The notes under the pieces: generated by a model
The model's input: the letters and a program-made list of their open reading frames with translations, nothing else
What the model was told of the DNA's origin: nothing
The model's database searches: none
Part shown: piece by piece, positions 1 through 64,000 of the stretch
How positions within the stretch are numbered: position 1 is the first letter of the stretch
How the letters are laid out: each line of letters starts with the position of its first letter
DNA from: Aquabacterium sp. NJ1
Lineage (GTDB): Bacteria; Pseudomonadota; Gammaproteobacteria; Burkholderiales; Burkholderiaceae_C
NCBI RefSeq assembly: GCF_000768065.1
Contig: NZ_JRKM01000001.1
Span: 310,001-374,000 of the forward strand
Length of the DNA: 64,000 bases
Direction of reading: 5' to 3'
Program-made: the position numbers and the translations under genes

Positions 1-273
1 GGTTTTGGAAATGGCGATCAGCAAACGCAGATCACGTGCAGTGGGCTGGCGACGCGCGATGATGGTCGACAGGTCGGCATCGATGTCCATCTCCATCTGG
101 TTGACGCGCTCTTCGCCTTCCAGCACCTGGCTGGCGGTTTCGCCGCTGAAATGCGTCAGGGCGTAGATGGCCTGCGCCACCTGCGATTCAACGAGCCCAC
201 CCATCTCCAGCACACGTGTGGAAATGCCGCTGAGCTCGACATCAAACTGGCTGGACAAATGCTTCTCGGACAT
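1..273 (-). CDS. phoU: Phosphate signalling protein PhoU (N-terminal 91 residues, cut by window edge)
   Basis: PhoU links the Pst phosphate transporter to the PhoR-PhoB two-component system and keeps the Pho regulon off when phosphate is plentiful. The visible 91 residues start MSEKHLSSQFD and contain the family's helical pattern, with LEGEERVNQMEMDID followed by ARRQPTARDLR. The start at 273 is preceded by an AAGGAG-like site. It is the last gene seen of the leftward pst operon, 51 bases after pstB, the usual place for phoU. The C-terminal part lies outside the window, so nothing can be said about its completeness. Confidence 0.93.
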   Translation of the reverse strand, partial: MSEKHLSSQFDVELSGISTRVLEMGGLVESQVAQAIYALTHFSGETASQVLEGEERVNQMEMDIDADLSTIIARRQPTARDLRLLIAISKT

Positions 274-324
274 GGAAAAACTCCTTCGAAAACCTGTTTT
301 TGCTATTGATTGGAGTGGGCGTCA

Positions 325-1110
325 TCAACCGAAACGGCCGGTGATGTAGTCCTCGGTTTCCGTACGCTTGGGCTTCATGAAGATGTCGGTGGTGGCACCG
401 AACTCGATCAGCTCGCCCAGGTACATATAGGCCGTGAAGTCCGAGCAACGCGCGGCCTGCTGCATGTTGTGGGTCACGATCAGCACGGTGTAATCGTTCT
501 TCAACTCATGGATCAGCTCTTCGATCTTGCCGGTCGAGATCGGGTCCAGTGCGGAGCATGGCTCGTCCAGCAACAGTACTTCAGGCTTGATGGCAATGCC
601 GCGTGCAATGCACAGGCGTTGCTGCTGACCGCCCGACAGGCCGGAGCCGCTCTGATTGAGCTTGTCCTTGACCTCGTTCCACAGCGCCGCCTTCTTCAAG
701 GCCCATTCCACGCGCTCGTCCATCTCGACGCGCGACAGGTTCTCGAACAAGCGCACACCAAAGGCGATGTTCTCGTAAATGGACATCGGGAACGGCGTGG
801 GCTTCTGGAACACCATGCCAACACGGGCACGGATCAGCGACACGTCTTCCTTGGTGGTCAGGATGTCCTGGCCATCCAGCAGGATCTGCCCCTCGGCGCG
901 CTGCTCGGGGTAGAGCTCGAACATGCGGTTGAAGGTGCGCAACAAGGTGGACTTGCCGCAACCGGACGGGCCGATGAAGGCCGTCACCTTGTTCTCCGGC
1001 AACTCCATGTTCACGTTCTTGAGCGCGTGGAACTTGCCGTAGTAGAAGTTCAGGTTGCGCACGGCCAGCTTGGCCTTGTTGGGGGTCTGGGTTTGAACCT
1101 TGGCATCCAT
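325..1110 (-). CDS. pstB: Phosphate ABC transporter ATP-binding protein PstB
   Basis: PstB is the ATPase that powers high-affinity phosphate import through PstC-PstA at the inner membrane. The 261-residue protein has all ABC motifs: Walker [10 protein letters not shown] at 47-55, signature LSGGQ at 158-162, Walker B VLLLDEP at 178-184 and the switch histidine in VTHN near 214. The PstB-typical [15 protein letters not shown] stretch follows at about 101-115. Its length is normal for the family. It lies 39 bases after pstA and 51 before phoU in a single leftward operon. Confidence 0.97.
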
Positions 1111-1149
1111 GGTGCAGGGTCTTTCTTGAATCTTGTGAGGCCGCGCCTA

Positions 1150-2007
1150 TCAGCGCTGACGGAACATCGTGCGGGCGATGATGTTGAGCACCAGCACCCC
1201 GGCAGTGATCAGGAACACGCCAGCCCAGGCCAGCTTCTGCCAGTTTTCATACGGGCTCATCGCGAACTTGAAAATCGTCACGGGCAAGCTGGCCATCGGG
1301 TGGCCCAGGTCTGCCGACCAGAACTGGTTCGACAAGGCCGTGAACAACAAGGGTGCCGTCTCACCGGAGATACGAGCCACAGCCAGCAAAATGCCGGTGA
1401 TCACCCCGGCACGCGCCGACTTCAAGGTGATCGTCAGGATCACGCGCCACTTGGGTGTCCCCAGTGCATAAGCGGCTTCACGCAAGGCATTGGGCACCAG
1501 CGACAGCATGTTCTCGGTGGTGCGGATCACCACCGGCACCACGATCAAGGCCAACGCCAGCACACCCGCCCAACCCGAGAAGGTATGCATGCGCGCCACC
1601 ACCATCGAGTAGATGAACAAGCCCACCACGATGGACGGCGCCGACAGCAGGATGTCGTTGATGAAACGCGTGACACTGCCCAGCCAGCCCTTCTGGCCGT
1701 ATTCCGCCAGGTAGATGCCGGCCATGATGCCCACCGGCGTGCCGATGGCCGTGGCCAGCCCCACCATCATCAGCGAGCCCATGATGGCGTTGGCCAGGCC
1801 GCCGGCTTCCTGAGGCGGCGGCGTCATCTGTGTGAAAGTGGCCAGCGTCAGGCCATCCACACCCAGGCGAACCGTCTCGATCAGGATCCAGACCAGCCAG
1901 ACCAGGCCAAAGGCCATGGCCAGCAGTGACATGGCCAGCGCGATGAAATTGGTGCGTTTGCGCCCGGCGTGGCGGCGTGCTCGAATGGCTTGCAATTCGG
2001 CGCTCAT
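1150..2007 (-). CDS. pstA: Phosphate ABC transporter permease PstA
   Basis: PstA is one of the two inner-membrane permease subunits of the Pst phosphate importer. The 285-residue protein has an N-terminal basic stretch ([10 protein letters not shown]), then about six hydrophobic segments. The EAA-loop region is recognisable around [17 protein letters not shown]. The start codon at 2007 overlaps the pstC stop in an ATGA junction, so translation of the two permeases is probably coupled. The family assignment is secure from both sequence and position between pstC and pstB. Confidence 0.96.
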
Positions 2008-3035
2008 GCTCGCGCTCCTTCAGACTTCTTCAAACGGGCCAGCAAGACCTTCGAGAAGGCCAGCACCACAAAGGTGATGAAGAACAGGATCAGGCCCAGG
2101 TAGACCAGCGAGGCCTGGTGCAGGCCTTCACCCGCTTCGGCAAACTCGTTGGCCAGGGCCGAGGTGATGCTGTTGGCCGCCTCGAAGACAGACAGCGAAT
2201 TGAGCTGGTTCATGTTGCCGATCACGAAGGTCACGGCCATGGTCTCGCCCAGCGCGCGCCCCAGGCCCAGCATGATGCCGCCCACCACACCGGTCTTGGT
2301 GTAAGGCAACACGACCTTCCAGACCACCTCCCAGGTGGTCGAACCCAGGCCGTAGGCCGATTCCTTGAGCAGCGGCGGCGTCACCTCGAACACGTCACGC
2401 ATCACCGACGCAATGAAAGGGATGATCATGATGGCCAGGATGATGCCGGCAGACAGGATGCCAATGCCCACCGGGGGGCCGCTGAACAGGGCACCGATAT
2501 AAGGCAGGCCTTGCGAGGCGTTCTGCAGGGGCTGCTGCACATACGTGGCCAGCAGCGGCCCGAACACCAGCAAGCCCCACATGCCATACACGATGGAAGG
2601 CACGGCGGCCAGCAACTCGACTGCGATACCGAGCGGGCGCTTCAACCAGGAGGGCGACAACTCGGTCAGGAACATGGCGATGCCAAAGCTCACCGGCACG
2701 GCGATCAACAGCGCGATGATCGATGTCATCAAGGTGCCGTAGATCATGACCAGGCCACCGAACTGCTCTTGAACCGGATCCCACTCCGTGCGCCACAGGA
2801 AGCTGATGCCGTAGGCCTTGATGGCCGGCCAGGCGCCCACGATCAGCGAGCCGATGATGCCCACCAGCAAAGCCAGGGTCAAAACAGCTGCCGCGCGAGC
2901 GAGCATGGCAAAGGCGGTATCGGCCCACGGGGTGGCCACGCGTCGAGCAGGTGGGTTGGTCATAGGTCGGCCCTTGACGCCGCGAGAAGGGGGAACATCG
3001 GCGTCATCAATGTCAGCAGGAAGAATGGCAGTCAT
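2004..3035 (-). CDS. pstC: Phosphate ABC transporter permease PstC
   Basis: PstC pairs with PstA to form the phosphate channel of the Pst importer. It is 343 residues long, with about 40 cytoplasmic residues before the first hydrophobic segment ([19 protein letters not shown]). An EAA-type loop is visible at [23 protein letters not shown] site six bases before the ATG at 3035 supports the start chosen. It is separated from pstS by 117 bases holding a terminator-like hairpin, and it overlaps pstA by four bases. Confidence 0.96.
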
Positions 3036-3090
3036 CGAAAGCCTCCGTCAGCGAGGAACATCGGGGTCATGTACGACGGGCACAACTGAA

Positions 3091-3126
3091 ACAAAAGGCC
3101 GGACACCGTTCAAACCAGCGCCCGGC
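3091..3126 (-). terminator. Terminator-like hairpin between pstS and pstC
   Basis: On the minus strand, nine bases at 3118-3126 pair with 3098-3106, with some G-U pairs, around an 11-base loop. A U-rich run follows (complement of 3091-3097). It lies just after the pstS stop. Partial termination here would give more binding protein than permease, as is common for ABC importers. That role is inference. Confidence 0.55.
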
Positions 3127-3152
3127 ACACAGAGAACATCAATTCAAGGCGA

Positions 3153-4187
3153 TCACTTGTACGAAACAGCCTTGCCAGCCGTGTCGGCAATGCCAGCCCA
3201 CTGCTTGCGGACCAGATCCTTGACCGATGCGGGCAGCGGCACGTACTCCAGGTCCGAAGCCGTCTTGTCGCCATTGACATAGGCCCATTCGAAGAACTTC
3301 AGGGTGCTGGCTGCCTGGGCAGGCTTGTCTTGCGACTTGTGCATCAGGATGAAGGTGGCGCCGCTCAGAGGCCAGGCATTCTTGTCGACCTGGTTGGTCA
3401 GCACCTGGTAGAAGGACTTGTTCCACTCGGCGGACGCAGCTGCAGCCTTGAACGTGGCGTCATCCGGCTCCACGAAGTTGCCAGCGGCGTTCTTCAGCGC
3501 CACGTGCGACATCTTGTTCTGCTTGGCGTAGGCGTACTCCACATAGCCGATCGAGTTGGGCAGGCGCTGCACGAAGGCCGACACGCCCTCGTTGCCCTTG
3601 CCACCCGCGCCCGTAGGCCAGTTCACGGCGGTGCCTTCACCCACTTTGGCCTTCCACTCGGCGTTCACCTTGGACAGGTAGTTCGTGAAGATGAAGCTGG
3701 TGCCCGAACCATCAGCGCGGCGAACCGGTGCGATGGCGGCGTCAGGCAGCGCCACGCCGGGGTTGAGCGCAACCAGGGCGGGGTCATTCCACTTGGTGAT
3801 CTTGCCCAGGTAGATGTTGCCCAGCACTTCGCCGGTCATCTTCAGCTGGCCTGGGGCGATGCCCTTGATGTTCACCACCGGCACAACACCACCGATCACG
3901 GTGGGGAACTGCATCAGGCCGTCCTTGGCCAGTTCGTCGTCCTTCAAGGGCATGTCGGAAGCACCGAAGTCAACCGTCTTGGCCTTGATCTGCTTGATAC
4001 CAGCGCCAGAACCCACCGACTGGTAGTTGATGCGCACATTGGTGGCGGCATTGAAAGCCGAGGCCCACTTGGCGTACAGCGGCGCAGGGAAAGTCGCGCC
4101 GGCGCCAGTGACGTCCTCGGCAAAAACAGTACCGGACACCAGAGCCAGGGCCACAGCCGCGGCGGTGCGAATCATCTTGAAGCTCAT
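3153..4187 (-). CDS. pstS: Phosphate-binding periplasmic protein PstS
   Basis: PstS captures phosphate in the periplasm and delivers it to PstC-PstA. The protein is 344 residues from the ATG at 4187. Residues 1-23 form a signal peptide (MSFKMIRT, then a hydrophobic core, then TVFA before ED). The mature part opens with the family hallmark GAGATFPAPLYAKW and also contains SVGSGAGIKQI and RRADGSGTSFIFT. An in-frame upstream extension to 4313 exists, but it would put 42 residues in front of a good signal peptide and run across the Pho box, so it was not used. A Pho box lies about 63 bases upstream of the start. Confidence 0.96.
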   Translation of the reverse strand: MSFKMIRTAAAVALALVSGTVFAEDVTGAGATFPAPLYAKWASAFNAATNVRINYQSVGSGAGIKQIKAKTVDFGASDMPLKDDELAKDGLMQFPTVIGGVVPVVNIKGIAPGQLKMTGEVLGNIYLGKITKWNDPALVALNPGVALPDAAIAPVRRADGSGTSFIFTNYLSKVNAEWKAKVGEGTAVNWPTGAGGKGNEGVSAFVQRLPNSIGYVEYAYAKQNKMSHVALKNAAGNFVEPDDATFKAAAASAEWNKSFYQVLTNQVDKNAWPLSGATFILMHKSQDKPAQAASTLKFFEWAYVNGDKTASDLEYVPLPASVKDLVRKQWAGIADTAGKAVSYK

Positions 4188-4249
4188 GTCTACGCCTTTC
4201 TTGTCATGTGACAGACAAATTTCTATGGGGCGGACTTTAGAGCGCGATT

Positions 4250-4267
4250 GTGACGCGTATGTGACAG
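4250..4267 (-). promoter_or_regulatory. Pho box upstream of pstS
   Basis: On the minus strand CTGTCAC, a four-base spacer and GCGTCAC form two seven-base half-sites with 11-base periodicity. This is the classical PhoB arrangement. The site is about 63 bases before the pstS start. It is a strong match to the known consensus, but binding has not been shown here. Confidence 0.75.
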
Positions 4268-4326
4268 CAAATTCCAGCCTTGTCACAAAAAGACAGTCCG
4301 GACGGCGCACCATTTCCGTGACAACG

Positions 4327-4355
4327 TCGTCACGACTTCGTCACGCAAACGTCAT
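4327..4355 (+). promoter_or_regulatory. Tandem Pho boxes (three half-sites) upstream of the FAS1 lipoprotein gene
   Basis: Three seven-base units, TCGTCAC, TCGTCAC and ACGTCAT, follow each other with exact four-base spacers (4327-4333, 4338-4344, 4349-4355). They read toward the gene starting at 4426 and end about 70 bases before its ATG. The first two units are identical. This is the layout of overlapping PhoB sites, which suggests the downstream lipoprotein is induced by phosphate starvation. Confidence 0.7.
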
Positions 4356-4425
4356 GTGACAAACCTATCGTGCCAGCACGCTCCTCGGATTCTGCTGGAG
4401 CCCATACCTCGTACGGAGACCGCAT

Positions 4426-4932
4426 ATGACCCCTCGCCGCCCCCACCTCCTGCTGCTGAGCAGCCTGCTTGCCCTCACCTTGTCTTTTGCGGGTTGCGCC
4501 AACACCAACGCCGTTGCCAAGCCGGCCAACGTGCTCGCGGCTGCCAGCGCCAATCCGGAACTGAGCACTTTCAGCAAACTGATTCAGCAAGCCGGGCTGC
4601 AGGACACACTGCAGGGCAACGGCCCCGTCACCGTGTTTGCGCCGTCTGACGAGGCCTTCAAGGCCCTGCCGGCTGCCACGCTGGACAAGCTGGCCAAGGA
4701 CCCTGCCCGGCTCAAGGCCGTCCTGGGCTACCACGTGGTGCCAGGCCTGGTGAAGTCGAGTGACATCGACAGCGCCCAACCCCTGACCACCTCGACCGGC
4801 GCCAAGATGAATGTGGCCAAGGCCGGCGACTTCGTGACCGCGGACGATGGCCTGGTCACCAAGGCCGACCTGCCTGCGAGCAATGGCGTCATCCACGTGA
4901 TCGACCGTGTGCTGACCCCGCCCAAGAAATAA
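4426..4932 (+). CDS. FAS1 (fasciclin) domain lipoprotein
   Basis: This is a 168-residue exported protein with one FAS1 domain, a fold used in cell-surface adhesion proteins. The N-terminus has basic residues (MTPRRPH) and a hydrophobic core ending in FAGC with Cys24, so it is probably a lipoprotein; Phe at -3 makes the lipobox slightly unusual. FAS1 motifs are clear: NGPVTVFAPSDEAFKALP near 65-82, YHVVPG and the closing NGVIHVIDRVL. It is divergent from pstS, behind tandem Pho boxes, and is followed by a strong hairpin terminator shared with glmM. Its exact role is unknown; a link to phosphate stress is inferred only from the promoter. Confidence 0.88.
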   Translation: MTPRRPHLLLLSSLLALTLSFAGCANTNAVAKPANVLAAASANPELSTFSKLIQQAGLQDTLQGNGPVTVFAPSDEAFKALPAATLDKLAKDPARLKAVLGYHVVPGLVKSSDIDSAQPLTTSTGAKMNVAKAGDFVTADDGLVTKADLPASNGVIHVIDRVLTPPKK

Positions 4933-4945
4933 GCCACGTCAGACG

Positions 4946-4978
4946 TGAAAAAGCCGGATGGAGTAGCCGGCTTTTTCA
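4946..4978. terminator. Bidirectional terminator between the FAS1 gene and glmM
   Basis: Twelve bases at 4946-4957 pair perfectly with 4967-4978 around a nine-base loop. The arms carry A- and T-runs, so the structure terminates in both directions. It sits between two convergent genes. Confidence 0.85.
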
Positions 4979-5000
4979 TTTTCGGTGTCGACCTGCAGGA

Positions 5001-6332
5001 TCAGGCCTTGACCGCATCCGCCAGTGCTTGTGCGCACTGGTCAGCCAGGGCACGGTCCTCGGCCTCCACCATCACACGCAGGAGCGGCTCGGTGCCGGAG
5101 GGGCGAATCAACACCCGCCCGCGACCATTGAGTTGCGCCAGCACCGTTTTCTGGGTGTCGGCCAATGTGGCGCTGGCGCGCCAGTCCTGCCCGGGCGTCA
5201 AGCGCACATTGATCAGCCGCTGCGGGAACAGGTTAACCCCTTCCAGCCATTGATCCAGCCGCTTGCCGCTGCGCGCCACGGCCTGCAGCACCTGCAGCGC
5301 ACTCACGATGCCGTCGCCGGTGGTGTGCCGATCCAGTGCGATCAGGTGGCCAGAACCCTCGCCACCAAGCTGCCAGCCGCGGCAAACCAGCTCTTCCAGC
5401 ACATAGCGGTCGCCCACCTTGGCACGCACGAAATCCACGCCCCGGTTTTGCAGCGCCAGCTCGACCGCCATATTGGTCATGAGCGTGCCCACCGCACCCG
5501 GAACAACTTCGCCCTGGTCGATCCGGTCAGCCACCATGACATACAGCAGTTCGTCGCCGTTGTAGAGGCGCCCTTGCGCGTCCACCAACTGCAGCCGGTC
5601 TGCATCGCCATCCAGCGCGATGCCGTAATGCGCACCGTGCTCGGCCACAGCCTTGATCAAGGCCTCAGGATGTGTAGCGCCCACACCTTCGTTGATGTTC
5701 ACCCCGGTGGGCGAACAGCCGATCGAAATCACCTCGGCGCCCAACTCGTGGAACACCTCCGGCGCGACCTGGTAGCCCGCCCCATGAGCGGCATCGATCA
5801 CCAGCTTCAGGCCCTTGAGCGACAGGTTGGAAGAAAACGTGCCCTTGCAGAACTCGATGTAGCGGCCGCGCGCATCGTTGAGCCGCCTGGCCCTGCCCAG
5901 ATTGGGTGAGTCAACCCAGCTTGGCGCGTCATTGAGTGCAGCCTCGACCGCCAGCTCCCACTCGTCGGGCAACTTTTCGCCCTTGGCCGAGAAGAACTTG
6001 ATGCCGTTGTCGGCAAACGGGTTGTGCGAGGCGCTGATGACCACGCCCAGGTTCAGACGAAGGGCCCGGGTCAGGTAAGCCACACCCGGCGTCGGCAACG
6101 GCCCGGTCAACAGCACGTCCACGCCCGCCGAGGCGAACCCCGCCTCCAGCGCAGACTCCAGCATGTAGCCGGAAATGCGGGTGTCCTTGCCGATCAGGAC
6201 GGTGGGACGCTGCTCGGTGCGACGCAGCACCTGCCCCACGGCATGCCCCAGGCGCAAGACGAAGTCCGGCGTGATCGGTGCCTGCCCCACCGTGCCACGG
6301 ATGCCATCGGTTCCAAAATATTGACGAGCCAT
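5001..6332 (-). CDS. glmM: Phosphoglucosamine mutase GlmM
   Basis: GlmM converts glucosamine-6-phosphate to glucosamine-1-phosphate in the cytosol, a step toward UDP-GlcNAc for peptidoglycan and lipopolysaccharide. The protein is 443 residues, the family length. The phosphoserine loop ISASHNP has its active serine at residue 102. The N-terminal [10 protein letters not shown]-type motif is seen as [10 protein letters not shown]. The metal site ALDGDADR and the sugar-phosphate loop [11 protein letters not shown] are intact. It follows folP by about 60 bases on the same strand, the order known from many proteobacteria. Confidence 0.97.
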
Positions 6333-6393
6333 GTTGTTCTGAAAATAGATAGCGCTTTACCCGAAGGCGCATTGTGCGCCCACAAGTGTTGTT

Positions 6394-7227
6394 TCAGTTT
6401 GATAAATTCGCAGCCACCCAGACCTTCAAGGCGTCTGATGTCGCCGCCACATCGTGCACCCGCACAATGCGAGCCCCCCTGCTGATCGACGCCAGCGCAG
6501 CGGCCACACTGGCCACCAGACGCTCCTCGACTGGCCGCCCCGTGATGTGCCCCAAGGTCGACTTTCGAGACCACCCGAGCAGCAAGGGGCGCCCCAGATC
6601 CAGCAGCGCTTCCTGACGTTGTAACAACTCGATATTGTGCGCTGGCGTCTTGCCGAAACCGATACCCGGATCAAGGGTGATCCGAGCAGAATGAACGCCC
6701 TGGGCGAGCAGCGCATCCAGCCGCTGCGCCAGATAGGCCTTGACCTCGGACACCACATCCGGATAGCTCGGCCGGTTCTGCATCGTGGCAGGGTCTCCCT
6801 GCATGTGCATCAGGCAGACACCGCAGCGCGCATGCGACGCCACCACAGCCTCGGCACCTGGCGCCTCCAGCGCACGGATGTCGTTGATGATGTCCACACC
6901 CGCATCCAGCGCACGGCGCATGACTTCGGTTTTGCAGGTGTCCACCGACACCGGCACCCCCAGCGTCACGGCAGCCTTGAGCACCGCCTCCAGACGAGCC
7001 CATTCTTCTTCGGGGCTGAGCGTGGGCGCCCCCGGGCGGCTGGATTCACCGCCGATGTCGAGGATGTCGGCCCCCTCTCGCACCAGGCGCTCGCATTGCC
7101 GGAGGGCGTCCTTGGCGCTGAGGTATTGCCCACCATCTGAAAAGGAGTCGGGGGTGACATTGACAATGCCCATGATCCTGGGGCGACTCAGGTCGATGTC
7201 AAAGCGGGTGGTCTGCCAGATCGTCAT
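6394..7227 (-). CDS. folP: Dihydropteroate synthase FolP
   Basis: FolP condenses p-aminobenzoate with dihydropterin pyrophosphate in folate synthesis and is the target of sulfonamides. From the ATG at 7227 it has 277 residues, the normal size. Family motifs are visible: IVNVTPDSFSDGG at about 21-33, DIGGESSRPGA at 57-67, and DPGIGFGK further on. A longer in-frame start at 7344 would overlap the 3' end of ftsH and the ftsH terminator, so the shorter start is preferred. It probably belongs with glmM downstream. Confidence 0.96.
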   Translation of the reverse strand: MTIWQTTRFDIDLSRPRIMGIVNVTPDSFSDGGQYLSAKDALRQCERLVREGADILDIGGESSRPGAPTLSPEEEWARLEAVLKAAVTLGVPVSVDTCKTEVMRRALDAGVDIINDIRALEAPGAEAVVASHARCGVCLMHMQGDPATMQNRPSYPDVVSEVKAYLAQRLDALLAQGVHSARITLDPGIGFGKTPAHNIELLQRQEALLDLGRPLLLGWSRKSTLGHITGRPVEERLVASVAAALASISRGARIVRVHDVAATSDALKVWVAANLSN

Positions 7228-7274
7228 GTTCAAGAAGGCTTTCAGATCGCGCTCTGCGCCAGCGCCTGCGCCAT

Positions 7275-7297
7275 GAAAAACGGGGCCGAAGCCCCGT
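7275..7297 (-). terminator. Intrinsic terminator after ftsH
   Basis: On the minus strand ACGGGGC and GCCCCGT pair around a TTCG tetraloop and are followed by five T. It lies 25-47 bases beyond the ftsH stop and before the folP start, so it separates ftsH from folP-glmM at least partly. Confidence 0.85.
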
Positions 7298-7321
7298 GTG
7301 GTTTGATGCCTGGGTCTGAGG

Positions 7322-9226
7322 TCAGACGGCAGCCGGCGCGCCATCAGTGCTCATCGGGGGCTTGTTGCCACCGCTGGGGCGGTTGCTGGGAGGCGTCCAG
7401 TCCTTGGGCGGGCGAGGCTCACGGCCTTCCATGATGTCGTTGATCTGGTCTGCATCGATGGTTTCCCATTCCAGCAAGGCCTTCGCCATGGCGTGCATCT
7501 TGTCCTGGTTGTCCTCGATGAGCTTGCGCGCAATGGCGTACTGTTCGTCGATGATCTTGCGGATCTGCTTGTCGACCTTCTGCATGGTCTCTTCAGACAT
7601 GTTGTTGGTCTTGGTGATCGAGCGACCCAGGAAGACTTCGCCTTCGTTGTCGGCATAGACCATGGGGCCCAACTCGTCGGTCATGCCGTAGCGGGTCACC
7701 ATGTCGCGGGCGATGGCTGTGGCACGCTCGAAGTCATTCGATGCCCCGGTGGTCATCTGGTCCATGAAGACCTCTTCGGCGATACGGCCACCAAACAGCA
7801 CCGAGATGGTGTCCAGCATGCGGGTCTTGTCCATGCTGTAGCGGTCACCTTCAGGCAACTGCATGGTCACACCCAGCGCACGGCCGCGCGGGATGATGGT
7901 GACCTTGTGCACAGGGTCGGTCTTGGGCAGCAGGCGCGCCACCAGTGCGTGACCCGCCTCGTGATACGCCGTGTTCTTGCGCTCTTCCTCGGGCATGATC
8001 ATGGACTTGCGCTCGGGGCCCATCATGATCTTGTCCTTGGCCTTCTCGAAGTCCTGCATCTCGACCACGCGGCCATTGCGGCGTGCGGCAAACAAGGCAG
8101 CTTCGTTGACCAGGTTGGCCAGATCGGCACCAGAGAAACCGGGGGTACCACGCGCCAGGATGTCGGCACGGACGTCCTGCCCCACCGGCACCTTGCGAAT
8201 GTGCACGTTCAGGATTTGCTCGCGGCCACGCACATCAGGCAGGGTCACGTAGACCTGACGGTCGAAACGGCCGGGACGCAGCAGGGCCGGGTCCAGGATG
8301 TCAGGGCGGTTGGTCGCGGCGATCACGATCACACCCGCGTTGGTGTCGAAGCCGTCCATCTCGACCAGCATCTGGTTGAGGGTCTGCTCGCGTTCGTCGT
8401 TACCACCACCCAGGCCTGCACCACGGTGGCGACCCACGGCGTCGATTTCGTCCACGAAGATGATGCAAGGCGCATTCTTCTTGGCTTGCTCGAACATGTC
8501 ACGGACACGGGCCGCACCCACACCCACGAACATTTCAACGAAGTCAGAGCCGGAGATTGTGAAGAACGGCACCTTGGCTTCACCCGCAATGGACTTGGCC
8601 AGCAAGGTTTTACCGGTACCGGGAGGGCCAACCATCAACACGCCACGGGGAATGCGGCCGCCGAGTTTCTGGAATTTCTGAGGGTCACGCAGGAAGTCGA
8701 CCAGTTCCTTGACTTCTTCCTTGGCCTCGTCACAACCCGCCACGTCAGCAAAGGTGACGTTGTTGTTGTTCTCGTCGAGCATGCGGGCTTTGCTCTTGCC
8801 GAAGCTGAACGCCCCGCCTTTGCCGCCGCCCTGCATCTGCCGCATGAAGTAAATCCACACGCCGACCAGCAGCAGCATCGGGCCCCAGGACACCAGCAGG
8901 CTCATGAGCAGCGAGGGCTCTTCGCGGGGCTTGACGTCGAACTTCACACCGTTGTTGATCAGGTCGCCCACCAGACCGCGGTCCAAGTAGGTGGCCGTGC
9001 TGCGGATGCGCTTGTCATCCGTGGTGGTGGCGATGATTTCGGTGCCGCCGCCGCCCTCTTGCAGGGTGACGCTCTTGATGCGTTTGGCACGCACTTCCTC
9101 GAGGAAGTCTGAGTAGCCGATCTGGCTACCACCTGTGCTGGCACGGTCGAACTGCTTGAACACGGTGAACAACACCAGCGCCACAACAAGCCAGACTGCG
9201 ATCTTCGAGAACCATTGATTGTTCAC
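7322..9226 (-). CDS. ftsH: ATP-dependent zinc metalloprotease FtsH
   Basis: FtsH is a membrane-bound AAA+ protease that degrades misfolded membrane proteins and regulatory proteins such as sigma-32. The 634-residue protein has two N-terminal membrane segments (about 9-24 and 106-127), an AAA domain with Walker A GPPGTGKT at 200-207 and Walker B IIFVDEID near 255-262, and the zinc protease motif HEAGH at 422-426. The tail is Pro-rich ([17 protein letters not shown]). It follows rlmE on the same strand, with a 225-base gap that holds a sigma-32-like promoter. Confidence 0.98.
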
Positions 9227-9351
9227 CGCGGCTCCTTCATCCCATTCACACCTGCCCCGGCTGACGCTGTATGCATCAACCCACCGCGGCAGGTTTCAAA
9301 AATCACGCTCAAACCCATCAGACTGAATAAGCCAAACGCAATCTTCGCGGT

Positions 9352-9379
9352 ACATGGGGATGATTCTAGAACAGTCAAG
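9352..9379 (-). promoter_or_regulatory. Sigma-32-like heat-shock promoter for ftsH
   Basis: On the minus strand CTTGACT is followed after 13 bases by CCCCATGT. The second element fits the sigma-32 -10 consensus CCCCATNT exactly, and the -35 matches five of seven positions of CTTGAAA. It lies about 125 bases upstream of the ftsH ATG and after the rlmE stop. Confidence 0.65.
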
Positions 9380-9451
9380 AGAGACCCTGCAGAAATCAAG
9401 CCCCTGTGAAACACCTGTTTTCGGCACTTAAAAGACGGCCATCAACAAAAT

Positions 9452-10126
9452 TCATCGGGATTTGAGCCCGATGCCCACCAGGAAAGTCTCGGCCGACTTG
9501 TCCCGAGAGGCCTTGGGCTTGATGGGCTTGACCACGCGGAAATGCTCGCGGAACAACTCGACCAGCTGGCTATAGCCGCTGCCGTGAAACACCTTGCAGA
9601 CCAGTGCCCCGTCCTTTTTGAGGTGATTTTGTGCGAAATCGATGGCAAGTTCGATCAAATGCTCAATACGTGCGCTATCTGTTACCCCGATGCCGCTCAA
9701 ATTGGGCGCCATATCCGAGATGACGACGTCAACCTGGCGCTCGCCCACGGCCTCACGCAACTGCGCCAGCACCGCGTCTTCGCGGAAGTCACCCTGGATG
9801 AACTGTACGCCGTCAACCGGCTCGAAATCCAGCAAGTCCAGCGCGATGATGGTGCCGTTGAGCTGGCCGGTTGCCGCGCCACCAGCGCCGGCGTCCTTGG
9901 GGGCAAACTTGCGGCGCACGTACTGGCTCCAGGCGCCGGGCGAAGCTCCCAGGTCGACCACCAACTGGCCTGGCTTGATCAGGCTCAGGGCTTCGTCGAT
10001 TTCCTTGAGCTTGTAAGCGGCACGCGAGCGATACCCCTCTTTCCCGGCCAATTTGACGTAAGTGTCATGGACATGGTCATGCAACCATGCTTTGTTCACT
10101 TTTTTGCTTTTCGTTTGGACTTTCAT
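9452..10126 (-). CDS. rlmE: 23S rRNA 2'-O-methyltransferase RlmE (FtsJ/RrmJ)
   Basis: RlmE methylates U2552 in the A loop of 23S rRNA on the 50S particle. The 224-residue protein has the FtsJ fold. The SAM loop [15 protein letters not shown] lies at about 56-70, the catalytic lysine sits in SRAAYKL near 39, and an aspartate lies in [11 protein letters not shown]. An acidic [11 protein letters not shown] insert separates two strands. The gene precedes ftsH as in Escherichia coli and is divergent from yhbY, with only 17 bases between start codons. Confidence 0.96.
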
Positions 10127-10143
10127 GGCTCGATAATAGAGGG

Positions 10144-10611
10144 ATGCCTGCTATTCAATTGACAACTGCCGAGCGCAAAGCCTATCGGGCTGATGCGCAC
10201 CACCTGGACCCCGTCGTGATGATCGGCGGCGACGGGCTCACCCCCGCCGTGCTGAAAGAAGCCGATGCCGCCTTGAAGGCCCACGGCCTGATCAAGGTGC
10301 GCGTGCTGGGTGATGACCGCGCTGCCCGCGAAGCCATCTACACCCAGATGTGCGACCAACTGGACGCCGCCCCGATCCAGCATATCGGCAAACTGCTGGT
10401 GCTGTGGCGCCCGATTCCTGAAAAAGCCTCCGCCGAGCCCAAGGATGACCGGATGCCTGGCCCGCGTGAGGTCAAGATCCTGAAGTTCTCCAAGAGTGGC
10501 CTGCGCCGCCCGGAAGTGAAGAAGGTTCAGGTCATGGGCAACCAGCGCGTGACCGCTGGCGGCCTGATCAAGCGCGCCAAGAAGCGCGTGACCAGCAAAA
10601 AGCCCGCCTGA
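10144..10611 (+). CDS. yhbY: YhbY family (CRM domain) RNA-binding protein
   Basis: YhbY proteins bind pre-50S ribosomal particles through a CRM domain. Residues 5-100 match the family: [20 protein letters not shown], then [11 protein letters not shown], then [11 protein letters not shown], and the closing [12 protein letters not shown]. At 155 residues it is longer than the roughly 97-residue E. coli protein because of a basic C-terminal tail rich in Lys, Arg and Pro. The ATG at 10144 has GAGG almost touching it, so initiation may be leaderless or unusual. It stops one base from the convergent DUF4149 gene. Confidence 0.9.
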
Positions 10612-10612
10612 G

Positions 10613-11062
10613 TCAGGCCCGGTTGGCTGTCAGCCGCCAGGCCAGGCAGCCAACCATCACGGCGCGCACCCAGTACAGCGCCGACGAAATCCCGTGCAAG
10701 GCCCCGAAGGACAGCGCCACCGGCTGGCCCGCCTTGGCGGCCTCGATCATCGGGTGCAGCACGAACTCGCCGAAGATCGCCAGGAACAGCGCCCCCAGGA
10801 TGAGCAGCAGATTGCCGGTCATCACCGTGGTCGTCTGCCCTGATTCAGCCAGATCACGCACACGACGGCGCTCGATCATGAAGGACACGATGGCCAGCGC
10901 CAGCGTGAGCTTGGCTTCCAGCGTGAACATGCGGCCCGCCACCTTGCCGGCCAGATCGCGCTCCAGCACCAGGAAGGCGGCCGGGGCACCCAAGCCGCCC
11001 ACCGCCACGGTGATACCAGTCCAGACAGCTGCCAGCCAGGCCTGAAAACGCAAGAGCTTCAT
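10613..11062 (-). CDS. DUF4149 family membrane protein
   Basis: This 149-residue protein has about four hydrophobic segments: FQAWLAAVWTGITVAVGG, then LTLALAIVSFMIERRR after a charged stretch, then TGNLLLILGALFLAIFGEF and SALYWVRAVMVGCLAW. It resembles the DUF4149 family, which has no established function. The ATG at 11062 follows the greA stop by 19 bases, so it is probably transcribed with greA. A longer start at 11152 would overlap greA and add a non-hydrophobic Ser/Arg-rich tail, so it was not used. The function remains unknown. Confidence 0.72.
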   Translation of the reverse strand: MKLLRFQAWLAAVWTGITVAVGGLGAPAAFLVLERDLAGKVAGRMFTLEAKLTLALAIVSFMIERRRVRDLAESGQTTTVMTGNLLLILGALFLAIFGEFVLHPMIEAAKAGQPVALSFGALHGISSALYWVRAVMVGCLAWRLTANRA

Positions 11063-11081
11063 GGCGTACTGAGCAGGCTGA

Positions 11082-11558
11082 TTATTCGTAGCGGACTTCG
11101 ATGATCTCGTAGTCACGGGCGCCACCTGGGGCCTGCACCGTGGCGACATCACCGGCTTCCTTGCCGATCAGCGCTCGCGCGATGGGCGAACCGATGGAGA
11201 TCTTGCCTTCCTTGAGGTCGGCCTCGTCATCACCCACGATCTGGTAGGTCACCACATCGCCCGTGGCTTCGATTTCCATTTCGACCGTGGCACCGAACAC
11301 CACGCGGCCGCCAGCGTCCAGCGACGAAGGATCAATGATCTGCGCGGCGGACAGCTTGCCTTCGATTTCCTGGATGCGGCCTTCGATGAAGCCTTGCTTG
11401 TCCTTGGCGGCGTCGTACTCGGCGTTTTCAGAGAGGTCACCCTGGGCGCGGGCTTCGGCAATGGCCAGCACCACGGCAGGACGCTCGACGTGCTTGAGGC
11501 GATGCAGTTCTTCCTTGAGCTTCTCGGCGCCGCGCTTGGTAAGGGGAATGGTCGACAT
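11082..11558 (-). CDS. greA: Transcription elongation factor GreA
   Basis: GreA rescues backtracked RNA polymerase by stimulating transcript cleavage. The 158-residue protein has the N-terminal coiled-coil with the conserved tip [13 protein letters not shown] at about 44-56, followed by the FKBP-like C-terminal domain ([16 protein letters not shown]). The acidic tip residues D and E needed for cleavage are present. Its length is standard. It is downstream of carB and is followed closely by a DUF4149 gene. Confidence 0.97.
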
Positions 11559-11725
11559 AGTGCGTGTCTCTCTTGAATCGAATCGGTGCCCTGCTCTTCA
11601 CAACACGAACAGGGCCTCACAAAAGAATGGAGCCGCGACCTTGACCATCTGTTGACGGTGCCGGGCGCGGCCCTCTTGCTTGTCTGGACTCCGCGAGGCT
11701 GGACGGCCCCGACGGAGCTCGCAGT

Positions 11726-14700
11726 TTAGTGCAGTTTGGCGTGCAACTCTTGCAGCGAATACACCACCAGATCGTCCTGGTGCTTCATGGCCTCCACGGC
11801 GGCTTCGCAACCGGCCATGGTGGTGTAGTAGGTGATCCGGTTGGCCAGGGCGGCCTGACGGATGCTGCGCGAATCGGCAATGGCGGTGCGGGTTTCGTCC
11901 ACGGTCGTGAAGACCAGCTGGATTTCACCGGCCTTGATCGCATCGCTGATGTGCGGACGACCGTCCTTGACCTTGTTCACCGGCTTGACCGGCACGCCGG
12001 CCGCAGCGATGGCCGCAGCGGTGCCCTTGGTGGCCACCACGTTGAAGCCCAGCGAGACCAGGTCCTTGGCCACGGCCACGGCACGCGCCTTGTCACCATC
12101 CTTGACCGAGATGCACACGGTGCCCTTGGTCGGCAGGCGCGAACCGGCACCCAGCTGGCTCTTGAGCATGGCTTCACCGAAGGTGACACCCACGCCCATG
12201 ACTTCACCGGTCGAACGCATTTCAGGGCCGAGGACGGGGTCCACACCCGGGAACTTGTTGAACGGGAAGACGGCTTCCTTGACGGTGAAGTAAGGCGGCA
12301 CGACTTCGCGAGGCGCCTTGCCATCCGGCGACTTCTGCGTGTTCAGCTTCTGGCCGGCCATGCAGCGCGCGGCAATCTTGGCCAGCGGCTGGCCGGTTGC
12401 CTTGGACACATAAGGCACGGTGCGCGAAGCGCGTGGGTTCACTTCCAGCACATAGACCGTGGCGTCGTTCAGACCCTTGGTCACGTCGCCCTGGATGGCG
12501 AACTGCACGTTCATCAGGCCGACCACGTTCAGGGCCTTGGCCATCAGTGCGGTCTGGCGACGCAGCTCTTCCTGCAAGGGTTGCGACAGCGTGTACGGAG
12601 GCAGCGAACAGGCCGAGTCACCGGAGTGCACGCCAGCTTGTTCGATGTGCTCCATGATGCCGCCGATCATCACGTCGGTGCCGTCGGAGATGCAGTCCAC
12701 GTCCACTTCAACCGCGTCATTCAGGAAGCGGTCCAGCAACACAGGCGACTTGTCAGACACACGGACGGCTTCGCGCATGTAGCGCTCCAGATCCTTGTCG
12801 CCATGCACGATTTCCATCGCGCGGCCACCCAGCACGTAAGAAGGACGCACCACCAGCGGGTAGCCGATCTCTTGTGCCAGTTGCAGTGCGGCTTCTTCGG
12901 TACGAGCCGTGCGGTTGGGCGGCTGCTTCAAGCCCAGCTTGTGCAGCAGAGCCTGGAAGCGCTCGCGGTCTTCGGCGATGTCGATGCTGTCAGGCGAGGT
13001 GCCGATGATGGGCACGCCGTTGGCTTCGAGGTCGAGCGCCAACTTCAATGGCGTCTGACCGCCGTACTGCACGATCACGCCAACCGGCTTTTCCTTGTCC
13101 ACGATTTCCAGCACGTCTTCCAGCGTCACGGGCTCGAAGTACAGGCGGTCGGAGGTGTCGTAGTCGGTGGAAACTGTCTCGGGGTTGCAGTTGACCATGA
13201 TGGTCTCGTAACCATCTTCGCGCATGGCCAGTGCAGCGTGCACACAGCAGTAGTCGAATTCGATACCTTGACCGATGCGGTTCGGGCCACCGCCCAGCAC
13301 CATGATCTTCTTCTTGTCGGTTGGCTCGGCTTCGCACTCGCCGCCCAGCGTCTCGTAGCACGAGTACATGTAGGCGGTTTGCGTCGAGAACTCGGCAGCG
13401 CAGGTGTCCACGCGTTTGTAGACCGGGCGCACATTCATGGCGTGACGAGCGCGACGCACGTCGTGCTGGTTGGTGCCCATCAGCTTGGCCAGACGGCGAT
13501 CCGAGAAGCCCTTTTGCTTCAGGTAGCGCATCTCTTCAGCGCTCAGGGTCTCCAGCTTGCGGGCCTTGACGTCGGCTTCGGTCTTGACGATGTCTTCGAT
13601 CTGAGCGAGGAACCAGGGATCCACCTTGGTTTCTTCAAAGACCTCTTCCAGGCTCATGCCCAGGCGGAAGGCATCACCCAGGAACAGGATGCGCTCCGGG
13701 CCGGCATTGCCGATTTCTTCCAGCACTTCCTCGCGGTCGTTGCTGCGTTCGGTCAGGCCATCGATGCCGGTTTCCAGGCCACGCAGGGCCTTCTGGAAGG
13801 ACTCCGGGAAGGTACGGCCCATGGCCATCACTTCGCCCACGGACTTCATCTGCGTGGTCAGGCGGCTGTCAGCCTGAGGGAACTTCTCGAAAGCGAAACG
13901 CGGGATCTTGGTGACCACGTAGTCGATAGAAGGCTCGAACGAAGCGGGGGTAGCGCCGCCGGTGATGTCGTTCTTCAGCTCGTCGAGCGTGTAGCCGACC
14001 GACAGCTTGGCTGCGATCTTGGCGATCGGGAAGCCCGTGGCCTTGGAGGCCAGCGCCGACGAACGCGACACGCGGGGGTTCATCTCGATCACGACCATGC
14101 GGCCGTCAACCGGGTTGATCGAGAACTGCACGTTGGAGCCGCCGGTTTCCACGCCGATTTCGCGCAGGATGGCGATGGAGGCGTTGCGCAGCAACTGGTA
14201 TTCGCGGTCGGTCAGGGTCTGAGCCGGGGCCACGGTGATGGAGTCACCGGTGTGGATACCCATGGGGTCCAGGTTCTCGATCGAGCACACGATGATGCAG
14301 TTGTCCGCCTTGTCGCGAACCACTTCCATCTCGTACTCTTTCCAGCCGATGAGCGACTCTTCGATCAGCAGTTCGTTGGTAGGCGACAGGTCGATACCAC
14401 GCTTGCAGATCTCTTCGAACTCTTCGGGGTTGTAGGCAATGCCACCACCGGTGCCACCCAGCGTGAAGCTGGGGCGGATCACCATCGGGAAGCCGGAGCC
14501 ACCGATTTCGGCCTGGATGCGTTTCTGCACCGCCCAGGCTTCTTCCAGCGTGTGGGCGATGCCAGACTTGGCCGAGCCCAGGCCGATGGAGGTCATCGCG
14601 TCCTTGAACTTGAGACGGTCTTCGGCCTTCTCGATCGCGTGCTCGTTGGCACCGATCATCTCGACCTTGTACTTGTCCAGCACGCCGTGCTTGTGCAGGT

Positions 14701-15001
14701 CCAGCGCGCAGTTCAGCGCGGTCTGGCCGCCCATGGTCGGCAGGATCGCGTCAGGGCGTTCCTTGGCGATGATGCGCTCAACCACCTGCCAGGTGATGGG
14801 CTCGATGTAGGTGACGTCGGCCGTATTCGGGTCCGTCATGATGGTCGCAGGGTTGCTGTTGACCAGGATGACCTTGTAACCCTCTTCACGCAAGGCCTTG
14901 CAGGCCTGGGCGCCGGAGTAGTCGAATTCGCAGGCCTGACCGATGATGATCGGGCCGGCGCCGATGATGAGGATGCTTTTAATGTCTGTGCGCTTAGGCA
15001 T
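11726..15001 (-). CDS. carB: Carbamoyl phosphate synthase large subunit CarB
   Basis: CarB makes carbamoyl phosphate from bicarbonate, ATP and ammonia supplied by CarA, for pyrimidine and arginine synthesis. The protein has 1091 residues from the ATG at 15001 ([11 protein letters not shown]). Two homologous ATP-grasp halves are seen: [17 protein letters not shown] near the start, and [18 protein letters not shown] around residue 570. The C-terminal allosteric MGS-like domain ends in LHAKLH. Twenty-two extra residues back to 15067 would be encoded by the three-hairpin repeat, so they were rejected. carA lies 87 bases upstream. Confidence 0.97.
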
Positions 15002-15021
15002 TTCGTGTCTCCTGCCGAGCC

Positions 15022-15073
15022 GCCTCAAAGGAGGCACGCTCCCCCTTGGGGGGCTGCGAAGCGGCAAAGCCGC
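15022..15073. repeat. Three-hairpin intergenic repeat, copy A (between carA and carB)
   Basis: Three short palindromes stand in a row: GCCTC/GAGGC (15022-15035), CCCCC/GGGGG (15041-15053) and GCGGC/GCCGC around AAA (15061-15073). Copy B at 20285-20348 has the same order and the near-identical core CGCTCCCCCT. Such GC-rich hairpin repeats look like a dispersed intergenic family. In the transcript this copy lies between carA and carB and could affect RNA stability or the carA:carB ratio. Confidence 0.6.
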
Positions 15074-15088
15074 AAGCTTGGGGGCTAA

Positions 15089-16261
15089 TCATTTTTTCTC
15101 CATCAGCGCAGTGAAACGATCGAACAGGTAGCTGATGTCATGCGGTCCAGGCGAAGCTTCCGGGTGACCCTGGAAGCAGAAAGCGGGCTTGTCGGTACGG
15201 GCCAGGCCTTGCAGCGTGCCGTCGAACAGGGAGATGTGCGTGGCGCGCAGATTGGCGGGCAGCGTCTTCTCGTCCACAGCGAAACCGTGGTTCTGGCTGG
15301 TGATGCTGACGCGACCAGTGTCCAGGTCCTTCACGGGGTGGTTGCCGCCGTGGTGGCCGAACTTCATCTTGAAGGTCTTGGCGCCCGAAGCCAGCGCCAT
15401 GATCTGGTGACCCAGGCAGATGCCGAAAGTCGGGATGCCGGTTTCGATCAGTTCCTTGGCTGCGGCAATGGCGTAGTCACAAGGCTCCGGATCCCCAGGG
15501 CCGTTGGACAGGAAGATGCCATCAGGCTTGTACTTGAGCACTTCGGCAGCGGGCGTCTTGGCAGGCACCACGGTGACCTTGCAGCCGCGCTCGGCCAGCA
15601 TGCGCAGGATGTTGCGCTTGACGCCAAAGTCATAGGCCACCACGTGGAATTTCGGGGCGGTCTGCTTGCCGAAACCGGGCTTGCCACCCAGCTCCTTGTT
15701 GGCCAGCTTCCATTCGGTTTCGGCCCACTGGCCGACATCGGCGCGGGTCACGACCTGGGCCAGATCCAGGCCGGCCATGCTGGGCGCAGCCTTGGCCTTG
15801 GCAATCGCATCGGCGATCACGGCATCGGTCACGGCCTGACCAAGCTGCAGGGCCACGATGGCACCGTTCTGGGCGCCCTTGGTGCGCAGCAGTCGGGTCA
15901 GCTTGCGGGTGTCGATGTTGGCGATGCCGACGGTGCCTTGTGCTTGCAGGTATTGCGACAGCGTCTGGGTCTGACGGAAGTTGGAAGTGCGGATGGGCAG
16001 ATCCTTGATGATCAGACCAGCGGCATGGACTTTCGAGGCTTCGACGTCTTCACCGTTGACACCGTAGTTGCCGATGTGCGGATACGTCAGCGTGACGATC
16101 TGGCGGCAATAGCTCGGGTCGGTGAGGATTTCTTGGTAGCCGGTGAGCGAGGTGTTGAACACCACTTCGCCGACAGTGTGACCGGCAGCGCCGATCGAAG
16201 TGCCTAGAAAGACCGTGCCGTCTGCGAGGGCCAGAAGAGCTTGGGGCAGTACGGGCAGCAC
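15089..16261 (-). CDS. carA: Carbamoyl phosphate synthase small subunit CarA
   Basis: CarA is the glutaminase subunit that hydrolyses glutamine and channels ammonia to CarB. The class I amidotransferase triad is clear: the cysteine in [10 protein letters not shown], and His and Glu in [12 protein letters not shown]. The N-terminal domain has [11 protein letters not shown] and the [17 protein letters not shown] motif. The GTG at 16261 was chosen as start because GGAG lies about nine bases before it and the product then begins [16 protein letters not shown], as in relatives. This gives 390 residues. An in-frame ATG at 16327 has no clear ribosome site. Confidence 0.95.
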
Positions 16262-16394
16262 GGGTTCATTCTCCGTTTGTTGTGCGCGCCCAGCTCTGCC
16301 CTCGTCTGACCTGCTTGACGCGTGCAAGCGTCGTACGGGCGTGACAAGTTCGAGTCCAGTAAAGGAACCGATTGGGGTTTCGCTAGGCGGGGGG

Positions 16395-16463
16395 GTGGTT
16401 GCGGGTAAACCTTAGGAGTATAACCGATCCTGTCACCGTCAAGTCATCATCCCCCGCAACCAC
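16395..16463. repeat. Eleven-base inverted repeat between carA and bfr
   Basis: GTGGTTGCGGG at 16395-16405 is repeated inverted as CCCGCAACCAC at 16453-16463, with 47 bases between. It occupies the intergenic region of the divergent genes carA and bfr. It could be two operator half-sites or a long hairpin; no known regulator consensus was recognised. Confidence 0.4.
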
Positions 16464-16486
16464 GCACCCGCATCAGTGAGGATTCC

Positions 16487-16966
16487 ATGAAAGGCGACCC
16501 CAAAGTCATCGAGCACCTCAATGCTCAATTGAAGAACGAGCTGTCCGCCACGAACCAGTATTTCCTGCACTACCGCATGCTGAAACACTGGGGCTTCGAC
16601 AAGCTGGCGAAGAAGGAGTACGAAGAATCCATCGGCGAGATGAAGCACGCGGACAAGCTGATGGAGCGCATCTTCATGCTGGACGGGCTGCCCAATCTGC
16701 AGGACCTGGGCAAGATCATGATCGGCGAGGATGTGCCGGAGATCCTGGCCTGCGACCTCAAGCTGGAAAGTGGCGCCCAGGGCACCATCAAGGACGGCAT
16801 AGCCTACTGCGAGTCGGTGCGCGATTTCGTGTCACGCGACCTGCTGCAAGCCATTCTGGACGACACCGAAGAGCACATCGACTTCCTGGAGACCCAGATC
16901 GAACTGGTCGACAAGGTGGGCCTGCCCAACTACCTGCAGTCCATGATGGGTGAAGTCAGCAGCTGA
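16487..16966 (+). CDS. bfr: Bacterioferritin Bfr
   Basis: Bfr is an iron-storage protein that forms 24-subunit shells with haem between subunits. The 159-residue sequence aligns without gaps to E. coli Bfr over the first 130 residues. The ferroxidase ligands Glu18, Glu51, His54, Glu94 and His130 are present, as is the haem ligand Met52. The position of the bridging Glu127 is Thr127 here (DDTEEH), which may alter or disable the diiron site. A GAGG site precedes the ATG. bfd follows after 95 bases behind its own Fur box. Confidence 0.95.
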   Translation: MKGDPKVIEHLNAQLKNELSATNQYFLHYRMLKHWGFDKLAKKEYEESIGEMKHADKLMERIFMLDGLPNLQDLGKIMIGEDVPEILACDLKLESGAQGTIKDGIAYCESVRDFVSRDLLQAILDDTEEHIDFLETQIELVDKVGLPNYLQSMMGEVSS

Positions 16967-17006
16967 ACAATGCCCCCACCGGGCACCTGATCAAGCGATT
17001 GCATAC

Positions 17007-17031
17007 GAATCATTCTCATTTAGAATGATGC
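17007..17031 (+). promoter_or_regulatory. Fur box upstream of bfd
   Basis: ATCATTCT at 17009-17016 and AGAATGAT at 17022-17029 form a perfect palindrome around five bases. The sequence is close to the Fur consensus of repeated GATAAT-type units. It ends about 33 bases before the bfd start, so ferredoxin expression probably rises in iron starvation. Confidence 0.75.
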
Positions 17032-17061
17032 CATTGCTTCTTCTCTTGCCTGGTGGTGAAC

Positions 17062-17289
17062 ATGATCGTCTGTGTCTGCAACCGCGTGTCTGACCGCGAC
17101 ATCAAGCGCCTGGCCGCGGCTGGCTGCGATTCTTTCGAAGACCTGCAGATGGAAACCGGCGTCGCGACCTGCTGCGGTCGCTGCGAAACCTGTGCGCGCG
17201 AAACGCTGGCGGGCGCCTGCGCGGACGAGGCTACCCGCCAGGCTGCCCGCGTCATCCCGCTCACCTCCGCCCCCGTCATCCCCGCCTGA
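17062..17289 (+). CDS. bfd: Bacterioferritin-associated ferredoxin Bfd
   Basis: Bfd is a small [2Fe-2S] protein that passes electrons to bacterioferritin so stored iron can be released. From the ATG at 17062 it has 75 residues. Cluster cysteines match the family positions: Cys4 and Cys6 (IVCVCNRVSD), then Cys38 and Cys41 in TCCGRCETC; Cys37 and Cys44 are extra. An in-frame GTG nine bases upstream is possible, but family members start at MIVCVCN. A Fur box lies directly upstream and bfr precedes it, which fits iron mobilisation. Confidence 0.94.
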   Translation: MIVCVCNRVSDRDIKRLAAAGCDSFEDLQMETGVATCCGRCETCARETLAGACADEATRQAARVIPLTSAPVIPA

Positions 17290-17463
17290 TTCAGCGGCCG
17301 AGACAAATTCACGCCCTGAACAAGTTCATCGTCAAACGTTTCAAGGTGTGAGAACCGCGCCCTTTCAAGGCGTGTTTCGAGCCTCAAGGGCCCTCAAGCC
17401 TGCGCCCCAAGCAGCCGATACCAAGGACGAACCGCTGGTCAAAGCGGAATCCTTGAGGGCGAC

Positions 17464-18015
17464 ATGGCTTCATTCTTCTTCTCGAACGACGACGCAGCAG
17501 CGCCCGCTGAGCAATCAGCGGATCAAACTCAAGCACGCCCCGCGCTGACTTCGGTCAAATGCGGCCCGACATCTGTGGATGATTCTTTTGTTCACAGCGA
17601 AGGCACGCCTTCGGGCCTGGGCCACCGTCGTGCCCAAGTGGTACCCCCTTCTCTTTTCTCGCGCAGCCGCCCGGTATGGAAAGCCTGGCTTTCCGGCTTC
17701 TGGTGCTGGCTGTGGGACATGGACGAACTGCCTCGTACCCCCGCGCCGGCCACCGGTTTGCGCAAGGTGAAATCGGAGTTCAACTCCGCGATGTGGGATC
17801 TGCAATCCATGCGCGCCAACCAGGTCCGCAGCCTGGTCGAACAAGCCCGCTCGCTGCGCGAACTGTGGCACCTGCGCGCGGACGTCTTCCGCGTGATCTC
17901 GGTCCACCGTGGCCAGATCGAGGCCCAGTTGCGCCTGGACGCACTGGACAGCCATTTCCCGGTGCGCTCGTCGAACCGCGAAGAACAACGCCACGGTAAA
18001 GTCACGTCCTGGTGA
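17464..18015 (+). CDS. Unknown protein with Trp-rich middle and helical C-terminal half
   Basis: No characterised family was recognised for this 183-residue protein. Residues 1-60 are Ser/Ala-rich and probably disordered. A Trp-rich patch follows (VWKAWLSGFWCWLWDMDELP, about 71-90). The last 90 residues are helical and charged, with the segment LWHLRADVFRVISVHRGQ. It has no signal peptide and is too short and polar for a transmembrane protein. A GAGG lies eight bases before the ATG. Codon use is like its neighbours, which supports a real gene. It sits alone between bfd and a dehydrogenase gene, which does not suggest a function. Confidence 0.65.
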   Translation: MASFFFSNDDAAAPAEQSADQTQARPALTSVKCGPTSVDDSFVHSEGTPSGLGHRRAQVVPPSLFSRSRPVWKAWLSGFWCWLWDMDELPRTPAPATGLRKVKSEFNSAMWDLQSMRANQVRSLVEQARSLRELWHLRADVFRVISVHRGQIEAQLRLDALDSHFPVRSSNREEQRHGKVTSW

Positions 18016-18090
18016 ACACAAATCTTGCCCTCACTGGGCAGGTTTGTTGTCAGCCGTAGCAAAATGACGGGCTGGACTGCCGACAGCCCC

Positions 18091-19098
18091 ATGAACATCA
18101 TCATTTTGGACGACTACCAAGACGCCGTCCGCAAATTGCAGTGCGCCTCCAAGCTTGATGGCTTGGCCGCCAAGGTCTTCACCAACACGGTCAAAGGCAC
18201 AGGGCAACTCGCCGTGCGCTTGCGCGATGCCGAAGCCCTGGTGCTGATACGCGAGCGCACGCACTTCCCCAGGTCCTTGCTGGAAAAGCTGCCCAAGTTG
18301 CGGCTGATCTGCCAGACCGGCCCGGTAGGGTCTCACATTGACCTGGAAGCCTGCACGCAGCGCGGCATTGCCGTGGCCGAAGGGCTGGGCTCGCCGTATG
18401 CACCTGCCGAGCTGACCTGGGCCCTGGTGATGGCCGCCATGCGCCGGCTGCCTCAATACATCGGCAACCTCAAACATGGTGCGTGGCAACAGTCGGGGCT
18501 CAAGTCTGCGTCGATGCCCGTGAACTTCGGGCTGGGCATGCTGCTGCGTGGCAAGACGCTGGGCGTGTGGGGCTATGGGCGGGTTGGCCAACTGGTGGCC
18601 GGTTATGGCAAGGCCTTTGGCATGCACGTGACCGTGTGGGGCAGCGAGGCCTCGCGGGCCAAGGCCAAGGCAGATGGCTGCATCCCTGCACCGACACGCG
18701 AAGCCTTCTTCGAGGCCTGCGATGTGCTGAGCCTGCACCTGCGCCTGACGGATGACACGCGTGGCCTGATCACGCTGGACGACCTCAGCCGCATGAAGCC
18801 CACGGCCCTGCTGGTGAACACCTCGCGTGCCGAGTTGCTGCAAGACGGCGCCCTGGTGGCCGCACTCAACCGTGGCCGCCCAGGCCTGGCGGCGGTGGAC
18901 GTGTTTGAGAGCGAGCCCATCCTGCAGGGGCACCCGCTGCTTCGGCTGGAAAACGCCGTGTGCACACCGCACATTGGCTTTGTGGAGCAAGACAACTACG
19001 AGCAGTTGTTCAGCACGGCGTTCGACAACCTGCTGAACTTCATGGCTGGCACACCGACGAACATCGTCAACCCAGAGGCCTTGAAGGTTCACCACTGA
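18091..19098 (+). CDS. D-2-hydroxyacid dehydrogenase family protein
   Basis: This is an NAD-dependent 2-hydroxyacid dehydrogenase of the D-isomer family, 335 residues from the ATG at 18091 (MNIIILDDYQDAVRKL). The nucleotide-binding loop is VWGYGRVGQLVAGYG, about residues 155-170. The catalytic arginine lies in NTSRAELL, the glutamate in VDVFESEPI and the histidine in CTPHIGFV. The substrate is not evident; phosphoglycerate-dehydrogenase-like proteins of this type act on various 2-ketoacids. The MFS transporter gene starts 45 bases downstream on the same strand, so the pair may handle a shared organic acid. That is inference. Confidence 0.88.
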   Translation: MNIIILDDYQDAVRKLQCASKLDGLAAKVFTNTVKGTGQLAVRLRDAEALVLIRERTHFPRSLLEKLPKLRLICQTGPVGSHIDLEACTQRGIAVAEGLGSPYAPAELTWALVMAAMRRLPQYIGNLKHGAWQQSGLKSASMPVNFGLGMLLRGKTLGVWGYGRVGQLVAGYGKAFGMHVTVWGSEASRAKAKADGCIPAPTREAFFEACDVLSLHLRLTDDTRGLITLDDLSRMKPTALLVNTSRAELLQDGALVAALNRGRPGLAAVDVFESEPILQGHPLLRLENAVCTPHIGFVEQDNYEQLFSTAFDNLLNFMAGTPTNIVNPEALKVHH

Positions 19099-19143
19099 GG
19101 CCGGGCTTACTTGGAACTCGAACGCGCCCTTTCCCGCCAGAGC

Positions 19144-20334
19144 ATGAACGCAGCGCGATGGGCGCTGCTGGCGGGCAATTTCGTGATTGGCTGCGGTGTG
19201 ATGGTCGTGGGCGGCACGCTCAATGACCTGACCCGCTCGCTCGGCATCAGTGTGACGCAAGGCGGGCACCTGATCGCCATTGCCGCCGTGATGATGGGCG
19301 TGGGTGCACCGCTGCTGGCCGCAGCCGTGGCCCACATTGACCGCCGCAAGCTGCTGACATGGGCGATGGTCTGGTATGCGCTGGGCCACGCGCTGTGTGC
19401 CTTGGCGCCCAATTACGAGTGGCTGTGGCCTGTAAGGGCCTTGACCGTGCTGTCAGCGGCCGTTTTCACCCCGCAGGCCGCGGCGACCATGGGCTTCATG
19501 AGCACCCCGGCGCACCGCGGCAGACACATCACATTCGTGTTCATGGGCTGGTCCATTGCCTCTGTGGCGGGCATGCCGATGGCCGCGTGGATTGGCGAGC
19601 GCATGGGGTGGCGGCTTGCCATGATGCTGGTGGCAGTGGGCGGCCTGTTTGCAGCCTGGATGGTGCACAAAAGCCTGCCGGCGGGTATTCGGCCGCCAGC
19701 CCTGTCGATGCGGGCGTGGCGCAAGGTGTTTCGCTCGCCCCTGCTGATGGCCGTGGTGCTGGTAACGGCCTGCCAGAGTGCGGGCCAGTTCACGGTGCTG
19801 GCCTACGCCGCCCCACTGTACAAACATGAGTTTGGTGCCAGCCCGGAGCAGATCAGCCTGATGTTTGCGTGGTTCGGCTCGCTCGCGCTGGCCGGCAACC
19901 TGGTGCTCAACCGCGTGGTGGACTCCATGGGTGCGGCGCCAGCTGTGACGATCACGCTGAGCATGATGGCGCTCAGTTTGCTGGCCTGGCCGCTGGGCCA
20001 CACCCTGCCCTTGCTGGCGCTGGTGCTGGTGCCATGGGCCTTGAGTGGCTTTGCCAGCAACTCGGGCCAGCAGGCGCGCCTGGGTGGACTCTCACCACGC
20101 CTGGCCCCTGCCTTGATGGCGCTGAACACCTCAGCCATCTATTTGGGCCATGCCGTGGGGGCATCAGGTGGCGGCTGGGTGTTGACACACCATGGTTATG
20201 GGCAGTTGCATTGGCTGGGCCTGGCCCTGATGATCGTGGCGTGGGCCCTCAGCTGGTGGGCACAGAAAATGGCCCACCCCCGAAGCGCCTTCGGCGCTCC
20301 CCCTCAAGGGGGCGACGCCAGCAGACCGGCGTAG
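19144..20334 (+). CDS. MFS transporter
   Basis: This 396-residue major facilitator has about 12 hydrophobic segments and the cytoplasmic loop HIDRRKLLTWAM between segments 2 and 3. It resembles sugar- or drug-efflux-type MFS carriers; the substrate is unknown. The ATG at 19144 gives a start directly before the first membrane segment; a TTG at 19111 would add 11 residues. The last 18 or so residues (from about HPRSAFGAPPQGG) are encoded by the three-hairpin repeat copy B, and the stop codon falls in a hairpin loop. The tail is therefore probably not part of the ancestral protein. It follows the dehydrogenase gene. Confidence 0.87.
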   Translation: MNAARWALLAGNFVIGCGVMVVGGTLNDLTRSLGISVTQGGHLIAIAAVMMGVGAPLLAAAVAHIDRRKLLTWAMVWYALGHALCALAPNYEWLWPVRALTVLSAAVFTPQAAATMGFMSTPAHRGRHITFVFMGWSIASVAGMPMAAWIGERMGWRLAMMLVAVGGLFAAWMVHKSLPAGIRPPALSMRAWRKVFRSPLLMAVVLVTACQSAGQFTVLAYAAPLYKHEFGASPEQISLMFAWFGSLALAGNLVLNRVVDSMGAAPAVTITLSMMALSLLAWPLGHTLPLLALVLVPWALSGFASNSGQQARLGGLSPRLAPALMALNTSAIYLGHAVGASGGGWVLTHHGYGQLHWLGLALMIVAWALSWWAQKMAHPRSAFGAPPQGGDASRPA

Positions 20335-20348
20335 CCGGATCTGCGGCG
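20285..20348. repeat. Three-hairpin intergenic repeat, copy B (end of MFS gene)
   Basis: Three hairpins stand in order: GCGCC/GGCGC around TTC (20285-20297), CCCCC/GGGGG around TCAA (20299-20312), and a long stem 20316-20348 with CCGGC/GCCGG around GTA at its tip. The MFS stop codon TAG is at 20332-20334 in that tip. The layout matches copy A at 15022. It lies between convergent genes and may stop transcription or protect RNA ends. Confidence 0.6.
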
Positions 20349-20362
20349 TCTGCTGGAGACGA

Positions 20363-21100
20363 TCACGCCAGGCGTTGACGGCGCGCCTCGTACAGGCACA
20401 CACCGCTGGCCACGGACACATTGAGACTGGAAACGCCGCCCATCATCGGGATGCTGACCAGCTCATCGCAGTGCTTGCGCGTCAGCTGGCGCATGCCTGA
20501 GCCCTCGGCGCCCAGCACCAGGGCCACCGGCCCCTTGAAGTCCCGGCCTTCGTACAGGCTGTGCGGCGCATCGTCCGAGGTGCCGATGATCCAGATGTCG
20601 CGCTCCTTGAGCTCGGTCAGCGTGCGCGCCAGATTGGTCACCATGAAATAAGGCACCGTTTCGGCCGCACCACTGGCCACCTTGGCCACCGTGGCGTTGA
20701 TGCCCACGGCGTGGTCCTTGGGTGCGATCACCGCGTGTGCACCGGCACCGTCGGCCACACGCAGGCAGGCGCCCAGGTTGTGCGGGTCGGTCACACCATC
20801 AAGCACCAGCAACAGCGCGGGCTCGGTCAAGGCGTCCAGCAGGTCATCCAGGGAGTTGCTCTGCTGGATGGCCTCCACCCGCGCCACCACGCCCTGGTGG
20901 CGATGCGTGCCGGCCAGTTTCTGCAGCTTGTCGTCATCGCTGTCGATGACACGCAGGCCCGCCTCTTCGGCTTTGGCCAGAAACTGTTTCATGCGTTGAT
21001 CACGCCGGGTGGCGTCAACGTGCAGTTCGCGGATGGACTTGGGCGCCACCTTCAGGCGCACGGAGACGGCATGGAAGCCAAATAGCAGTTTGAGACTCAT
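20363..21100 (-). CDS. rlmB: 23S rRNA (guanosine-2'-O-)-methyltransferase RlmB
   Basis: RlmB methylates G2251 in the 23S rRNA P loop. The 245-residue protein belongs to the SpoU/TrmD knot family. The N-terminal substrate-binding domain begins [15 protein letters not shown]. The knot domain has [20 protein letters not shown] (motif 1), [14 protein letters not shown] (motif 2) and [19 protein letters not shown] (motif 3). All motifs are complete. It starts nine bases after an ABC ATPase gene on the same strand, so the two are probably co-transcribed. Confidence 0.96.
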
Positions 21101-21109
21101 GCCGGCATC

Positions 21110-21823
21110 CTAACCGCTGATGTCGTGGATGATCTCGCCGGCACTGATCCGGATCTGGCTGTGGCAGCGCTGCGCGATGTGGGTATCGTGCGTCACCAGG
21201 ATCAGGGTGGTGCCGTTTTCGCGATTGAGTTCGAACATGAGGTCCATGATGGCCTGCCCGGTGGCGTGATCCAGGCTGCCCGTGGGTTCGTCGGCCATCA
21301 GGATGTCCGGGTGCATGACAAACGCACGCGCCAGGGCAACGCGCTGCTGCTCACCGCCAGACAAGAGCGTGGGCTTGTGGCGCAGGCGCGCACCCAGCCC
21401 GACACGCTCCAGCATGGCCGTGGCCTTGCGCCGCGCTTCACGGTCACCGCGCAACTCCAGGGGCAGCATGACGTTCTCCAGCGCGCTGAGGTGCGCGATA
21501 AGCTGGAAGCTCTGGAAGACAAAGCCGACATGCGTGGCACGGTGCGCGGCACGTTCGTCTTCGCTCAGGTCAAACAAGCTGCGCCCGCACATCAACACCT
21601 GCCCGCCCGTGGGCGTATCCAGGCCCGCCAGCAGGGACAGCAAGGTGCTTTTACCCGAGCCTGATGCACCGACGATGGCCAAGGACTCCCCTGCAGGCAC
21701 GGTCAGCGAGATATTGTGCAAAATGGTCAGGGGCCCGCTGGCGTCCTCCACCACCTTGTTGAGGTCGTGCACCACGATGGCGGGTGCGGGCAATGGAGTC
21801 GGGCTGGATGCAGTGGGCGTCAT
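21110..21823 (-). CDS. ABC transporter ATP-binding protein (YbbA/LolD type)
   Basis: This 237-residue ATPase resembles YbbA, the partner of the YbbP-type permease. Walker A is GASGSGKST at 52-60, the signature is LSGGE at 154-158 and Walker B is ILMADEP at 174-180; the switch histidine lies in LVTHDTH. As in E. coli it is divergent from tesA, with only 33 bases between start codons. No permease gene follows; rlmB comes directly after. An in-frame upstream extension reads across tesA and is spurious. It may work with a permease encoded elsewhere. Confidence 0.9.
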   Translation of the reverse strand: MTPTASSPTPLPAPAIVVHDLNKVVEDASGPLTILHNISLTVPAGESLAIVGASGSGKSTLLSLLAGLDTPTGGQVLMCGRSLFDLSEDERAAHRATHVGFVFQSFQLIAHLSALENVMLPLELRGDREARRKATAMLERVGLGARLRHKPTLLSGGEQQRVALARAFVMHPDILMADEPTGSLDHATGQAIMDLMFELNRENGTTLILVTHDTHIAQRCHSQIRISAGEIIHDISG

Positions 21824-21856
21824 GTGCGCGATCAATGGAAGGCTTCGGCTCGAAAG

Positions 21857-22507
21857 ATGAATCAGACCAAGTTGGACTTTAAGCGACGCGCGTTGATCCT
21901 GGCGGCCACGGGGTTGTTGGCCACCACGACCAGTTTGCAAGCCAAGGCCCGCGCCTGCACCATCCTGGTCATGGGCGACAGCCTGTCGGCGGAGTATGGC
22001 TTGCCTCGGGGAACGGGCTGGGTCAACCTGCTGCAAGCACGGCTGAAGGACAAGGGCCTGGCGGGCGAGGTCATCAACGCCAGCATCAGCGGCGAAACCA
22101 CGTCGGGCGGGCGAACGCGCCTGGCTCCCCTGTTGCAGCAGCACAAGCCCACACATGTGGTGATCGAACTGGGTGCCAACGACGCGCTGCGGGGCTTGTC
22201 GCTCAAGAGCAGCCGGGGCAACCTGCTCGCCATGATCCAGGCCAGCCAGCAAGCCGGTGCGCAAGTCGTGCTGGTGGGCATGATGGTGCCGCCCAACTAT
22301 GGCAAGCGCTACACCGATGATTTCGCGGCCATGTTCGGGCAACTGGCCAAGGAAAAGCACACCGCGCTGGTGCCCTTCCTGCTCAAGGGCATCGCCGACC
22401 GGCCGGATGCCCGTGACTGGTTCCAGGCGGACGGCATCCACCCCTTGCCCAAGGGCCACCCGATCATGCTGGATCAGGTTTGGGCTGCCCTGCAGCCTCT
22501 GCTGTGA
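21857..22507 (+). CDS. tesA: Arylesterase / acyl-CoA thioesterase I TesA (SGNH hydrolase)
   Basis: TesA is a periplasmic SGNH-family esterase, thioesterase and lysophospholipase. The 216-residue protein starts with a signal-like sequence (KRRALILAATGLLATTTSLQAKA). The four blocks are present: catalytic Ser42 in GDSLS, Gly in SISGETTSGG, Asn108 in GANDALRG, and Asp192 and His195 in DGIHP. The ATG at 21857 was used because the upstream in-frame part overlaps the divergent ATPase gene. A weak hairpin with six T follows at 22518-22536. Confidence 0.93.
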   Translation: MNQTKLDFKRRALILAATGLLATTTSLQAKARACTILVMGDSLSAEYGLPRGTGWVNLLQARLKDKGLAGEVINASISGETTSGGRTRLAPLLQQHKPTHVVIELGANDALRGLSLKSSRGNLLAMIQASQQAGAQVVLVGMMVPPNYGKRYTDDFAAMFGQLAKEKHTALVPFLLKGIADRPDARDWFQADGIHPLPKGHPIMLDQVWAALQPLL

Positions 22508-22517
22508 GACAGCGGCG

Positions 22518-22536
22518 ATAACGCCCGTTATTTTTT
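22518..22536 (+). terminator. Short hairpin with T-run after tesA
   Basis: ATAAC and GTTAT pair around GCCC and are followed by a T-run. The structure is short and overlaps the stop codon of convergent phaR. It could terminate tesA weakly. Confidence 0.4.
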
Positions 22537-23100
22537 GGGTGTCAGCCCAGCGCCCAGGTTGCCCATCAGGGTCTCAGCCTGCTTGCTCATCTGCTCCTGC
22601 ATTTGCGTGAACATCTGGCGGGACTGCTCGATGTAGCCGCCCATGAAGTTCTGCATCAAGGGGTTCTGCAGGTTCATCACCGAGCTCTCGGTCAGGCGCG
22701 ATTGCAGATCGATGAAGGACTGGATGTTCTGCTCCAGGTAGTTGCCCATCAGACCCTGCATTGTGTGGCCATAGAAGCGGATGATCTGGGCCAGTGCCTG
22801 GGTCGAGAACATGGGCACGCCGGCGGTTTCTTCTTCCAGGATGATCTGCAGCAGGATGCTTCGGGTGATGTCTTCACCCGTCTTGGCGTCCATCACCACG
22901 AAGTGCTCGCACGCCATGACCATGTCCTTGACGTCGGACAAGGTGATGTAGCTGCTCGTCTGAGTGTCGTAGAGGCGACGGTTCGGGTACTTCTTGATGG
23001 CCCGAATGCCGGCCGGCGCCTCAGCCGCTGTATCGCCTTCAGGCGGCAACGCGTCGCCGTCCTCAGCGTTCGTGCGGCGACTTTTCGGGGCTGCGCTCAT
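22528..23100 (-). CDS. phaR: Polyhydroxyalkanoate synthesis regulator PhaR
   Basis: PhaR represses phasin and its own gene and senses polyhydroxybutyrate by binding to it. The 190-residue protein carries the N-terminal DNA-binding domain with IKKYPNRRLYDTQTSSYITL at about 34-53, followed by DVKDMV. The PHB-accumulation regulatory domain follows (EDITRSILLQIILEEE, then FSTQALAQIIRFYGH). Residues 1-30 are an acidic, low-complexity lead. AAGGAG precedes the start. It sits alone between tesA and an unknown gene, but bdhA at 27.7 kb also belongs to PHB metabolism. Confidence 0.93.
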   Translation of the reverse strand: MSAAPKSRRTNAEDGDALPPEGDTAAEAPAGIRAIKKYPNRRLYDTQTSSYITLSDVKDMVMACEHFVVMDAKTGEDITRSILLQIILEEETAGVPMFSTQALAQIIRFYGHTMQGLMGNYLEQNIQSFIDLQSRLTESSVMNLQNPLMQNFMGGYIEQSRQMFTQMQEQMSKQAETLMGNLGAGLTPKK

Positions 23101-23183
23101 GACCGGTCTCCTTTAGGTTGATTGCATTGTAGGAGCGTAATGAGGCCTGCGGTCGCGATTGGCACCATCTTGCCGGCCACCCG

Positions 23184-24146
23184 TTACCGATCTGACACGC
23201 TGGAGACCACGGCATCCGGCGCAGTCGAGGCGAGCGCCATCAACAGCAGTCCTTGCGCGGTTGCGTGAAACGCCGACTCCTGTGTTCCCTGCGCAAACCT
23301 GCCGGGCATGAGCGCGCTCATCAAGCGCCTGAACGACGAGGGCTGCAACCAGTCAGGTACCCCGATCAGCAAACGATCGCCACTCCATCCGCCGTCGGCG
23401 CGCTGCGCCGCCAACACCTGCCGGATCCAGGCTGGCTTCACGCGTGACGCCCCACCCACCCATTGCATGGCCAGCACACGCTGGACATAACCGTCCTGGA
23501 AAACTGGATCGATGCGCAGTTGCCATTCGATGTCCCCCAGCAGTTCCTCCTCCAACCTGCTCACACCGGCCTCCAGCTGGCAGCCACTCTGCCTGGCCAT
23601 GCGGATGCCGTACAGCTGGTGCGTGCTGCAGACGGTATCGGCCAGGAACACCTTGCGCCACAAAGGCCGGCATTGATTGCGCTCCAGAAACTGCTGCGAC
23701 CCTGGGCCACCTTGATCAGCTTCGACCACACGGCAGGTGGCCGCGTAGTAATAGAAGCGCTGATAGGCAACCAGCTCATCGACCAACAGATCATTGGGAA
23801 CGATGACGGCTTGGGGGTCGACCAACTTGCGCCAGGGTGAACTGGCCTTGTTGCCGGCGTAGATCAAATTGATGGACCTGCTGACCAGGTCTGTCAGATA
23901 GGGATCTTGCGTGCGATCGGCCGCCGCCTTGACCATCCACCACAAAGCCGAGTTGCCGTCTCCCAAGACCGTGGATTCGTGAGCCTTCATCCAGGCCACG
24001 CTGCGCTCAAACGATGCGCGGGTATCAGCCCGAGAAATGGGCGCCATGTCCGCGTTGGCCTGACGAACCAGCGCGAACCAAGCGCCGCAGAAGGCCAATA
24101 ACAAGACGAGGCCTGCCAACAAGCCGCGTAATAGCCATTTGCTCAT
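23184..24146 (-). CDS. Membrane-anchored protein of unknown function, possible alpha/alpha-toroid fold
   Basis: No named family was recognised for this 320-residue protein. Residues 5-27 form one hydrophobic anchor (LLRGLLAGLVLLLAFCGAW), so the rest is probably periplasmic. The body is helical, with several Cys (in TCRVVEA, QCRPLW, VCSTHQ and SGCQLE) that may form disulfides. QRADGGWSGD near 260 and FHATAQGLLLMAL near 297 resemble repeats of alpha/alpha-barrel enzymes such as terpene cyclases, but only weakly. GGAGGGGAG precedes the ATG. tRNA-Val lies upstream and phaR downstream on the same strand. Confidence 0.7.
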   Translation of the reverse strand: MSKWLLRGLLAGLVLLLAFCGAWFALVRQANADMAPISRADTRASFERSVAWMKAHESTVLGDGNSALWWMVKAAADRTQDPYLTDLVSRSINLIYAGNKASSPWRKLVDPQAVIVPNDLLVDELVAYQRFYYYAATCRVVEADQGGPGSQQFLERNQCRPLWRKVFLADTVCSTHQLYGIRMARQSGCQLEAGVSRLEEELLGDIEWQLRIDPVFQDGYVQRVLAMQWVGGASRVKPAWIRQVLAAQRADGGWSGDRLLIGVPDWLQPSSFRRLMSALMPGRFAQGTQESAFHATAQGLLLMALASTAPDAVVSSVSDR

Positions 24147-24212
24147 GTCTCCCCTCCGTGTTTGATGGGGAGCGATTCTGCCCTGGGCTGTGTGACAGCA
24201 AAAGTGCGTCGG

Positions 24213-24242
24213 AAATAAAAAAACCGCCTTGTGAGCGGTTTT
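24213..24242 (-). terminator. Terminator of tRNA-Val
   Basis: On the minus strand AAAACCGC and GCGGTTTT pair around a seven-base loop and run into seven T and then ATTT. It lies about 63 bases after the tRNA 3' end and just upstream of the unknown gene that starts at 24146. Confidence 0.8.
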
Positions 24243-24304
24243 CGGTTTTGCCAGCTAAGCCCTTGGTAGGGAGGCCGGAAGAGGGGTATCTGGCAATGAG
24301 AATT

Positions 24305-24381
24305 TGGTAGGCGCTATTGGATTCGAACCAACGACCCCCACCATGTCAAGGTGGTGCTCTAACCAACTGAGCTAAGCGCCT
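24305..24381 (-). tRNA. tRNA-Val (anticodon GAC)
   Basis: The 77-base gene folds as a full cloverleaf on the minus strand. Acceptor stem AGGCGCT pairs with AGCGCCT, and the encoded CCA is at 24305-24307. The D arm reads AGCTCAGTTGGTTAGAGC. The anticodon stem CCACC/GGTGG encloses TTGACAT, giving GAC, which reads GUC and GUU valine codons. The T arm contains GGTTCGAATCC. It closely resembles the E. coli valine GAC tRNA in its central part. Confidence 0.97.
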
Positions 24382-24401
24382 GCAAGACCGCTACTATAGC
24401 A

Positions 24402-26699
24402 TCATTTTCTGCGTGCGCGCAAGACACCGTTGATTTGTGACACTTTCGCCAACATGGCGCCGAGCCGGGCCGTGTCCGCGGTCTGCACCGTGAGGGTGAT
24501 GGTGATGCGTTCTCGCGCCACCTGGCTGTGCAGCGACAGCACATGGATCTTGCCCTGTGCCAGCACATCACACACATCGCGCAGCAGGCCTGTGCGGTCG
24601 TGCCCCTCCACCAGCAGGTCCACGGCATATTGCGCGGAATCGGCAGAGGCTTGACGACCCCATGCGACCGGGATGACGCGCTCGCCATGGCGCCCGGCCA
24701 TCTGCCTGAAGTTGCTGCAATCCACCCGGTGTACGGCCACGCCCTTGCCACGGGTCACGAAACCGCCGATGGCGTCAGGGGGGGCGGGCTTGCAGCAACG
24801 CGCGAGTTGCGTGAGCAACGAATCCATGCCGACCACGAGCACCCCACGGCCTTGCCCGCCGCCCAGTTTGGCATCGCCCTTTGACAGGCGGTGGGCCAGG
24901 AACTCGTCGGGGTCGGGCTCAGGCTCGGCCGGGCGCAGATGCTGCTCGATGTTGCGCAAGGAGTACTCGTCCTTGCCCACCACGTCGAACAGCGCATCGG
25001 CGTTGCGAAAGCCCAGGCTGGCAGCCAGATCTTCCAGTTTGGTGGCGGTTTTGCCTTCGCGCTGCAACAGCTTTTCAACGGCCTCGCGGCCCCGCGCAAT
25101 GCAGGCTTGCTGCGCCAGCGCATTGAACCAGGCCCGTACCTTGGAGCGCGCACGGTGGCTGCGCACATAACCCAGGTCGGCATTGAGCCAGTCCATGGAG
25201 GGGCCGCCATCCTTGATGGACACGATCTCGATGGTCTGGCCGCTTTGCAAGGCCGTGTTCAAGGGCACCATGGCACCGTCGACCTTGGCGCCGCGACAAC
25301 GGTGGCCCAGGTTCGTGTGCAGCGCGTAGGCGAAGTCGATGGGCGTGGCACCGGCCGGCAGGTCGATGATCTCGCCACCGGGTGTGAACACATAGATGCG
25401 GTCTTCGAACAGGCCGCTGCCTGCGGCGCCTTGCTGCTCGCCGTCCGCGGCGGCCAGGTCGCGTTCCCATGCCAGCAGTTGGCGCAGCACGGTCTTGCGC
25501 GCCTCGGCCACGCGGCTTTCGAAATCGCCGGCCGCCTGCACACCGGCATAACCTTTGGTGCCGGCTTCCTTGTAGGCCCAGTGCGCCGCCACGCCACTCT
25601 CGGCATGGTCGTGCATGGCCTGCGTACGGATCTGCACCTCGATGAAGCGCCCCTGTTCATCCTTGACGATGGTGTGCAGGGACTGGTAGCCGTTGGGCTT
25701 GGGTCGGGCGATGTAATCCGAGAACTCGTCGGCCACGGGGTGCCAGACCTCGTGCACGCGGCTGAGCGCCGCATAACACGCGGGTACGTCATCGACGATC
25801 ACGCGCAGCGCACGGATGTCGAACACCTTGTCGATGGACAAGCCCTTGCCCTGCATCTTCTTCCAGATGCTGTAGAGGTGCTTGGGGCGGCCCTGCACCT
25901 GCGCATGGATGCCCGCGTCGTGCATGGCCTGGGCCAGTTGATGGCGCACCTGCTCGATGTGTTGCTCGCGCTCCAGCCGCTTTTCGTGCAGCGACTTGGC
26001 GATGTCCTTGTACGCATCGGGCATCAGGAAGCGGAAGGACAGGTCTTCCAGCTCCCATTTGATCTGCCAGATGCCCAGGCGGTTGGCCAGCGGCGCGAAC
26101 ACCTGCATGGATTCGCGCGCCAAGGCTCGCGGGCAAGGCAGCTTGCTTTCAGCGTAGTGCCGCAAGGTCTGCAGGCGCGAAGCCAGACGCAACAGCACCA
26201 CCCGCAGGTCACGCGAAAAGGCCAGCAGCATCTTGCGGATGCGCTCGACTTGCTCGGCCGGCAAAGGCCCCTCTGACTCATCGCCTAATGCGTCGCGCGC
26301 ATTGCGCTGGATCTGCACCAGCTTGCGCGTGTGGGCCACCAGACCGCCGGCATCCAGCCCAAAGGCGCGAGTCACCACTTCTTCTGGCTGGTTCAGGTAC
26401 TCGCTGGCATAGACCAGATACGCGACAGCCCTCAAGGACGGCGGCGCACCAATGCCATGCAGGATGAAGCTCACGCCATCCGCATGGTGCAGCGCCTCTT
26501 CGCCCGTGTCGAAACGTTGGCCGGTGAGCAAGGGTTCGGCAAATGCACGTGCCTTGGCCAGCAGTTGATCAGGCAGCGAACCGCCGGGCTGAGGATCACC
26601 CGCATCGACGCCCGGCGCCATCTCGGCCAACTCCACGATGGGGGCATGCGCGGGGGCATCGGCGTTCGATGTGACCGGGTTCAGGAGACCAGTTTTCAT
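24402..26699 (-). CDS. relA: (p)ppGpp synthetase RelA
   Basis: RelA makes (p)ppGpp from ATP and GTP/GDP when uncharged tRNA enters the ribosome. From the ATG at 26699 the protein has 765 residues. The N-terminal HD region lacks the catalytic HDxxED motif (it reads HADGVSFILHG and continues degenerate), so it is a synthetase only, not SpoT. The synthetase core has IWKKMQGKG, VFDIRALRVIV and PKPNGYQSLHTIV. TGS (EDRIYVFTPGGEIIDLPAGATP) and C-terminal ACT domains follow. The start overlaps the stop of an alpha/beta hydrolase gene by four bases (ATGA). Confidence 0.95.
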   Translation of the reverse strand: MKTGLLNPVTSNADAPAHAPIVELAEMAPGVDAGDPQPGGSLPDQLLAKARAFAEPLLTGQRFDTGEEALHHADGVSFILHGIGAPPSLRAVAYLVYASEYLNQPEEVVTRAFGLDAGGLVAHTRKLVQIQRNARDALGDESEGPLPAEQVERIRKMLLAFSRDLRVVLLRLASRLQTLRHYAESKLPCPRALARESMQVFAPLANRLGIWQIKWELEDLSFRFLMPDAYKDIAKSLHEKRLEREQHIEQVRHQLAQAMHDAGIHAQVQGRPKHLYSIWKKMQGKGLSIDKVFDIRALRVIVDDVPACYAALSRVHEVWHPVADEFSDYIARPKPNGYQSLHTIVKDEQGRFIEVQIRTQAMHDHAESGVAAHWAYKEAGTKGYAGVQAAGDFESRVAEARKTVLRQLLAWERDLAAADGEQQGAAGSGLFEDRIYVFTPGGEIIDLPAGATPIDFAYALHTNLGHRCRGAKVDGAMVPLNTALQSGQTIEIVSIKDGGPSMDWLNADLGYVRSHRARSKVRAWFNALAQQACIARGREAVEKLLQREGKTATKLEDLAASLGFRNADALFDVVGKDEYSLRNIEQHLRPAEPEPDPDEFLAHRLSKGDAKLGGGQGRGVLVVGMDSLLTQLARCCKPAPPDAIGGFVTRGKGVAVHRVDCSNFRQMAGRHGERVIPVAWGRQASADSAQYAVDLLVEGHDRTGLLRDVCDVLAQGKIHVLSLHSQVARERITITLTVQTADTARLGAMLAKVSQINGVLRARRK

Positions 26700-27646
26700 G
26701 CAAGCAGGAACTTCTTCAGGGGTTCGAGTTGAGTCGGGTTGTTCAACATCGGGGCGTGGCCCACGCCTTCGAATTCGATCAATTGCGCCTTGGGGCCACG
26801 TTGGGTCATGGATGTGGCGGTGTCGGTATCCAGCAAGTCCGAGTTCTTGCCGCGCAGCAACAGCACGGGGCACTTCAGCGCGTCATACACCTGCCACAAC
26901 ATGGCCTCGCCGCTGACCGCGCTTTCTTCCGTGATGGTCTTGAAGGGCTCGGCCAGGGCCGGGTCGTAGTGCAGCACCAGGCCCTGGCCATCGGGCGCGG
27001 GGCGCAGCAAGGGGCGAGACAAGGCCAGCCATTGCTCGGGAGTGTGGGGGCCAAAGCCCGTCGAGATGCTCCAGAGGTAATCGGCGGCCTGTTGCTCGTT
27101 GTCAAAGCGCATGGGCTGGCCCAGGTATTCGCCAATGCGCACCATGGCTTCATAGCGCAGCTTGGGGCCTACGTCGTTGAGCACGAACTTGTGCAGCTTC
27201 ACACCACTGACTTCCGCCGGCAAGGTCGAGAAACCCAGGCCGATCAGACCGCCCATGGATGTGCCCACCCAGTCGATGTCCAGTGGTGCCGTGGCTTTGA
27301 CCTGCGCGCGCAACTGTTGCATCAAGGCAACCATGTCCGACACATACGAGAACACCTGGTAGCCCTTCGGGTCCGCCAGCCAGTCCGAATGACCACGGCC
27401 CACCACATCCGGGCAGATGACTTGATACTGGTCGCACAGGCTGCGCGCCACGCTGTCGAAGTCCCTGCCCTGGCGGCTCAGGCCATGCACACAGACGAGG
27501 ATGCGCGGATTGGACTCATCACCCCACTGCCAGTAAGCCATGCGGTGCGTCTGGGCATCCGTCTTGCTCGCACCAGGGCAGGTCACATATTTGAGGACCG
27601 GCTCGATGGCGGATACGGCTGATGTGTCGATTTGAGTGCTGGTCAT
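26696..27646 (-). CDS. Alpha/beta hydrolase, translationally coupled to relA
   Basis: This 316-residue alpha/beta hydrolase has the oxyanion motif VCVHGLSRQGRDFD and the nucleophile elbow GTSMGG; the acid is probably in LLRGKNSDLLD and the histidine in EGVGHAPML. It has no signal peptide, so it acts in the cytosol. The substrate is unknown. It overlaps relA by four bases and is divergent from bdhA, with 76 bases between starts. That position raises the possibility of an intracellular 3-hydroxybutyrate oligomer esterase, but no motif proves it. The start at 27646 avoids running into bdhA. Confidence 0.85.
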   Translation of the reverse strand: MTSTQIDTSAVSAIEPVLKYVTCPGASKTDAQTHRMAYWQWGDESNPRILVCVHGLSRQGRDFDSVARSLCDQYQVICPDVVGRGHSDWLADPKGYQVFSYVSDMVALMQQLRAQVKATAPLDIDWVGTSMGGLIGLGFSTLPAEVSGVKLHKFVLNDVGPKLRYEAMVRIGEYLGQPMRFDNEQQAADYLWSISTGFGPHTPEQWLALSRPLLRPAPDGQGLVLHYDPALAEPFKTITEESAVSGEAMLWQVYDALKCPVLLLRGKNSDLLDTDTATSMTQRGPKAQLIEFEGVGHAPMLNNPTQLEPLKKFLLA

Positions 27647-27722
27647 GGCAATACGCTTGGATGTGTCGTCAGATAATGGGCCAGTCCACATTGTGTTTCT
27701 TCTTGCCGACAGGAGGCCCGAG

Positions 27723-28505
27723 ATGTTGAAAGGAAAAACCGCCCTCGTGACTGGATCCACCAGCGGGATCGGTCTGGGGATTGCCGAAAAGCTGGCCGCC
27801 CAAGGCGCCAACATCATTCTGAACGGATTTGGCGATGTCGAGGCGCCCAAGGCTTCTGTCATGGCCGCAGGCCAGGCCCATGGCATCAAGGTAGGCTACA
27901 ACGGGGCAGACATGTCCAAGCCGGCCGAGATCGAAGCCCTGTTCGCCTATGCCCAGGCCGAGTTCGGTGGCATCGACATCCTGGTCAACAACGCGGGCAT
28001 CCAGTTCGTGGCTAATGTCGAGAACTTCCCCATCGAAAAGTGGGACGCCATCATCGCCATCAACCTGAGCTCGGCCTTCCACACCATGCGTCTGGCCGTG
28101 CCCGGCATGCGCGCCAAGAACTGGGGGCGCATCATCAACCTGGCCTCGGCACATGGCCTGGTGGCCTCAGCGGGCAAGTCGGCCTATGTGGCGGCCAAGC
28201 ACGGCCTGCTGGGTCTGACCAAGGCGGTGGCGCTGGAGACAGCGACCACGGGCGTCACCGTCAACGCCATCTGCCCCGGCTGGGTGCTCACGCCACTGGT
28301 GCAAAAACAGATCGATGACCGCGCCGCAAAGGAAGGCATCTCCGTGGATCAGGCCAAGAAGGAACTGCTGGGTGAAAAGCAACCTTCGCTGCAGTTCGTC
28401 ACGCCAGAGCAACTGGGTGACCTGGCCGTGTTCATGTGCTCACCTGGCGCAGACAACGTGCGCGGCGTGGCCTGGAACGTGGATGGTGGCTGGGTGGCCC
28501 AGTAA
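27723..28505 (+). CDS. bdhA: 3-hydroxybutyrate dehydrogenase
   Basis: This short-chain dehydrogenase oxidises 3-hydroxybutyrate to acetoacetate with NAD, the last step of PHB breakdown. The 260-residue protein has the cofactor loop VTGSTSGIGLG at 9-19, NNAG at 89-92, and catalytic Ser142, Tyr155 and Lys159. The text ICPGWVLTPLVQKQI is typical for this dehydrogenase rather than for FabG. AGGAGG lies nine bases before the ATG at 27723. mnmC begins 14 bases after its stop. Confidence 0.94.
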   Translation: MLKGKTALVTGSTSGIGLGIAEKLAAQGANIILNGFGDVEAPKASVMAAGQAHGIKVGYNGADMSKPAEIEALFAYAQAEFGGIDILVNNAGIQFVANVENFPIEKWDAIIAINLSSAFHTMRLAVPGMRAKNWGRIINLASAHGLVASAGKSAYVAAKHGLLGLTKAVALETATTGVTVNAICPGWVLTPLVQKQIDDRAAKEGISVDQAKKELLGEKQPSLQFVTPEQLGDLAVFMCSPGADNVRGVAWNVDGGWVAQ

Positions 28506-28519
28506 GTCATGACCGAAGC

Positions 28520-30721
28520 ATGAGCGTGTTGCCCGCGGCCCTTGGGGAGATCTCCGAGGGCTACGCGGCGGGTGTGCCCTACTCGCCGCTTTACGACGAT
28601 CTCTACCACGCCGCCGTGGGCGCCTGGGCCCAGGCTCGGCACGTGTTCATGGCCGGCAATGGCTTGCCCGAACGCTGGCAAGGCCGCACCCGTTTCGTGA
28701 TCCTGGAAACCGGCTTCGGGCTGGGCAACAATTTCCTGGCGACATGGGCGGCCTGGCGCGCGGACCCGCAGCGGTGTGACCATCTCGTCTTCATGTCGAT
28801 CGAGAAGCACCCCTTGCGTCGCGAAGACCTGGCGCGGGTGCATGGTCTCTCGCGCCAAGACGGTGGCGAGGCCGCCACAGAGCCCCTTGGTCAGCCTGCT
28901 CGTGATCTCACGCATGAGCCGACTCGTGAAGCGGTGGTCGACCTCAACAAGATGAGCGAAGCAGACCGGGCGGCACGCCTGGAGCTTGCAAAGCAGCTGG
29001 TTGACGCCTGGCCCGCCCTGACGCCAGGCATGCACAGCCTGCATTTCGATCTGGATGAAGCCAGGAATGGGCCAGGGCAAGAGCACCCACAACGTATCAG
29101 CCTGATGCTCGGCCTGGGCGATGTGGCTGACTTGCTGCCTCGCCTCATCGCCAGCGTGGATGCTTTTTACCTGGATGGCTTCGCGCCAGCCAAGAACCCG
29201 CAGATGTGGGACGAAGGCATGCTGTCGCGCCTGAACCGCCTGGCGGCGCCGGGCAGCACGGTGGCCACCTGGTCCTGTGCCCGGCCGGTTCGTGACGCCT
29301 TGACCACGGCCGGCTTCGAGGTGGAGCGCATTCAGGGCTTTGCGTACAAGCCGCACATGCTGCGTGCGGTCTACAAGCCCCGCTTCACGCCGCCGCTGCA
29401 AGCCGGTGGCTGGCAACCTGAGCCCAAACAAGAAGCAGATCGCCACGCCATCATCATCGGCGCGGGCCTGGCAGGTTGCGCAGCAGCCCGCGCGCTGTGC
29501 CTCGAAGGCTGGCGCGTGACCTTGATCGACCAGCATGAGGCGCCAGCCATGGAGGGTTCGGGCAACCCGGGCGGCATGTTCCACAGCGTGCTGCATGCGC
29601 AAGACGGTATCCATGCGCGGGCTCACCGAGCGGCGGCCATGGCCACCTGGCGGCTGGCGTCAAGGTGGATCAAAGAAGGGCTTCTGGCCGGCCAGGTGGA
29701 TGGCCTGCTCCGGCTCGACGGCAAAACCACCCCGAAACAGGCGCAGGACTGGCTCACGCGCCAAGCCCTGCCACCCGACCATGTGCAATGGCTGGATCAG
29801 GCCCAGGCACAAGCCGTGTCGGGGCTGCCGGTCGACAGTGCGGGCTGGCTGTTTTACCAAGGCGGCTGGGTGCACCCTGCGGGCATGGCGCGCTTGATGC
29901 TGCAGTCGGTTGAAGGATTGACGCGACATGGCCAACCCCTGCTGCAAGGCGTATGGGGTCAGGCCGTCGGCAGCATCCAGCAGACCGAGCAAGGCGACTG
30001 GCAGGTGTGCCACCACGGCAAGGTGCTGGCCTCGGCGCCGACCCTGGTTGTCTGCAGCGCCATGCAGTCCGCCGCCTTGCTCGATGGTTTGCCAGCAGAG
30101 CAGGCCGTTCACCCTTTGCCCCTGAGTGCGGTGCGAGGCCAGATCTCGCAGATGCCCTTGAACGCACACGCGGGTTTCAAGCGCACCTTGCTGCCCGTGG
30201 CCGGCAGCGGCTATGTGCTGGCTCTGCCTGGTGGCAGCTTGTTGTGTGGCGCCACCACCCAACACCACGACGCCGACCCCAGCGTGCGCGAAGCCGACCA
30301 CCGCCACAACCTGCGTCAGGCCGCGCGGCTGGGCGCCGTGCCGGCCTGGCCCGAAACTGCCGCCCTGCCCGCACAGTTGCAAGGCCGCACCGCCTGGCGT
30401 GCCACCACACCTGACCGGCTCCCGCTGGTGGGGGCCCTGCCCTGGAACCAGGCTCGGCTCGCGTCTGCGCAAACATCTGCACAATCAGCCCGACGCCTGG
30501 ACCAGGTCCGCCTGATTCCGCGCCAGCGCGGGGAACGTGGCGGGTTGTATGCGCTGACGGGCCTGGGCTCGCGCGGCATCACCTGGAGTTGCCTGGCCGC
30601 CGAGCTGCTGGCCCATTGGGTCACCGGCGCGCCCTGCCCTGTGGAGGCTGATCTGCGTGACGCGCTCGACCCCGCTCGCTTCCTCGTGCGCCAGGTGACA
30701 CGAGGCGGCCACGCGCAGTAA
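28520..30721 (+). CDS. mnmC: Bifunctional tRNA modification enzyme MnmC
   Basis: MnmC carries out the last two steps of mnm5s2U synthesis at the tRNA wobble position. It removes the carboxymethyl group with FAD and then methylates the amino group with SAM. Of 733 residues, about 1-250 form the methyltransferase part (FVILETGFGLGNNFLATW, then DAFYLDGFAPAKNPQMW). From about 310 the FAD oxidoreductase part begins with IIIGAGLAGCAAARALC. Fusion of both domains is the E. coli state. The start at 28520 gives the family N-terminus. It is packed between bdhA (14 bases) and hslR (14 bases). Confidence 0.95.
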   Translation: MSVLPAALGEISEGYAAGVPYSPLYDDLYHAAVGAWAQARHVFMAGNGLPERWQGRTRFVILETGFGLGNNFLATWAAWRADPQRCDHLVFMSIEKHPLRREDLARVHGLSRQDGGEAATEPLGQPARDLTHEPTREAVVDLNKMSEADRAARLELAKQLVDAWPALTPGMHSLHFDLDEARNGPGQEHPQRISLMLGLGDVADLLPRLIASVDAFYLDGFAPAKNPQMWDEGMLSRLNRLAAPGSTVATWSCARPVRDALTTAGFEVERIQGFAYKPHMLRAVYKPRFTPPLQAGGWQPEPKQEADRHAIIIGAGLAGCAAARALCLEGWRVTLIDQHEAPAMEGSGNPGGMFHSVLHAQDGIHARAHRAAAMATWRLASRWIKEGLLAGQVDGLLRLDGKTTPKQAQDWLTRQALPPDHVQWLDQAQAQAVSGLPVDSAGWLFYQGGWVHPAGMARLMLQSVEGLTRHGQPLLQGVWGQAVGSIQQTEQGDWQVCHHGKVLASAPTLVVCSAMQSAALLDGLPAEQAVHPLPLSAVRGQISQMPLNAHAGFKRTLLPVAGSGYVLALPGGSLLCGATTQHHDADPSVREADHRHNLRQAARLGAVPAWPETAALPAQLQGRTAWRATTPDRLPLVGALPWNQARLASAQTSAQSARRLDQVRLIPRQRGERGGLYALTGLGSRGITWSCLAAELLAHWVTGAPCPVEADLRDALDPARFLVRQVTRGGHAQ

Positions 30722-30735
30722 AGTCAAGCCTGACG

Positions 30736-31167
30736 ATGAAAGAAGACACCCGCCCCCTGCCCGGATTGACCGACCGCCTGCGCCTGGACAAATGGCTCTG
30801 GGCCGCCCGGTTCTACAAGACCCGCAGCCTGGCTGCCGAAGACATCGACAAGGGCCGCATCGAGGTCAACGGCCAGGTGGCCAAGCCGTCTCGCGAGTTG
30901 AAGGCGGGTGACCGCGTCGACATCCGCCAGGGCGGCCTGACCCGCACCATCATGGTTCGCGCCCTGAGCACCGTGCGCGGGCCCGCCCCGCAGGCCCAGC
31001 AGTTGTACGAAGAAACCGCAGAAAGCATCGCCCGCAAGGCGCTGTTCACGGAGCAACGCAAGCTGGCCCATGAGCCCGCCGAGAGCATCGAGCAAGGTCG
31101 CCCCACCAAACGAGACCGCCGCCAGCTCGCGGACTGGCAGCGCTGGTCGGCCAGCGTCGACGAGTAA
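30736..31167 (+). CDS. hslR: S4-domain RNA-binding protein, heat-shock protein 15 (HslR)
   Basis: Hsp15 binds free 50S subunits that still carry a nascent chain and helps recycle them after heat stress. The 143-residue protein has an S4 domain at about 15-75: LRLDKWLWAARFYKTRSLA, then GRIEVNGQVAKPSRELKAGD. The basic C-terminal part (RPTKRDRRQLADWQRW) matches the family. It follows mnmC by 14 bases and precedes the grpE-dnaK-dnaJ group by about 200 bases. Confidence 0.93.
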   Translation: MKEDTRPLPGLTDRLRLDKWLWAARFYKTRSLAAEDIDKGRIEVNGQVAKPSRELKAGDRVDIRQGGLTRTIMVRALSTVRGPAPQAQQLYEETAESIARKALFTEQRKLAHEPAESIEQGRPTKRDRRQLADWQRWSASVDE

Positions 31168-31295
31168 CGACAGACTGCAACGAACGGCGTCGAACCCACA
31201 CGTCCGAAAAATCCCCAGCCAGATCAAGCTGGGCACAGCAAAGGCCTGCGACAATCCCACGCTTGGCCTTGTTACAAATTTATTGGAATCCCAGG

Positions 31296-31323
31296 CTTGA
31301 AATGGGCACCCTCGCCCTGACAT
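31296..31323 (+). promoter_or_regulatory. Possible sigma-32-like promoter before grpE
   Basis: CTTGAAA at 31296-31302 is a perfect sigma-32 -35 element. The matching -10 region around 31315-31323 (CCCTGACAT) is a poor match to CCCCATNT. The site is 49-76 bases before the grpE start. Confidence 0.4.
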
Positions 31324-31371
31324 GCGCATGGCTTTCGCAATCAACAAACCTTTATTTCGAGAAACAGCGAG

Positions 31372-31917
31372 ATGAGCGACACGTCTGCCACCCCTGAGCA
31401 CCAAGCCGAACCCGGTACGCCCGGCGCGCCTGAAGAAGTTGGCTTCGTTCCCGTCGAGCAGCAACTGGCCGAACTGATCGCCAAGCACGCCGAGGTGTCC
31501 GACGCCTACCTGCGCGCCAAGGCTGAAGGCGAGAACATCCGCCGCCGTTCGGAAGAAGAGATCAGCAAGGCCCGCAAGTTCGCGGTCGAATCCTTCGCCG
31601 ACAGCCTGCTGCCCGTGCGCGACAGCCTGGAAGCCGCCCTGGCCACCCACGCCGCCAAGCCCGATGCCCCCGTCGAGACCGTGATCGAAGGCGTGCAGGC
31701 CACGCTGCGCCAGCTGGCCTCGGCCCTGGAGCGCAACAAGGTGCTGGAGATCAACCCGGCCGCCGGCACGAAGTTCGACCCCAACATCCACCAGGCCATC
31801 AGCATGGTCCCTGCCGACCAGGAAGCCAACACCGTGGTGGGCGTGCTGCAAAAGGGTTACTCCATTGCCGATCGCGTGCTGCGCCCTGCCCTGGTGACGG
31901 TGGCTGCACCCAAATAA
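31372..31917 (+). CDS. grpE: Nucleotide exchange factor GrpE
   Basis: GrpE releases ADP from DnaK in the Hsp70 cycle. The 181-residue protein has an acidic disordered N-terminus, a long coiled coil (about 40-90, with [20 protein letters not shown]), and the beta-wing domain ending [19 protein letters not shown]. The conserved [16 protein letters not shown] stretch is present. A -35 element like that of heat-shock promoters precedes it. dnaK follows after 142 bases. Confidence 0.97.
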
Positions 31918-31963
31918 CGACGCTGTTTCACGCTGATTTCGCCCTGTTTTGTCCAAAAAGGGC

Positions 31964-31991
31964 CTTGAAATAAATACAGCTGTTCACATAT
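31964..31991 (+). promoter_or_regulatory. Sigma-32-like heat-shock promoter before dnaK
   Basis: CTTGAAA at 31964-31970 and CACATAT at 31985-31991 are separated by 14 bases, close to the sigma-32 consensus CTTGAAA/CCCCATNT. The -10 lies about 69 bases upstream of the dnaK start, inside the grpE-dnaK gap. Confidence 0.65.
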
Positions 31992-32059
31992 CAGACAACA
32001 AGCGGAAGCCGACCTCAACCAAGCAGGCTTCCAGATCAAATTCGATAGGAGCTATCTAA

Positions 32060-33997
<1,938 letters not shown>

Positions 33998-34021
33998 TCG
34001 GGTTCACCCGTAAGCCGACAG

Positions 34022-34060
34022 GGCACAGGTCGTGTGAGCCGAGCGCTCACGCCCTGTGCC
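34022..34060 (+). other. Long hairpin between dnaK and dnaJ
   Basis: GGCACAGG (34022-34029) pairs with CCTGTGCC (34053-34060), and GTGAGC (34034-34039) with GCTCAC (34045-34050). The stem is followed by TTTG. It could attenuate transcription into dnaJ or mark an RNA processing site. dnaJ starts 25 bases later. Confidence 0.6.
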
Positions 34061-34085
34061 TTTGTCGGATCTGGACATCAAGATC

Positions 34086-35231
34086 ATGGCAAAACGCGAT
34101 TTTTACGAAGTCCTCGGGCTCACCAAGGGTGCGTCCGACGAAGACATCAAGAAGGCCTACCGCAAGCTGGCCATGAAGTTCCACCCTGACCGCAACCAGG
34201 GTGACAAGGCCAAGGAAGCCGAAGAGAAGTTCAAGGAGGCCAAGGAGGCCTACGAGATGCTCTCGGACCCGAAGAAGAAGGCCGCCTATGACCAGTTCGG
34301 CCACGCCGGCGTCGACCCGAACATGGGTGGCGGCCGCGGTGGCCCCGAAGGCTTTGGCGGCTTCGCCGATGCCTTTGGCGACATCTTTGGCGACATCTTC
34401 GGCCAAGGCGGCGGAGGCCGCCGTGGTGGCGGTGGCGGCCCGCAGGTCTACCGCGGCAGCGACCTGTCCTACGCGATGGAAATCACGCTGGAAGAAGCTG
34501 CAGCCGGCAAGGACACGCAGATCCGCATCCCCGCCTGGGACGAGTGCGGCGTGTGTCACGGCTCCGGTGCCAAGCCCGGCACCAGCGCCAAAACCTGCCC
34601 GACCTGCAATGGCTCGGGCACCGTCCACATGCGCCAGGGCTTCTTCAGCGTGCAGCAATCCTGCCCGCATTGCCAGGGCACCGGCAAGGTCATCCCCGAC
34701 CCTTGCACGACCTGCAATGGCCAGGGCCGGGTCAAGAAGACCAAGACGCTGGAAGTCAAGATCCCGGCGGGCATCAACGAAGGCATGCGCATTCGCTCGG
34801 CCGGCAACGGCGAGCCGGGCACCAATGGCGGCCCTCCTGGCGACCTGTACATTGAGATCCGCATCAAGCAGCACGACATCTTCGAGCGTGACGGCGATGA
34901 CCTGCACTGCTCGGTGCCGGTCCCGCTGACCTCGGCCGCGCTGGGCGGCAACATCGAAGTGCCCACGCTGGGCGGCAAAGCGGAAATCGAGATCCCTGAA
35001 GGTACGCAGCACGGCAAGACCTTCCGCCTGCGTGGCAAGGGCATCAAGGGCATCCGCTCCAGCTACCCGGGTGATCTGTACTGCCACATCTCGGTGGAGA
35101 CGCCGGTCAAGCTCACCGAGCACCAGCGCAAGCTGCTCAAGGAACTGGACGAATCCTTCCGCAAAGGGGGCGAGAAGCACTCGCCCAACTCCAAAAGCTG
35201 GACGGACCGCGTGAAGAACATCTTCAAGTGA
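34086..35231 (+). CDS. dnaJ: Molecular chaperone DnaJ (Hsp40)
   Basis: DnaJ delivers substrates to DnaK and stimulates its ATPase. The 381-residue protein has a J domain with HPD at 33-35, a Gly/Phe-rich linker, and four zinc motifs of CxxCxGxG type ([32 protein letters not shown]). The C-terminal substrate domains follow. The ATG at 34086 gives [11 protein letters not shown], the family start; ten extra upstream residues were rejected. A strong terminator follows. Confidence 0.98.
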
Positions 35232-35264
35232 GCCAGCCCCGGCCGCACAGGCCTGGCTGCTTCC

Positions 35265-35288
35265 AAAGGCACCTTCGGGTGCCTTTTT
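35265..35288 (+). terminator. Terminator of the dnaK-dnaJ unit
   Basis: AAAGGCACC and GGTGCCTTT pair perfectly around TTCG and are followed by T residues. It begins 33 bases after the dnaJ stop. Confidence 0.88.
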
Positions 35289-35402
35289 CATTTGCCAACA
35301 TGGTTTTTCGGTCATCTGCCTCAAGTTTGTGCAAAGTCGTGCCGAAATGCGAAATGTGCTGGTCCACAAGGGATCGGGTTGACGCATGCCGAGTGAAACG
35401 CC

Positions 35403-37046
35403 ATGGCCATTCAGACCTCCAATTTCTCCAATATCCAGGCCCTGATCGTGGACGACATGCCCGTGCAGCAGTCGACCTTGCGGGGGCATCTGACCATGCT
35501 GGGCATCGCCAAAGTGGACGTGGCCAGCAACGCAGAAGACGCCACCCGGCTCATCAAGCAGCGCAGCTACAACCTGGTGCTGTGCGACTACAACCTCAAC
35601 CAGAAAACCGACGGACAGCAACTGCTGGAGTTCCTGCGTGACAACAGCCTGCTGACCGCTGACTGCCTGTTCTTCATGATCACGGCCGAGAGCAGCTATG
35701 CCTCGGTCGCATCGGCCACGGAACACCACCCTGACGCCTACCTGCTCAAGCCCACCACGGCGGCAGACATTGGCGACCGCCTCCAGGTACAGCTCGAAAA
35801 ACGCGCGGCGCTGCTGCCCATCTCGCAAAAGCAAAGCAAGGATGACCTGCCCGGCGTGCTGAGCGAATGCGACAAGCTGCTGGCCCAGCAGAACCGCTGG
35901 TTCATGCAGGCCTTGCAGATCAAGGGCCAGACCTTGCTCAAGCTGGGCAAGAACGACGAGGCCAAGAGTGTCTACCTGGCGGCGCTGGAAAAGCGGCCGG
36001 AGCTGGTCTGGGCCCAGTTGGGCCTGGCGCGCGCGCACAAGGCTGCTGGCCAGTTCGAAGAGGCCAAGAAGCTGGCGCAACAGATCATCCAGTCCCGCGA
36101 AGGCGAAAAGAACGTGGCCGCCTACGACGTGGTGGCCGAAGCGCTGGAAGCGCAGGGCGATCCGCAAGCCGCCATGTGGGTGCTGCGCGATGCGGCCACC
36201 ATCGTCCCATCGGCCCGCAGGCAGCGTGTCGCGGGCGAAAGCGCCTACCGCAACGGCGACCTGGACACCGCCAAGACCATGCTGCAGAAGGCCACCAAGG
36301 CCACCCGAGGTTCGGTTGTGGCGCAGGTGCAGGACACCTTGCTGCTGGCCCAGGCCATGGTGGATCTCGGCGAATCGGCCGACGCGGTCAAGGTGCTGAA
36401 GGACGCCACGCCGGCCAACCAGACCAACCCGACGTTCGCCAATGTGGCCTTGGCCATCCAGGCTCAAGCAGAAGCCAAGGCCGGCCGGCCCGAAGAGGCC
36501 CGCAAGCTGCTGGACAAGGCCCGCGCGTCCATGCGCAGTGGCCGCGCTGACTTTGCCTCTGTGGCGCTGGCCAAGGCGGAGTTGATGAGTGGCAACGTCG
36601 AGGCCGGGCTGGAGCTGCTGAGCAGCACCGTCAGCGCCGACCACGAAAACCCCCGCATCAAGCAGATGGTCGCCAACACCCTGCGCGAAACCGGCCACGA
36701 GGACAAGGTCGGCGACATCGTGGAAGGCGGCACCGCCCTGCTGGAAAGCAAGGTCCAGGATGCGCGCAAGCTGTTCAGAGACAGCCAGATCGACGAAGCC
36801 GTGCGCGCCATCGAAAACGCCGTGCAGACCTACCCGGAAAACACCGGCGTCCTGCTGCAGGCAGCCCAGCTCAACTGCATGGCGCTGCGCCTCAAGAAGG
36901 CGTACAACACCGAGATGATCGATCGCGTGCAGCTCTACCTCACGCGCCTTGAAAAACTGATGCCCGCCAACGACCGTGTGGTCATGATGCGCCGTTACTT
37001 CCGCGAAACCCTGAACGCGCTGGAAGCCCTGCCCGCCCAGGCCTGA
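35403..37046 (+). CDS. Receiver-domain protein with TPR repeats (first of module)
   Basis: This 547-residue protein has an N-terminal response-regulator receiver domain and a long helical TPR region instead of a DNA-binding output. The receiver has a full active site: Asp17 and Asp18, phosphoacceptor Asp62 (LVLCDYNL), Thr94 and Lys116 (LLKP). From about 145 to 520 the protein is built of TPR-like helix pairs, such as LLKLGKNDEAKSVYLAALE, so it probably acts through protein contacts. The kinase gene follows after six bases, which suggests the pair are partners. The pathway is not known. Confidence 0.85.
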   Translation: MAIQTSNFSNIQALIVDDMPVQQSTLRGHLTMLGIAKVDVASNAEDATRLIKQRSYNLVLCDYNLNQKTDGQQLLEFLRDNSLLTADCLFFMITAESSYASVASATEHHPDAYLLKPTTAADIGDRLQVQLEKRAALLPISQKQSKDDLPGVLSECDKLLAQQNRWFMQALQIKGQTLLKLGKNDEAKSVYLAALEKRPELVWAQLGLARAHKAAGQFEEAKKLAQQIIQSREGEKNVAAYDVVAEALEAQGDPQAAMWVLRDAATIVPSARRQRVAGESAYRNGDLDTAKTMLQKATKATRGSVVAQVQDTLLLAQAMVDLGESADAVKVLKDATPANQTNPTFANVALAIQAQAEAKAGRPEEARKLLDKARASMRSGRADFASVALAKAELMSGNVEAGLELLSSTVSADHENPRIKQMVANTLRETGHEDKVGDIVEGGTALLESKVQDARKLFRDSQIDEAVRAIENAVQTYPENTGVLLQAAQLNCMALRLKKAYNTEMIDRVQLYLTRLEKLMPANDRVVMMRRYFRETLNALEALPAQA

Positions 37047-37052
37047 ACCACC

Positions 37053-37673
37053 ATGGAAGCCGCCTCCTTTGCCCTGATCGCCCACGACCTCAAGAACGCC
37101 TTGGGGTCGCTGGAGGGCGAGCTCGAAGCGCTGATCGACGACCCCTCGCCCGCGATGGCGCACAGCGCCTACATGCGCTGCACCGAACTGCGTCGCCAGT
37201 TCGTGCAATTCCTCACGGTGTATGGCGCTGCCGACGGCATCCACACGCACTGCGAGGACGAGTCCCCCAAAGACCTGCTGGAGCAGATCTACCGTGCGGG
37301 GCAGATTCGCCGCCTGAGCCTGCCCCATGCACCGCGCGTGGCCATGCAAGTGCCAGAGAACGCCCCACCCTACTGGTACTTCGACCAGCGGCTGGTCCAC
37401 ATGGCGCTCGATGCGGCACTGCACAATGCCAGCCGCTTTGCACGCGAACAGGTCACGCTCGGCCTGCGCGAGGAAGACGGCTACCTCGTCTTCACCATCG
37501 ATGACGACGGGCCGGGGCTGGGCGCGGCAGATCCGTCCTCGGCATCAACAGGGCTGGGCACGGCGCTGTGCGAGGCGGTAGCGCAGGCCCACCGGTCGGG
37601 CGCCCGGCAGGGCCGCATTGACTTGCGCAACCGGCCCGAGGGGGGCGCCCGCTTCGAACTCTGGCTACCGTGA
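37053..37673 (+). CDS. Small soluble histidine kinase-like protein
   Basis: This 206-residue protein has a histidine-kinase core with no membrane segment or sensor domain. The H-box-like start is LIAHDLKNALGSL with His11. The ATP-binding domain has an N box (LHNASRF, Asn125), a G1 box (DDDGPGLG, 150-157) and a G2 box (STGLGTALC, 165-173). HDLKN at the phosphosite is the form seen in HisKA-type kinases. It lies six bases after a receiver-TPR gene and 70 before a second one, so it probably phosphorylates one or both. The input signal is unknown. Confidence 0.82.
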   Translation: MEAASFALIAHDLKNALGSLEGELEALIDDPSPAMAHSAYMRCTELRRQFVQFLTVYGAADGIHTHCEDESPKDLLEQIYRAGQIRRLSLPHAPRVAMQVPENAPPYWYFDQRLVHMALDAALHNASRFAREQVTLGLREEDGYLVFTIDDDGPGLGAADPSSASTGLGTALCEAVAQAHRSGARQGRIDLRNRPEGGARFELWLP

Positions 37674-37693
37674 CATTTGTGATGGCATGGTCT

Positions 37694-37726
37694 CACTTTT
37701 TCACGGATACCCGTGCTGAAAAAGTG
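37694..37726 (+). other. Inverted repeat before the second receiver-TPR gene
   Basis: Thirteen bases at 37694-37706 pair with 37711-37726 around ATAC, with a two-base bulge in the right arm. The outer arms are CACTTTTTC and GAAAAAGTG. It lies between the kinase gene and the second receiver gene and ends 17 bases before the latter's start. It may be an operator or an attenuator. Confidence 0.5.
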
Positions 37727-37743
37727 GGAAAGTCGGGCTCATC

Positions 37744-39411
37744 ATGAGTCTTCCTGCCTTTGCCACGCAAGCCAGACCGTTGGCCGGCATTCCGGTCAGC
37801 GACCTGAGCACGTGTCGCGCCCTGATCATCGACACCAACCAGACCTCGCGCAGCATCCTGCGCGCGATGCTGGCTGACCTGGGCCTTCAGACCATCACGC
37901 AAGCCGCCAAGATCAACGACGCGCGGCGGGCGCTGGAGACGCAGGCCTACGACGTCGTGCTGTGCGACTACCACTTCGACGACAGCAAGATGACGGGCTC
38001 GGACCTGCTGGACGACCTGCGTCGCGCCCAGCTCCTGCCCTACTCCACCGTGTTCGTGATGATCACGGGCGAAGCGTCGTATGTGAAGGTGGCCGAAGCG
38101 GCCGAGTCCGCGCTGGACAGCTACCTGCTCAAGCCACACACCTCCAATGCATTGGCCCAACGCCTGCACATGGCGCGCCACCGCAAGGTCGTACTGGGCA
38201 GCATCTTCGAGGCCATCGAGCGCGAAGAATTCAGCATTGCCGCCGAGCTGTGCCTGCAGCGCTTTGCCAATCGTGGCGAGTACTGGGTGTATGCCGCCCG
38301 CATTGGGGGCGAGCTGCTGCTGCGCCTGGGCCGCCATGAAGAAGCCCGCAAGCTGTTTCAGGCCATCGACGAGACCAAGGCCCTGCCCTGGGCCCGGCTG
38401 GGCATTGCCCGCGCCCAGCTCGATGGTGGCCACGCCCTGCCCGCGCGCCGCACGCTGGAGAGCCTGCTGTCAGAGAACCCGACCTTCGCCGATGCCTATG
38501 ACGTGATGGGTCGCGCCCAGTTGCAGGCCGGCTCGTTCGACGAAGCCTACGAGACCTACCAGCACGCCGCGGAGATCACCCCATCGTCCATCAGCCGCCT
38601 GCAGAAGGTCGGCATGCTGGCCTACTACCTGGGCCGCAATGACGAGGCGGCCCGCAGCCTGGAGCGCGCCACCAGCCTGGGCGTGTCATCCAAGATGTTC
38701 GACTACCAGAGCCTGGTCATGCTGGCTCAGATCCGTTTCGAGCAGAAGGACTACAAGGGTGTCCAGCGATGCCTGGTCAACCTGCAGCATGCCTACGAAA
38801 AGCAGGCCAACAGCGGGCGCCTGCGCCGCATGACCGGCCTGGTCAGCGTGCTGGCCTTGATGCTGCAGCGCCAGGTGGCCGAGGTGGTGCGCCTGGTCAA
38901 GGCCATGGTGGCCGACTTCGAGATGCCCGACTTCGACTTCGAAGCCGCCGGCAACATGCTGGGCCTGCTCACCCGCTTGCGCAACAACGAGCTGGAGCTG
39001 CCCGATGCCGAACTCTGGGTTCAAAAGCTGGCATCACGTTTTTGCATCTCCAAGCCCTCGACCGACTTGCTGGCCATGTCAGTGTCGGGCTTCAAGGCTT
39101 ATGGCGACCTCGTTCACGACGCTTACAAGAGCATCGTGGATCACGCGGAAAAGGCCCTGGAGCAAGCCAGAAACAGCGCACCTGGCGCTGGCGTCAAGAC
39201 GCTGCTGGTGCACGGTAGCAAGACGATGAATGCCAAGCTGCTGGACCTGGCCGACATGATGCTGAACCGCTACCGCGACCAGACCAAGGACGCCCCCATC
39301 CTGACCGAGATGGTGCAGGAGATGCGGGGCAAGTTCTGCCGAGGCAGCGCCCAGGTTCAGCTCGGCGCGAACACAGGGCGCCAGGCTGGCGCGCTCAACC
39401 TGCGCAACTGA
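37744..39411 (+). CDS. Receiver-domain protein with TPR repeats (second of module)
   Basis: This 555-residue protein is a diverged relative of the receiver-TPR protein at 35403. The receiver keeps Asp30, phosphoacceptor Asp75 (VVLCDYHFDD), Thr108 and Lys130 (LLKP). However, the second acidic-pocket residue is Thr31 (IIDTN) where Asp is usual, which should weaken Mg binding. TPR-like helices fill about 150-470, for example LLRLGRHEEARKLFQAIDE. No DNA-binding domain is seen. The stop codon lies in a 9-base tandem repeat. It is convergent with the decarboxylase gene. Confidence 0.84.
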   Translation: MSLPAFATQARPLAGIPVSDLSTCRALIIDTNQTSRSILRAMLADLGLQTITQAAKINDARRALETQAYDVVLCDYHFDDSKMTGSDLLDDLRRAQLLPYSTVFVMITGEASYVKVAEAAESALDSYLLKPHTSNALAQRLHMARHRKVVLGSIFEAIEREEFSIAAELCLQRFANRGEYWVYAARIGGELLLRLGRHEEARKLFQAIDETKALPWARLGIARAQLDGGHALPARRTLESLLSENPTFADAYDVMGRAQLQAGSFDEAYETYQHAAEITPSSISRLQKVGMLAYYLGRNDEAARSLERATSLGVSSKMFDYQSLVMLAQIRFEQKDYKGVQRCLVNLQHAYEKQANSGRLRRMTGLVSVLALMLQRQVAEVVRLVKAMVADFEMPDFDFEAAGNMLGLLTRLRNNELELPDAELWVQKLASRFCISKPSTDLLAMSVSGFKAYGDLVHDAYKSIVDHAEKALEQARNSAPGAGVKTLLVHGSKTMNAKLLDLADMMLNRYRDQTKDAPILTEMVQEMRGKFCRGSAQVQLGANTGRQAGALNLRN

Positions 39412-39439
39412 CGCAACTGACGCAACTGACGCAACTGAT
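39404..39439 (+). repeat. Nine-base tandem repeat, four units
   Basis: GCAACTGAC is repeated at 39404, 39413 and 39422, with a final GCAACTGAT at 39431. The unit length is a multiple of three and each unit carries TGA in the frame of the receiver-TPR gene, so the first stop is backed up by three more. Confidence 0.9.
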
Positions 39440-39459
39440 CACGCCCACACGGGCCCTGA

Positions 39460-41721
39460 TCACGCTGCGGCCACGCAATCCACGTAGTAGCGCACGCCAC
39501 CGCCTGGCAGCTCTTCGGCCACCAGGCCGTGCACATCCGTGGCGAAGCCCGGGAAGGATGCGTTGAAGTCACGCGCGAACTTCAGGAAGTCCACGATCTT
39601 CTTGTTGAAGCGCTCACCCGGGATCAACAACGGGATGCCGGGTGGGTACGGCGTCAGCAAGGCCGTGGTGATGCGGCCCTCCAGCTTCTCGATGTCCACG
39701 CGCTCGGTCTGGCGGCGGGCGATGCAGGCGTAGGCATCCGAAGGCTTCATGGCGGGCTCCAAACCCGACAGGTACACCTCGGTGGTCAGGCGGGCGATGT
39801 CACCCTTGGCATAGGCCTCGTGCACGCTCTGGCACAGGTCCTTCAAACCCATGCGCTCGTACTTGGGGTACTTCTTGCAGAAGTCCGGCAGGATGCGCCA
39901 CAGCGAGACGTTCTTGTCGTAGTCGTCCTTGAACTGCTGCAGTGCGGTCAACATCGTGTTCCAGCGGCCCTTGGTGATGCCGATGGTGAACATGATGAAG
40001 AAGGAGTACAGCCCGGTCTTCTCGACCACCACGCCGTGCTCGGCCAGGTACTTGGTGACGATGCTGGCCGGGATACCGGTCTTGGCGAACTTGCCCGACA
40101 CGTCCAGGCCCGGCGTGATGATGGTGGACTTGATCGGGTCCAGCATGTTGAAGCCTTCGGCCAGGTTGCCAAAGCCATGCCACTTCTCGTTGGCCTTGAG
40201 CACCCAGTCAGAAGGCTTGCCGATGTCGTCGGCGGCGATCTTGTCCGGGCCCCAGACCTTGAACCACCAGTCCTTGCCGTACTCCTTGTCGACCTTGCGC
40301 ATGGCACGGCGGAAGTCCAGCGCTTCCTTGATGCTTTCTTCCACCAGGGCGGTGCCGCCCGGCTCTTCCATCATGGCCGCGGCCACGTCGCACGACGCGA
40401 TGATCGCGTACTGCGGCGAGGTGGACGTGTGCATCAGGTAGGCCTCGTTGAAGAGGTTGCGGTCCAGCTTGACGTTCTGCGAATCCTGCACCAGCACGTG
40501 CGAGGCCTGCGAGATGCCGGCCAGCAGCTTGTGGATGGACTGGGTGGAGTACACCACGGCCTCCTTGGGGCGTGGGCGGCCCTTGCCCATGGCGTGGTAC
40601 ATGCCATAGAACTTGTGGAAGGCGGCGTGTGGCAGCCAGGCTTCGTCGAAGTGCAGGTTGTCGATCCAGCCGTCCAGCGTGGCCTTGATGGCCTCGGTGT
40701 TGTAGAGCACGCCGTCATACGTGCTCTGCGTGAGCGTCATGATGCGCGGCTTGGCCTTCTTCGGGTCCACGCCCTTGAGCAGCGGGTTGGCAGCGATCTT
40801 CTTGCGGATGGTGGCCGGCTCGAACTCGCTCTTGGGGATGGGGCCGATGATGCCGTAGTGGTTGCGCGTGGGCGTCATGAACACGGGGATGGCCCCGGTC
40901 ATGATGATGCTGTGCAGGATGGACTTGTGGCAGTTGCGGTCCACCACCACGATGTCGCCGGGCGCCACGGTGTGGTGCCACACCATCTTGTTGGACGTGG
41001 ACGTGCCGTTGGTGACGAAGAAGCAATGGTCGGCGCTGAAGATGCGTGCGGCGTTCTTCTCGGACTCATACACCGGGCCGGTGTGGTCCAGCAACTGGCC
41101 GAGTTCTTCCACGGCATTGCACACGTCAGCGCGCAGCATGTTCTCGCCATAGAACTGGTGGAACATCTGGCCCACCGGGCTCTTGAGGAAAGCCACACCA
41201 CCGGAGTGGCCTGGGCAGTGCCAGGAATAAGAGCCATCCTGGGCGTAGTCCATCAGCGCCTTGAAGAAAGGCGGCGGCAGCGCATCAAGGTAGCTCTTGG
41301 CTTCACGGATGATGTGGCGCGCCACGAACTCGGGCGTGTCCTCGAACATGTGGATGAAGCCGTGCAGTTCGCGCAGGATGTCGTTGGGCAGGTGCTCGGA
41401 AGTGCGCGTTTCGCCATACAGGTAGATGGGAATATCGGCGTTCTTGAAGCGGATCTGCTCGATGAACTTGCGCAGGTTCAGCACGGCGGGATCCAGCTCG
41501 GGGCCAGGCGTGAACTCCTCGTCGTCGATCGACAGGATGAAGGCGCTGGCGCGGCTTTGCTGCTGCGCGAACTGGGCCAGATCACCGTAACTGGTCACGC
41601 CCAGGACTTCGAAACCCTCTTTTTCGATGGCCTCGGCCAGCGCCCGGATGCCAAGACCGGAGGTGTTTTCGGAGCGGAAATCTTCGTCGATGATGACGAT
41701 GGGGAAATGGAAACGCAGCAT
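39460..41721 (-). CDS. Arginine/lysine/ornithine decarboxylase (arginine type)
   Basis: This PLP-dependent fold-III decarboxylase removes CO2 from a basic amino acid. From the ATG at 41721 it has 753 residues, close to the 756 of E. coli AdiA and longer than lysine (715) or ornithine enzymes. The N-terminal wing domain is receiver-like (FPIVIIDEDFRSENTSG). The PLP lysine is in STQSIHKLLAGISQASHV, and YSWHCPGHSGGVAF and CHKSILHSIIMTGA are conserved. Arginine is the likeliest substrate, but sequence alone does not settle it. It could serve acid resistance or polyamine synthesis. It stands alone on its strand. Confidence 0.85.
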   Translation of the reverse strand: MLRFHFPIVIIDEDFRSENTSGLGIRALAEAIEKEGFEVLGVTSYGDLAQFAQQQSRASAFILSIDDEEFTPGPELDPAVLNLRKFIEQIRFKNADIPIYLYGETRTSEHLPNDILRELHGFIHMFEDTPEFVARHIIREAKSYLDALPPPFFKALMDYAQDGSYSWHCPGHSGGVAFLKSPVGQMFHQFYGENMLRADVCNAVEELGQLLDHTGPVYESEKNAARIFSADHCFFVTNGTSTSNKMVWHHTVAPGDIVVVDRNCHKSILHSIIMTGAIPVFMTPTRNHYGIIGPIPKSEFEPATIRKKIAANPLLKGVDPKKAKPRIMTLTQSTYDGVLYNTEAIKATLDGWIDNLHFDEAWLPHAAFHKFYGMYHAMGKGRPRPKEAVVYSTQSIHKLLAGISQASHVLVQDSQNVKLDRNLFNEAYLMHTSTSPQYAIIASCDVAAAMMEEPGGTALVEESIKEALDFRRAMRKVDKEYGKDWWFKVWGPDKIAADDIGKPSDWVLKANEKWHGFGNLAEGFNMLDPIKSTIITPGLDVSGKFAKTGIPASIVTKYLAEHGVVVEKTGLYSFFIMFTIGITKGRWNTMLTALQQFKDDYDKNVSLWRILPDFCKKYPKYERMGLKDLCQSVHEAYAKGDIARLTTEVYLSGLEPAMKPSDAYACIARRQTERVDIEKLEGRITTALLTPYPPGIPLLIPGERFNKKIVDFLKFARDFNASFPGFATDVHGLVAEELPGGGVRYYVDCVAAA

Positions 41722-41908
41722 GGCCGGAAACCCTTGAGGTGCGAGGCGGACTCGGAAATAGGCAGAAATCAAAAAGTCCGCGCAGTTTAGGGGTTATCAA
41801 GGCCCATTTGTTTGATCCGGAGAACAAGTTTTCCGGGGAAACCCGCCAGGGCTGTTCACAGGGTGGCATACGGACTTAAACTAGTGCCCCGAAAGGGGTG
41901 AACGCGGC

Positions 41909-42340
41909 ATGAGCGAGTCGACTCTTTGGTGGATCGTGGCAGGTTTCTTTGTCAGCCTGGAGATGCTGACGAGTTCGTTTTACCTCCTGATCCTGGCGTT
42001 TGGCGCCGCGGCAGCGGCCTTGTGTGCCTTGGCGCACCTGCCTCAGGATGTGCAATTGCTCGTCGCTGCGGCCGTTGGCGGCGGCGGCGTGATGGCGTGG
42101 CACCGCCACCTGCTCAAGCGGGGGCCCATCGACACCGAGGGCTACACGACGACCGGTCTGGGCCATCTGGATCTGGGGGAAGAAGTGAGCGTGGCAGGCT
42201 GGGCCCCCGATGGCACGGCCGAAGTGCTTTATCGCGGCAGTGCCTGGCTGGCGCGCCACCATGGCCCCCACGTACCGCAGACCGGCGTGCATCGCATCCG
42301 CGCCATTGAAAGCTGCTACCTGGTGCTGGAGCCCATTTGA
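41909..42340 (+). CDS. NfeD-like membrane protein
   Basis: This 143-residue protein has two hydrophobic stretches (about 6-44 and 50-64) and a C-terminal OB-fold-like domain. That domain is recognisable by DTEGYTTTGLGHLDLGEEVSVAGWAPDGTAEVLYRGSAW (about 75-112). NfeD-type proteins normally pair with an SPFH/stomatin-like membrane protein, whose gene usually lies next door. Here a DUF2237 gene follows after 37 bases and no SPFH gene is in view. Its function is probably in membrane quality control, by family. Confidence 0.82.
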   Translation: MSESTLWWIVAGFFVSLEMLTSSFYLLILAFGAAAAALCALAHLPQDVQLLVAAAVGGGGVMAWHRHLLKRGPIDTEGYTTTGLGHLDLGEEVSVAGWAPDGTAEVLYRGSAWLARHHGPHVPQTGVHRIRAIESCYLVLEPI

Positions 42341-42377
42341 GGCTCAGCAAGCGCCCTTCACCCGCCGAGGCCAGCAC

Positions 42378-42776
42378 ATGAGCGTCGAACTGACCTCGGG
42401 GCGCAATGTCTTGGGAGGGCCCTTGCGGGCCTGCTCGTTTGACCCCCTCACAGGTTTCTTCCGTGATGGTTGCTGCCGCACCCGCGGCGAGGACGAAGGC
42501 CAGCACGTGATCTGCGCCCGCGTCACCCAGGAATTCCTGAGCTACTCACTGAGCCAGGGCAACGACCTCATCACGCCACGGCCTGAATGGCGCTTTTCCG
42601 GCTTGAAACCGGGCGACCGCTGGTGCATCTGTGCGACGCGCTGGATGCAGGCCTGGCAAGCCGGCGTCGCCCCGCCCGTGGTGCTGGACTGCACGCACGA
42701 GAAGGCACTGGAAGTGGTGCCACTGGAGGTGCTGCAGGCCTACGCCTACCAGCCCGTCAGGCCCGACAACGCCTGA
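42378..42776 (+). CDS. DUF2237 family protein
   Basis: This 132-residue cytosolic protein matches the DUF2237 pattern. It opens with SGRNVLGGPLRACSFDPLTGFFRDGCC, continues with HVICARVTQEFLSYS and GNDLITPRPEW, and closes with GDRWCICATRW and VVLDCTHEKALEVVP. There are seven cysteines, several at conserved positions, but no known metal motif. The ATG at 42378 is supported by the family start. No function is established for the family. It may be co-transcribed with the nfeD-like gene 37 bases upstream. Confidence 0.85.
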   Translation: MSVELTSGRNVLGGPLRACSFDPLTGFFRDGCCRTRGEDEGQHVICARVTQEFLSYSLSQGNDLITPRPEWRFSGLKPGDRWCICATRWMQAWQAGVAPPVVLDCTHEKALEVVPLEVLQAYAYQPVRPDNA

Positions 42777-42802
42777 TCAGGTTCAGGGCAACAGCCGCAG
42801 CC

Positions 42803-43339
42803 TCAGTCGTCGGCTTGCGCGTCCAGCTCGGGGAACAGCACGGACGTATAGCCAAACAGCCTGAAATCGCACACCCGCATGGGGTAGAGCTTGCCGATCA
42901 GGTGGTCGCACTCGTGTTGCACCACGCGGGCGTGAAAGCCCTCAGCCTCGCGCTCGATGCGGCGGCCGTACTGGTCGAACCCGGTGTAGCGGATGCGCGC
43001 AAAACGAGGCACCACGCCGCGCAAACCAGGCACGGAGAGGCAGCCCTCCCAGCCGGCCTCTTCCTCGTCGGACAAGGGCGTGATGACGGGGTTGATCAGC
43101 ACCGTTTCCGGCACGGGTGGCGCATCCGGGTAGCGTTGACTGCGGCCAAAGCCGAAGATCACCACGGCCAGATCAACGCCGATCTGGGGCGCGGCCAGCC
43201 CCGCCCCCTGTGCGGCGGCCATCGTGTCCTTGAGGTCCGCGATCAGGTCGTGCAGGTCGGATGTGTCGAAGGCTTCAACGGGCCTGGCGACCTTCAGCAG
43301 CCTGGGGTCGCCCATTTTCAGGATCTCGCAGATGGCCAT
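42803..43339 (-). CDS. def: Peptide deformylase
   Basis: Def removes the formyl group from the N-terminal methionine of new proteins. The 178-residue protein has all three motifs: [10 protein letters not shown] at 45-54, EGCLSVPG with metal ligand Cys100, and HECDH with His142, Glu143 and His146. It starts 30 bases after the ligA stop and is the last gene of the leftward smc-zipA-ligA-def run. It is not next to fmt, the usual partner. Many Burkholderiales carry more than one deformylase, so this may be an extra copy. Confidence 0.95.
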
Positions 43340-43369
43340 GGTCTCGTCCTCCAGCCGGGCTTTCCGTAT

Positions 43370-46632
<3,263 letters not shown>

Positions 46633-46646
46633 GTTTGTGTTGTTCC

Positions 46647-49600
46647 TCAAGCGGCCTGGGCCATGCCCAGTGCGGCTTCCATGTCCACCGCCACGATGCG
46701 GGACACGCCTTGTTCCTGCATGGTCACGCCAATCAGTTGCTCGGCCATCTCCATGGCGATCTTGTTGTGGGAGATGAACAGGAACTGGGTGCCGCTGGAC
46801 ATGCTCTTGACCAGTCGGGCGTAGCGCTCGGTGTTGGCGTCGTCCAGCGGCGCGTCCACTTCGTCGAGCAGGCAGAACGGGGCGGGGTTGAGTTGGAAAA
46901 TGGCGAACACCAGCGCGATCGCGGTCAGGGCCTTTTCACCACCGGACAGCAAGTGGATGGTGCTGTTTTTCTTGCCTGGTGGGTGGGCCATGACCTGCAC
47001 GCCTGCGTCCAGGATTTCGTCGCCCGTCATGACGAGCTTGGCCGTGCCCCCACCAAACAGGCTGGGGAACATGCGGCCAAAGTGCTCGTTGACGGTATTG
47101 AAGGTGCTACCCAGCAGATCGCGTGTTTCCAGGTCGATCTTGTAGATGGCGTCTTCCAGGGTCTTGATGGCGTCCATCAGGTCGGCCATCTGCGAATCGA
47201 GGAAGGTCTTGCGCTCGCAGGCAGCGGTGAGTTCATCCAGCGCAGCCAGGTTGACGGCGCCCAGGGCATTGATCTCGCGCTGAATGCGGTCGATCTCGGT
47301 CTGCAGGCCGTAGAGCTTGACGCCATCGCGCTCGATGCCGGCGGCCAGGGCCTCCAGATCGACCTCGGCGGCGGTCAGTTGCTCCAGGAACTGCGCGCCG
47401 CCCAGCGTGGCGGCCTGCTGCTCCAGTTGCAGCTTGGTGATCTCGTCGCGCAAAGGTTGCAGGCTGCGCTCGAAGGCCATGCGTTGCTCATCCGCACGAC
47501 GTAACTGAGCCGACAGATCCTCGTAGCGGTTGCGCGTCTGCAGCAGCAAGCCCTCTTTTTCCAGCTTGACCGCCAAGGCGTCGTCCAAACCGGTTTGCGC
47601 CGTGGTGTCGCTCAGGCGGGCGTGCTCTTCCTGCAGTTGTGCGGCCGATGTCTGGTTGGCCTGGATCTGCTGGGATGCGGTTTCGATGCCGCGCTGCAAC
47701 TCGCCACGGCGTGCGGCCATGCTGCGCGCGCTAAACTGGGCTTCCTGCGCCTGGCGCTCCAGGGCACGTGATTGCTCGCGGGCCTGGTTGAGCTTGCGCT
47801 CGGCCTCGATCACGGCCTCTTCCAGCTGGGCGTGCTTCTCTTGCGCCTCGCCCAGGCTGATGTCCAGCTCTTCGAAACGGGCTTCACCCGTGGCGCGGCG
47901 CTCTTGCAGGTCGCCCAGTTGCGCATCGATTTCAGCCAGTTCTTCCTCGATCTGGCCGCGCCGGGCATTGGTCTGCTCGGCCTGTTGCGTGAGGCGCAGC
48001 ACCTCGACTTGCAACTGGTGCGTGCGCTGCTGGATCTCGCTGGTATCGCGGCGTGCTGTGGCCAGGCGCTGGGCGCCATCGGTGTAGGCGGCCTCGGCAC
48101 GGATCATGGCGGCACGTGCATCTTCGGCGATCAAGGCCTGGGCACGCACCTGCTTTTCGAGGTTCTCGATCTCCTGCGCACGCGCCAGCATGCCGGCCTG
48201 TTCCGAATCAGGCGCGTAGAAGCTCACCGCGAACTGGCTGACCGTGTGCCCCGCCTTGGTCATGATGACCTCGCCGTGCGTCAGCTTGCTGCGATTGGCC
48301 AGTGCCTCTTCCAGGTTGGCGGCGGTGTAGACGCCTTCCAGCCAGTCATTCATCAAGGCCTTGAGGCCCTGGTCGTTCAGGCGCAGCAGATCCGACAGAC
48401 GAGGCAGCGTCGTGTGGGTGTTCTGGATGCCGGCTTGAGGCAGGCTGTAGAAGGCGAGCTTGGCCGGCGGCGCGTCGTTCTCGAAGGCGCGCACGGTTTC
48501 GACGCGGCCCACCTCCAGCGCGGACAGGCGCTCGCGCAAGGCCGATTCCAGCGCGTTTTCCCAGCCCGTCTCGATGTGCACGCGCGTCCACAGGCCTTGC
48601 AGGCTGTCCAGCCCATGCTTGGCCAGCCAGGGCTTGAGCTTGCCTTCGGTCTGCACCTTTTCCTGCAGGGCGCGCAGTGCCTCCAGCTTCGCGACCAGCT
48701 CGGCCTGTTTGGCCGATTGGGCAGCGCTGTCGTTGTGCGCGGCCTTGCGGGTTTCGTCCAGCACGGGCACGGTTTCGGTCAGCTCGCCCAGCTGGGCTTC
48801 AAACACGGCCAGCTCTTCCTGCCCGGCTTCCAGCTGGCGGCGCAGGTCGATCAGGCGGGCGTCATCACTGGCAGCCAGCCCTTGGCGTTCGGTGGCCAGG
48901 CGCTCGCGGCGCAGGTTCAACTGGCGCGACTGGTCATCGATGTTGCGCGACTCGGCGGCCAGCAACTGGATCTGCTGCTGCACCTGGCCGGCCACACCGC
49001 GCTGCTCGTTGGCACGGGTGGTCGCCGCGCGAACAGCATCTTCAAATGCCGGGATGTTGCCGGCCAGCTCTTCAGCCTGGGCCGCCAGGATCTCGGCCTG
49101 TTCTTCGGCCGCCATCATCTTCTCGGCCAGTTCTTCCAGCTCGAACTCGGCGGCGGCCTTGCGCTCGGCCCACTGGTCGTTCTGGCCCTTCAATTCGGCC
49201 AGACGCTGCTCGACGCGCTGGCGCCCTTCCACCACGTAGCGAATGCGTTCTTCCAGCCGGCTGACCTCCAGATTGGCCTCGGCCAGCACACCTTGCGCGG
49301 CATGCAGTTCGTCGCTCACCGCGTAATGGTCCTGGCGCACATGCTCCAGTTCGGCCTCCACGGCGCGCAGCTCGGCCATGCGGCCTTCCAGCGCATTGGT
49401 CGCCTCCAGCACGGCTTGCTTGATGCGTGTTTCTTCTGTCGCGGCATCGCGGTGCTTGAGGAACCACAGCTGATGCAGCTTCAGCGTGCCCTGCTCCTGC
49501 AGGCCGTGGTAACGCGTGGCCACCTCGGCCTGCTTTTCCAGCTTGTCGAGGTTGTTGTTGAGCTCGCGCAGGATGTCTTCCACGCGGGTCAGGTTCTCGC

Positions 49601-50162
49601 GTGTGTCCTTGAGGCGGTTCTCGGTCTCGCGGCGGCGCTCCTTGTACTTGGAGACACCCGCGGCCTCTTCCAGAAACAGGCGCAGTTCTTCAGGCTTGGA
49701 CTCGATGATCCGGCTGATGGTGCCCTGGCCGATGATGGCGTAGGCGCGCGGGCCCAGGCCGGTGCCCAGGAACACGTCCTGCACGTCGCGGCGACGCACC
49801 GGCTGGTTGTTGATGAAATAGCTGGAGTTGCCGTCGCGGGTCAGCACGCGTTTGACGGCGATTTCGGCGAACTGGTTCCACTGGCCACCGGCGCGCGCGT
49901 CTTCGTTGCTGAACACGAGCTCCACGCTGGCGCGGCTGGCCGGCTTGCGGTTGCCCGAGCCGTTGAAGATCACGTCCTGCATGGACTCGCCACGCAACTC
50001 GGACGCCTTGGACTCACCCAGCACCCAGCGCACCGCGTCCATGATGTTGGATTTGCCGCACCCGTTCGGCCCCACCACACCAACCAATTGCCCAGGCAGC
50101 TGGAAGTGGGTGTGTTCGGCGAATGACTTGAAGCCAGACAGCTTGATCGAATTCAGTCGCAT
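46647..50162 (-). CDS. smc: Chromosome segregation protein SMC
   Basis: SMC forms ring-shaped complexes that compact and separate the chromosome. The 1171-residue protein has Walker A GPNGCGKSN at 31-39, a long coiled coil, a hinge at about 490-640, a returning coil, and the C-terminal head with signature LLSGGEKALTAIAL and Walker B FCLLDEVDAPLDD. The length is standard. The gene opens the leftward run smc-zipA-ligA-def. Its partners ScpA and ScpB are not in the window. Confidence 0.98.
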   Translation of the reverse strand: MRLNSIKLSGFKSFAEHTHFQLPGQLVGVVGPNGCGKSNIMDAVRWVLGESKASELRGESMQDVIFNGSGNRKPASRASVELVFSNEDARAGGQWNQFAEIAVKRVLTRDGNSSYFINNQPVRRRDVQDVFLGTGLGPRAYAIIGQGTISRIIESKPEELRLFLEEAAGVSKYKERRRETENRLKDTRENLTRVEDILRELNNNLDKLEKQAEVATRYHGLQEQGTLKLHQLWFLKHRDAATEETRIKQAVLEATNALEGRMAELRAVEAELEHVRQDHYAVSDELHAAQGVLAEANLEVSRLEERIRYVVEGRQRVEQRLAELKGQNDQWAERKAAAEFELEELAEKMMAAEEQAEILAAQAEELAGNIPAFEDAVRAATTRANEQRGVAGQVQQQIQLLAAESRNIDDQSRQLNLRRERLATERQGLAASDDARLIDLRRQLEAGQEELAVFEAQLGELTETVPVLDETRKAAHNDSAAQSAKQAELVAKLEALRALQEKVQTEGKLKPWLAKHGLDSLQGLWTRVHIETGWENALESALRERLSALEVGRVETVRAFENDAPPAKLAFYSLPQAGIQNTHTTLPRLSDLLRLNDQGLKALMNDWLEGVYTAANLEEALANRSKLTHGEVIMTKAGHTVSQFAVSFYAPDSEQAGMLARAQEIENLEKQVRAQALIAEDARAAMIRAEAAYTDGAQRLATARRDTSEIQQRTHQLQVEVLRLTQQAEQTNARRGQIEEELAEIDAQLGDLQERRATGEARFEELDISLGEAQEKHAQLEEAVIEAERKLNQAREQSRALERQAQEAQFSARSMAARRGELQRGIETASQQIQANQTSAAQLQEEHARLSDTTAQTGLDDALAVKLEKEGLLLQTRNRYEDLSAQLRRADEQRMAFERSLQPLRDEITKLQLEQQAATLGGAQFLEQLTAAEVDLEALAAGIERDGVKLYGLQTEIDRIQREINALGAVNLAALDELTAACERKTFLDSQMADLMDAIKTLEDAIYKIDLETRDLLGSTFNTVNEHFGRMFPSLFGGGTAKLVMTGDEILDAGVQVMAHPPGKKNSTIHLLSGGEKALTAIALVFAIFQLNPAPFCLLDEVDAPLDDANTERYARLVKSMSSGTQFLFISHNKIAMEMAEQLIGVTMQEQGVSRIVAVDMEAALGMAQAA

Positions 50163-50311
50163 GCTTGATGTCGGCCCGGGACTCGCGCCTCCGAAAAACC
50201 CGCTAAGTCATTGATTTGTTTGACAAAACCCGTACCAAAACAGGCCAGGATCAGCCAAAGATGATAACATCGCACTTTTGCCGATTTCCCCTTACCGATA
50301 AGTAGCCCGCC

Positions 50312-50869
50312 ATGGCCAAGAAAGCCCCTGCTGCCCCTGCCGCTGACACCCCCGCCAGCACCAAGGCCAAGCCTGTCAACAAGACCGCCACCAAGGCTGG
50401 CAGCAAGGCCAGTGCCCTGGCGGTGGGCGAGCGCGCCAAGCCGGCCACGCCCCCCTCGACGCCCTCTCGTTCGCTGGATGTCTTCCCCAACCCAGCCCCC
50501 GAGCGCGACTACGTCATCCAGTTCCAGGTGCCCGAGTTCACCTGCTTCTGCCCGCTGACCGGCCAGCCTGACTTCGCCCACTTCACCATCGACTGCATCG
50601 CCGACAAGCTGTGCATCGAACTCAAGAGCCTGAAGATGTACATGTGGAGCTACCGCAATGACGGCGCCTTCCACGAAAAGGTCACCAACGACATCCTCAC
50701 GGACATGGTGAAGGCCATCAACCCGCGTTACCTGCGCATCACGGCCAAGTGGTACGTGCGTGGCGGCATCTACACCAATGTCGTGGTCGAGCACCGCAAG
50801 AAGGGCTGGAAGCCTGCCCCCCGCGTGGACCTGCCGCAGCACAACGCGGAAACCGGCCTGCTGGGCTGA
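50312..50869 (+). CDS. queF: NADPH-dependent 7-cyano-7-deazaguanine reductase QueF
   Basis: QueF reduces preQ0 to preQ1 in queuosine synthesis for tRNA. The domain at about 60-180 is the short (type I) form. The nucleophilic Cys80 lies in FTCFCPLTGQPDF, and the QueF motif is ELKSLKMYMWSYRN. The first 55 residues are an Ala/Lys/Pro-rich extension not needed for catalysis and probably disordered, longer than in typical 150-residue members. A CbiM-like membrane protein gene follows after 27 bases and may be co-transcribed. Confidence 0.95.
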   Translation: MAKKAPAAPAADTPASTKAKPVNKTATKAGSKASALAVGERAKPATPPSTPSRSLDVFPNPAPERDYVIQFQVPEFTCFCPLTGQPDFAHFTIDCIADKLCIELKSLKMYMWSYRNDGAFHEKVTNDILTDMVKAINPRYLRITAKWYVRGGIYTNVVVEHRKKGWKPAPRVDLPQHNAETGLLG

Positions 50870-50896
50870 TCGCCTTCAGTCTGACGAGGGCTTGCC

Positions 50897-51550
50897 ATGA
50901 GCAACCTGCCGGCATGGCTGGACTGGGCCGTGCTGCTGGCGGCCCTGACACTGGCCCTGCCCTTCAAGCCCTGGCTGCCACTGCGGCATGCCCCCTTGCA
51001 AAGCCCCTGGGTGGGCGCCATGGTGCTGCTGCCCTGGGTCTGGTGGACCGAGCACCTGCTGCCCAACGGCCTGGCCCTGCATGTCAGCGGGGCCTGCCTG
51101 CTGGTCCTGATGTTCGGCTGGCCGCTGGCCATCTGGAGCCTGCTGCCGATCGGCTTCGCAGCCAAACTCATCGAGGCCCGCGCCTGGCCCAACCCCGATG
51201 CCCTGGTCACCCACATCGTCTGGCTGGGCGTGATCCCCGCCACCCTGGCCCTGCTGCTGGGGCTGCTGGTACGCCGCTGGCTGCCCAAACACCTGTTTGT
51301 CTACATCCTGGGGCGAGGCTTCGTGGCCACGGCACTGGCGGTCACGGCCACCGGCTACCTGGCCACTTTTGCCCTGCACAAGCCCGACACCATTGACGTC
51401 GAAGAATGGATGCTGGCCCACTGGCTGCTTGGCTGGGGTGAGGCCATCAGCACCGGCATGCTCACGGCCATCTTTGTGGCCTTCAAACCCGAGTGGCTAC
51501 TGACCTATTCGGACCAGCGTTACCTGCCAGGCTCACACGAGCAGCCATGA
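50897..51550 (+). CDS. CbiM-like integral membrane protein (ECF-transporter S-component/permease type)
   Basis: This 217-residue protein has about seven hydrophobic segments. Its last part, GWGEAISTGMLTAIFVAFKPEWL, resembles the end of CbiM-type proteins of energy-coupling-factor transporters (GEGxxTG then helix). The N-terminal metal-binding His motif typical of nickel or cobalt CbiM is not seen. No ATPase or CbiQ-like gene is adjacent. Its place 27 bases after queF suggests transport of a queuosine precursor as one possibility. This is inference from position only. Confidence 0.7.
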   Translation: MSNLPAWLDWAVLLAALTLALPFKPWLPLRHAPLQSPWVGAMVLLPWVWWTEHLLPNGLALHVSGACLLVLMFGWPLAIWSLLPIGFAAKLIEARAWPNPDALVTHIVWLGVIPATLALLLGLLVRRWLPKHLFVYILGRGFVATALAVTATGYLATFALHKPDTIDVEEWMLAHWLLGWGEAISTGMLTAIFVAFKPEWLLTYSDQRYLPGSHEQP

Positions 51551-51671
51551 TGTTTTCGGATAGCGGGAAATCCCCACCCGCTTTCTGCGGCCTGCAACCT
51601 GACACTGAGTTGACCAAAGGGTCAAGCTTTTCCACACAATGCCGATAGCCCGTGAAACCTGTCGAGCTTTG

Positions 51672-52838
51672 ATGAACAAACCTCTCTGGCTGCAAGCGCT
51701 GTCAAATCTGTTGCTGGGCGTGGAACCGCATCGGCGTCGCCACGTCCTGCTCGTTCTGGTCACCTTGCAGCCCTACACCGTGAACCTGGGCGTGATCATG
51801 CACTCGGTTCACCTGGGGCTGCTGGACATCCGCGTCGCGCAAGAATTGACACTGGCCAGCGTGATCACCTTCCTGGCCGTTTTCGCGCTGGTGCGCTCCG
51901 GCTGGTCACAGCGCTTTGGCGACCCCGTCCTGACCTTCCCGCATGCGCTGGTGTCCATCGCCTTGTGCATGGTGGCCTACATCCAATTGGGTGAAAACCG
52001 TGCCAACGTGATGATCCTCATCGCGCAGACCATCGTCCTGGCCATGTTCCGGCTGCGCCCCATGCAAGTGCTGATGCTGGGCGTGTTCACGATCCTGTCG
52101 CTGGGCGCCAGCATCATCGGCATGACCGCCACCAACAGCCTGAACGGCAACGGTTCTTCGGTCTGGACGCACTTCGTGGTGGGCGGCTCCACCTTGCTGA
52201 CCCTGTCCTTGATCGGCAAATGGGTGAGCGACATCCGCATCCGCATCGGCCGCCAGGCCCGTGAACTGCAAGAGGCTGTCGATACCGTCAAGCAAATGGC
52301 CACCACCGACATGCTCACCGGCGCACTCAACCGCCGGATGATGACCGACATGGCCGAAACCGAGTTACGGCTGATCGAGCGCACCGGGGCACCGATGTGC
52401 GTGGCCCTGATCGACATCGACCATTTCAAGCATGTCAACGACCACTTCGGCCACCATGCGGGGGATGCCGTGCTGCGGGGCGTCGCGCAGCACGCCCAAG
52501 GCCAGATCAGGCAGGTGGACAAGTTCTCGCGCTGGGGCGGCGAGGAGTTCCTGATCATGCTGCCCACCATCGCATCTGCCGAGGCCATGATCGCCATCGA
52601 GCGGCTGCGCCAAACGGTGGAGACGCTGAACTTCCCTGGTTACCCGCAGCTGAGGATCACCTTCTCGGCCGGCCTCGCGCAAGCGCTGCCGGGCGAATCG
52701 CTGGAACACCTCATCGAACGTGCCGACCAGGCGCTGTATGACGCCAAACACCAGGGGCGCAACCGCTGCGTGCTCGCAGGCGCCGAACTCAAGCCCCTGA
52801 CCGCGCCTCAGGCCGTCTCCGGGGAGGCCTTGTCATGA
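51672..52838 (+). CDS. Membrane-bound diguanylate cyclase (GGDEF), first of pair
   Basis: This protein makes cyclic di-GMP. From the ATG at 51672 it has 388 residues; an upstream ATG at 51639 is possible and neither has a clear ribosome site. About six hydrophobic segments (residues 20-190) form the sensor. A short coiled linker (REL, then QEAVDTVKQMATTDMLTGALNRR) leads into the GGDEF domain. The active-site loop is GGEEF in SRWGGEEFLIML and the metal site DIDHFKHVND is intact. An RxxD inhibitory site is not evident. Its 3' end overlaps the next cyclase gene by four bases. Confidence 0.9.
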   Translation: MNKPLWLQALSNLLLGVEPHRRRHVLLVLVTLQPYTVNLGVIMHSVHLGLLDIRVAQELTLASVITFLAVFALVRSGWSQRFGDPVLTFPHALVSIALCMVAYIQLGENRANVMILIAQTIVLAMFRLRPMQVLMLGVFTILSLGASIIGMTATNSLNGNGSSVWTHFVVGGSTLLTLSLIGKWVSDIRIRIGRQARELQEAVDTVKQMATTDMLTGALNRRMMTDMAETELRLIERTGAPMCVALIDIDHFKHVNDHFGHHAGDAVLRGVAQHAQGQIRQVDKFSRWGGEEFLIMLPTIASAEAMIAIERLRQTVETLNFPGYPQLRITFSAGLAQALPGESLEHLIERADQALYDAKHQGRNRCVLAGAELKPLTAPQAVSGEALS

Positions 52839-53998
52839 CCCAGTTCACCCCACCCGCACCCGCGCATGACCCGATCGTCGAGGCGGTTGGCCGACTGGTC
52901 AACCTGATCTTCGGCCCTGACCGCGCCACGCGCGCACGCACGGCGGCGATCTTGCTGTGCGCGATCATGTACGGCATCTGCTGCAGCGCCGCGTACTACG
53001 CCGCCGAAATCAACCTGATGCGCCCCTTCGCCCCCAAGCTGCTGTGGGCCACCAGCATGCCGGCGTACGTGCTGTTTTATTCCCTGGTGCGCTTTGGCAA
53101 GACCAAGCACCTCAAGGACCCCACCTTGATGCTGCCGCAGAACGTGTTCGCGCTGCTGGCCATCGCCTTTGCTTACACAGCCATTGCCCCGCATGACCGC
53201 GGCGTGGTGCTGGTGCTGATTGCCCTGGTGATGGTGTTTGGCATGTACACGCACACACCCAAGCAATCGGTGCAGATCGGGGTGCTGGCCATGCTGCTGC
53301 TGGGCCTGAGCATGGGCATCCTGGCCCACATCGACCCTGAGTACTACCCGCCCAAACTCGAGTTGCTTCGATTCGAATTGCTGCTGGGCACGGTACCCAC
53401 GCTGATCTTCTCGGCCTACCAGATCTCTTCGTGGCGCAACCGGCTGGCGGCGCAGCGGCGGGATCTGCGCGTCGCGCTGGAGCAAGTCCAGCAAATGGCC
53501 ACCCATGATGTGCTGACGGGCCTCTACAACCGCCGCTTCATGCAGGACAAGCTGGAAGATGCGGTCAAACGCTTTGACCGCTACGGTGAGCGCTTCACGG
53601 TGGTGCTGATCGACCTGGACCACTTCAAGCGCGTCAACGACCAGTACGGCCACAAGGTGGGTGACCAGGCCCTGATGGCCTTTGCCAACGCGGCGGGCAT
53701 CGTGCTGCGTGAAACCGACATCATCGCGCGCTGGGGCGGCGAGGAATTCATCTTCCTGCTGCCCAATACCAACGCGGAAAAGGCCTTGATCGCCCTGGAG
53801 CGGCTGCGCCAGACCCTGGCCAACTGCACCGTGACCGACACCGTACCTAACCTGCGCGTGAAGTTCTCGGCGGGCCTGGCCGTGCACGATACGGTGACGG
53901 CCTTGAACCACACGCTGGAGCGCGCTGACAAGGCCCTCTACCAGGCCAAGAGCGAAGGCCGGGACCGCAACGTCACGGCGCCCCCGGAGAAGCCCTGA
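52835..53998 (+). CDS. Membrane-bound diguanylate cyclase (GGDEF), second of pair
   Basis: This 387-residue protein is another diguanylate cyclase, built like the previous one. Six or so hydrophobic segments lie in about 35-205 and a GGDEF domain follows QQMATHDVLTGLYNRR. The loop is GGEEF in ARWGGEEFIFLL and the metal site is DLDHFKRVND. It begins inside the preceding gene (ATGA overlap), so the pair is translated together. The N-terminal domains are clearly different from each other, so the two probably sense different things. Confidence 0.92.
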   Translation: MTQFTPPAPAHDPIVEAVGRLVNLIFGPDRATRARTAAILLCAIMYGICCSAAYYAAEINLMRPFAPKLLWATSMPAYVLFYSLVRFGKTKHLKDPTLMLPQNVFALLAIAFAYTAIAPHDRGVVLVLIALVMVFGMYTHTPKQSVQIGVLAMLLLGLSMGILAHIDPEYYPPKLELLRFELLLGTVPTLIFSAYQISSWRNRLAAQRRDLRVALEQVQQMATHDVLTGLYNRRFMQDKLEDAVKRFDRYGERFTVVLIDLDHFKRVNDQYGHKVGDQALMAFANAAGIVLRETDIIARWGGEEFIFLLPNTNAEKALIALERLRQTLANCTVTDTVPNLRVKFSAGLAVHDTVTALNHTLERADKALYQAKSEGRDRNVTAPPEKP

Positions 53999-54053
53999 GC
54001 ACCAACTTGCCCCCGCCGCCATGGCGGCAGCGCAGGGCTGGGATAATCGCGGG

Positions 54054-55283
54054 ATGAACCCACTGCTGAAGAAACTCCAGCCCTATCCGTTCGAGCGCCT
54101 GCGCGGCCTCACGGCTGGTGTCACCCCGAACGCTGCTTACCGCCCCATCAGCCTGGGGATCGGTGAGCCCAAGCACCCTACTCCGGCCTTCATCAAGGAG
54201 GCCCTGACCGCCGCGCTGGACGGCCTGGCCAGCTACCCGGCCACCGCTGGCGAACCCGCCTTGCGCGAGGCGTGCGCCGCCTGGGTCGAGCGCCGCTACG
54301 GGCTCAAGCTGAATGCCGCCACCCAGATCCTGCCCGTCAACGGCTCGCGCGAGGCCCTGTTCGCCCTGGCCCAGACCGTGATCGACCCCAGCCAGCATCG
54401 GGATGCGGGCGGCCCGGCTGTCGTCTGCCCCAACCCGTTCTATCAGATCTACGAAGGCGCCGCCTTGCTGGCTGGCGCCCGCGTGGTGTTCGCCAACTCC
54501 GACCCGGCTCGCAACTTCGCGGCCGACTGGTCTTCCATCCCTGAATCTGTCTGGGCCACGACGCAGTTGCTGTATGTGTGCTCGCCCGGCAACCCCACCG
54601 GTGCCGTGATGCCGCTGGACGAATGGCAACGCCTCTTCGCCTTGAGCGACCGCTTCGGTTTCGTGATCGCCTCCGACGAGTGCTACTCCGAGATCTACTT
54701 CCGCGAAGGCGCCGACGCCGCACCGCTGGGCGGCCTGGAAGCCGCCGCCAAGTTGGGCCGCAACGACTTCAAGAACCTGATCGCGCTGACCAGCCTGTCC
54801 AAACGCTCGAACGTGCCCGGCCTGCGCTCCGGCTTCGTCATGGGCGACGCGGCCATCATGAAGGCCTTCCTGCTCTACCGCACCTACCACGGCAGCGCCA
54901 TGAGCCCGGCCGTGCAGCGCGCCAGCGTGGCGGCCTGGAACGACGAAGCCCACGTGGTGGAAAACCGCGCGCTCTACCGCCAGAAGTTCGAACGCGTCAC
55001 CCCCATCCTGGCCTCGGTCATGGATGTGGCCCTGCCCGACGCCAGCTTCTACCTCTGGGCCAAAGTGCCGAGTCACATCTGCGGCGGCAGCGACGAAACC
55101 TTCACCCGCGAGCTGCTGGCTCAATACAATGTGGCCGTTTTGCCCGGTAGCTATCTGGCGCGCGAAGCCAAGGGCGTGAACCCGGGCCAAGGCCGAATCC
55201 GCATGGCGCTGGTCGCCGGCGTCGACGAATGTGTCGAAGCTGCCGAGCGCATCAAGGCCTTCATCCAATCCCAATCCGTCTGA
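54054..55283 (+). CDS. dapC: Succinyldiaminopimelate transaminase DapC
   Basis: DapC moves the amino group from glutamate to N-succinyl-2-amino-6-ketopimelate in the succinylase branch of lysine and meso-diaminopimelate synthesis. It is a fold-type I aminotransferase of 409 residues from the ATG at 54054. The sequence starts MNPLLKKLQPYPFERL. It has the PLP lysine near SLSKRSNVPGLRSGF, YVCSPGNPTGAV and a C-terminal RIRMALVAG. It is 15 bases upstream of dapD. The chosen start avoids 11 residues that would extend into a low-complexity lead. Confidence 0.94.
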   Translation: MNPLLKKLQPYPFERLRGLTAGVTPNAAYRPISLGIGEPKHPTPAFIKEALTAALDGLASYPATAGEPALREACAAWVERRYGLKLNAATQILPVNGSREALFALAQTVIDPSQHRDAGGPAVVCPNPFYQIYEGAALLAGARVVFANSDPARNFAADWSSIPESVWATTQLLYVCSPGNPTGAVMPLDEWQRLFALSDRFGFVIASDECYSEIYFREGADAAPLGGLEAAAKLGRNDFKNLIALTSLSKRSNVPGLRSGFVMGDAAIMKAFLLYRTYHGSAMSPAVQRASVAAWNDEAHVVENRALYRQKFERVTPILASVMDVALPDASFYLWAKVPSHICGGSDETFTRELLAQYNVAVLPGSYLAREAKGVNPGQGRIRMALVAGVDECVEAAERIKAFIQSQSV

Positions 55284-55298
55284 ATTCGAGAGAACAAC

Positions 55299-56123
55299 AT
55301 GACCCAAGCTCTGCAAACCGTCATCGACAACGCCTGGGAACAGCGCACTTCGCTGTCCGCCGCCAGCGCACCCGCTGAAATCCGCGACGCCGTCAACCAC
55401 ATCATCGACGCCCTGGACGGCGGCAAGCTGCGCGTGGCCGAAAAGATCGACGGTGACTGGGTGACCCACCAGTGGCTCAAGAAGGCCGTGCTGCTGTCCT
55501 TCCGCCTCAACGACAACGTGCCCATGGGCGACGGCCCCCTGCAGTTCTACGACAAGGTGCCCACCAAGTACGCCGGCTGGAGCGAAGAACAGCTGCGCGC
55601 CTCGGGCGTGCGCGTGGTGCCACCCGCTGTGGCCCGCCGTGGCAGCTTCCAGGCCAAGAACGTGATCCTGATGCCCTCCTACGTGAACATCGGCGCATAC
55701 GTTGACGAAGGCACCATGGTCGACACCTGGGCCACCGTGGGTTCCTGCGCCCAGATCGGCAAGAACGTGCACCTGTCCGGCGGCGTCGGCATCGGTGGCG
55801 TGCTGGAGCCCCTGCAAGCCAACCCCACCATCATCGAAGACAACTGCTTCATCGGTGCCCGCTCCGAAGTGGTGGAAGGCGTGATCGTGGAAGAGAACTC
55901 GGTGATCTCGATGGGCGTGTACATCGGCCAGTCCACCAAGATTTATGACCGCGCCACCGGCGAAGTCAGCTACGGCCGCATCCCAGCCGGTTCCGTGGTG
56001 GTGTCGGGCAACCTGCCCTCGACCGACGGCAAGTACTCGCTGTACTGCGCCGTGATCGTCAAGCGCGTGGACGCCCAGACCCGCTCCAAGACCAGCATCA
56101 ACGACCTGCTGCGCGGCGCCTGA
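55299..56123 (+). CDS. dapD: Tetrahydrodipicolinate N-succinyltransferase DapD
   Basis: DapD transfers succinyl from succinyl-CoA to tetrahydrodipicolinate. The 274-residue protein ends in a left-handed beta helix of hexapeptide repeats (about 120-235), with [14 protein letters not shown] and [20 protein letters not shown]. The length equals the E. coli enzyme (274). The ATG is preceded by GAGAGAAC. It is followed by the pilU gene after 53 bases and dapE after that, so three steps of the pathway are almost contiguous. Confidence 0.97.
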
Positions 56124-56176
56124 TCGCAGCCGCGACCTGATCTTTCACAGCATCTGATTCAACCAGGAGCACATTG

Positions 56177-57358
56177 ATGAGTGGTGGCAATCTCGAACGG
56201 GTCTTGCGCTTGATGGCCGAGAAGAAGGCGTCCGACGTCTTCCTGTCTGCGCGCACGCCCATCCTCATCAAGCTCCATGGCCAGATCATGCAGTTGACGG
56301 ATCAGGTGCTGAGCCCGTCCCAGCCACGCCAACTGCTGTCGGAGATGATCTCTTCGACGCAAATGGAAGAGCTGGACGAGACCGGTGAATTGAACCTGGG
56401 CATCACCATCCCCGGTGTGGCCATCTTCCGCTTGAGCGCGTTCAAGCAACGTGGCTCGGTGGCGGCCGTGTTCCGCTACATCCCGTCGGACATCCCCCCG
56501 CTGGATTCGCTCAACGTGCCCGATGTGCTGGGCGACCTGATCCTGGAGAAGCGTGGCCTGATCCTGCTGGCCGGTGCCACCGGCGCCGGTAAAAGCACCA
56601 CGCTGGCCGCCATGCTGGAGCACCGCAACCAGCGCATGACCGGCCACATCCTCACCATTGAAGACCCGCTGGAATTCCTGTTCACCAACAAGAAGTCCAT
56701 CGTGAACCAGCGTGAAGTGGGCCGCGATACACAATCGCTGCAAGTGGGCCTGAAGAACGCGCTGCGCCAGGCACCTGATTGCATCCTGATCGGCGAAATC
56801 CGTGACCGTGAAACCATGACGGCGGCGATCTCGTACGCGCTGTCGGGCCACCTGGTGCTGTCCACCCTGCACGCCAACAACAGCTACCACGCGCTGGGCC
56901 GTATCCTGTCGTTCTACACGCCGGAAGCACGCCCTGCGCTGCTGAGCGACCTGGCCTCGGGCCTCAAGGCCATCGTGTCGCAACGTCTGTTGAAGTCGAC
57001 CACAGGCGGGCGTGTGCCGGCCGTGGAAGTGCTGCTCAACACGCAACTGGTGTCCGAGATGATCGTCAAGGGCGACTTCACCGGCGTGAAGGAAGCGCTG
57101 GAGAAGTCCATGGCCGAAGGCTCGCAGAGCTACGAGCAGGACATCGCCCGCCTCATCAACGAAGGCATGGTCACGCGCGACGAAGGCCTGATCCACGCCG
57201 ACTCGCCCACCAACCTCATGTGGCGCCTGCAAAACGACATGGGCAACAAGACCAAGCTCGCGCCCAAGGTTGAAGAGCAGGACGACGGCCCGTCGTTCAC
57301 CGAGATCACACTGGACGTCAACAACGACGACCAGAACTTCTCGTCCACCCGTTTCTGA
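56177..57358 (+). CDS. pilU: Type IV pilus retraction ATPase, PilU type
   Basis: PilT/PilU ATPases pull type IV pili back for twitching motility and DNA uptake. The 393-residue protein has the N-terminal PAS-like half and a RecA-type domain with Walker [10 protein letters not shown] at 133-141, IEDPLEF and [10 protein letters not shown]. The C-terminal tail ([16 protein letters not shown]) resembles PilU rather than PilT. AGGAG lies eight bases before the ATG at 56177. It stands between dapD and dapE, with no other pilus gene in view. Confidence 0.88.
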
Positions 57359-57366
57359 TACCACTC

Positions 57367-58521
57367 ATGACCGCTACCGTGCGCCTCACCGAGGCGCTGA
57401 TCGCACGCCAGTCCGTCACCCCTGAAGACCACGGTTGCCAGGACCTGATGGCCGAGCGCCTGCGCGCCATCGGCTTTGAATGCCAGACCCTGGTCTACGG
57501 GCCGCAGGCCGCGCCGGTCACCAATCTGTGGGCCATCAAGCGTGGCAGCGGTCACGCCAGTGGTTCGCCCTTGCTCGTGTTTGCCGGCCATACCGACGTG
57601 GTGCCCACAGGCCCGCTGGACCAATGGACCAGCCCGCCCTTCGTGCCCAGCTACCGCGATGGCCTGCTGTATGGCCGCGGCGCCGCCGACATGAAGACCT
57701 CGCTGGCCGCCATGATCGTGGCCAGCGAAGAGTTCGTGGCAGCCCACCCCCAACACCAAGGCAGCATCGCCTTCCTGATCACCAGCGACGAAGAAGGCCC
57801 GTCTGTGGACGGCACCGTCAAGGTGTGCGAGTGGCTGCAGCAACGCGGCGAGCGCCTGGACGCCTGCATCGTGGGCGAACCCACCTCGGTCAAGCAGGTG
57901 GGCGACATGATCAAGAACGGCCGACGCGGCTCGCTCTCCGGCAAGCTGCGCATCAAGGGCGTGCAAGGCCACATCGCCTACCCGCACCTGGCCAGGAACC
58001 CGATCCACCTGGCCGCGCCGGCCCTGGCCGAGCTCACCACCATCGTCTGGGACGAGGGCAACGACCACTTCCCGCCCACCAGCTGGCAGATGTCCAACAT
58101 CCATGCAGGCACGGGCGCCAACAACGTCATTCCCGGCGAACTGGTCATCGACTTCAACTTCCGCTTCTCGACCGAGTCCACACCTGAAAGCCTGCAGAGC
58201 CGCCTTGAAGACGTGCTCAAGCGCCACGGCCTGGACTTCCACATCGACTGGACGCTCGGCGGTCGCCCCTTCCTGACACGCCGCGGCCCGTTGGTTGACG
58301 CCATGGCCGAGGCCATCAAGCGCGTGACCGGCATCGACACCGAACTGTCCACCACCGGTGGCACCTCAGACGGGCGCTTCATCGCGCAGATCTGCCCGCA
58401 GGTGGTCGAGTTCGGCCCCGTCAACGCCAGCATCCACAAGATCGACGAACACGTGGCCGTGGCCGACATCGAGCCACTCAAGGACATCTACAAGCAGACG
58501 CTGGAAAGGCTGCTGGCGTGA
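57367..58521 (+). CDS. dapE: Succinyl-diaminopimelate desuccinylase DapE
   Basis: DapE removes succinate to give LL-diaminopimelate, the step after DapC. The 384-residue zinc peptidase-like protein has the metal motifs [11 protein letters not shown] and [11 protein letters not shown], then SDEEGP with the catalytic glutamate, and [15 protein letters not shown] near the end. The start at 57367 gives [21 protein letters not shown], as in the family. The gene follows pilU by eight bases and shares one base of its stop codon with the prmB start. Confidence 0.97.
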
Positions 58522-59408
58522 TGGGCGACACCATGACCGTCATCCAGCTGATCGAACAAAGCGCGGACCGCCTGGAGCAAGCCCAGGTGGGCTATGGCCA
58601 CGGCACCACCAATGCTTTCGACGAAGCCGCCTGGCTCGTGATGTGGCGCCTGGGCCTGCCCATCGATGACCTGGACGGCGCGGCCGATCAAGCCGTGTCA
58701 CCCGACCAGACCGAGCAGGTGCGCCAGCTCATCGAGGAGCGCATCACCACCCGCAAACCCGCGGCCTACCTGACGAAGCAAGCCTGGTTGCAAGGCGTGC
58801 CCTTCTATGTGGATGAGCGCGCCATCGTGCCCCGTTCCTTCATCGCCGAGCTGCTCGCCGAAGGCACCATTGATGACTGGCTCAGCGACAAGACCCGTCG
58901 TGTGCTGGACCTGTGCACCGGCAACGGCAGCCTGGCCGTGCTCGCCGCCATGGCCTACCCGGACGTGACGGTCGATGGCGCCGACATCAGCCCGGACGCC
59001 CTGGCCGTGGCCCGCATCAATGTGGACCAGCACCAGCTGGCCGATCGCATCACGCTGCTGCAAAGCGACGGTCTGCAATCGGTCAAGGGCCCGTATGACC
59101 TGATCCTGTGCAACCCGCCCTATGTGAACGCCCAGTCCATGAAGGCGCTGCCCGCCGAATACAAGGCCGAGCCCGAACTGGCCCTGGCCTCCGGCGACGA
59201 TGGCATGGACTTCACCCGCCAGTTGATCGCCGACCTGCGCGCCCAACCCGATCGCTACATGACGCCCGAAGCCGTGCTCGTGCTGGAGATCGGCAACGAG
59301 CGCGAACACTTCGAGCGCGCCTTCCCCGATCTGCCTGTGTTCTGGCTGCCAACCTCGTCCGGCGACGACCAGGTGCTGCTGGTCACCCGCGAAGCCCTGC
59401 TGGCCTGA
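58521..59408 (+). CDS. prmB: 50S ribosomal protein L3 glutamine methyltransferase PrmB
   Basis: PrmB N5-methylates a glutamine of ribosomal protein L3. The 295-residue protein has the N-terminal helical part and a Rossmann methyltransferase domain with DLCTGNGSLA at 130-139 and the catalytic NPPY at 198-201. The start at 58521 overlaps the dapE stop by one base (TGATG); an internal ATG at 58533 is also possible. The end, SGDDQVLLVTREALL, is typical for PrmB. Confidence 0.95.
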   Translation: MGDTMTVIQLIEQSADRLEQAQVGYGHGTTNAFDEAAWLVMWRLGLPIDDLDGAADQAVSPDQTEQVRQLIEERITTRKPAAYLTKQAWLQGVPFYVDERAIVPRSFIAELLAEGTIDDWLSDKTRRVLDLCTGNGSLAVLAAMAYPDVTVDGADISPDALAVARINVDQHQLADRITLLQSDGLQSVKGPYDLILCNPPYVNAQSMKALPAEYKAEPELALASGDDGMDFTRQLIADLRAQPDRYMTPEAVLVLEIGNEREHFERAFPDLPVFWLPTSSGDDQVLLVTREALLA

Positions 59409-59475
59409 GTCCTTGCCTTAGACTGCGCACGCTCTGCGTGCCCATCAGGCGCGCCCCCGTTTTACTGATTGCCCC

Positions 59476-61494
59476 ATGATCGTCCTCAAGAACGTCTCGC
59501 TGCTGCGCGGCACCAAGCCCGTCCTGAACCAGGCCAGCGCCACCCTGCACCCTGGCGAGAAGGTCGGCCTGATCGGGCGCAATGGCGCGGGCAAGTCCTC
59601 GCTGTTCTCGCTGCTGGCGGGCCGTCTGCACCCCGATGCCGGTGACGTCGAGATCCCACCCAGCTGGCTGCTGCCAGGCGGCATGGCCGAAGTCGCGCAG
59701 AACATGCCCGAGACGGACGACCCGGCCACCGAGTACGTGCTGCAAGGCGACACCCGCCTGATGAAGGCACTGGCCGACCTGGCTGCAGCCGAAGAAGCCG
59801 ATGACGGCAATGCCATCGGCGAGGCCCATGCCACGCTGGCCGAAGTCGGTTACTTCGATGCCCCGGCTCGCGCCCAGGCCCTGCTGCTCGGCCTGGGCTT
59901 CACGCTCGAACAGACCCAGGCCCCCGTCAACAGCTTCTCGGGCGGCTGGCGCATGCGCCTGCAACTGGCCCGCGCCCTGATGTGCCCGGCCAAGCTCCTG
60001 CTGCTGGACGAACCCACCAACCACTTGGACCTGGACGCACTCGTGTGGCTGGAAGCCTGGCTGCAGCGCTATGAAGGCACCCTGCTGATCATCAGCCACG
60101 ACCGCGAATTCCTGGACGCCATCACCAAGGTCACCCTGCACCTCGATGATGGCAAGCTCACCCGCTACACCGGTGGCTACACCGCTTTCGAGTCCATGCG
60201 CGCCGAACGCATGAGCCAGCAGCAAGCGGCTTTCAACAAGCAGCAAGACAAGATCGCGCACTTGTCCAAGTTCATCGCCCGCTTCAAGGCCCAGGCCAGC
60301 AAGGCCAAGCAGGCGCAAAGCCGCGTCAAGGCGCTGGAGCGCATGGAAAAGCTCGCCCCTGTGCTCACCGCCAGCGACTTCCAGTTCACCTTCCCCGAGC
60401 CGGCCAGCCTGCCCAACCCCATGCTGGCCATCAAGGACCTGGCCTGCGGTTACCACCGCGAAGGGCAAGAACCCCTGACCATCGTCTCGGGCATCAACCG
60501 CTCCGTGCTGCCCGGCCAGCGCATCGGCATCCTGGGCGCCAACGGGCAAGGCAAGTCCACCGTGGTCAAGACCCTGGCCCACATGAACAAGCCCATCAGC
60601 GGCGAGATCACCGAAGGCAAGGGCCTGAGCATCGGCTACTTCGCGCAGCAGGAGCTCGACGTGCTGCGCATGGACGAAGGCCCCATGCAGCACATGATCC
60701 GCCTGGCACGAGATGTGGGCCCCAATGCCCGCGAGCAGGAGCTGCGCGACTTCCTCGGCCGATTCCAGTTCACGGGCGACATGGTCAACCAGCCCGTCAG
60801 CCAGTTCAGCGGTGGGGAGAAGGCACGCCTGGTGCTGGCCCTGATCGTCTGGCAACGCCCTAACCTGCTGCTGCTCGACGAACCCACCAACCACCTGGAC
60901 CTCACCACCCGCGAAGCCTTGAGCATGGCGCTCAACGAATTTGAAGGCAGCGTGATGCTGGTCAGCCACGATCGCGCGCTGCTGCGCGAGGTGTGCGACG
61001 AATTCTGGCTCGTGGCCAAAGGCAGCGTCAGCACCTTTGACGGCGACCTGGATGACTACCAGAAGTGGCTGCAGGAGCAAGCCAGGGAAGTGGCCCAGGC
61101 GGCCCGAGCGGCGCGTGAGGCCGACCGAAATGGCAAGACACAGCCCAAGCCGGCTGAGGCCTCTGCACAGCCCCCTGCCCCCAGCGCCCCCATACCAGCC
61201 CCTGCAACGCCCCCCGCCAAGAACAAGGAGGACCGCAAGGCCCAGGCCCAGGCACGCCAGCGCGTGGCCGAACTGACCAAACCGCTGAAGGCCGAACTCA
61301 AGCAGCTGGACCAGCGCATGGCCAAGGCCCATGAGGAGCAAGCTGCGCTCACCGACCGCCTGTCCGACCCAGGCCTGTCAGGCGCCGAACGCGCAGAGCA
61401 AGGCAAACAGCTCAAGGCCCTGGGCGAAGAGATCGAAAAGCTGGAATCCCGGTGGCTGGAGCTGACCGATCAGATCGAGCAACTCGAAGCCTGA
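59476..61494 (+). CDS. ABC-F family ATPase (YheS-type)
   Basis: ABC-F proteins bind the ribosomal E site and help translation or antibiotic resistance. The 672-residue protein has two ABC domains with Walker A GRNGAGKSS and GANGQGKST and signatures FSGGWRMRL and FSGGEKARL. An arm and a linker lie between them (MSQQQAAFNKQQDKIAHL). The C-terminus is Pro/Ala-rich and then a coiled coil (KPLKAELKQLDQRMAK). The size and tail fit the YheS/Uup group; YheS is favoured. Its stop is adjacent to the stop of the convergent DksA-type gene with no gap. Confidence 0.92.
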   Translation: MIVLKNVSLLRGTKPVLNQASATLHPGEKVGLIGRNGAGKSSLFSLLAGRLHPDAGDVEIPPSWLLPGGMAEVAQNMPETDDPATEYVLQGDTRLMKALADLAAAEEADDGNAIGEAHATLAEVGYFDAPARAQALLLGLGFTLEQTQAPVNSFSGGWRMRLQLARALMCPAKLLLLDEPTNHLDLDALVWLEAWLQRYEGTLLIISHDREFLDAITKVTLHLDDGKLTRYTGGYTAFESMRAERMSQQQAAFNKQQDKIAHLSKFIARFKAQASKAKQAQSRVKALERMEKLAPVLTASDFQFTFPEPASLPNPMLAIKDLACGYHREGQEPLTIVSGINRSVLPGQRIGILGANGQGKSTVVKTLAHMNKPISGEITEGKGLSIGYFAQQELDVLRMDEGPMQHMIRLARDVGPNAREQELRDFLGRFQFTGDMVNQPVSQFSGGEKARLVLALIVWQRPNLLLLDEPTNHLDLTTREALSMALNEFEGSVMLVSHDRALLREVCDEFWLVAKGSVSTFDGDLDDYQKWLQEQAREVAQAARAAREADRNGKTQPKPAEASAQPPAPSAPIPAPATPPAKNKEDRKAQAQARQRVAELTKPLKAELKQLDQRMAKAHEEQAALTDRLSDPGLSGAERAEQGKQLKALGEEIEKLESRWLELTDQIEQLEA

Positions 61495-61914
61495 TCAGCG
61501 CCCCTGGCGGTGCTCCAGCATGTCCTGGCAACCCACGCACAGGTGCGCTTCTGGCAGCACCTCCAGACGGGACAGGCCAATCGGGTCACCGCATTCGGTG
61601 CACTGGCCGTATTCGCCGTTTTCCATGCGATCCAAGGCCTGCTTGACCGCGGCCAGTTCGGTCTGTTCATGTTGCAAAAGCGCAATGACCTCGTCATCAG
61701 CCTCGGCCGCCATGGCCCCCTCGATGCCCGCAACAAAGGTATTGGCCGTCACGGACTCTTCCGCAGCCAGGCGCGCGCGCAGCTCAACGTCCTGCGCACT
61801 CAAGGCGCGCACCTGCTCCTGCAGCCTGGCCTTGAAACGCGCCACCTGCTCGACGGTCAACTCCGGCTCAAGGGTCAACATGGGCGCTTGATTGCTTGGC
61901 ATCTGGTTCTCCAC
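61495..61914 (-). CDS. TraR/DksA-type zinc-finger protein
   Basis: This 139-residue protein has a helical N-terminal part (VEQVARFKARLQEQVRALS, residues 21-39) and a C4 zinc finger with Cys105, Cys108, Cys126 and Cys129 (CTECGDPIG, then LCVGCQD). This is the DksA/TraR layout. The acidic coiled-coil tip motif DxxDxA of true DksA was not found, so RNA polymerase regulation may differ. It is convergent with the ABC-F gene and separated from ohrR by 101 bases. Confidence 0.85.
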   Translation of the reverse strand: MENQMPSNQAPMLTLEPELTVEQVARFKARLQEQVRALSAQDVELRARLAAEESVTANTFVAGIEGAMAAEADDEVIALLQHEQTELAAVKQALDRMENGEYGQCTECGDPIGLSRLEVLPEAHLCVGCQDMLEHRQGR

Positions 61915-62015
61915 AGTCGCTACTTTTTTTGAGAATAGTCAGCAAACCGGCGTCTCACCTTGCGGCATGTCAAGCCGAGCCTGCCAATGGGCGCACCGCG
62001 GGCTAACATTGCGCC

Positions 62016-62516
62016 ATGTCATCCTTGCCCCCATGCGCTGACAGCGATGCGCTCAAGCCCGCCGCAGCCAGCCCAGACGACCTGCTCCAGCTCGACCAGC
62101 AGTTGTGCTTTGCGCTGTACTCCGCCTCCCTGGCCATGACCAAGGCCTACAAACCCATGCTGGCACCGCTGGGCCTCACCTACCCGCAGTACCTGGTGAT
62201 GCTGCTGCTGTGGGAGCAAGACGAGCGCACCGTCAATGAACTCGGGCAGTTGCTGCACCTGGACTCGGGCACCTTGACCCCGCTGCTCAAGCGCATGGAG
62301 AGCCAGGGCTTGCTGACTCGTCGCCGGGACACGGAGGACGAACGCCGCGTACGGGTGGTCCTCAGTCAGGCGGGCCGAGAGCTCCGGCACAGCGCGGCCA
62401 GCGTGCCCGTGAACATGGCCTGCCAACTGCAACTCAACGGGCAGGAAATCGGCCAGTTGCGGGCACAGTTGCAAGCGCTGCGTGCGCGCCTTCTCGCAGG
62501 CACTCCCGGGCATTAA
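62016..62516 (+). CDS. ohrR: MarR-family transcriptional regulator OhrR
   Basis: OhrR represses ohr and lets go when its reactive cysteine is oxidised by organic hydroperoxides. The 166-residue winged-helix protein has the conserved QLCFALYSAS with Cys31 as sensor. The DNA-binding part contains LTYPQYLVMLLLWEQDERTVNELGQLL, and the wing has TRRRDTEDERRVRVVLS. ohr follows on the same strand after 98 bases. The intergenic region has AATT-based palindromes that could be its operators. Confidence 0.9.
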   Translation: MSSLPPCADSDALKPAAASPDDLLQLDQQLCFALYSASLAMTKAYKPMLAPLGLTYPQYLVMLLLWEQDERTVNELGQLLHLDSGTLTPLLKRMESQGLLTRRRDTEDERRVRVVLSQAGRELRHSAASVPVNMACQLQLNGQEIGQLRAQLQALRARLLAGTPGH

Positions 62517-62558
62517 CCCCCCAGGGGGCCAGGTCTTCATCGTCATGCACACACGCCC

Positions 62559-62584
62559 CAATTAACTTGCGCACAATTTAATTG
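62559..62584 (+). promoter_or_regulatory. Possible OhrR operator before ohr
   Basis: CAATTTAATTG at 62574-62584 is a palindrome around a central T. CAATTAACTTG at 62559-62569 is a second, weaker copy 15 bases upstream. OhrR operators are AATT/TTAA-rich palindromes, so these are good candidates. They end 30 bases before the ohr start. Confidence 0.55.
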
Positions 62585-62614
62585 CTCAATCTCATCATCA
62601 CGAAAGGCAAGATC

Positions 62615-63037
62615 ATGGCGCTCGACAAAGTTCTCTACACCGCTCACGCAACCGCCACCGGAGGCCGCGACGGCCGTGCCGTGAGCTCGGACAACAAGCT
62701 GTCCGTCGCCCTCGCCCGCCCCAAGGAGTTGGGCGGCAACGGTGAAGGCACCAACCCGGAGCAACTCTTTGCCGCGGGCTACGCCGCCTGCTTCATCGGC
62801 GCCATGGGCCACGTGGCTGCACAATCCAAAAAATTCCTGCCGGCCGGCACCCAGATCGCGTCAGAAGTAGGCATCGGGCCCATTCCTGCCGGCTTCGGCA
62901 TCCAAGTCGCTCTCAACATCACGCTTCCTGGCATGGACCGCAGCGAGGCGCAGGCACTGATCGACGCGGCCCATCAAGTCTGCCCGTACTCCAACGCGAC
63001 CCGCGGCAACATCCAGGTCACCCTCAATCTGGTCTGA
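62615..63037 (+). CDS. ohr: Organic hydroperoxide resistance protein Ohr
   Basis: Ohr reduces organic and fatty-acid hydroperoxides with two cysteines and lipoyl cofactors. The 140-residue protein has catalytic Cys59 in AACFIGAM and Cys123 in QVCPYSNATRGN. Arg18, which helps activate the peroxidatic cysteine, is present in TATGGRDGR. The ATG at 62615 follows AAAGG. ohrR lies directly upstream; a hairpin follows the stop. Confidence 0.95.
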   Translation: MALDKVLYTAHATATGGRDGRAVSSDNKLSVALARPKELGGNGEGTNPEQLFAAGYAACFIGAMGHVAAQSKKFLPAGTQIASEVGIGPIPAGFGIQVALNITLPGMDRSEAQALIDAAHQVCPYSNATRGNIQVTLNLV

Positions 63038-63068
63038 TCGAAGCCATCCGCAAGCGATCAGGCTTCGA
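63038..63068 (+). other. Hairpin after ohr
   Basis: TCGAAGCC (63038-63045) and GGCTTCGA (63061-63068) pair around a 15-base loop directly after the ohr stop. There is no T-run, so it may not terminate transcription by itself. Confidence 0.4.
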
Positions 63069-63165
63069 CGTTCGGGATAAAACCCGGAAATTCGGTGCTA
63101 ATCTCAGGTTTTCCCCAGCTTCCTGAGGTTGACGCGCTGCAGTTGAGCGCCTACGCTTGCGACCC

Positions 63166-63948
63166 ATGGTTTTCACGATCCGCCGTCAAGGCCGCCTAGC
63201 CCAAGTTTTGGGCGACCCTGCCCCCGGGATCCCTTCTGGTGTCCACACATCGCTTGCCGCCGGCCTGCTGGCGTGCGGCTTGCTGCTGGGCGCCGTCTCA
63301 TCGGCCTCGGCGCAGTCCGTGAACACCAACTCGCCCACCAGCACAACGGCGGGTTTGCCTCAGGCATCGAGCACCACGCCCGCACCACCTGCGGCCGCTA
63401 CCGGCACAACTCAGGCTGCAGGCACTGACAACGCCGACCCCGTCTCCCGCTTCCTGGCCGACAAAGGCTTGCTGCCCAACACAAAACCTGTGGTCGAACT
63501 GGCCCAGCAGGTGCGAGACAAGGCCACGGACATGGCCTCCGACCTGGTGCTGTCAGCCATGAACTTCCTGGGCGTCCCCTATCGCCGGGGCGGCTCGTCC
63601 GCACAGAGCGGCTTCGACTGCAGCGGCTTCACCCGCCACGTTTTCGAAAACAGCGTGGGCCTGATCCTGCCGCGCCGCGCCATCGAACAAGCCAACTCGC
63701 CTGACCTGATCCCGATCCAGAAGTCCGAGCTGAAGCCCGGTGACCTGGTGTTCTTCAACACCTTGCGCCACACCTTCTCGCACGTGGGCATCTACATCGG
63801 CGACGACAAATTCATCCACTCGCCACGCGCGGGCGGCCATGTTCGCGTCGAGGACATGCGCCAGGCATACTGGCAGCAACGTTTTGACGGTGCACGCCGC
63901 GCGCCGGCCATGATCGCGCGCCAGCAAACACCGCCGCCCAACAACTGA
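63166..63948 (+). CDS. NlpC/P60 family cell-wall hydrolase (exported)
   Basis: NlpC/P60 enzymes cut peptide bonds in peptidoglycan. The 260-residue protein has a basic N-terminus and a hydrophobic core at about 28-46 ending ASA, so it is probably exported. A Ser/Thr/Pro/Ala-rich linker follows (50-90). The catalytic domain starts near 130 and has Cys152 in FDCSGFTRHVF, His206 in SHVGIYIG and His218 in FIHSP. The ATG at 63166 follows TTG CGA CCC; an in-frame TTG at 63157 would add three residues. Its natural cut site is not known. Confidence 0.9.
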   Translation: MVFTIRRQGRLAQVLGDPAPGIPSGVHTSLAAGLLACGLLLGAVSSASAQSVNTNSPTSTTAGLPQASSTTPAPPAAATGTTQAAGTDNADPVSRFLADKGLLPNTKPVVELAQQVRDKATDMASDLVLSAMNFLGVPYRRGGSSAQSGFDCSGFTRHVFENSVGLILPRRAIEQANSPDLIPIQKSELKPGDLVFFNTLRHTFSHVGIYIGDDKFIHSPRAGGHVRVEDMRQAYWQQRFDGARRAPAMIARQQTPPPNN

Positions 63949-64000
63949 GTTGCCATCAGGGCCACGGCAAGCCAACCAGACTTGCCGCACAATGCGGGGC

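Follow-up and report, generated by a model that had tools for sequence, protein, structure and literature searches.

The 64,000-nucleotide stretch of DNA that was analysed (the window) contains three open reading frames, here called RR1, HK and RR2, whose neighbours are dnaKJ and a decarboxylase-like gene (ldc). RR1 and HK are separated by 6 bases and HK and RR2 by 70 bases; the reading frames and their Pfam matches bear out the arrangement given in the initial annotation, with a kinase core between two receiver-TPR proteins. None of the three is a chance reading frame, since each has orthologues in the genus (63–93% identity for RR1, 48–94% for HK and 40–93% for RR2).

Table 1. Features of the locus, with positions counted from the first letter of the window
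Feature	Position	Strand	Details
Intrinsic-terminator-like hairpin, after dnaJ and before RR1	35265..35286	+	Found by pattern scan; stem of 9 pairs followed by a short run of T
Sigma-28 (FliA)-type promoter motif TCAAG-N15-GCCGAAA, before RR1	35321..35347	+	Motif count over 88 loci
RR1, CheY-like receiver fused to TPR superhelix	35403..37046	+	547 aa; D17, D18, D62, T94, K116
HK, minimal DHp-CA histidine kinase, no sensor	37053..37673	+	206 aa; H11, N125, D151, G153, G155, G167, G169
Stem-loop between HK and RR2	37694..37726	+	RNA fold of 37670–37745: −27.7 kcal/mol, z −3.35
RR2, receiver-TPR paralogue with degenerate receiver	37744..39411	+	555 aa; D30, T31, D75, T108, K130

Pfam places a Response_reg domain at residues 14–127 of RR1 (E 4.6e-15) together with many TPRs (TPR_14, E 2.7e-26), and at residues 27–141 of RR2 (E 3.3e-15), again with TPRs (TPR_2, E 7.1e-11). 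No DNA-binding or enzymatic output domain lay above the cut-off among the best 25 families for either regulator, as the initial annotation had stated, and for regulators that have neither kind of output it is natural to assume that they act by protein contact. The RR1 model (pLDDT 88) comprises a receiver and a long linker helix, with 21 other helices besides. Comparison of this fold returned only generic TPR superhelices (O-GlcNAc transferase and designed TPRs), which give no hint of a partner.

For HK, the CA domain was recognized as HATPase_c at residues 111–206 (E 1.8e-10), and HisKA was seen only below the threshold (E 0.0029, residues 6–31). The model (pLDDT 87.5) consists of a two-helix DHp domain (residues 2–29 and 33–57) and a CA domain, and its best PDB matches include HK853 and DivL. 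Because the phosphorylatable histidine is already residue 11 of 206, in a DHp domain that starts at residue 2, the protein has no sensor, membrane or input segment, in agreement with what had been annotated. The histidine is present in 92 of the 93 alignable HK rows and the N-box asparagine in all 93. Judged by their residues, HK and RR1 are catalytically complete, as in orthodox pairs; the exception is genus g6, where in 3/3 genomes HK has lost its histidine and several other catalytic residues and the receiver is still intact. A search of plasmids with HK gave no match.

The association of RR1 with HK is shown by their distribution. Among 37 genomes of the genus, 27 have both genes and 10 have neither (Fisher 2.9e-9); the Fisher values given here take no account of kinship, and the samples contain repeated genomes from the same genus. 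An RR1-like gene lies upstream of HK in 66 of 67 named loci (in one case as a 150-aa piece), and in the 67th the contig starts at HK. Records with the pair include those of Aquabacterium commune DSM 11901 and A. parvum B6. In the class sample, 19 of the 20 loci that were read, from 42 HK matches, have a receiver-TPR neighbour. In 250 genomes of the order, 59 of 60 HK matches adjoin a receiver-TPR gene; the remaining match belongs to an ordinary two-component system. RR1 and HK are thus a strictly co-conserved two-gene unit.

The initial annotation had proposed a search for co-occurrence of all three genes. Pairing was found for RR1 and HK but not for RR2, which is present in 14 of the 27 genus genomes with the pair and in 6 of the 10 without it (Fisher p 0.72, kinship ignored); co-conservation of three genes was rejected on this independent distribution. 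A phosphorelay in which one HK phosphorylates both RR1 and RR2 would suit the position of RR2 directly behind HK, seen in this genome and in 10 others of the genus. We nevertheless consider it very unlikely: besides its independent occurrence, RR2 occupies the dnaJ–ldc interval with neither RR1 nor HK in five genomes (L050, L168, L169, L170 and L173) and is located at another place in G007 and G013, and a hairpin separates it from HK here (by eye partly preserved in L051, but not in L053 or L054). The receiver itself is degenerate, with T31 in place of the second acid and the phosphorylatable D75 present; the same loss is seen in 23 of the 25 different RR2-like rows that have a residue there. 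In a tree, RR2 clusters with lone receiver-TPR genes of other genera. Because of this grouping, the HK-independent distribution and the lost second acid, this HK probably does not phosphorylate RR2 in the normal way. On its sequence and distribution it is an optional companion outside the conserved pair, a pseudo-receiver TPR paralogue that does not appear to depend on HK. Of the contact-acting phosphorelay of the initial annotation, the action by contact remains natural for proteins without an output domain, and the third component is not supported.

The position behind dnaKJ, which is found in the genus and also in Ideonella, together with htpG neighbours in three other loci, could be taken to mean that RR1-HK is an addition to the dnaKJ unit with a role in the heat-shock response. 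This is extremely improbable: the interval from dnaJ to RR1 contains a hairpin that resembles a terminator and also a promoter motif of its own, and in the loci from Paucibacter, Roseateles, Herminiimonas and Oxalicibacterium neither dnaK nor dnaJ was found next to the pair. The pattern scan gave 3 terminator-like sites in the region versus 3.8 expected from shuffles, and the hairpin on its own would be weak evidence of a terminator; it is preserved in the relatives L051 and L052.

The promoter motif was first spotted by eye and then counted in 88 loci, six (L055, L087, L089, L094, L157 and L161) having been removed from the 94 entered; orthologous loci among them are not independent. With up to one mismatch it was found in 39 of the 88 loci, in 38 of these at 20–120 nt before the receiver start, compared with 0/88 for the reversed motif and 2/88 for the other strand. 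The site in L088, 308 nt away, is probably due to chance; in L054, RR1 runs off the contig and the DNA read was that upstream of RR2. There are 32 exact sites, of which 29 are distinct. The motif, with matching spacing, also occurs upstream of flagellin in this genome. Its GCCGATA form has 12 matches here, eight of which precede genes for flagellin, FliS, two MCPs, three GGDEF proteins and one EAL protein, and the other four precede reading frames without a Pfam match. When T[CA]AAG was allowed, with up to one mismatch, no site was found in 24/63 named, 17/18 class and 7/7 order loci. As far as these scans can tell, the motif is limited to part of the range of the pair and is absent in most other lineages; where it is present, RR1 is predicted to be transcribed by sigma-28. 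The motif is a new observation, which the initial annotation did not contain.

Co-occurrence with flagellin extends further. In the order sample of 250 genomes, flagellin was found in 100/100 genomes with a receiver-TPR gene (among the matches listed) versus 70/150 others, and in 57/57 genomes with HK versus 113/193 others. In the class sample it was found in 38/42 HK genomes versus 172/328 others. There is one clear exception, the complete single-contig genome G091, which carries the pair and no flagellin; three further HK genomes of the class sample gave no flagellin match. Within the genus, flagellin is uninformative since all 37 genomes have it, including the 10 without the pair.

The pair might have some other function in motile bacteria, sharing only their lifestyle, with the promoter recruited in one lineage. 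The restricted range of the motif, the G091 genome and the flagellated genus members that do without the pair are in favour of this. We regard it as rather improbable in view of the order sample, where no genome with HK or with a listed receiver-TPR match was without flagellin, and of the distant genome G154, where the pair ends a chemotaxis operon (after cheA-cheB-ParA-CheW-CheW-DUF2802), with a GGDEF gene next and fliK nearby. That RR1 and HK make up a two-component pair which is complete in itself and belongs to the flagellar regulon is, in our judgement, somewhat better than an even proposition, and a flagellar-regulon pair acting by protein contact is the most likely reading of the locus.

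The commonest recurring neighbours of the pair are GGDEF/EAL genes, found in 7 of 42 loci compared and lying immediately beside it in L153, L160 and L165. Because the seven loci are a raw count without a background rate, the neighbourhood is only a hint of a link. A recurrent third neighbour was rejected as a feature of the pair, as even this most widespread family is limited to those seven loci. In other lineages, housekeeping genes account for many of the neighbours that were annotated.

We also compared receivers encoded beside HK with those encoded alone, using 150 receiver-TPR matches listed from a larger number; ‘lone’ was defined as having no HK profile match (E ≤1e-20) within 400 bp on the same strand, a definition that a diverged kinase could escape. 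All five catalytic receiver residues were intact in 59/59 HK-adjacent genes versus 25/90 lone genes, and in 31 of these 90 lone receivers the phosphorylatable aspartate is a glutamate (all counts among the matches listed). After correction on a quick tree (164 columns, with long branches), about three independent contrasts agreed with the association, none opposed it and two showed no difference (p 0.25). The correlation between receiver integrity and pairing thus seems to run in the right direction, although it is not significant after tree correction and the contrasts are too few to prove it. Residue covariation between DHp domain and receiver gave no support for the predicted phosphotransfer specificity: the score of the known specificity positions was reached by 4825 of 5000 random sets. 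This calculation used 117 pairs (effective 72) that remained after removal of poorly aligned loci, and 3 × 4 positions located through their spacing relative to HK853/RR468 mutants named in PDB titles, with the two positions of DHp helix 2 excluded.

In the mechanism that we propose, activation of the flagellar sigma-28 would lead to synthesis of the pair. HK, a small and soluble protein, would then autophosphorylate on H11 and pass the phosphate to D62 of RR1, and the phosphorylation state of the receiver would determine which protein docks on the TPR superhelix; a flagellar or chemotaxis protein or a c-di-GMP enzyme is the most likely candidate. With no input domain of its own, HK is probably controlled by a protein that binds it, and this could be RR1 itself, through its TPR domain. 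Transcription by sigma-28, the phosphotransfer, the partner and the direction of the effect are what we infer here.

A more speculative extension, which we think unlikely though worth stating, is an undescribed flagellar checkpoint. The input to HK would be a protein bound to the RR1 superhelix, and the pair, made only after sigma-28 release, would relay the status of the flagellum or of the chemosensory array to c-di-GMP enzymes or to the motor. Lone pseudo-receiver paralogues such as RR2, with the aspartate changed to glutamate or the second acid lost, would have evolved around the system, freed of kinase control and fixed in one state.

RR1 and HK appear to be a signalling pair of swimming bacteria that has so far escaped study. 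Regulators of the receiver-TPR type form a named class, for which we found one biochemical study, of the kinase inhibitor VieB; here the class is seen with a dedicated minimal kinase, with the regularity of intact receivers beside that kinase and with a likely place in flagellar biology. As HK has no sensor domain of any kind, the pair is also a small, soluble and reconstitutable system for asking how a docking partner controls a histidine kinase. It offers predictions for the control of motility and c-di-GMP in many Gammaproteobacteria (in the GTDB sense, Burkholderiales included).

The pair shares with orthodox two-component systems of the HK853-RR468 and EnvZ-OmpR types the DHp-CA fold, the H, N, G1 and G2 motifs and the adjacency of cognate genes. 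Unlike these, HK lacks a sensor, HAMP domain or input helix and RR1 lacks a DNA-binding output. The Rap phosphatases are separate proteins that act on receivers, whereas in RR1 the receiver is fused to the TPRs. In the part of the literature used here, Rap proteins are described as TPR-type proteins that contact two-component partners (PMC3035606). The RcbAB system of Vibrio vulnificus is, in the sections of its description drawn on here, a two-gene operon whose TPR proteins act at the flagellar pole to tune c-di-GMP and motility (PMC12282931). RcbA and RcbB are described there with TPR and GGDEF domains, in contrast to the receiver-TPR protein and kinase of our pair, and the words ‘receiver’ and ‘histidine kinase’ are absent from the main text.

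The initial annotation did not recognize the set as a described system. This holds for the kinase pair, in that our literature search found no paper on a receiver-TPR protein with a minimal kinase, but not for the architecture, as VieB-like proteins are a known class of response regulators in the sections of the two papers used (PMC4352251; PMC2222644). According to the same sections, VieB of Vibrio cholerae has a receiver followed by TPRs, with a C-terminal half without known homology (PMC4352251; PMC2222644), has a conserved Asp 62 and no DNA-binding or enzymatic output, and inhibits both autophosphorylation of and phosphotransfer by VieS, with D62 controlling the inhibition (PMC4352251). 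RR1 resembles it in having a receiver with a phosphorylatable D62, then TPRs, and no HTH or enzymatic output.

RR1 could by analogy be an inhibitor that binds HK or other kinases, with phosphorylation by HK switching the inhibition, so that the pair would feed back on other flagellar or c-di-GMP signalling and act as its brake. The shared architecture and the D62-controlled inhibition of VieS (PMC4352251, as far as used here) argue for this, as do the glutamates of the listed lone receivers and the GGDEF/EAL genes near the pair. RR1 also aligns to the receiver-TPR protein of the Vibrio campbellii locus L181 (33% over residues 3–213, E 2.8e-36), which is vie-like in having a hybrid HK-receiver-Hpt kinase, an SBP_bac_3 piece and an EAL piece. 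We think such a brake unlikely, if still a serious competitor, since no VieS- or VieA-type neighbour was found at the window locus or among the annotated part of the neighbours elsewhere, and a VieB-type function would not call for a kinase of its own that is so strictly conserved. The closest known system to RR1 is VieB of V. cholerae, likened here by description; in the accounts used, VieB is accompanied by the transmembrane hybrid kinase VieS and the EAL-type VieA, whereas the conserved partner of RR1 is a 206-aa kinase core.

The initial annotation described RR1, HK and RR2 as one three-gene signalling module. Across genomes only the first two travel together. In the genus sample (37 genomes, the named relatives mostly Aquabacterium), RR1 and HK were found in the same 27 genomes and neither was found in the other 10. 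RR2, scored like RR1 as present at E below 1e-100, occurred in 20 of the 37 genomes and independently of HK: in 14 of the 27 with HK and 6 of the 10 without it (Fisher p 0.72). Co-occurrence of the module thus held for RR1 and HK and failed for RR2. An RR1-like gene lies upstream of HK in 66 of 67 named loci, all found by HK, a tally that takes in a 150 aa RR1-like piece some 670 bases off (L112); in the 67th (L094) the contig starts at HK. Paucibacter, Roseateles, Ideonella, Rubrivivax, Herminiimonas and Oxalicibacterium are among the genera represented.

In the class sample HK was present in 42/370 genomes, and 19 of the 20 loci read have a receiver-TPR neighbour (one split over two frames, two short), the other (L157) having no adjoining receiver-TPR gene. 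The order sample of 250 genomes gave 60 HK matches in 57 genomes. Fifty-nine have a same-strand receiver-TPR gene within 400 bp, in the order RR-HK in 40 and HK-RR in 19; the 60th, in genome G498, matches the core region of a HAMP kinase whose gene follows that of an OmpR-type regulator. No constant third gene was found among 42 compared loci, where the widest neighbour family, a GGDEF/EAL group, reached 7 loci as a raw count. A GGDEF or GGDEF-EAL gene adjoins the pair in three class-level loci (L153, L160, L165), and four further loci have one elsewhere in the retrieved sequence. The conserved unit is two genes, RR1 and HK.

Two further observations were made on the neighbourhoods. The HSP90 gene htpG adjoins the pair in three lineages (L043, L162, L166), as dnaKJ does in the window genus, possibly by coincidence. 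A contig labelled Akkermansia muciniphila (L076) carries a Burkholderiales-type RR1-HK pair at 52-54% identity and is probably mis-binned.

Positions of the genes and sequence elements in the window
Feature	Position	Strand	Description
RR1	35403-37046	+	547 aa, receiver plus TPR
HK	37053-37673	+	206 aa, histidine-kinase core
RR2	37744-39411	+	555 aa, second receiver-TPR protein
TCAAG-N15-GCCGAAA	35321-35347		upstream of RR1; resembles sigma-28/FliA promoter
Stem-loop	37694-37726		between HK and RR2
TCAAG-N14-GCCGATA	51622-51647		just upstream of GGDEF gene ending 52838

In the window the three genes follow dnaK and dnaJ and precede a convergent decarboxylase-like gene, ldc (presumed names, assigned by eye). 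The gaps of 6 and 70 bases were recovered unchanged, and both RR1 and RR2 proved to be receiver-TPR proteins as first described. In the RR1 model (36-row alignment, pLDDT 88) a CheY-like receiver is followed by a long linker helix and then 21 more helices; Foldseek matched the model to generic TPR superhelices. In the HK model (44 rows, pLDDT 87.5) the DHp consists of two helices, begins at residue 2 and is accompanied by a CA domain; the top PDB matches of the model include HK853 and DivL. Because the phospho-His is already residue 11, there is no input segment, in agreement with the sensorless kinase originally proposed. Visual comparison did not reveal the stem-loop between HK and RR2 (CACTTTTTCA/TGAAAAAGTG, z −3.35) in two relatives, L053 and L054.

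The catalytic residues of the pair are well kept. In an alignment of 94 rows (93 non-redundant HKs plus the reference), 92 of the 93 rows alignable at the phospho-His retain it, and Asn125 and Asp151 are retained in 93/93. The five canonical receiver residues (two acids, phospho-Asp, Thr/Ser and Lys) are all present in 87 of 95 RR1-like rows of the first set, reference included; the remaining 8 comprise 3 without the region, 1 fragment and 4 genes without an adjoining HK. The receiver was then read in each of the 150 receiver-TPR matches that the order-sample listing contained, with window RR2 (DTDTK) set apart. Among these matches, 59/59 HK-adjacent receivers are intact, against 25/90 lone ones (Fisher 8e-22, kinship ignored); the lone receivers have lost the second acid in 63/90, and their phospho-Asp is Glu in 31 and Ala in 3. 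The tree of the 150 rows requires no fewer than 7 changes in pairing and 6 in integrity, and independent contrasts between them gave about 3 in agreement, 0 in conflict and 2 without difference (p 0.25). Paired receivers are therefore always intact among the matches listed, and evolutionary independence, at p 0.25, is not proved.

Two exceptions were observed. In genus g6 (3 genomes: G041, G457, G499; loci L043, L287, L288) the kinase is degenerate, with phospho-His replaced by Ser and several other catalytic residues gone; this is a pseudokinase lineage of the pair, and its adjoining receiver keeps all five residues. In L185 (G563:C3), a receiver-TPR gene in the paired clade has no adjoining HK match and has lost its second acid, possibly through recent kinase loss with receiver decay.

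RR2 has a different history. Among the 25 distinct RR2-like rows that have a residue at this position, the second acid is lost in 23 (replaced by T, G, S, A, V, P or H), and the phospho-site is Glu in 7; Asp is kept as the second acid in L044, which adjoins HK, and in L176. On the tree RR2 lies far from RR1, in a group with degenerate lone genes from four further genera of the same family (L272, L278, L281, L282), and five genus genomes have it between dnaJ and ldc with neither RR1 nor HK. Therefore, judged from sequence, RR2 is a damaged companion of a separate lineage, later placed beside the pair. Locus L171 (G010:C269:21-2872) has two RR2-type genes in tandem.

The motif upstream of RR1 resembles the consensus of sigma-28/FliA promoters. 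The GCCGATA form, at spacings of 14-16, has 12 sites in the source genome against 1 for the reversed control. Eight precede ORFs for flagellin, FliS, two chemoreceptors, three GGDEF proteins and one EAL protein; the ORFs behind the remaining 4 matched no Pfam family at 1e-5. Motif spacing is identical at the flagellin and RR1 sites. Among 88 loci with usable upstream DNA, the motif precedes the receiver-TPR gene exactly in 32 and with one mismatch in 7 (controls at up to one mismatch: reversed motif 0, opposite strand 2). Many loci of Aquabacterium, Ideonella and Rubrivivax have it, and it is absent from those of Paucibacter, Roseateles, Herminiimonas and Oxalicibacterium, from 17/18 class loci and from 7/7 order loci. 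The second site in the window is possibly another sigma-28 target.

Flagellin co-occurrence is a line of support independent of this motif. In the order sample, flagellin was found in 100/100 genomes with any receiver-TPR match of this family versus 70/150 without, and in 57/57 HK genomes versus 113/193 without HK; in the class sample the figures are 38/42 versus 172/328. The four class HK genomes without a flagellin match are two fragmented assemblies (G145, G339), G154, where the pair comes after cheA-cheB-ParA-CheW-CheW-DUF2802 and is followed by a GGDEF gene, fliK being close by, and G091 (L156). The last, a complete single-contig genome with an intact pair, is a real counter-example to the flagellar link, and the clearest. 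The signal might reflect a motile lifestyle only, which we consider distinctly improbable; it is favoured by flagellated genus members without the pair. Because flagellin is present in 37/37 genus genomes, absence of the pair there does not track absence of flagella.

DHp-CA cores autophosphorylate and then hand the phosphate to a receiver Asp, and TPR superhelices bind proteins. We lean towards RR1 and HK being a flagellar-regulon two-component pair that would work by protein contact. The basis is the pairing, the intact motifs, the modelled folds, the co-occurrence and, for some of the lineages, the promoter motif. HK would phosphorylate RR1 at D62, which would alter docking of the TPR domain on a flagellar or chemotactic target or on a c-di-GMP enzyme. 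Since a sensor is missing, HK would have to take its input from contact with a protein or from an altered abundance once sigma-28 turns on. A covariation test gave no support for cognate HK-receiver transfer.

The main rival, which we regard as rather unlikely, is that RR1 binds HK and blocks its autophosphorylation or transfer. According to PMC4352251, VieB has the same receiver-TPR build; it binds VieS and prevents both steps, and its D62E form inhibits more weakly. RR1 also aligns with a receiver-TPR protein from a vie-like Vibrio campbellii locus, over the receiver half of that protein. The set had not been recognised as a described system; a literature search covering few subscription journals turned up no publication describing a sensorless kinase core paired with a receiver-TPR gene, but the architecture is already named 'VieB-like' in PMC2222644. 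RR1 is thus like VieB in its known receiver-TPR architecture, and what appears new, as far as that search reached, is the dedicated pairing with a sensorless kinase core.
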